IMG/VR virus record: IMGVR_UViG_3300020452_001191
Location: 1 to 23,333 of that record
DNA from: a virus
Reading direction: 5' to 3' (one strand)
Length of the DNA: 23,333 bases
Within the stretch, counting starts at the first letter, position 1. Every line of letters begins with the position of its first letter. This document shows positions 1 to 23,333 of the stretch, in pieces. Below the pieces are notes generated by a model that saw nothing but the letters and a program-made list of their open reading frames with translations, did not search any database and was not told the origin of the DNA. The position numbers and the translations under genes are program-made.

Positions 1-2
1 AA

Positions 3-18
3 TTCTTTTGTAAAAGAA
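3..18. terminator. Weak hairpin after the gp26-like gene
   Basis: A short perfect inverted repeat (TTCTTTT-GT-AAAAGAA) lies immediately downstream of the minus-strand stop codon at 21-23. It could act as a weak terminator, but it has no GC core and only a two-base loop, and in DNA this AT-rich it may be chance. Confidence 0.2.
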
Positions 19-20
19 GT

Positions 21-977
21 TTATTTTTTAAGATAAATGTCAAAGGCATCATGAACAACGAAAATACCTGACGCTCCGTTGGGAAACGTCATCTTTGTGG
101 TCACCCCCATTCCACAAACATTACATTTTTTCTTTAGTTCTTTAATACCAAAAGTCATTTTTCCAACAACATCATTCAAAAACTGAAATGACACATCATC
201 TATTTTTTGAAATTCTTCTAACTTAGATTGAATACCCTCATATGTTATTGAATTTCTATTAGGTAACAAAAAAGGAATAATCTTCAAGAAAGATACATTT
301 GGTTTTTTATCCTCAGCGTTTTCTTTAACGATATATTCAGTAAAAGCTTTTTGTATTCCAATATTAGGTGGAGCTAATTCATAACTCATACCATTAACCA
401 AATCAAATTTATATGTTTTAGTGGATTTATCAAAACAAGATTCTAACTTTTTATCAACTTCATGAAAAACAAAATTCTCAGAAGTTAATTCAATCTCATT
501 TTTAGTACCACAACTACATTCAGATTTAACTGATAGTTGTTTTCCGTTTTGGAAAGTTAATTCTCTAATTAAAAATATAATATACAATCTGTCTTGATCT
601 TTAACATCTAAGTAACTACCCATTTTATTATCTGGATATTTAACTCTAACACAAGATTGTAACATTAGATTCATTTTTTCAACAATGTCATAAAAGTTTT
701 TATCATCAACCATTGAATAATTTTGGATTTCCACAGTTTTAGCTGGTCTAACCATTATTTTAGTACCAGCTGGATAACTATCACCACAAGGGAAACTTTT
801 TACATCATAAGCAAAATATTCACTATCAGATAATTTAACATTATTATCAAAAGTATCATTACTTGAGCTATCATCACCAACAGGAATATCAGAGTTCATG
901 AAGGAATTACCACTTTCAACATCAGATATGTGTTTTTTTAAGTAATCCTCTTCGGACATATTATTTTCTTCAGACAT
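21..977 (-). CDS. Putative gp26-like baseplate hub protein with zinc-binding cysteines
   Basis: A 318-aa protein likely to belong to the T4 gp26-type baseplate hub group. It has an acidic, Ser/Asn-rich N-terminus (about residues 1-50), then a conserved-looking body. A first cysteine cluster near residue 155 (ECSCG) and a second near residue 287 (KKKCNVCG) look like two halves of a zinc site. Between them is a helical stretch with the phrase FLNDVVGKMTFGIKELKKK just before the second cluster. This arrangement, a CxC half-site and a late CxxC after an amphipathic helix, is what I recall of T4_baseplate (gp26) proteins, although T4 gp26 is shorter (about 208 aa). The gene lies directly downstream of the tail sheath gene on the same strand, which fits a tail or baseplate role. 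The ATG at 977 is followed by a second ATG at residue 7; either could be used. No Shine-Dalgarno is visible; the upstream region carries TATATATAAATT. The family call is from memory of the pattern only. Confidence 0.5.
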   Translation of the reverse strand: MSEENNMSEEDYLKKHISDVESGNSFMNSDIPVGDDSSSNDTFDNNVKLSDSEYFAYDVKSFPCGDSYPAGTKIMVRPAKTVEIQNYSMVDDKNFYDIVEKMNLMLQSCVRVKYPDNKMGSYLDVKDQDRLYIIFLIRELTFQNGKQLSVKSECSCGTKNEIELTSENFVFHEVDKKLESCFDKSTKTYKFDLVNGMSYELAPPNIGIQKAFTEYIVKENAEDKKPNVSFLKIIPFLLPNRNSITYEGIQSKLEEFQKIDDVSFQFLNDVVGKMTFGIKELKKKCNVCGMGVTTKMTFPNGASGIFVVHDAFDIYLKK

Positions 978-1063
978 ATTAGTATAATTAATTTTTTTAT
1001 AATTTATATATAAATTATTATTTTTCTCCTGTTAAGAAGTTTTTCAATAATTTTATATACAAA

Positions 1064-1097
1064 AAAAGCCATTAAGTTTAATAACTCAATGGCTTTT
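1064..1097 (-). terminator. Intrinsic terminator after the tail sheath gene
   Basis: The minus-strand RNA forms a 10-bp stem (AAAAGCCATT with AATGGCTTTT, loop of about 14 nt) followed by a run of seven U residues (plus-strand A-run at 1061-1067). It sits 22 bp past the sheath stop codon, between the sheath gene and the gp26-like gene. Expression of the downstream gene therefore probably needs its own promoter or read-through. Confidence 0.8.
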
Positions 1098-1119
1098 AGT
1101 ATTATTATTTTTAAATTAA

Positions 1120-4100
1120 TTAAGATTGAATAAATCCACCAGAACTAATAGAACCAGGTCTCAATATTGTAATGTTATTAACTATAATACCCATTCCAAA
1201 GATTGGTTCAACATAAGTGTCTAAAACACCAATTTGATTTTCAATAATCTCAGTAGTGTTATTCTCATCATCCATTTTATTGAAGTAATTGAAAATACCA
1301 TTCTTAGATACAAATGTTTCACAAATAGTGTCAGCTCTTAATTTAATCTCAGCTCTTACATCAGGAGTATTATATCTCCATTGGTAATCTACTAACATAT
1401 TAGATAACTCTCTTTCTAACTCAATAAGAGCTTCTCTAACGTGTATATAAGATAAAGATGAAGAAAGTAATGTTTGTGCTGTGTTTTCAGTTTCAATCAC
1501 ATATCCTCTATTTCTCTTAAATACAATAGGGTTAATCTTAGCTGCGTTTAAGTTCTCAATGTCTTCTGGAGTATATTGAATCTCTATGTTAGCTATATTA
1601 GTAACTCTACCATCTCTAACACCCGCTGCTATTGTCCAAGGAGTAATAGAACCTGTACTAGACAAGTGCTTTCTCATGAACGTTGAAGCTATATAAGGTG
1701 CTGGTGGAACACTCAATGGTCTTCCATTATCATTAACTGTTACATAAGGACCAAAGTAAGCTCCTGAAGTAACACCAGTACCATCTGCTAAAGAGAATAA
1801 AAATGCTGGATTACTTTCTAAGTCACCACCTGTTTTCAAGAAACTTGTTTGGAAAACACCCTCACTATCAACAAATGTTGGTGAAGTTGAGTTTTTCAAT
1901 TGTTTAACAGAAGGAGCACTTATTATACCAAATGCATCTAATCTATTACCACAAATATCAATTAATTGTTGCTTACTTCTTTCAGTTAATCCTAATCCAA
2001 ATGAATCAATTAAGTATCTGAAATCAACAGCTTCTTTATTTGTAAGTGCTTTAAACAATGGAGTTCCTTTAGCAACTAAGTTAAGTATCTCGTTTTGTTT
2101 TTCTTCACTACCATTAGGTAATGAATCGTTTCTTAATCTAAATCCTTTTAATGAAGTACATTTGTAAGTACTAACATAATTATCAATACTCATATATCTT
2201 GTAGTTTGTAAATCATCATTAGGTCCAAATTTAGATACACTAATCTTAGAATCACATGTAATTTCAACGAATGAAGAATCACCAGAGTAAGCTCTTTTAC
2301 TCAAAATTCTAGTTAATGTTCTTGGAGATTCACCAACTTCTAATTCAGATGAGTTATAGTAAGCTGATAAGAAATCACCAACTTTAACTTCTGTATATCT
2401 ATCGGCTTTAACCAATATTTTATTAGATACTCTTGTATATCCAGTAGGAACTTCAATCTCAATAGTTTGTTTGAAATTTGAACTTCTAGATTCAACTGAG
2501 AAGTAAGGTGTAGAAGTTACATCAACTTCTACAGTAGATGATAACAATTCATCAACGAATTCTATTTTAATATCACTATCCTCTAAATACATTTTTAGAT
2601 AGTGTTTTTTATTAACATCATAAACATAATCAACATCTTCTATTGTTTCATCTGTAGTATTTTCATTTACTTTATAAGCAAATTCACCACCAGTAAATCC
2701 TAATATTTCAGCTAAAAGTGTTGGATTATCAGTTACAGATGGAGTAGCATTATTAGTATTATTAACAATAGTAAATGTTCCTTTATTAGATAATGATGTA
2801 GGGAATATTAATTTATCAAAACTATTTAATTCCATATCTCTACTAAATACTAAATAATCATTACCAGCGTAATGAGATGGATCATAAGTCATTTCATCTA
2901 TATCTGCATTCTCACCATTAAGGAAATTAACATCAACCGAACCAAGAGAAATACTATCAGGTATTTTATTACCATAGAAGAAATCACCAGTGTTTATAAC
3001 ACCATCAAAAAACTTAGTGTATAAATCAGAGTATTTACCAATAACACCTATATCTGTATCAGCTTGAGTTGATTTAGATATAACACTATCCGTACCTAAT
3101 ATCATTTCATTATCTTCTGTGTAGAAAGTTAATGTACCATTACCACCACCAGTTGTTAATACATCATCTAGAAAACCAGCAGCTAAATCTGTAGCTGATA
3201 ATCCAGTATCTAATTTAAATGATTTATTTTGTGTTGATGAAGTCTCCACATCACTTAAAGTCATACCAGATAATGATAACTTATCACCACCATTAACTAA
3301 CATAGTAACTTTATCAGAATTTGGACTATCTAATATAGATATTAATCTATTAAATGCTTTAAATTTTCTATATCTATTATATATTGAAGTGTCAGGAGTA
3401 TTGTTTGTATCCGTAAAAACAACTGTAATAACACCAGCTTCAGTATTAGATTCAGCGATTGTATAATCTGTTCCTGCTACTAAATCAACATAATCAGTAC
3501 CATCTACAGTAACAGATTCAATAGTTACACTACTAAATACAGTTAAACCATTAGCGATTGTAAATTTAACACAACTTAAAACAATATCAGTTGTTGATAC
3601 AACTGGACCGTTATATTGAGTAGGGTGACCTGTTGTGTTATTAACCAATTTAATAACACCTGTATTATCCAATACAACTGCTGATACATAATTAGTATCT
3701 GCTGATATAACAGGATAATCACCAACTGATATTTCTAAATAAAGAGTATCTTCTGGTATATCTATTTTAGCATCACCAATTATAGCAAAAGCACCAGGGT
3801 CTATATTATATTCAATTATAGTTTTAGTATCATCACTTGTATCAAAATCTGTTTGTGAAACACCACTAACAATACCTTCAGCATTTGTTGATGTTCTATT
3901 ACCAGTAGTTATACCACCATTAAAAGATGTTACGTTACCAACTGTATCTAAAGAAACTTCATCAAATCTAATAGATTCAGCGATTGTTTCTTTATAAGAT
4001 AAAAACTCAATATCTGTTTCATTTTCACCAGCAATTGTATGTCCAATTAAATCAATAGTAGCATTTCTGAAATCAGTTTCTACTAAATCAACATTGAATG

Positions 4101-4971
4101 AACAGAATAAACCAGTTCTATCAGTATCAGCGTTTATGTTATTTTCTATGAATATATCTCTACCATTATTATCTCTAAAGAAAGGTATTAATGATAAACC
4201 TTCATAGTAATTAAGTAAGCTAACATTATTATCGTTAGCAAAATTTCTTATTTGTTCTTTTCTTAAACCAGAAGTATTGAAATATTGACTCCATTTAGGA
4301 TCAACAGATAAGTCTTGATAATTACTCCAGTCACCACCCACAACAACAACATCAACCATGTAGTCAGATGCGTAGTCATTAGCATTTAAATAAGGAGGTA
4401 ATTTATCAACACTACCATACCAATCAAGTAATGGTGTATCAAATCCTTCTCTTTGTGTTTTAAATACAAAAATACTTACATTCTTATCAGATAGATTAGT
4501 GAAGTTTAAAACTCTTTCTTCATAACCTAAATCATCTTTAGTTAAATTAATAAATGATTCTGTGTCTCTTTTCCAAAATCCAGTCGTATCAAAAAATCTT
4601 CTATATGGCCCAGTTCTTTTAATATCATTATTATATCCTGACGATGAGGATACTGATTTATATTCTATAACATCTAATAAATCATCTGTTTTTAGTAAGT
4701 TTAGTGCAAATATTGGAGATGTTTCCAACATTTTAGATATTGTTCTGTGAAAGAAAGAACCCTTTCTTTCTAAGCTTCTGTCTAAAGGACCAAAAATACT
4801 TTCTAAGTCGTTTATGTTAGTAATTCTAACTATGTCGTTAACTGGACCTTTCTTAGAAACTCCTATAACTAAATTAGTTATACCTTCTACTGTAGGACTA
4901 GTAAAAACTGATCTGTCAAACTCTTCTATAAAGATTCCAGGTCTTTTATATTTACCTATTTGAATAGCCAT
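1120..4971 (-). CDS. Contractile tail sheath protein (gp18-like), extended
   Basis: A 1283-aa tail sheath protein, the contractile outer tube of a myovirus tail. The N-terminus (MAIQIGKYKRPGIFIEEFD, then a TNLVIGVSKKGP segment) is the typical sheath opening. The last 300 residues hold the conserved sheath core: a GPYVTVNDNGRPLSVPPAP stretch, NPIVFKRNRGYVIETENTAQ, a helix with LIELERELSNMLVDYQWRYN, and a C-terminal strand ending VNNITILRPG. T4 gp18 is about 659 aa, so this protein is nearly twice that. The excess is a beta-rich, Thr/Asp/Asn-rich middle (about residues 270-900) that I cannot assign, probably surface insertion domains. The start ATG at 4971 is preceded by an A-rich leader and a 25-bp AT palindrome. 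It lies 67 bp downstream of a coiled-coil protein gene on the same strand and ends at a strong terminator. The sheath identity is firm; the nature of the middle is not. Confidence 0.9.
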   Translation of the reverse strand: MAIQIGKYKRPGIFIEEFDRSVFTSPTVEGITNLVIGVSKKGPVNDIVRITNINDLESIFGPLDRSLERKGSFFHRTISKMLETSPIFALNLLKTDDLLDVIEYKSVSSSSGYNNDIKRTGPYRRFFDTTGFWKRDTESFINLTKDDLGYEERVLNFTNLSDKNVSIFVFKTQREGFDTPLLDWYGSVDKLPPYLNANDYASDYMVDVVVVGGDWSNYQDLSVDPKWSQYFNTSGLRKEQIRNFANDNNVSLLNYYEGLSLIPFFRDNNGRDIFIENNINADTDRTGLFCSFNVDLVETDFRNATIDLIGHTIAGENETDIEFLSYKETIAESIRFDEVSLDTVGNVTSFNGGITTGNRTSTNAEGIVSGVSQTDFDTSDDTKTIIEYNIDPGAFAIIGDAKIDIPEDTLYLEISVGDYPVISADTNYVSAVVLDNTGVIKLVNNTTGHPTQYNGPVVSTTDIVLSCVKFTIANGLTVFSSVTIESVTVDGTDYVDLVAGTDYTIAESNTEAGVITVVFTDTNNTPDTSIYNRYRKFKAFNRLISILDSPNSDKVTMLVNGGDKLSLSGMTLSDVETSSTQNKSFKLDTGLSATDLAAGFLDDVLTTGGGNGTLTFYTEDNEMILGTDSVISKSTQADTDIGVIGKYSDLYTKFFDGVINTGDFFYGNKIPDSISLGSVDVNFLNGENADIDEMTYDPSHYAGNDYLVFSRDMELNSFDKLIFPTSLSNKGTFTIVNNTNNATPSVTDNPTLLAEILGFTGGEFAYKVNENTTDETIEDVDYVYDVNKKHYLKMYLEDSDIKIEFVDELLSSTVEVDVTSTPYFSVESRSSNFKQTIEIEVPTGYTRVSNKILVKADRYTEVKVGDFLSAYYNSSELEVGESPRTLTRILSKRAYSGDSSFVEITCDSKISVSKFGPNDDLQTTRYMSIDNYVSTYKCTSLKGFRLRNDSLPNGSEEKQNEILNLVAKGTPLFKALTNKEAVDFRYLIDSFGLGLTERSKQQLIDICGNRLDAFGIISAPSVKQLKNSTSPTFVDSEGVFQTSFLKTGGDLESNPAFLFSLADGTGVTSGAYFGPYVTVNDNGRPLSVPPAPYIASTFMRKHLSSTGSITPWTIAAGVRDGRVTNIANIEIQYTPEDIENLNAAKINPIVFKRNRGYVIETENTAQTLLSSSLSYIHVREALIELERELSNMLVDYQWRYNTPDVRAEIKLRADTICETFVSKNGIFNYFNKMDDENNTTEIIENQIGVLDTYVEPIFGMGIIVNNITILRPGSISSGGFIQS

Positions 4972-4991
4972 ATTTTGTAATTATTTTTTAT

Positions 4992-5016
4992 GTATTTTAA
5001 TATATATATAAAATAC
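4992..5016. promoter_or_regulatory. 25-bp AT palindrome upstream of the sheath gene
   Basis: GTATTTTA and TAAAATAC are perfect inverted arms around an alternating AT centre, 21 bp before the sheath ATG. It contains the TATATATA core that recurs before many genes in this window. It may be a promoter, an operator or simply an AT-rich leader. Confidence 0.3.
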
Positions 5017-5038
5017 TTAAAACCATATTTTATAGATT

Positions 5039-5572
5039 TTAAATATTTTTTATTTTTTCTTCTAACTCTTTTCTTTTATCGGACATTTTTTGTTTTAATT
5101 CCTTTTCTTTTTCCGATATTTCTTTTTTTAATTCATTTATTTTCAAGCCATTTTCTCTAATTCTGTTATTAATATCTAATATTTTGGAATTAAGTGAGGG
5201 TTTATCTTCACTACTAGCATCAGACAAACTACTTCTGAAATCATCCAATCTAATCTTATCCTTTATAATTTGTGATTGTAAACTTTCAATTCTTTTTTTC
5301 ATTCTAGCAGCAGAAGTATATTGAGACAAAAATGTATTTCTATTTCCACCTTTCTCAATAACAACATCCAACATTTTAGTTACTTCTTCAGATGTTTTAC
5401 CTTGACTTTTATTTAAAAGTATATCATCTATTTTAGAAACTCCACTACTATAACCACTTATATGACTTAATAATACATTCAAATCTTTCTTCTTAGCTGC
5501 TACATCTGGGTAATCAGTATCACTAATTTCAAATTCTTCTAAAAATAATTTTAAACTTTTTAAATATTTCAT
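5039..5572 (-). CDS. Coiled-coil protein with capsid-targeting-like N-terminus
   Basis: A 177-aa protein I do not recognise as a family. The N-terminus MKYLKSLKLFLEEFEI resembles the capsid-targeting sequence of T4 internal proteins (MKTYQEFIAE type), and LEE at residues 11-13 fits the gp21 protease cleavage consensus (I/L)xE. The middle (about 20-90) is mixed helical. From about residue 92 to the end it is strongly charged and heptad-like (RMKKRIESLQSQIIKDK; KKEISEKEKELKQKMSDKRK), a long coiled coil. It lies upstream of the sheath gene on the same strand and diverges from paralogue A with only 51 bp between starts. It could be an internal head protein, or a tail or scaffold accessory protein. 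Function is unassigned. Confidence 0.75.
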   Translation of the reverse strand: MKYLKSLKLFLEEFEISDTDYPDVAAKKKDLNVLLSHISGYSSGVSKIDDILLNKSQGKTSEEVTKMLDVVIEKGGNRNTFLSQYTSAARMKKRIESLQSQIIKDKIRLDDFRSSLSDASSEDKPSLNSKILDINNRIRENGLKINELKKEISEKEKELKQKMSDKRKELEEKIKNI

Positions 5573-5623
5573 TATGTAAGTATATATTAAATTTTATATG
5601 TAAAATTTATTTATTTTGTAACT

Positions 5624-6028
5624 ATGGAAAAAAACAATATTATATGTATAGATTTCAATGAATTTGAAACTTTCAATGAATTTTCTGAATTCGTAAATAA
5701 AAACGAAAAACTTAAAAACATAAGAACAAATACCAATATATCACACAGAATATCATATAAATCAGTATTTAGTAAATTATCTAAAATTTGGATATTGGAT
5801 GATTTCATTTTATACATACAACACAAAGGCTCTGACAAAATGATTATAAACCCTGAGTTAGAGAAAATTGTAATGGAAAGATCTATTTGTGCTAATAATA
5901 ATGAAAAAGATAAAGATTCTGGTGTAGAAATAATATTAGATATAAATACTATATTAGATAGAATAAATGATGTTGGTGTAGAAGGATTAACTTTAGAAGA
6001 AAAAGACTTTTTGGATAAACAAAATTAA
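5624..6028 (+). CDS. Paralogue A: small phage protein with C-terminal ILDKI-type domain
   Basis: A 134-aa protein, first of four related genes in this region. Shared features, in order, are: an N-terminal hydrophobic strand with IDF (residues 8-10), a central segment SKIWILDDFILYIQHKGSD followed by MIINPE, a variable acidic linker, and a C-terminal block INTILDRINDVGVEGLTLEE then KDFLD. That last block resembles the short C-terminal domain found in Bacteroidota rhomboid-family and other proteins (I believe DUF6576), usually of the form ILDKIxxxGxxSLTxxEKxFLD. It is closest to paralogue C (both have an IDF start and an QHKG/QHRG centre). It ends 21 bp before the tmRNA and shares its orientation. 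No nuclease, kinase or membrane motif is visible. Function is unknown. Confidence 0.8.
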   Translation: MEKNNIICIDFNEFETFNEFSEFVNKNEKLKNIRTNTNISHRISYKSVFSKLSKIWILDDFILYIQHKGSDKMIINPELEKIVMERSICANNNEKDKDSGVEIILDINTILDRINDVGVEGLTLEEKDFLDKQN

Positions 6029-6049
6029 GTTTTTATATATAATTAACAT

Positions 6050-6412
6050 GGGGGTGATTTGGTATTGATTTGCAGAATCACTGACATTTAAGCAAGTATC
6101 GGGTAGTTGTTTAACCGATTTATCAAATAAACAACAACTTATAAACGGAAACGTTCAAAACGAAGTAGGAACTCGCGAAGATGTAGTAGCGGCTCTACAA
6201 AACAACATGATCCAAGTAAAGGATTTGGCAGTTGCATAAACCGATCATAAAATTTACACTGAAACTAAACAGGTAAAATTAGAACCCTTTTTTGTTTGTT
6301 TTAAAGTTTAAAATTAACAATTTTGTTTGTTTAGGAAAATAAACTAAACTTGTGAACGATTAAATATTATTGACTGAGAAAGACACGAACATCGGAGTTC
6401 GTCACCTCCACT
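6050..6412 (+). ncRNA. ssrA: Phage-encoded tmRNA with long tag reading frame
   Basis: A transfer-messenger RNA, which rescues stalled ribosomes and tags the nascent chain. The 5' end GGGGGTGATTTGGTATTGAT matches the tmRNA opening. Bases 6050-6056 pair with CACCTCC at 6403-6409 as a 7-bp acceptor stem, with G3 opposite U as in the alanine identity pair; the discriminator base is A6410. No CCA is encoded (ACT follows). A T-arm-like hairpin (6385-6390 with 6397-6402) abuts the acceptor strand. A long helix pairs 6086-6097 with 6348-6365. Pseudoknot 1 is clear: 6098-6104 pairs with 6114-6119, and loop 6106-6113 (GTTGTTTA) pairs perfectly with 6128-6135. Eleven bases later, GGA at 6147 is the expected resume codon; its frame runs 30 codons to TAA at 6237-6239, starting G-N-V-Q-N-E and ending K-D-L-A-V-A. 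Total length, about 361 nt, is normal. Later pseudoknots were not resolved in full. Confidence 0.88.
6147..6239 (+). other. Predicted tmRNA tag reading frame (30 codons plus stop)
   Basis: The frame opens at GGA, 11 nt after the end of pseudoknot 1, close to the spacing known for E. coli tmRNA, and a Gly resume codon fits Bacteroidota tags. It would add Ala (from the charged tmRNA) plus 30 residues. The end is hydrophobic (L-A-V-A), similar in character to the LAA protease-recognition end of bacterial tags. An alternative frame opening one base earlier gives only seven codons (T-E-T-F-K-T-K) and lacks the hydrophobic end, so I judge it less likely. Confidence 0.6.
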
Positions 6413-6414
6413 AG

Positions 6415-6442
6415 AAAAAAGAGGGATTATTATCCCTCTTTT
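6415..6442 (+). terminator. Intrinsic terminator after the tmRNA
   Basis: AAAAAGAGGGA and TCCCTCTTTT form a hairpin directly after the tmRNA 3' end, with a GC-containing stem and a U-run. It defines the end of the tmRNA transcript and separates it from paralogue B. Confidence 0.8.
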
Positions 6443-6478
6443 AAATCTCTTTTATTAAAAAAATATTTATTTCAATAA

Positions 6479-6492
6479 ATTCCTTATATTTG
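6479..6492 (+). promoter_or_regulatory. Candidate Bacteroidota-type -7 box before paralogue B
   Basis: ATTCCTTATATTTG contains TATATTTG, an exact fit to the TAnnTTTG -7 consensus of Bacteroidota primary sigma factor promoters, 35 bp before the ATG at 6527. No convincing TTG -33 element is seen at the right distance. The same TTCCTTATATTT block occurs before paralogue D, which supports function. Confidence 0.4.
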
Positions 6493-6526
6493 ATATATAG
6501 CAATAACACATATAAAAATTAAAGAT

Positions 6527-6958
6527 ATGGACTTAAACATCAAAGGTATTATAAATTTAAATTTTAGAAAATTCAAAAGTGCTAAAGAATTATATGAATT
6601 CACATTAAATGATGATAATTTTGATACACTAGCTAATGTAACCATAGATCATGACACAGATTCTGTTATCAAATATAAAAAACTATATAAAAAATTTGAT
6701 GAGATTTGGATATTAAATAACTACCTTGTGGCTAAAAGAGGTAAAAATTCAGATAAAATAGTAATAAATCCAGATTTCACTAGATATCTATTAGAAAACT
6801 CATTTAACTATGTGGAAGAATACAAAAAGGAAAAGAAAGAATCAGAAATTTTTATTGAAAATTTGACTATTGATTCTGTATTAGATAAAATATCAAAAGT
6901 AGGAATTGAAAAAATAACAAAAGAAGAAAGACAATTCTTAGACGATAACTGTAAATAA
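6527..6958 (+). CDS. Paralogue B: small phage protein with C-terminal ILDKI-type domain
   Basis: A 143-aa relative of paralogues A, C and D, closest to D: both begin with a lysine/aspartate-rich strand followed by GII (MDLNIKGIINLNFRKF here, MKLDIRGIIRF in D) and both contain DDNFD near residue 30. The centre is FDEIWILNNYLVAKRGKNSD then IVINPD. The C-terminal block is IDSVLDKISKVGIEKITKEE then RQFLD. It follows the tmRNA terminator and has its own candidate promoter. Its stop lies 8 bp from the stop of the convergent gene at 6966. Function is unknown; the conserved Trp and the I-I/V-N-P strand suggest a small alpha/beta domain with a helical tail. Confidence 0.8.
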   Translation: MDLNIKGIINLNFRKFKSAKELYEFTLNDDNFDTLANVTIDHDTDSVIKYKKLYKKFDEIWILNNYLVAKRGKNSDKIVINPDFTRYLLENSFNYVEEYKKEKKESEIFIENLTIDSVLDKISKVGIEKITKEERQFLDDNCK

Positions 6959-6965
6959 TATTATT

Positions 6966-7532
6966 CTACCAAGAGGTATTTATAGCTTTTTTATTAAAAT
7001 AAAAATGAAGTTTATCATTACCTTTTGGTAAATCACCTATATCTTTAAGAACTAAAATATTTATTGTATTATTTTTTGAAACAGATTCTTTATCCAAAAC
7101 TACATTACTATTATATTTAATATTATCATTATCTAATTTTATTAATTGATTGTCTTTTAAATCATCATCATATGTAATAAAATATATTAAGGTATCATCA
7201 GAAATAGATTCTATCTTATATACTAAGTGGGAATCTGACACTAATACTTTTTTATTATTATAATCTATTTTACATTTACTCTCATCAACAACACACCAAG
7301 AACTATTTGGATTTTTATTTAATATTTTTGATATTTTTTTAGACTCAGAGTCTTTTAATTTACTATCTTTTATAATAACAACGAAATTATTAGGATTACC
7401 ACCCCTTGGAGAACCATCAGAACTTTTAAATTCAATCTCTTTTTCTTTCTTACCAATATCTTGTTTATCCTGTTTATCTTTTTTAGACTTAAAGATATCC
7501 ATAAACCCTTCGTATGTTTTTATATGATTCAT
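6966..7532 (-). CDS. Hypothetical protein with capsid-targeting-like N-terminus
   Basis: A 188-aa protein of unknown family. It opens MNHIKTYEGFMDIFKSKK, matching the pattern M-x-x-(I/L)-K-x-x-x-x-F shared with three other proteins in this window and reminiscent of the T4 capsid-targeting sequence. A Lys/Asp-rich linker (about residues 15-45) follows, then a beta-rich domain (about 48-188) with FVVIIKDSKLKD, SSWCVVDES, LIYFITYDDD and INILVLKDIG strands. No clear (I/L)xE cleavage site follows the N-terminal motif. It is the last gene of a three-gene minus-strand set (TPR-glycosyltransferase, 60-aa protein, this one) with short gaps of 16 and 27 bp, probably one operon. It may be a packaged internal protein; function is unassigned. 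Confidence 0.75.
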   Translation of the reverse strand: MNHIKTYEGFMDIFKSKKDKQDKQDIGKKEKEIEFKSSDGSPRGGNPNNFVVIIKDSKLKDSESKKISKILNKNPNSSWCVVDESKCKIDYNNKKVLVSDSHLVYKIESISDDTLIYFITYDDDLKDNQLIKLDNDNIKYNSNVVLDKESVSKNNTINILVLKDIGDLPKGNDKLHFYFNKKAINTSW

Positions 7533-7559
7533 AATTTATATATTAAATTATAAATCACT

Positions 7560-7742
7560 TTATTTAACTTCAATATATCCTTCTTCTTTAAAATTTTCAA
7601 TTTCATTATTTCTATCATCTTCAGATTTGAAAACAAGTTCAACCCAAAATTCATCGTCTTGGAATATTATACCGTCATAAACACTAAGTCCATACTTATT
7701 TTTTTCATTAGAAATTTTTTTGAACTTTTTTGAATTATCCAT
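7560..7742 (-). CDS. Small hypothetical protein (60 aa)
   Basis: A 60-aa protein with a Lys-rich start (MDNSKKFKKISNEKNKYGLS), an acidic/aromatic middle (IIFQDDEFWVELVFKSEDD) and an acidic end. It looks like a single small alpha/beta domain without known motifs. It sits between two longer genes on the same strand with short spacings, which supports it being real. No function can be assigned. Confidence 0.6.
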   Translation of the reverse strand: MDNSKKFKKISNEKNKYGLSVYDGIIFQDDEFWVELVFKSEDDRNNEIENFKEEGYIEVK

Positions 7743-7758
7743 TTCTTATGTATTTAAA

Positions 7759-8769
7759 TTAAAAATTATTTATTTCAACAGGTGATATAATGTTAATTGA
7801 ATCATAAAATTTATTAATGTATCTCCAATCTAAATATTTCTTATTAACTAAGTAACATTCTTTACCCAATAACCCACATAGATTAGCCACAGATGAATCA
7901 ATTGTAATAACAAAGTCTAATGTATCTATAACATTTTTAGTGTCTAAGAAGTCATTTAAAGTAGGGTTTTCACAAAAATCTAATGTGTATCCTTTTTGTA
8001 AATTAACTAGTTTATATCTATCAGATAGTTTTTTAAATAAATTAGGATCAATACTTCTTTCTTTAGCATTTTTAGATTCTGGATTAGCAGCAAAAAATAC
8101 ACCGACTCTACCTCTATCTACTTCAATTTCTTTATATTCATATTGCTTAATACCTGATTTATTATATTGCGCAAATAACTCACCAGTAGATATATATCCA
8201 TCAAAGTCAGATATAAATTCCATAGATAATGTTCTATCAGTAAAGAAATCTATATCAGGATATAATGACTTAAATAAATTAATAGTTTCTGGATAAACTT
8301 GTATTTTAACAGATTTACAAAGTTTAGTAGTTTCCACAAAAGATTTAGAAAATAAAAACTCATCTCCAAACCCCTGTTCATTTAGAACTAAAATGTTTTT
8401 ATCCTTTAAGTCTTCAATATTATTTACCCAAGGTAAAGGTAAATTAGGAAAATGAACACCATCTTTTGAGTTTCTACCTATTCTAGTATTATAAATTTCT
8501 AATCCTTTTTTATAATCACCACTCAATAGATATACTAAACTTTTTTCATAGATATTATCAACACCTAATTCTTTTTCATACTTTTCATAATACTTAATAG
8601 CATTTTTAAAATCCCTCAACGAATGATAACAAAGTCCTATATTAAACAATATTTGTTTATCACAATCAGGCAAACACTTTCTATACCACTTTAGTGCTGT
8701 TTTAAACTCACCTTTATTATAAAAGGATATAGCTCTATTATTATATTTTACTTGGTCATTAACAATCAT
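7759..8769 (-). CDS. TPR protein with GT9/OGT-like glycosyltransferase domain
   Basis: A 336-aa two-part protein. Residues about 6-95 are tetratricopeptide repeats (NRAISFYNKGEFKTALKWYR; LFNIGLCYHSLRDFKNAIKYY; a third unit near 75-95). Residues about 125-336 look like the Rossmann-type domain of bacterial TPR-linked glycosyltransferases related to the heptosyltransferase (GT9) and OGT groups. Visible motifs are ILVLNEQGFGDEFLFS at 126-141, VGVFFAANP at 222-230 with a following RS, LQKG at 257-260, the signature LDFVITIDSSVANLCG at 284-299 and DWR at 314-316. These match the pattern (EQGxGD, LQKG, D-T/S-S-V-A-H-L-x-G, DWRW) of that family, except that Asn replaces the usual His after Val-Ala. 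The domain would transfer a sugar from a nucleotide donor; the acceptor is unknown and could be a virion protein or a host glycan. It is first in a three-gene minus-strand operon, divergent from paralogue C. Confidence 0.75.
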   Translation of the reverse strand: MIVNDQVKYNNRAISFYNKGEFKTALKWYRKCLPDCDKQILFNIGLCYHSLRDFKNAIKYYEKYEKELGVDNIYEKSLVYLLSGDYKKGLEIYNTRIGRNSKDGVHFPNLPLPWVNNIEDLKDKNILVLNEQGFGDEFLFSKSFVETTKLCKSVKIQVYPETINLFKSLYPDIDFFTDRTLSMEFISDFDGYISTGELFAQYNKSGIKQYEYKEIEVDRGRVGVFFAANPESKNAKERSIDPNLFKKLSDRYKLVNLQKGYTLDFCENPTLNDFLDTKNVIDTLDFVITIDSSVANLCGLLGKECYLVNKKYLDWRYINKFYDSINIISPVEINNF

Positions 8770-8800
8770 AATATAAATTTATGAATTTTTTTTGAAATAG

Positions 8801-8835
8801 TTGTTACTTTTTACATATATTTTTCGTATATTTAA
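8801..8835 (+). promoter_or_regulatory. Candidate promoter before paralogue C
   Basis: A TTG at 8801-8803 and TATATTTA at 8828-8835, 24 bp apart, roughly fit the Bacteroidota TTG / TAnnTTTG layout. It is just upstream of the preferred ATG at 8840, which would leave almost no leader. Weak evidence. Confidence 0.25.
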
Positions 8836-8839
8836 ATAT

Positions 8840-9292
8840 ATGGAAGATAAAGATAAAAATATAGCTTGTATAGACTTTACCAAATTCAAAAACTATGATG
8901 AATATAGGAAATGGCAATTTAAGTTAAAGGATGATGTTTATATAAATAGACAATATTGTAATTTAAATGTTGATAAAGATAAAGATGGATATTTGAGTAC
9001 AAAAAAGGTTTTCGATAAACTTGCTAGAATTTGGGTAATAGGTAAATATGTTGTAGCTATGCAACATAGAGGTTCTTATAGAGTAGTTCTAAACACCGAT
9101 TTAAAAAGGTTCATTATAGAAGAATCATATGATGCCGTTGAAGACCCAAAAGAAGTTAATAAATATGTAAATGAAATTAAATTGTTGGAAAATAAAGAAA
9201 TGTCAATAGATTCTATATTAGATAAAATAAGTTACGAAGGTATTGATTCTTTAACTGAAAAAGAAAAAGATTTTTTAGATAATAATGTTTAA
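8840..9292 (+). CDS. Paralogue C: small phage protein with C-terminal ILDKI-type domain
   Basis: A 150-aa member of the four-gene family, closest to paralogue A: IACIDFTKFKNYDEY near the start, then ARIWVIGKYVVAMQHRGSY and VVLNTD in the centre, then MSIDSILDKISYEGIDSLTE and KDFLD at the end. I chose the ATG at 8840 over the upstream in-frame TTG at 8801: the ATG gives an N-terminus that aligns with A, while the extra 13 residues are hydrophobic and lie over a candidate promoter. It is divergent from the TPR-glycosyltransferase gene and 133 bp upstream of paralogue D. Of the four it has the closest fit to the Bacteroidota C-terminal domain consensus. Function is unknown. Confidence 0.8.
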   Translation: MEDKDKNIACIDFTKFKNYDEYRKWQFKLKDDVYINRQYCNLNVDKDKDGYLSTKKVFDKLARIWVIGKYVVAMQHRGSYRVVLNTDLKRFIIEESYDAVEDPKEVNKYVNEIKLLENKEMSIDSILDKISYEGIDSLTEKEKDFLDNNV

Positions 9293-9378
9293 AATAAATT
9301 AGTATATTTGAATATAATCAAATGAAATAATTAAACCGATTAAAAAATATATATAAAATATAACTTTATTAATAAAAT

Positions 9379-9403
9379 TTCCTTATATTTACTATTATAA
9401 ATA
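9379..9403 (+). promoter_or_regulatory. Candidate promoter region before paralogue D
   Basis: TTCCTTATATTTA (9379-9391) repeats the block found before paralogue B, with TATATTTA as a near fit to TAnnTTTG. It is followed at 9396-9403 by TATAAATA, identical to the T4 late promoter core, 22 bp before the ATG. The two readings are alternatives; the sequence alone cannot decide. Confidence 0.35.
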
Positions 9404-9425
9404 AAAACTTAAAAATCCACATAAC

Positions 9426-9869
9426 ATGAAATTAGACATCAGAGGTATTATAAGATTTAAAATGACAGATTTCAATTCAGCAGAAGAAATTATTAAGTAT
9501 GTTGAATCTGATGATAATTTTGATGTGTTAAGAAATATTCTTACTACATATCAGATAGATAGAAAACATAAAGATAAAACTAGAATGTCATATGAAAAAG
9601 CTTTTAAATATTACGATGAATTATGGATAATTGATGGATTTTGTATGGCTATTAAACCAAAAGATGATGACGAAATTGTTATAAATCCAGAGTTATCAGA
9701 TTTTTTATCGGAACAAACATTTGATTATAAAAAAGAAAAAGAAAAATTAGAATCTTCTAGAATCTTCTTAGAATCTCTAAGTATTGATTCTATATTAGAT
9801 AAAATATCTAAAGTAGGAATTGAAAACATAACAGAATCCGAAAAAAGATTTTTAGATAAAAATGGATAA
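9426..9869 (+). CDS. Paralogue D: small phage protein with C-terminal ILDKI-type domain
   Basis: A 147-aa member of the four-gene family, closest to paralogue B: MKLDIRGIIRF at the start, SDDNFDVLRNI near 30-40, a central YDELWIIDGFCMAIKPKDDD then IVINPE, an acidic/lysine linker, and the C-terminal block SIDSILDKISKVGIENITES then KRFLD. The linker-to-tail part (residues about 95-147) is nearly identical in layout to B. It ends 17 bp before a strong terminator, so C and D probably form a short transcription unit. Function is unknown. Confidence 0.8.
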   Translation: MKLDIRGIIRFKMTDFNSAEEIIKYVESDDNFDVLRNILTTYQIDRKHKDKTRMSYEKAFKYYDELWIIDGFCMAIKPKDDDEIVINPELSDFLSEQTFDYKKEKEKLESSRIFLESLSIDSILDKISKVGIENITESEKRFLDKNG

Positions 9870-9885
9870 ATTTTATATTTTTTAT

Positions 9886-9920
9886 AAAAAAGAGGATGTA
9901 ACTAAACATCCTCTTTTTTT
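9886..9920 (+). terminator. Intrinsic terminator after paralogue D
   Basis: AAAAAGAGGATGT and ACATCCTCTTTTT form a 13-bp stem with a short loop and a seven-U run. It lies between paralogue D and the 501-aa gene. The flanking A-run means it may also work on the other strand. Confidence 0.85.
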
Positions 9921-9944
9921 GATCTAAATTTTTATATATAACTT

Positions 9945-11450
9945 ATGATAAGGATTAAGAATTTCAAAGATTTTAGGTTAGATAAATTACAAATAACTAA
10001 TGAAAATTGGTGGAGTAAATTAACTGGTAGAGATAAACGTAGAAAAGAAGAAATTGATAAATTAACTAAATCAATCTTACAAACATATAAATCAGCTAAA
10101 GATTCTAATGATAAAGAACTTGTTTATGTTTATAAAAAAGAATTTAGTAAAATATTAGATATGAGAGCTAAGAGAAAAAGTTACATTCTTAAAAAAATGT
10201 TGGATGACAGTGATAATTGGTTCGGTGAAGATTTTATTAACATGGATAAACAAGAATATGAGAAATTCACAGATGTTCTTAAATTTATAGAAGAAAAAAT
10301 TAAATCACCATCAATTTCATTAGATGAGATATCAACAAAGATAAAAAATGGTAAGAAATTAAAAAAAATAGAAAGTGACATAATATCTAAATTAGAAGAA
10401 TTAAAAGAATATCATGAAAAAATAAAAAAATTCATATATCCAAAATCATCACTAAAATATACAGTTAATATGAAATCTTATAAAGAAGAGTGTGGAAATG
10501 ATTTTAATATAAAATTCAAAGATTTAAAAATAGTTAAAGATATCGAAAAATACAACAAAGAGAGAAATAATTTTTTTATTGGAGAAGATAGTGATATTAA
10601 TAAGATTAAAATCAGTATTAAAGATTTAATTAAATCACATGATAAAATTGAAGAATTATATGATGTTTCTACTAGATATAACGATATTAACGAATTGAGT
10701 TATGTTCTTTATGATTTAAATTTATCTGGAAAAATAAATGCATTAGAATCATATTTAAAGGAAACCGAAGAAAAATTCATCAAATCAAATGAACATGAGA
10801 GTTATAAAAAATATAAATCATTTATTGAAAAAAATTCAGATAAAACTTGGATAGAATATAAATATGGTATAGAGAAAAAATTTTCAATGAAAAGCCATAT
10901 AGAGATATATAAAGACGAATATGTATATTTAGGAACCTGTATAAAAGATTATGAAAAATATTGGAAAGATTTAATAAAGGGTAGGAATCCTGATCGTAGT
11001 TCTAAATATTACTCAGGTGGATATGGTATTTGGATGACACCTACTATAAAAGAAGCTGCTCAATACCCCTTTATGAGGTTAAAACAACTGAGTAGTAAAG
11101 ATGGTTCAAGAGTTACATCAAATTCAGATGCTGAAGAAATAATAAACAGCGGATACTATCCAACAATATATAAAATTAAAATTGACGAAAATTCTTATCT
11201 CCGATATGAAAGTGACACGAATATGGAGAAAGACGAATATGAATATCTTAATTTATTAGGACTTGCTGGTACACACTCTGGTATGAATAAAGTAAGTGGT
11301 GGTGGAACTGTAGAAATTTGTATAATAAACGAAAAACACATAAAAGAAGTAACGAAACTTTCAGATAAAGAAATATTAAATATGAAAGATAATTTTTATA
11401 AAAAACATTTTGTAAATTTTATCAACCAAAAAAATAGTATTAAACAATAA
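9945..11450 (+). CDS. Putative internal virion protein with ART-like C-terminus
   Basis: A 501-aa protein. The N-terminus MIRIKNFKDFRLD fits the capsid-targeting-like pattern seen in three other proteins here. Residues about 20-320 are Lys/Glu-rich and helical, with no known motif. Residues about 325-470 resemble ADP-ribosyltransferase-fold domains: VYLGT at 327-331 (where active enzymes usually have YRGT or YHGT), GGYGIWMTPTIKEAAQYP at 358-375 (the G-x-x-x-T-P/S-x-x-x-A-x-x-Y pattern after strand 2) and GTVEICIINEKHIKEV at 454-469, which looks like the final E-containing strand and the end seen in ART proteins, with E457 as candidate catalytic residue. T4 packages an ART (Alt) in its head and ejects it with DNA, so the combination is suggestive. 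The first catalytic residue seems replaced by Leu, so activity is doubtful. It follows a terminator, with TTTATATATAA 8 bp before the ATG. Confidence 0.5.
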   Translation: MIRIKNFKDFRLDKLQITNENWWSKLTGRDKRRKEEIDKLTKSILQTYKSAKDSNDKELVYVYKKEFSKILDMRAKRKSYILKKMLDDSDNWFGEDFINMDKQEYEKFTDVLKFIEEKIKSPSISLDEISTKIKNGKKLKKIESDIISKLEELKEYHEKIKKFIYPKSSLKYTVNMKSYKEECGNDFNIKFKDLKIVKDIEKYNKERNNFFIGEDSDINKIKISIKDLIKSHDKIEELYDVSTRYNDINELSYVLYDLNLSGKINALESYLKETEEKFIKSNEHESYKKYKSFIEKNSDKTWIEYKYGIEKKFSMKSHIEIYKDEYVYLGTCIKDYEKYWKDLIKGRNPDRSSKYYSGGYGIWMTPTIKEAAQYPFMRLKQLSSKDGSRVTSNSDAEEIINSGYYPTIYKIKIDENSYLRYESDTNMEKDEYEYLNLLGLAGTHSGMNKVSGGGTVEICIINEKHIKEVTKLSDKEILNMKDNFYKKHFVNFINQKNSIKQ

Positions 11451-11500
11451 ATACAATATTAATCTTTAATATATAATACAAACGTAAAATACCCAAATTT

Positions 11501-14473
11501 ATGAAATATATTAAAAGTCGTTCAAATTTCTTAAATGAAAAGAAACATAACCTTATATTAGAAGGTGGTTTACAAAATGATATCAACTGGGGTGATAGTT
11601 TAGTTGGTAGATTATTTTCATCAGCTTTTAGATTAGGCTCTAAAGCTATTAATAACAAAAGGTTAGATGGATTAGGAAACACTCTTAGAGATCGTTTATT
11701 AAAAGATACATTTCAATCAGTTACGGATGAAAATCCAGAATTAAAAGAACAAGTAAAAGAATTTGAAAGAAGATTATATTTATTATCAAAAGAAGAAGGA
11801 TTATTAGATGTTCTTAAAACAGGAAAAATAAACGACATCAAATTATATATGGAAAGTATGTCAGATGATGACATAGAAGAAATAATAAATAATCTAACTA
11901 ATAAAAATGAGGATTCTATAGAAGCTTTGATAGCTATACAAAATTGGGTTAAAAATTCTGAACCTAAACCTAAACCAGAACCAGAAGATGAGGAACCAGA
12001 AGATGAGGAACCAGAAGTTCCTGAAGTAAAGGTAACAGATGGTGATAAAGATCAAGAAAAAGCAGCTCAGATTATAAATAATTACACAAATACCGTAATT
12101 CATATTGTTTCCGATAATAGCACTAATAATATTAGCAATGATTATAGTGATAATCGTGTTGATAATAGTTATAAACAAGCATTATCAAATATACAAAATA
12201 ATCTAGATATAGATCAAAATACATTAAACGATATTAAAATAAAATTGAAAGAAATCCACCAAAAGATGGAAGATTCTGAAGGAAAAACTAATATCAACAT
12301 TAAAAAAGAAATAACTAATAATATTGACGTTCTAGTAAATATTATCAATAACGAAATAAATGAGGATCCTGAACCAAAGAAAAAAGGTGAGAAAGAACCT
12401 GAAGGTAAGAAACCAAAGAAAAAAGGTGTAAAACCAACACCAAAGGAACCACCATATGAAAAACTTAAAACACCTAGTAGACTTTTACAATTCCAAATTT
12501 TTCTAAGATTTGGAGGAGTTGATATACCAGATATAAGTGAAGTTGATGGACAATGGACATCAGCATTAAAAGGTGACAATTATGATGCGGGTCCAAACGC
12601 TAAATGGATTCACTTTACTAAGAAAGTACCCACAGAGATTTTAAATCGTCTTATAATGGCTTTCCCAGAAGAAAATATATCATTTGATAAATCAGTAAGA
12701 ATTAAATCTACACAACCAGGTAAAAAATTTAATAGTAATAATCCTGATAATTTAATTGTTTATAAAGTGGTCGATGGTAAAGAAAAACCTATTAAAAAGG
12801 TAGATTTAAAATCTGATTCTGAAAAATGGAATTTTGTATTAAATGGTACAAAAAATAGTGACTATAAAATAAATTTAACACCTGAGCAAGTAAAAAACTT
12901 TACAAAAAATAAAAAAAACATACTAAAATGGCTTAAATATTGTTTCAAGGACAATTATGATTTTAACTACGGTAAAAATAATAAACCTAAAGAAAAACAA
13001 GTAACTAAAAAACCAGAAACCATTAAAAAGGATAGTAAAGGTAAGGAATTAAAAGTAGGTGATGAAGTAAAACTTAAAGATAACAGCATTGTTAAAATAA
13101 AATCTACAGAAAAAGATGGTAACGGTAAAAAATTAAAACATGATGGATTATTTGTAAAAGGACATAATGATAATGATGGTGAAATAATAAAAACTACTGA
13201 TGTTAAAAATATTGAATCTAGTAGTAATGAATCGGTTTATTTTATTAGAGAATCTTCTTATTTTGTTAACGAAGCTGTTTTATCTGACTATTTTCAAGAA
13301 GATTTAAAAACTCAAATAATAGTAAAGGATGATAAAATAGAAACAGTTACTTTTGATGAAACTAAAGAACCTCTTAAATATAACTTTTGGGTTAATAATT
13401 ATCTTAAACCAGTCGAAATAGAAAAAAATAGAATCGAAATAGAAAAAGCTAAAACTGAGTTAGAAAAGGTTATGAAAGAACCTAAATGGGTTATAAATGT
13501 TTTTGATATAATCAAAATATTTAAAAAAGCTTCTAGAATTTATATAAAAACAAACATTCCATCACAAAGAACAAATGGTCAAGTAACAAGAGCTATTGCT
13601 AATAGCTGGGAGACTCTATCTGGTGGTGGTGTTAGTCCAGAATCACCAGGAAATGGACCATTTAGAAATATTAAATTATATGATAAATGGAATAAAATTG
13701 TAATAGATATAATAAATGAATTTGATTATGCTTTAAAAAAGGATGATAGTAGAGTTGTATTATCAGACGGTAGTGAACCAATTAAACCAAAGAACTCAAT
13801 TTATAAATTTATTATTGACGCTTTAGAAGGTGATAAGATATCAGGTAAGAATAAAAGTGATCAACTTACATTCTTACAAGGATACTTTGGTGAAGAAAAT
13901 ACTGAAGATATAGTAGATGCTTTTGCAGGAAAATTAGATGAACCTAAAACAGATAAACCTAAAGAACAAGATCCAAAAGTTGATGGTGATAAACCAGAAA
14001 AGAAAAAATCTAAATTCACAGAGGTTAACGAAATTAATACAAAAAAATCTGGATTATATAAACTAAAACTAACTGAGAGATACAAATCTGATGGTGGATA
14101 TCTACCAAACGGTTCAAAAAAGGAAGTTTATGTTTATATTCGTAATAAAGAAGAAAGAAAAGCATTATACTTATTCGAAGATTATAACATAATTAAAGAT
14201 AAAATGAGTAGTAAATCCGAATTCAATGAATCAGGTGATGTTAGTGGAGTAAATAAAGATATCTATATAACTAAATTACCCGGAACTATATCCAAAAAAG
14301 GATTAGTTGATAATATCAAAGCTATTAAATTTGAAGATAAAAATCCAGTTGAGTTTAAAGGAAGTGGTATAACAATCGATAAAATTGAAAAGATAAATAG
14401 TGTTTACTTAGCTAAATTGGGTACATTAGATGGTTATAATATTGGAGATACAATTCCATTTGAAAACTCTTAA
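11501..14473 (+). CDS. Large multidomain putative internal virion protein
   Basis: A 990-aa protein of no family I recognise. It opens MKYIKSRSNFLNEKKHN, a capsid-targeting-like sequence, with candidate gp21-type cleavage points at FLNE (10-13) and LILEGG (18-23) and, in the interior, SYFVNEAV (about residues 588-595). Globular stretches are separated by low-complexity linkers: PKPEPEDEEPEDEEPEVPEV (about 155-175), a Lys/Pro/Glu linker (about 290-320), a Lys-rich linker near 495-510, and another Pro/Lys/Asp linker near 815-845. A segment near 345-480 has FQIFLRFGGVDIPDISEVDG and a DKSVRIKSTQPG strand; one near 505-570 looks like a small SH3-like barrel (LKVGDEVKLKDNSIVKIKST). The last 140 residues are beta-rich. 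It is 50 bp downstream of the ART-like gene and probably co-transcribed. Packaging is inference from the N-terminus; another virion or host-takeover role is possible. Confidence 0.75.
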   Translation: MKYIKSRSNFLNEKKHNLILEGGLQNDINWGDSLVGRLFSSAFRLGSKAINNKRLDGLGNTLRDRLLKDTFQSVTDENPELKEQVKEFERRLYLLSKEEGLLDVLKTGKINDIKLYMESMSDDDIEEIINNLTNKNEDSIEALIAIQNWVKNSEPKPKPEPEDEEPEDEEPEVPEVKVTDGDKDQEKAAQIINNYTNTVIHIVSDNSTNNISNDYSDNRVDNSYKQALSNIQNNLDIDQNTLNDIKIKLKEIHQKMEDSEGKTNINIKKEITNNIDVLVNIINNEINEDPEPKKKGEKEPEGKKPKKKGVKPTPKEPPYEKLKTPSRLLQFQIFLRFGGVDIPDISEVDGQWTSALKGDNYDAGPNAKWIHFTKKVPTEILNRLIMAFPEENISFDKSVRIKSTQPGKKFNSNNPDNLIVYKVVDGKEKPIKKVDLKSDSEKWNFVLNGTKNSDYKINLTPEQVKNFTKNKKNILKWLKYCFKDNYDFNYGKNNKPKEKQVTKKPETIKKDSKGKELKVGDEVKLKDNSIVKIKSTEKDGNGKKLKHDGLFVKGHNDNDGEIIKTTDVKNIESSSNESVYFIRESSYFVNEAVLSDYFQEDLKTQIIVKDDKIETVTFDETKEPLKYNFWVNNYLKPVEIEKNRIEIEKAKTELEKVMKEPKWVINVFDIIKIFKKASRIYIKTNIPSQRTNGQVTRAIANSWETLSGGGVSPESPGNGPFRNIKLYDKWNKIVIDIINEFDYALKKDDSRVVLSDGSEPIKPKNSIYKFIIDALEGDKISGKNKSDQLTFLQGYFGEENTEDIVDAFAGKLDEPKTDKPKEQDPKVDGDKPEKKKSKFTEVNEINTKKSGLYKLKLTERYKSDGGYLPNGSKKEVYVYIRNKEERKALYLFEDYNIIKDKMSSKSEFNESGDVSGVNKDIYITKLPGTISKKGLVDNIKAIKFEDKNPVEFKGSGITIDKIEKINSVYLAKLGTLDGYNIGDTIPFENS

Positions 14474-14482
14474 AAACAAATA

Positions 14483-14530
14483 AAGATTTTACTCATATAA
14501 TTAATAAATTTTTTGTATGAGTAAAATTTT
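14483..14530 (+). promoter_or_regulatory. Inverted repeat enclosing the start codon of the gp47-like gene
   Basis: ATTTTACTCATA at 14486-14497 is the exact reverse complement of TATGAGTAAAAT at 14516-14527, with an 18-nt spacer; the stem extends three more positions with one G-U pair (14483-14485 with 14528-14530). The ATG at 14517 is inside the 3' arm, so in mRNA the start codon and codons 2-4 would be paired. This could limit translation of the nuclease subunit, or mark a protein-binding operator. Confidence 0.5.
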
Positions 14531-15638
14531 CTTAATAGGTGACACTCATGTTGCTTTAGGATTTCCAAATAAAGTAGATAAATGGTTTAAAATACATCAA
14601 CAATACTTTAAAGAATTTTTAATACCTCTTTTAAAAGAAAAAGTAAAACCAGGTGATATAATAGTTCATTTAGGTGACTTATATGATAATAGAAATGTTA
14701 TTCCTATTAATCTAATGAATTTTGTTATGGATATGATAGAAGAAATATCCAAAATAGCTCCATTCCATTGTATAGTTGGTAATCACGATTCTTGGGCAAA
14801 ATCAGCTAGTGAAATAAATACTATTAGACCATTAAAATATATGCCTAATGTTTTTATATATGATAAAACAACTAAAATAGAATTTGAAGGACTTAACCTT
14901 TTAATGATGCCTTATATACACCACAAAAAAGATCAAATAAAAGTTATACAAGAAAATAAAGATTGTGAGTATTTATTTTGTCACTCAGATTTAAATGGTT
15001 GTAAAATGCACTTAACATCAGTTGCTCATAAAAATTTAAATAAGATAGATATTGAAGACTTTTCAGTATTTAAAAAAGTTTATTCAGGACATATTCATAT
15101 AGTACAACGTAATAAAAACTTTACATTTGTTGGTTCTAATTTTCAAATGGATAGAAATGATATGGGTGACCAAAAAGGTATATTCATATTAGACCCACAT
15201 AATGGTGATGAAGAGTTTATAGAAAATAAAGTATCTCCTGTATTTAAAAAGATTTATGTTAGAACACAAGAAGATGTATTATCATTATATGATATAGAAG
15301 ATAGTGATTATATTGATTTATTAATATCTAACTCATTACTTATGGGTAATAGAAAAATACGAAGAAAGTTAGAAGTTATATTAGAACAAAAAAGATTTGA
15401 AACTATTGACTATATAGATGATGTTGTTGAAAAAGTAGATGAAAGTAAAGAAGATGATTCTAATTCAGAAGAAGAACAAAAATATGATATATCTATATCA
15501 CTTGATTATGAAGATTATATCAAAGAGTATATTAGTAAACAAAAGATAGATAACGATAAGTTTAAATCAGGATTGATGGAAGAATATGATAAAGTTATTG
15601 AAATATACAAAGAAGAATTCAAAAACAAGATAAAATAA
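14517..15638 (+). CDS. gp47-like / SbcD-Mre11-type metallophosphoesterase
   Basis: A 373-aa recombination endonuclease subunit of the T4 gp47 / SbcD / Mre11 type, a Mn-dependent nuclease that normally works with a Rad50-like ATPase (gp46) in DNA end processing and, in T4, recombination-dependent replication and host DNA breakdown. All calcineurin-fold motifs are visible: GDTH (8-11), GDLYDNR (53-59), GNHD (88-91), CHSD with H156, and GHIH (191-194), followed by FVGSNFQMDRNDMGDQKG. T4 gp47 is about 339 aa; the extra here is an acidic C-terminal segment (about 307-325, ESKEDDSNSEEEQ) before a terminal helix. No gp46-like gene is in the window. It lies 43 bp after the 990-aa gene and ends at a bidirectional terminator shared with the capsid gene. 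Its start codon lies in a long inverted repeat. Confidence 0.88.
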   Translation: MSKIFLIGDTHVALGFPNKVDKWFKIHQQYFKEFLIPLLKEKVKPGDIIVHLGDLYDNRNVIPINLMNFVMDMIEEISKIAPFHCIVGNHDSWAKSASEINTIRPLKYMPNVFIYDKTTKIEFEGLNLLMMPYIHHKKDQIKVIQENKDCEYLFCHSDLNGCKMHLTSVAHKNLNKIDIEDFSVFKKVYSGHIHIVQRNKNFTFVGSNFQMDRNDMGDQKGIFILDPHNGDEEFIENKVSPVFKKIYVRTQEDVLSLYDIEDSDYIDLLISNSLLMGNRKIRRKLEVILEQKRFETIDYIDDVVEKVDESKEDDSNSEEEQKYDISISLDYEDYIKEYISKQKIDNDKFKSGLMEEYDKVIEIYKEEFKNKIK

Positions 15639-15666
15639 AAAAACCCACCAATTTGGTGGGTTTTTC
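15638..15666. terminator. Bidirectional terminator between gp47-like and capsid genes
   Basis: AAAAACCCACCA and TGGTGGGTTTTT form a near-perfect GC-rich hairpin with A-run and T-run flanks on both sides, so it should stop transcription from both directions. It sits between the convergent stops at 15638 and 15689. Confidence 0.92.
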
Positions 15667-15688
15667 ATATTATTTATTATACTAAATC

Positions 15689-17350
15689 TTAGTTTAAGTA
15701 ACCACCTGCATCTTTAACTTCTATAGTCATATATTGCTTCTGTGGGAAGAAACCTACTTCAGTAACAGCATATCTAGATCTTAATAAGATTCTTGGAGCG
15801 AAAGTCGCTTCAGAGATAAGAGAAATAGACTGAGCCATTAAGTAAGGTACAAAGATAATACCTGGTTGATCAGGATTGTTCTTTCTTCCTAAAACGATTC
15901 TGTTATCGTTATATCTCATATATGGATCAACATATACAGAAATATCACCGATTTGACCAACTGGGTAAAGTTGACCTTGACCGTTTATCTTAGATTTAAC
16001 TGGGTTGATTGTATAACCAGCGATATCTTGAATAGCCGCTGCCAATCCTCCATTTGTTACTAAGTACTGAGCTGGTCCAACACGACCTTCAGTAGCGATA
16101 AAGTTAGATGCGTGAGCAATCTTAGTGATTAACTTACGTTGTACAGCGTGAGTAGTTTCACCACCAACAGAAGTTGCGTAAGCAGTATCTAAATCAAAGA
16201 TAGAAGTTGGAACTAAACCTGTAGTAAGAGGAGCTGATTCTCTGTTTAAATTACCCATTTCAAATACCTTAGCAACAATTTGCTTAGAGATTGTTTGAGA
16301 TAATTCATTAACCAATACAGATTCCATTTTTTGAACGATATCCATACCTGTGTTAGCTTTGATATCTTCGATTTCAGTTCTTCTTAAAGCTGAACTAACT
16401 TCGATTGTACCAATTGCTACTGATTTAGTAGAAATTTTTGGTCCGATAACACCAGAATATCTGCTATCATCAGCGTTTCTATCCATTGGGTAATCACCTG
16501 CTGCACCATTTCCTGATGTCCAGTTAGCTGAGAAACCTGGGATATGATCTTCTAAAGCTGATACTAATACGATACCTTCTGCAGCAAACGCTGGAGTTTC
16601 AGTTCCTATTAACTCAATTTGAGCTGTCATAGCAAGACTACTATTATCAAAAGTGTTTTTAACTGGGTCAAAAACAAATGCTCCTGTAGAAGCTACATTA
16701 GCTTGTCTATAAGCTTTAAAGATTGGGAATCCATCAATTCTTGAGTAACCTAAGAATTCAAGAATATCAGTTTTTGTTGCTGGTTCAGCGTAAACAAAAC
16801 CACCACCTGCAGCATCGATGTTAGCAAAAATTCTACCACCTTGTAAACCACCTTGTGTTTGAGTAATACCACCAGTTACCATAGCTCCATCAAGTTGAGC
16901 CTTTACATCAACTGAGTTAGTTAAATTTAATTTAAATACTTGTGGCTTTTCTTCACCATCTAATCTAGTATCATCATATTGGAAATCAATATATACTAAA
17001 TCTACTTTTGGTCCTGGTGAAGGTTTTACTGCTACTAAGTCCAAACCGATAGTTTGAGCTGCAATTTTCATTGCTACTGGTAACAAGTTTTGTCCTACAT
17101 CACCTGATCCTTGAATACCACCGTTATCAGCATAACCATTTATAGTTTGTCCTGGTAATCCAGATGGATTTGGAGATACAACACCTCCCATACCTGCTAC
17201 GTTTGCGTTAGCGTATGCGTTTTCGTTAATTGAGTGAAATTCAGCCATTTCCGACATCCATTCTACTCTTTCTGCTGCTACACCCATGTTTTCCAATACT
17301 GGAGACCACTTGTTAACAGCTTTCTTTTTGTCAATTCTAATTTGTGCCAT
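15689..17350 (-). CDS. Major capsid protein (gp23-like)
   Basis: A 553-aa major head protein of the T4 gp23 type (T4 gp23 is 521 aa). The N-terminus KAVNKWSPVLENMGV parallels the T4 opening (ELLNKWKPLLEGEG). At residues 41-43 INE precedes N44 (HSINENAYANANVAGMGG), placed like the T4 cleavage FLAE-A before its GYNATNIAAG segment, so gp21-type cleavage after E43 is likely. The C-terminal part has PGIIFVPYLMAQ and a RILLRSRYAV segment, corresponding to GIFYAPYVPL and MGFKTRYGI in T4. The DNA is less AT-rich than its neighbours, as expected for a highly expressed gene. It is last in the head operon, 32 bp after the protease/scaffold gene, and ends at a strong terminator. No Shine-Dalgarno; the leader is A-rich. 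Confidence 0.92.
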   Translation of the reverse strand: MAQIRIDKKKAVNKWSPVLENMGVAAERVEWMSEMAEFHSINENAYANANVAGMGGVVSPNPSGLPGQTINGYADNGGIQGSGDVGQNLLPVAMKIAAQTIGLDLVAVKPSPGPKVDLVYIDFQYDDTRLDGEEKPQVFKLNLTNSVDVKAQLDGAMVTGGITQTQGGLQGGRIFANIDAAGGGFVYAEPATKTDILEFLGYSRIDGFPIFKAYRQANVASTGAFVFDPVKNTFDNSSLAMTAQIELIGTETPAFAAEGIVLVSALEDHIPGFSANWTSGNGAAGDYPMDRNADDSRYSGVIGPKISTKSVAIGTIEVSSALRRTEIEDIKANTGMDIVQKMESVLVNELSQTISKQIVAKVFEMGNLNRESAPLTTGLVPTSIFDLDTAYATSVGGETTHAVQRKLITKIAHASNFIATEGRVGPAQYLVTNGGLAAAIQDIAGYTINPVKSKINGQGQLYPVGQIGDISVYVDPYMRYNDNRIVLGRKNNPDQPGIIFVPYLMAQSISLISEATFAPRILLRSRYAVTEVGFFPQKQYMTIEVKDAGGYLN

Positions 17351-17382
17351 AATTAAATGTTCTTTTTTTTATTTTTTGTTTT

Positions 17383-19725
17383 TTAAAGGTTTTTAAACTT
17401 TTCTAAGATTGAAGTCATCTCATTATCAGATAATGTATCCTCTTGGATAATATCTTCATGAGAAATCAATTTCTTACTTGTTTCTTCTGCTTTAAATTTT
17501 CTTGTATTCCAAAAATTATCTATTTGACTTTCAGTCATCATTAATTCTTGTGGATACAATTTCGCCTGAGATAAAATAGACTTCTTAGAACTTTCGTTTA
17601 ATTGTTCCCAAACTTTCATAGTTTCACTTGGCATTAATCTTAAAACTCTATCTTCAGTACTCTCGTTTCTTTGTGATAAAGATTCACTAATTAGTTTTAA
17701 AACATCTTTCGATGAAAAATAGTCACTTTCGTTTATATGTAACTTAACTAATTCTTGATCCCCATCAGATAGTGAGTAATAACTATCTACTTGAGACTTG
17801 TTTAAGAATTTTAAAAAGTTTAAATCGTTAGTTTCAGAAACTTTACGTTTCTTAGCCTCTGCGATTAATTTGTTTATAGATTCTGTTAAATCTTCTTCTT
17901 CTACTTCTTCAGTAGCTTCTGTTGATTCTTCTATTATTTCTTCTTCAGTAGCTTCAACTTCTGTTGATTCTTCAACCACTTCTTCAGTAGCTTCTGTTGA
18001 TTCTTCAACTACTTCTTCAGTATCTTCAACTTCAGTTGGTTCTTCTACTACCACTTCTTCTTCACCTATAATTGGTTCAATTACTGGTTCTTCAGTAGCT
18101 TCAGTTGGTTCTTCACATTCTTCTTCTTCACATTCTTCTTCAGTTTCAGTTGATTCTTCTTCACAATCAGATTCTTCAGAACTTATATTAATTTCTGCTT
18201 CTTCTATGTTAATTTCAACTTCAACTTCTTCAGATACATCCTCAGAACCTTCTTCTAATTTAGCTTTTGCTGCTTCTTCAGCTGCTTGTTCAGCTTCTAT
18301 TTCAGCTTTTATTTCTTTAATTTCTTCAGGAGTTAAAGGATCTAAATTATATCCTTCTACTTCTTTTTCTTCTTCTTTATCTTCTTCCTTTTCTTTATTA
18401 TCTAATTCTTCTATATAATCTTTATCTTCATCAGAAACTTCAGGGAAGAAATGTTCAAATGCTGGAACTTCAACTTCATTTGATTCGTTTAACTTAGAAC
18501 CTTTTAAGCTTTCAGCTATCAATGATTGATATTCTACTGATTTGTCTAAATTTTCAGCTAAGTATTCAGAGTAAGAAATATTCTCATCTAAATTTTCAGC
18601 GATATATTCAGAATAAGCAATGTTTGAATCTAAGTTTTCAGCGATATATTCAGAATAAGCGATATTCTTATCTAAACTTTCAGCTATATACTCAGAGTAA
18701 GCAATGTTTTTATCAACGTTTTCAGCTATATACTCAGAATAAGCGATATTCTTGTCTAAACTTTCAGCGATATATTCAGAATAATCTATGTTTTTATCCA
18801 AATTCTCAGCGATATACTCAGAGTAAGAAATAGACTTTTCTAAATTCTCAGCTAAATAATCATTATGCTTAATGATATTACTTTGAGTTTTCTTTAGTTC
18901 TACGTTTTCGTTAACAACTATTTGAAGTTTTTCAGATAAATAATCTAAATATTCAACTACTTTAGAAGATGAGTTATTCAATTCTTCATAGTATTCTAAT
19001 AATTGTTCTAATTTTTTAGGTTCAACACCACCTTTAGTGATAGCTGTATTAACTTGTTTCTTAACAACAGCAACCTGCTCAACTAAATACTTAGAGTAAT
19101 CAGTCAATTGATCTTTTGTTACATAATCTTTGTTCATGTTAAATAGTTCATTTATTTTTGATTCATCAGACATTTCATAAATTCTGAAATTTGTTTTTGT
19201 ATCATTCTTGAATCCTAAAGATTCATTGATTGAATTCATAGACATTTTAGCTGAAGCAAAACCTGGGTCAGCAACAATATCGTATGTAAATAATTTTTTT
19301 AGTGTAACAGAACCATCAGATTCAGTAATTCCAGCCGCTCTTGATGATACGAATATTGGACATTCATCATCAACTAAAGCTTTAGCTTCTTTACCCCAAT
19401 GTGTATTAAGTAATTTAATCTCACCTTTTATACAATTTGATTCTTTAATATATTCTGCTTTTCTTATAGTATGAGAAGCTCTTGATAAAGAAGTGTCAAA
19501 TACATCTGGATGATCGTATTCTCCATAAACTACTCCTAAATCAGATATTCTCGAATTTAGTTCATTCAAAGCTGGTAAAAATCTATCAGCTGTATAAACT
19601 CTTTCGTTACGATTCTTTACATCAAATTCAGTAAAAACACCAGACATTGTATAGTCTTTCTTTCCATTTTTACTTTCATTAATCAAAGAATTATTTGAAT
19701 TTTCAACGATTAAAACTGGTTTCAT
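17383..19725 (-). CDS. Fused prohead protease (gp21-like) and scaffold
   Basis: A 780-aa protein combining two T4 functions that are separate genes in T4. Residues 1 to about 165 are a gp21-type (S77) prohead protease: TMSGVFTEFDVKNRNERVYT (26-45), GEYDHPD with H72, and FVSSRAAG with S127/S128 as the likely catalytic His and Ser, then YDIVADPGFASAKM. An INE site at 166-168 could release the protease. Residues about 170-285 are helical. Residues 287-409 hold nine copies of a 14-residue unit of the form YSEYIAENLDKNIA, each with (I/L)AE, the protease's own consensus. Residues about 425-620 are a very Glu-rich scaffold segment with TEATEEVVEES repeats. The last 160 residues are helical, with more INE, ISE and IAE sites, and end ILEKFKNL. 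It precedes the capsid gene by 32 bp. The head core is thus probably cleaved to small peptides during maturation. T4 gp21 is 212 aa and gp22 about 269 aa. Confidence 0.88.
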   Translation of the reverse strand: MKPVLIVENSNNSLINESKNGKKDYTMSGVFTEFDVKNRNERVYTADRFLPALNELNSRISDLGVVYGEYDHPDVFDTSLSRASHTIRKAEYIKESNCIKGEIKLLNTHWGKEAKALVDDECPIFVSSRAAGITESDGSVTLKKLFTYDIVADPGFASAKMSMNSINESLGFKNDTKTNFRIYEMSDESKINELFNMNKDYVTKDQLTDYSKYLVEQVAVVKKQVNTAITKGGVEPKKLEQLLEYYEELNNSSSKVVEYLDYLSEKLQIVVNENVELKKTQSNIIKHNDYLAENLEKSISYSEYIAENLDKNIDYSEYIAESLDKNIAYSEYIAENVDKNIAYSEYIAESLDKNIAYSEYIAENLDSNIAYSEYIAENLDENISYSEYLAENLDKSVEYQSLIAESLKGSKLNESNEVEVPAFEHFFPEVSDEDKDYIEELDNKEKEEDKEEEKEVEGYNLDPLTPEEIKEIKAEIEAEQAAEEAAKAKLEEGSEDVSEEVEVEINIEEAEINISSEESDCEEESTETEEECEEEECEEPTEATEEPVIEPIIGEEEVVVEEPTEVEDTEEVVEESTEATEEVVEESTEVEATEEEIIEESTEATEEVEEEDLTESINKLIAEAKKRKVSETNDLNFLKFLNKSQVDSYYSLSDGDQELVKLHINESDYFSSKDVLKLISESLSQRNESTEDRVLRLMPSETMKVWEQLNESSKKSILSQAKLYPQELMMTESQIDNFWNTRKFKAEETSKKLISHEDIIQEDTLSDNEMTSILEKFKNL
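18499..18867 (-). repeat. Nine tandem 42-bp coding repeats in the scaffold
   Basis: In-frame repeats of 42 bp encode 14-residue units (residues 287-409 of the protease/scaffold protein). The first (HNDYLAENLEKSIS) and last (YQSLIAESLKG) are degenerate; the inner seven are nearly identical (YSEYIAENLDKNIA). The cleavage-type glutamates fall at residues 293, 307, 321, 335, 349, 363, 377, 391 and 405, an exact period of 14. The DNA copies differ at silent sites, so the array is not freshly duplicated. Confidence 0.95.
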
Positions 19726-19863
19726 TAAAATTTTATTATTTTTTTAGTTATATTATATATAATTAGTAACTAATTTTTTTTAATTTCGTAAGGTTTTTTA
19801 TCGTTGGACTCAATGGAGGAAGGCTTTTGATTATTATATATATAATTAGAAATAATTAAAATT
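19726..19863. other. AT-rich intergenic region with repeated TATATATAATTAG motif
   Basis: This 138-bp divergent gap separates the protease/scaffold start from the homing-endonuclease-like gene. It holds two near-identical motifs (TTATATATAATTAG near 19749-19765 and TTATATATATAATTAG near 19834-19850) around a less AT-rich stretch (GTTGGACTCAATGGAGGAAG near 19802-19823). The two motifs may be promoters for the two directions, or footprints of the gene insertion. No gene is seen. Confidence 0.4.
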
Positions 19864-20250
19864 ATGATACTAACCAGAGAAATTGAAATATTAATTACAG
19901 AAAAAAATATAGATTATTTTGAAAACTTAGGATATGATGTATTTAACGGAGAAAAAATAATGATACCTGTAGAATTACTTAAATCAGGTTCTAATAAGAA
20001 GATATTATGTAAATGTGATAAATGTGGAATAGAAAAAGAAATAATATTTAAAAACTACATAAAATATGGCAACGATTGGGGTGTTTACTTTTGTAGAAAA
20101 TGTTCAGAACATAAAAGAAAGAAAACTTTAAAAGAAAATAAAGGAGTTGAATACCCTATACAAAGTAAAGAAATAAATGATAAAATTAAAAATACTATTA
20201 AAGAAAAGTACGGGGTTGAAAATATTAGAAATATTAAAAAGAATAAGTGA
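19864..20250 (+). CDS. Short homing-endonuclease-like protein, probably truncated
   Basis: A 128-aa plus-strand gene wedged into the minus-strand head operon. Residues 49-54 (CKCDKC) and 77-80 (CRKC) make a zinc-ribbon-like pair, typical of the N-terminal part of some phage homing endonucleases. The C-terminus has two units of the pattern GVEYPIQSKEINDKIKNTIK and KYGVENI, the DNA-binding repeat that in such proteins (KYGVENPxQxxEIxxKIxxT) leads into a nuclease domain. Here the protein stops right after the second GVEN, so no nuclease domain is present. It is probably a remnant of a homing gene, or a stand-alone DNA-binding protein. Its stop codon is 1 bp from the convergent portal stop codon, so insertion or decay was exact. 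A TATATATATAATTAG box lies 14 bp before the ATG. Confidence 0.65.
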   Translation: MILTREIEILITEKNIDYFENLGYDVFNGEKIMIPVELLKSGSNKKILCKCDKCGIEKEIIFKNYIKYGNDWGVYFCRKCSEHKRKKTLKENKGVEYPIQSKEINDKIKNTIKEKYGVENIRNIKKNK

Positions 20251-20251
20251 A

Positions 20252-21904
20252 TTAAAATTCAAATCCACCAGCATCATCACCAGTATCACCACCATCATCA
20301 TCACTAGAATCATCCATACCAGTATCATCACCCGACATATCATCCATATCAGAATCACCTTCTTCTTCAGCAGAACCAGAATTAGAAGACTTAGCCCAAT
20401 ATCTTTCGTTTTCGGCTTTTTCTTCTGGAGATAATTGGAATATTCTATCCATAATATAATCCATGTGGAAATAAGGTCTTTCTTCATCACCTTCAGTTAC
20501 TGTTATACCAGTAAGTGTTGATACTATATCTGCTTTTTTACTAAGGTTGTTTAGTTTCTTCCATTCTTCAAATACTTGATTAGAGTTAAATTTAACATCT
20601 ATCTGATTTAAGAAAGTTTCATCAGCTCTTAACTCAGGAAATTCTATCATTAATTGAATCTTGATTGGTTTAACAATCAATTCTCTAAAGTTAGCTCTTA
20701 ATCTTCTAACAAAGTTATGGAATTTGATTTCATCTCTTGTCATTTCAGAAGCATCATTAGCAACATTACCACCACCTTGTTCTGATTCAAATCTACCTAA
20801 AGGAATTTTAGAAGCTCTTTTAAGTGCTTTATAGAACCAAGATAACATTGTTTCATCATTCAAATCATGTCCTTGAGGTGATGAAAGTTCCATACTAGGT
20901 TTACCAGTATCACCCTCAGGGAACCATAATTGTTTATTATAAGGTAGGTGTTTACTACCATTCATTCTAATAGTACCCAATGAATCATCCCATTCTACTT
21001 CTTCTGAATAATCAGCTATTAACTGACCTATTTGTTCCTCAACTTTTTGTCTAGACATACCTTTAACTGGTATACTAAAAACTTGATAAATACTAGCGTT
21101 TAATATGTTAAACATTATTCTAGTTTGTTCCAATATCTTTAATTGGTTATAAGGTCTTATTAGACCCTCAACATACGAAACCTCACTAAAGTCATTTTGA
21201 GCAGAATATGAAATATAAATTATTTGTGAATCTAAAAATATTTTTCTTAATTGTGGATCTTCTGGATATTGAATCCATAAATTACCAATAGCTTTATCAT
21301 AAGCTGGCACTAATGTATCTGGTTGTAATCTATTAAATCCTATAATATTTTTATTTCTATCATCATATATTATCTCAAGAGCTAAATACCCATCAATAAG
21401 GAAATCCTTCATGTAGTTATAAGCTGTTATACTATCAGCAAACCCCATTCTATTATAAACTCTTTCAAATATTTCTTGATACTTATCAATAACTTCTGTT
21501 GGATAATCGTTAGAAATTGATTTTGGTTCACAAAAATCTCTATCGTCATCATAAACAATAGCTTCATCGGCTATAATAGATACGAAATCTCTTATTTCAT
21601 CTTTAATAGCATATTCTCTAAGTATTCTTTTCTTATCTGAATATGATTTGTCTAAGTAAGGAATTGACTTTTTATCTAAAACTGATGATATAGCTCTTCT
21701 TGAAAAGAAATCATACATAGAACTACTTCTAGATGATGTTGGATCTTCATTTATACCTATACCTACTTGGTTCTTAATAACCATGTCATCATAATTCATA
21801 CCGAATGATGATACTTGTCTTAGTAATCTAGAGAATAGTCCAGTGTTTTGTTGTTCTGAGTAACCTATTTCTCCTTGGTCATTGAATGGATTATATGATG
21901 CCAT
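20252..21904 (-). CDS. Portal vertex protein (gp20-like)
   Basis: A 550-aa portal protein, the dodecameric ring through which DNA enters the head. The body has typical T4-type portal features: a DEAIVYDDD segment, YNYMKDFLIDGYLALEIIYD (about 164-183), FNRLQPDTLVPAYD, a long helix YNQLKILEQTRIMFNILNAS, and ASKIPLGRFESEQGGG followed by SEMTRDEIKFHNFVRRLR, which corresponds to the T4 segment with the SRLPxE motif and the helix after it. T4 gp20 is 524 aa. The last 45 residues (about 506-550) are an Asp/Gly/Ser-rich acidic tail ending GGFEF, not typical of T4. It follows the 229-aa gene on the same strand with a 49-bp gap; TATAAATA, identical to the T4 late promoter core, is 13 bp upstream of the ATG. 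Confidence 0.9.
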   Translation of the reverse strand: MASYNPFNDQGEIGYSEQQNTGLFSRLLRQVSSFGMNYDDMVIKNQVGIGINEDPTSSRSSSMYDFFSRRAISSVLDKKSIPYLDKSYSDKKRILREYAIKDEIRDFVSIIADEAIVYDDDRDFCEPKSISNDYPTEVIDKYQEIFERVYNRMGFADSITAYNYMKDFLIDGYLALEIIYDDRNKNIIGFNRLQPDTLVPAYDKAIGNLWIQYPEDPQLRKIFLDSQIIYISYSAQNDFSEVSYVEGLIRPYNQLKILEQTRIMFNILNASIYQVFSIPVKGMSRQKVEEQIGQLIADYSEEVEWDDSLGTIRMNGSKHLPYNKQLWFPEGDTGKPSMELSSPQGHDLNDETMLSWFYKALKRASKIPLGRFESEQGGGNVANDASEMTRDEIKFHNFVRRLRANFRELIVKPIKIQLMIEFPELRADETFLNQIDVKFNSNQVFEEWKKLNNLSKKADIVSTLTGITVTEGDEERPYFHMDYIMDRIFQLSPEEKAENERYWAKSSNSGSAEEEGDSDMDDMSGDDTGMDDSSDDDGGDTGDDAGGFEF

Positions 21905-21917
21905 TAAAAATAATTTT

Positions 21918-21925
21918 TATTTATA
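21918..21925 (-). promoter_or_regulatory. TATAAATA box upstream of the portal gene
   Basis: The minus strand reads TATATAAATAAAAATTA just before the portal ATG at 21904. The octamer is the T4 late promoter core. The distance to ATG is only 13 bp, which would leave a very short leader, so this is a weak candidate. Confidence 0.25.
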
Positions 21926-21953
21926 TATTAAAATACTCTTTTACAAAAATATT

Positions 21954-22643
21954 CTAACCATACTTTTGTATACTTTTCTGTATACGTTTTATATGTCCGC
22001 TCATTTGTTGGTATTTTTCAGTTATGTCAGTTTCAATATTGTACATCTCATCCAAGGTCATTAACATTATTTCTTTATGTCTTTGTTCCCTACCACTCAA
22101 CTTAGCCTCCCATATACTCATTAACTTATTTGGATCATATTTGTTTATAGGATGTTGATGATATAAAAATCTAGGAAGTATATTCAAAGATATTTTATGA
22201 ACAAATTTTATTTGAGCCGAATTATATTCTACTAAAGAATATTCAAACCCAACTTTCAACAACTCACTATACATTCCAGTAAAGTCAACTTTCAAAGCTC
22301 TTTCGTTTTCTATATCTTCTTGTATTATAAACTTATCAAAAAGTTTAACACGTATCTCAATGGGTATAAAATTAAAATTAACGGCCATTAAAATAACTTT
22401 ATCTTCAAATTTTTTATAATCAACAACAAAGACTGGAGAATATTTCATCCAATTAGAATCATCATAATAATGTAAAAAATAAAAGTTACCTGGATAAATA
22501 TCAGATATAGCTATATTTTCTATAAACTCAGTGCTTTTTTGATAAGACTCATAAAAGAAAAGTGAATTGTTTTTAAAATTATCAACAATACCATTACCAT
22601 TGACCAATAAACTCAAATTTAATTTATCCATTAAAACACCCAT
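21954..22643 (-). CDS. Conserved-looking phage protein next to portal, function unassigned
   Basis: A 229-aa protein. It has a central beta-rich region with PGNFYFLHYYDDS (51-63), YSPVFVVDYKKFEDKVILMA (68-87) and NFNFIPIEIRVKLFDKF (89-105), and a basic helical C-terminus (about 185-229) ending KRIQKSIQKYG. The PGxxYxFxY plus N-x-N-x-(I/L)-P-x-x-x-R-x-x-L pattern is one I associate with an uncharacterised structural-cluster protein of large T4-like phages, but I cannot name it. In T4 the neighbours of gene 4 are gene 2 (DNA end protector) and gene 53 (baseplate wedge), so either is a synteny-based possibility. Start: ATG at 22643, or an internal ATG at 22631 (MDKLNLSLL). It is divergent from the gp4-like gene with 33 bp between them, containing TTTATATATAAATA. 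Confidence 0.7.
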   Translation of the reverse strand: MGVLMDKLNLSLLVNGNGIVDNFKNNSLFFYESYQKSTEFIENIAISDIYPGNFYFLHYYDDSNWMKYSPVFVVDYKKFEDKVILMAVNFNFIPIEIRVKLFDKFIIQEDIENERALKVDFTGMYSELLKVGFEYSLVEYNSAQIKFVHKISLNILPRFLYHQHPINKYDPNKLMSIWEAKLSGREQRHKEIMLMTLDEMYNIETDITEKYQQMSGHIKRIQKSIQKYG

Positions 22644-22652
22644 GAATTTATA

Positions 22653-22660
22653 TATAAATA
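22653..22660 (+). promoter_or_regulatory. TATAAATA box upstream of the gp4-like gene
   Basis: TATATATAAATAAAATTAAT lies 17 bp before the ATG at 22677; its octamer is the T4 late promoter core and head-completion genes are late genes in T4. Read on the other strand, the same block (TTATATATAAATTC on the minus strand) could serve the divergent 229-aa gene. Confidence 0.4.
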
Positions 22661-22676
22661 AAATTAATCCTTATCA

Positions 22677-23204
22677 ATGCAAAATGTTTTAAGTAAAAAC
22701 AAAAATTACCACCAAGGAGTTTACATACCTAAAAATAAAGATAAAGTAGTTAAACTAAACGCTAAAGGTGGTCTTGTATATAGATCATCTTGGGAAAAAA
22801 CTATGATGATATGGTTAGATAATAAAGAAGATATAACTAGATGGGGTTCAGAATGTATATCAATACCTTATCAAAAAACACATTTTGATGGTGGTGATAC
22901 TAAAATAAAAACACATACTTATTATTCAGATTTTTATTATGAATTGACTCGCGAAGATGGAACAAAAGAAAGAGTGGTAGTAGAAGTTAAACCTATGAAA
23001 GATTATAGTATGGTTTTAGCTTTACAAGAAGGTAAATTAAAAATACCAGAAAACAAAGGTAAAAAGTTAAAGAATTTTGAATATGATTTAAAAATGGCTT
23101 ACACTAATCAACAAAAATGGAATACTATGATTGAATTTTGTAAGAAAAAAGGATATAAATTTATTATAATAACAGAAGAACATATTAAAAGAATGACTCG
23201 TTAA
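22677..23204 (+). CDS. Head-completion protein (T4 gp4-like, PD-(D/E)XK fold)
   Basis: A 175-aa protein of the T4 gp4 (also called gp50) head-completion type, needed to make heads competent for tail joining. Motifs: VYRSSWEKTMMIWLD (34-48) with E40, ITRWGSECISIPY (53-65), YYSDFYYEL with D85, and VVEVKPMKDY with E103 and K105. Together these form a PD-(D/E)XK nuclease-like core, with the phrases YRSSWE and WGSE..IPY also present in T4 gp4. T4 gp4 is about 150 aa; this is slightly longer. It is on the plus strand, opposite to the head operon, and its stop codon overlaps by 3 bases the stop region of the convergent partial gene. Confidence 0.85.
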   Translation: MQNVLSKNKNYHQGVYIPKNKDKVVKLNAKGGLVYRSSWEKTMMIWLDNKEDITRWGSECISIPYQKTHFDGGDTKIKTHTYYSDFYYELTREDGTKERVVVEVKPMKDYSMVLALQEGKLKIPENKGKKLKNFEYDLKMAYTNQQKWNTMIEFCKKKGYKFIIITEEHIKRMTR

Positions 23205-23332
23205 AAGTCTCTAAACCTTTTTAATCTATTATTATAACTTAAATCATATGATTTAGTATCAAATAAATTTACTTTATTAGATGATACAAAATGTGTAGTT
23301 AATGTTTTCTTTCTTTCGTTTATAACACCTAA
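23201..23332 (-). CDS. C-terminal end of an unidentified gene (partial)
   Basis: An open minus-strand frame enters from the right edge and ends with TAA at 23201-23203, overlapping the gp4-like stop codon. The 43 visible residues include LGVINERKKTLTTHFVSSNK, an LFDTKSYDLSYNNRLK stretch and the end RFRDF. Absence of stops, the Lys/Arg/Asn-rich composition and the tail-to-tail fit with the gp4-like gene support a real gene. Too little is visible for a function; in T4 the neighbour could be gp53 or gp2, but nothing here shows that. Confidence 0.6.
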   Translation of the reverse strand, partial: LGVINERKKTLTTHFVSSNKVNLFDTKSYDLSYNNRLKRFRDF

Positions 23333-23333
23333 T

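Follow-up and report, generated by a model that had tools for sequence, protein, structure and literature searches.

A divergent tmRNA with a probable long tag in Mahaphage-related megaphages

tmRNAs of bacteria and their phages

Trans-translation is generally taken to use tags of about ten residues with an LAA end. The modal tag length is 10 in a database of 97,179 sequences (PMC11915505), and a C-terminal Ala-Ala is the most important element for ClpXP (PMC7652416). Among bacterial tmRNAs (ssrA, RF00023), the 28 Bacteroidota tags that could be clearly read (two further loci, with no tag or an implausible read, were left out) all have 9–10 residues and end in LAA or MAA, and 11 tags from a mixed genome set have 9–13 residues. 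tmRNAs have also been reported in phage G and in mycobacteriophages (PMC4131195), and phage DS6A has a form with a tRNA domain only, which inhibits the host tmRNA (PMC4131195; PMC11915505). The tmRNA of Bacillus phage G (L174, positions 1501–1809) encodes the 13-residue tag AKLNITNNELQVA, which has a non-LAA end; a search of phage G for SmpB found none. In huge phages, the combination of a tmRNA and SmpB was published by Al-Shayeb et al. in 2020 (PMC7162821), in a survey that relied on ARAGORN.

Other megaphages compared here fall into two sets. Lak and LR756500 are related T4-like megaphages (portal proteins 32–36% identical) whose tmRNAs score above the Rfam cut-off and carry short, canonical tags (DDEIDFRMAA and GNNAEMRMAA); Lak also has SmpB. 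LR756504 (636 kb) and LR756501 (735 kb) have SmpB and long-tag tmRNAs; the tags, with 24 residues (DNVNSFEQSILNELFAPVEMAVAA) and 33 residues (GDYKMNAEDMMSIPTSLTGKVATESFVEDLVLA), respectively, differ in sequence from those of the family described below. The LR756504.1 tmRNA (L184, near 1501–1857, − strand) is above the Rfam cut-off and is missed by ARAGORN, while that of LR756501.1 (L190, 1272–1844, − strand; near 718.4 kb) has a group I intron (RF00028, 96 bits) inserted in its T-loop; read by eye, splicing would give the canonical loop UUCGAAU. Bacterial tmRNAs with introns are known. Introns in the tmRNA T-loop have been reported (PMC11915505).

The locus, its phage, and its relatives

We analyzed a 23.3-kb virus record (hereafter the window, i.e., the whole stretch of DNA at its full length) that carries T4-like structural genes: a portal (Gp20), a major capsid protein (Gp23), and a weak sheath match. 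By portal similarity, it groups with the largest known phages, the Mahaphage clade, for which replication in Bacteroidetes has been reported (PMC7162821). Other genes in the window include a very large sheath-like protein of 1283 aa (1120–4971, − strand), in which a sheath domain is only weakly matched, close to the C-terminus, and, near the portal gene, a TnsA-like endonuclease N-terminal domain (PF08722; 22677–23204, + strand). Four similar small genes (5624–6028, 6527–6958, 8801–9292, and 9426–9869) form a paralogue cluster around the tmRNA; their products end in a DUF6576-like motif, significant for 6527–6958.

In BLASTN, two huge, uncultured phages (LR756502, 642 kb; LR745206, 635 kb) match across the RNA at ~69%, and a degenerate pattern built from the tag core matched 66 stretches in IMG/VR. 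These pattern matches and loci retrieved via the portal protein, all on viral contigs, yielded 41 distinct full-length RNAs of 358–383 nt with identical ends and frame; one of the 41, on another contig (L003), is identical to the RNA of the window. One further match (L098, near 1352, − strand) keeps the tag and the 3′ half of the tmRNA but lacks the 5′ half, either through rearrangement or as an assembly chimera.

In the window, the gene occupies 6050–6410 on the + strand (361 nt, from G1 to the discriminator A73, with CCA not encoded), and its end-to-end alignment to RF00023 and the covariation among relatives make its identity as a tmRNA close to certain. The acceptor stem P1 is a 7-bp, alanine-type helix between GGGGGUG (6050–6056), which holds the G3 of the G3–U70 pair, and CACCUCC (6403–6409), which holds U70, followed by the discriminator A at 6410. 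Counted from the exact ends, the stem is fully paired with G3–U70 in 41/41 relatives, in agreement with the alanine-type acceptor first proposed for the window in a preliminary description. A D-loop-like segment at 6057–6069 reads AUUUGGUAUUGAU (..GGNUUCGAC in canonical tmRNA). The distal part of P2, the helix that links the tRNA-like and mRNA-like portions, formed between GCAAG (6092–6096) and CUUGU (6349–6353), has all 5 bp paired in 41/41 relatives, with compensatory change between GCAGG/CCUGU and GCAAG/CUUGU. Pseudoknot 1 (6098–6135) is built by P3 (AUCGG/CCGAU, 6098–6102/6115–6119) and P4 (GUUGUUUA/UAAACAAC, 6106–6113/6128–6135, 8/8 pairs), which covary among relatives; P3 is fully paired and P4 formable in 41/41. 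The resume codon GGA opens at 6147, 11 nt 3′ of P4, at the site UAAAC/GGA, and starts the tag reading frame (6147–6239, + strand) of 30 codons, GNVQNEVGTREDVVAALQNNMIQVKDLAVA, closed by TAA at 6237. The perfect pseudoknot, the spacing of the GGA, and the 30-codon frame ending in KDLAVA, as first described, are thus all seen in the sequence.

Downstream of the frame, pseudoknot 2 (CUG/CAG plus CUAA/UUAG, 6259–6282) was placed by eye in the window, one of the sequences in which automatic detection missed it; its stems are swapped compensatorily among relatives (CCUG/CAGG, CUUG/CAAG, and CCCG/CGGG in one stem; UCAC/GUGA and AUCAU/AUGAU in the other). A late hairpin, GUUUGUUU-AGGA-AAAUAAAC (6325–6344), stands where canonical tmRNA has its last pseudoknot, with 91.9% of alignment cells paired and both-sided changes at 5 pairs. 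The T-arm (ACGAAC-AUCGGA-GUUCGU, 6385–6402) departs from the canonical form of 5 bp and a UUCRA loop, which is usual in tmRNA and was not counted as defining: the stem has 6 bp in the window and mostly so among relatives, where it covaries, and UUCRA occurs in 0/41 loops, the commonest being GGCAGUA. Such a change in the T-loop might weaken processing or the binding of EF-Tu. The non-canonical T-arm, like the clade-wide distribution of the RNA, is an addition to the preliminary description.

The gene is followed by a strong terminator-like element, an 11-bp hairpin and a T-rich tail at 6417–6442 (+ strand); a terminator scan of the region found 2 against 0.1 expected, and comparable hairpins lie 3′ of most relatives' RNAs. 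The encoded 3′ end reads A-CUA, so the CCA would have to be finished post-transcriptionally, giving a mature RNA of probably ~361 nt plus this completion. A TAnnTTTG box, typical of Bacteroidota promoters, is found upstream in 32/41 relatives versus 6 expected; no exact copy precedes the RNA in the window.

Standard tools miss this RNA. Both ARAGORN and Rfam at its gathering threshold return nothing (0 genes and 0 matches, respectively) for 6050–6410, and ARAGORN found no tmRNA of the long-tag family in the relatives' loci tested, probably because the T-arm is non-canonical. A relaxed Rfam search (551 nt) aligned RF00023 end to end at 6050–6413 with 27.9 bits (E = 1.9e-9), below the gathering cut-off of 47 bits, which is a detection threshold and not a biological feature. 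A covariance model placing a short tag had been named at the outset as a sign against the long one; in the Rfam alignment, the frame appears as one long insertion, and no short tag results. Minimum free energy folding of the whole RNA was only mildly significant (z = −2.06), and covariation was chosen because such folding cannot show pseudoknots. In 37 aligned sequences scored against the named structure, pseudoknots included, both partners vary in 25/45 of the base pairs scored, and compensatory changes are common to the acceptor stem, P2, pseudoknots 1 and 2, and the T-stem. None of 500 shuffles, which ignore relatedness, reached any observed covariation measure, and sliding the structure by 1–3 columns left 30–50% paired, compared with 83% in place. 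In this MAFFT alignment (A2), two 5′ bases are misplaced in L062, L111, and L136, which slightly lowers the P1 covariation counts.

The tag and its reading frame

Several lines of evidence bear on whether the frame is translated. In the window, no ATG, GTG, or TTG lies in frame between the upstream stop (6066–6068) and the resume codon, which rules out an ordinary small gene; in some relatives, a stop codon stands just 5′ of the resume codon. The frame has 29 or 30 codons in 41/41 relatives, encoding 29 distinct peptides, and the resume context UAAAY-G is conserved. Conservation is seen at the protein level (BLOSUM score 1.22 versus −0.18 ± 0.40 after column permutation, p = 0.0015), the frame has no stops where 54 are expected under column permutation (p = 0.001), and all four alanine codons are in use at core position 10. 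Some third codon positions in the core are also conserved and a short GUAG...CUAC hairpin is possible, so an RNA-level role may explain part of the core conservation. Comparison therefore gives strong support to the phage tmRNA with a tag of about 30 codons put forward at the start, and translation of this long tag is very likely.

Conservation peaks in an internal core, EDLVxALQNN, which is nearly invariant. The three C-terminal residues rank with the most variable ones, a pattern opposite to that of LAA tags. An AlphaFold model, run without two rows from annotated records, predicts a helix at residues 10–29, with pLDDT ~85 at residues 11–20. C-terminal Ala-Ala, the hallmark of ssrA-type ClpXP degrons, is found in 0/29 distinct tags, and the final residue is always small or hydrophobic (A or V). 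A C-terminal A or V is acceptable to other Clp proteases or to tail-specific ones, and ssrA-type tag variants ending in A or V can keep some ClpXP recognition. The phage G tag shares an N-E-L-x-V-A end with family tags such as ..VNELEVA, which may reflect convergence on a phage-type tag end; it differs from the window family in that its tmRNA is found by ARAGORN and Rfam.

Compared with the Bacteroidota tmRNAs, the phage family is alike in its G3–U70 acceptor, P2, pseudoknot 1 before the resume codon, later pseudoknots, UAAAY-G context, stop codon, and the SmpB partner of its relatives. It differs in its non-canonical T-arm, its score below the Rfam cut-off, its invisibility to ARAGORN, and its tags of 29–30 residues with neither an LAA nor an MAA end, which bears out the early view that the tag is unlike those of hosts. 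The tag had no match in Pfam, PDB, or PHROGs. A pattern scan of 84,980 GTDB species genomes gave 13 matches, all inside long unrelated proteins and rejected as tags; at the sensitivity of that scan, the tag appears to be phage-only. The canonical ten-residue MAA tags of the distant relatives LR756500 and Lak, together with the 24- and 33-residue tags of LR756504 and LR756501, suggest that a host-type tmRNA was captured and its tag lengthened later.

Candidate partner genes and possible fates of tagged proteins

As the window covers just a 23-kb fragment, the evidence for SmpB, ClpC, and ClpP comes only from relatives. SmpB is present in 5/5 records of at least 385 kb with a long-tag tmRNA, and the one checked lies above the NCBIfam equivalog cut-offs; shorter fragments have no SmpB, an absence that is uninformative at their size. 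The five SmpBs are divergent and form one clade (support 100/100) on a long branch, and those of Lak, LR756504, and LR756501 group among Bacteroidota SmpBs, in a tree where long branches make exact placement unsure. A divergent SmpB appears to go with the lineage of the aberrant T-arm; that it tracks tag length was considered and dropped, as LR756504 and LR756501 combine long tags with an ordinary SmpB. A ClpC-like unfoldase of 701–711 aa, without an N-domain and with a VGF loop of the ClpP-docking type, is likewise found in 5/5 records of at least 385 kb, and ClpP in 4/5, the one checked being a ClpP equivalog; none was seen in the remaining record (G001, 385 kb, possibly incomplete). The Lak phages, whose tags are short and canonical, encode ClpP and SmpB as well; the distribution of ClpP therefore does not follow that of the long tag. 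Across L285–L289, L274, L277, and L278, the megaphages with this tmRNA encode the N-domain-less ClpC-like unfoldase with its VGF loop, and most of them carry 1–3 ClpP-family proteins.

Comparison of sequences shows that the RNA has a tmRNA fold and a tag frame, that the tag is conserved as protein, and that the RNA co-occurs with SmpB and Clp genes; we infer alanine charging, ribosome rescue, and tagging. In the proposed mechanism, the RNA would be charged with alanine through G3–U70 and carried into stalled ribosomes by SmpB, the relatives having their own. Translation would switch to the GGA at 6147, alanine and the 30-residue tag would be added, and the ribosome would be freed at the TAA. 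More speculatively, and building on co-occurrence, we hypothesize that the internal helix with its conserved core (EDLVxALQNN...) acts as a docking signal for a dedicated partner. The likeliest such partner would be the phage N-domain-less ClpC-like unfoldase with ClpP, which would clear the products of stalled translation in infected cells without recourse to the host ClpXP/LAA route. The preliminary description had suggested that tagged proteins may meet a changed fate. Three features make this more plausible: tags that no longer end in Ala-Ala, an internal helix that is conserved, and SmpB, ClpC-like, and ClpP genes carried by the relatives themselves. That fate may be degradation, stability, or another role. 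Taken whole, a working divergent phage tmRNA whose tag is read by a dedicated partner, likeliest the phage ClpC/ClpP, is our best explanation, and we give it about an even chance. We hold more tentatively that an altered tmRNA, a co-evolved SmpB, and a tag read only by the phage N-domain-less ClpC with ClpP, or by another phage partner, make up a self-contained circuit of rescue and disposal parallel to that of the host.

A functional tmRNA could instead use the long tag as a stable or functional tail, in which the helix protects, localizes, or sequesters the released fragments and the phage mainly gains from recycled ribosomes, with no substrate passed to host ClpXP. The lack of Ala-Ala in all 29 tags agrees with this reading (PMC7652416 on its role). 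The conservation of the internal helix and variability of the end, in reverse of the host pattern, also agree. The A or V tag ends, usable by other Clp or tail-specific proteases, and the presence of both ClpP and a ClpP-docking-type unfoldase in these phages count against a stable tail, which we regard as an unlikely but serious contender. Rather less probable is ordinary degradation by host ClpXP or other host proteases, with the extra residues mostly a spacer or RNA structure. Residual ClpXP recognition of A/V variants, the conserved third positions with their possible hairpin, and the AVAA end of the 24-residue LR756504 tag would fit; however, the codon signal is at the protein level, including the four alanine codons at core position 10, the length is fixed at 29–30 codons, and no family tag ends in Ala-Ala.

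That codon-level conservation, along with the frame and stop kept in 41 relatives, the conserved UAAAY-G context, and the SmpB genes of the long relatives, makes it very improbable that the locus is a tmRNA remnant or decoy, with the tag untranslated and the tRNA-like part titrating host SmpB or ribosomes, despite the non-canonical T-arm and the precedent of the DS6A tRNA-domain-only inhibitor (PMC4131195; PMC11915505). It is scarcely credible that the RNA is not a tmRNA at all but an mRNA leader or small gene with a chance likeness, which would account for its being missed by ARAGORN and Rfam gathering; the covariation of acceptor, P2, both pseudoknots, and T-stem in 41 sequences already contradicts it, and the absence of an in-frame start codon, the RNA's own terminator, and the excess of TAnnTTTG boxes also oppose it.

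A working tmRNA whose tag is read by a phage partner would extend the published record, in which the Mahaphage clade, the tmRNA/SmpB pair, and Bacteroidetes hosts already appear as they do here (PMC7162821). ARAGORN, on which the survey in that paper relied, finds no tmRNA in the long-tag loci tested here, and the main text of the paper has no description of the long tag or the aberrant T-arm. The long conserved tag, the aberrant T-arm, and the paired Clp genes appear to be unreported in the literature searched, which took in few subscription journals. With its changed tRNA-like domain, the RNA goes unseen by the detectors usually applied in phage genome annotation, and the relatives' sequences are seeds for a better tmRNA model. 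They also offer a candidate tmRNA/SmpB/degron set apart from the host's for laboratory use. The presence of SmpB, the ClpC-like unfoldase, and mostly ClpP in the same phages makes the re-routing of stalled proteins directly testable. A widespread viral lineage thus departs, with a long helical tag, from what is treated as a rule of trans-translation, and these observations suggest that Bacteroidota megaphages have a private rescue-and-disposal system; if the circuit is as proposed, translation quality control in the phage would be insulated from that of its host.
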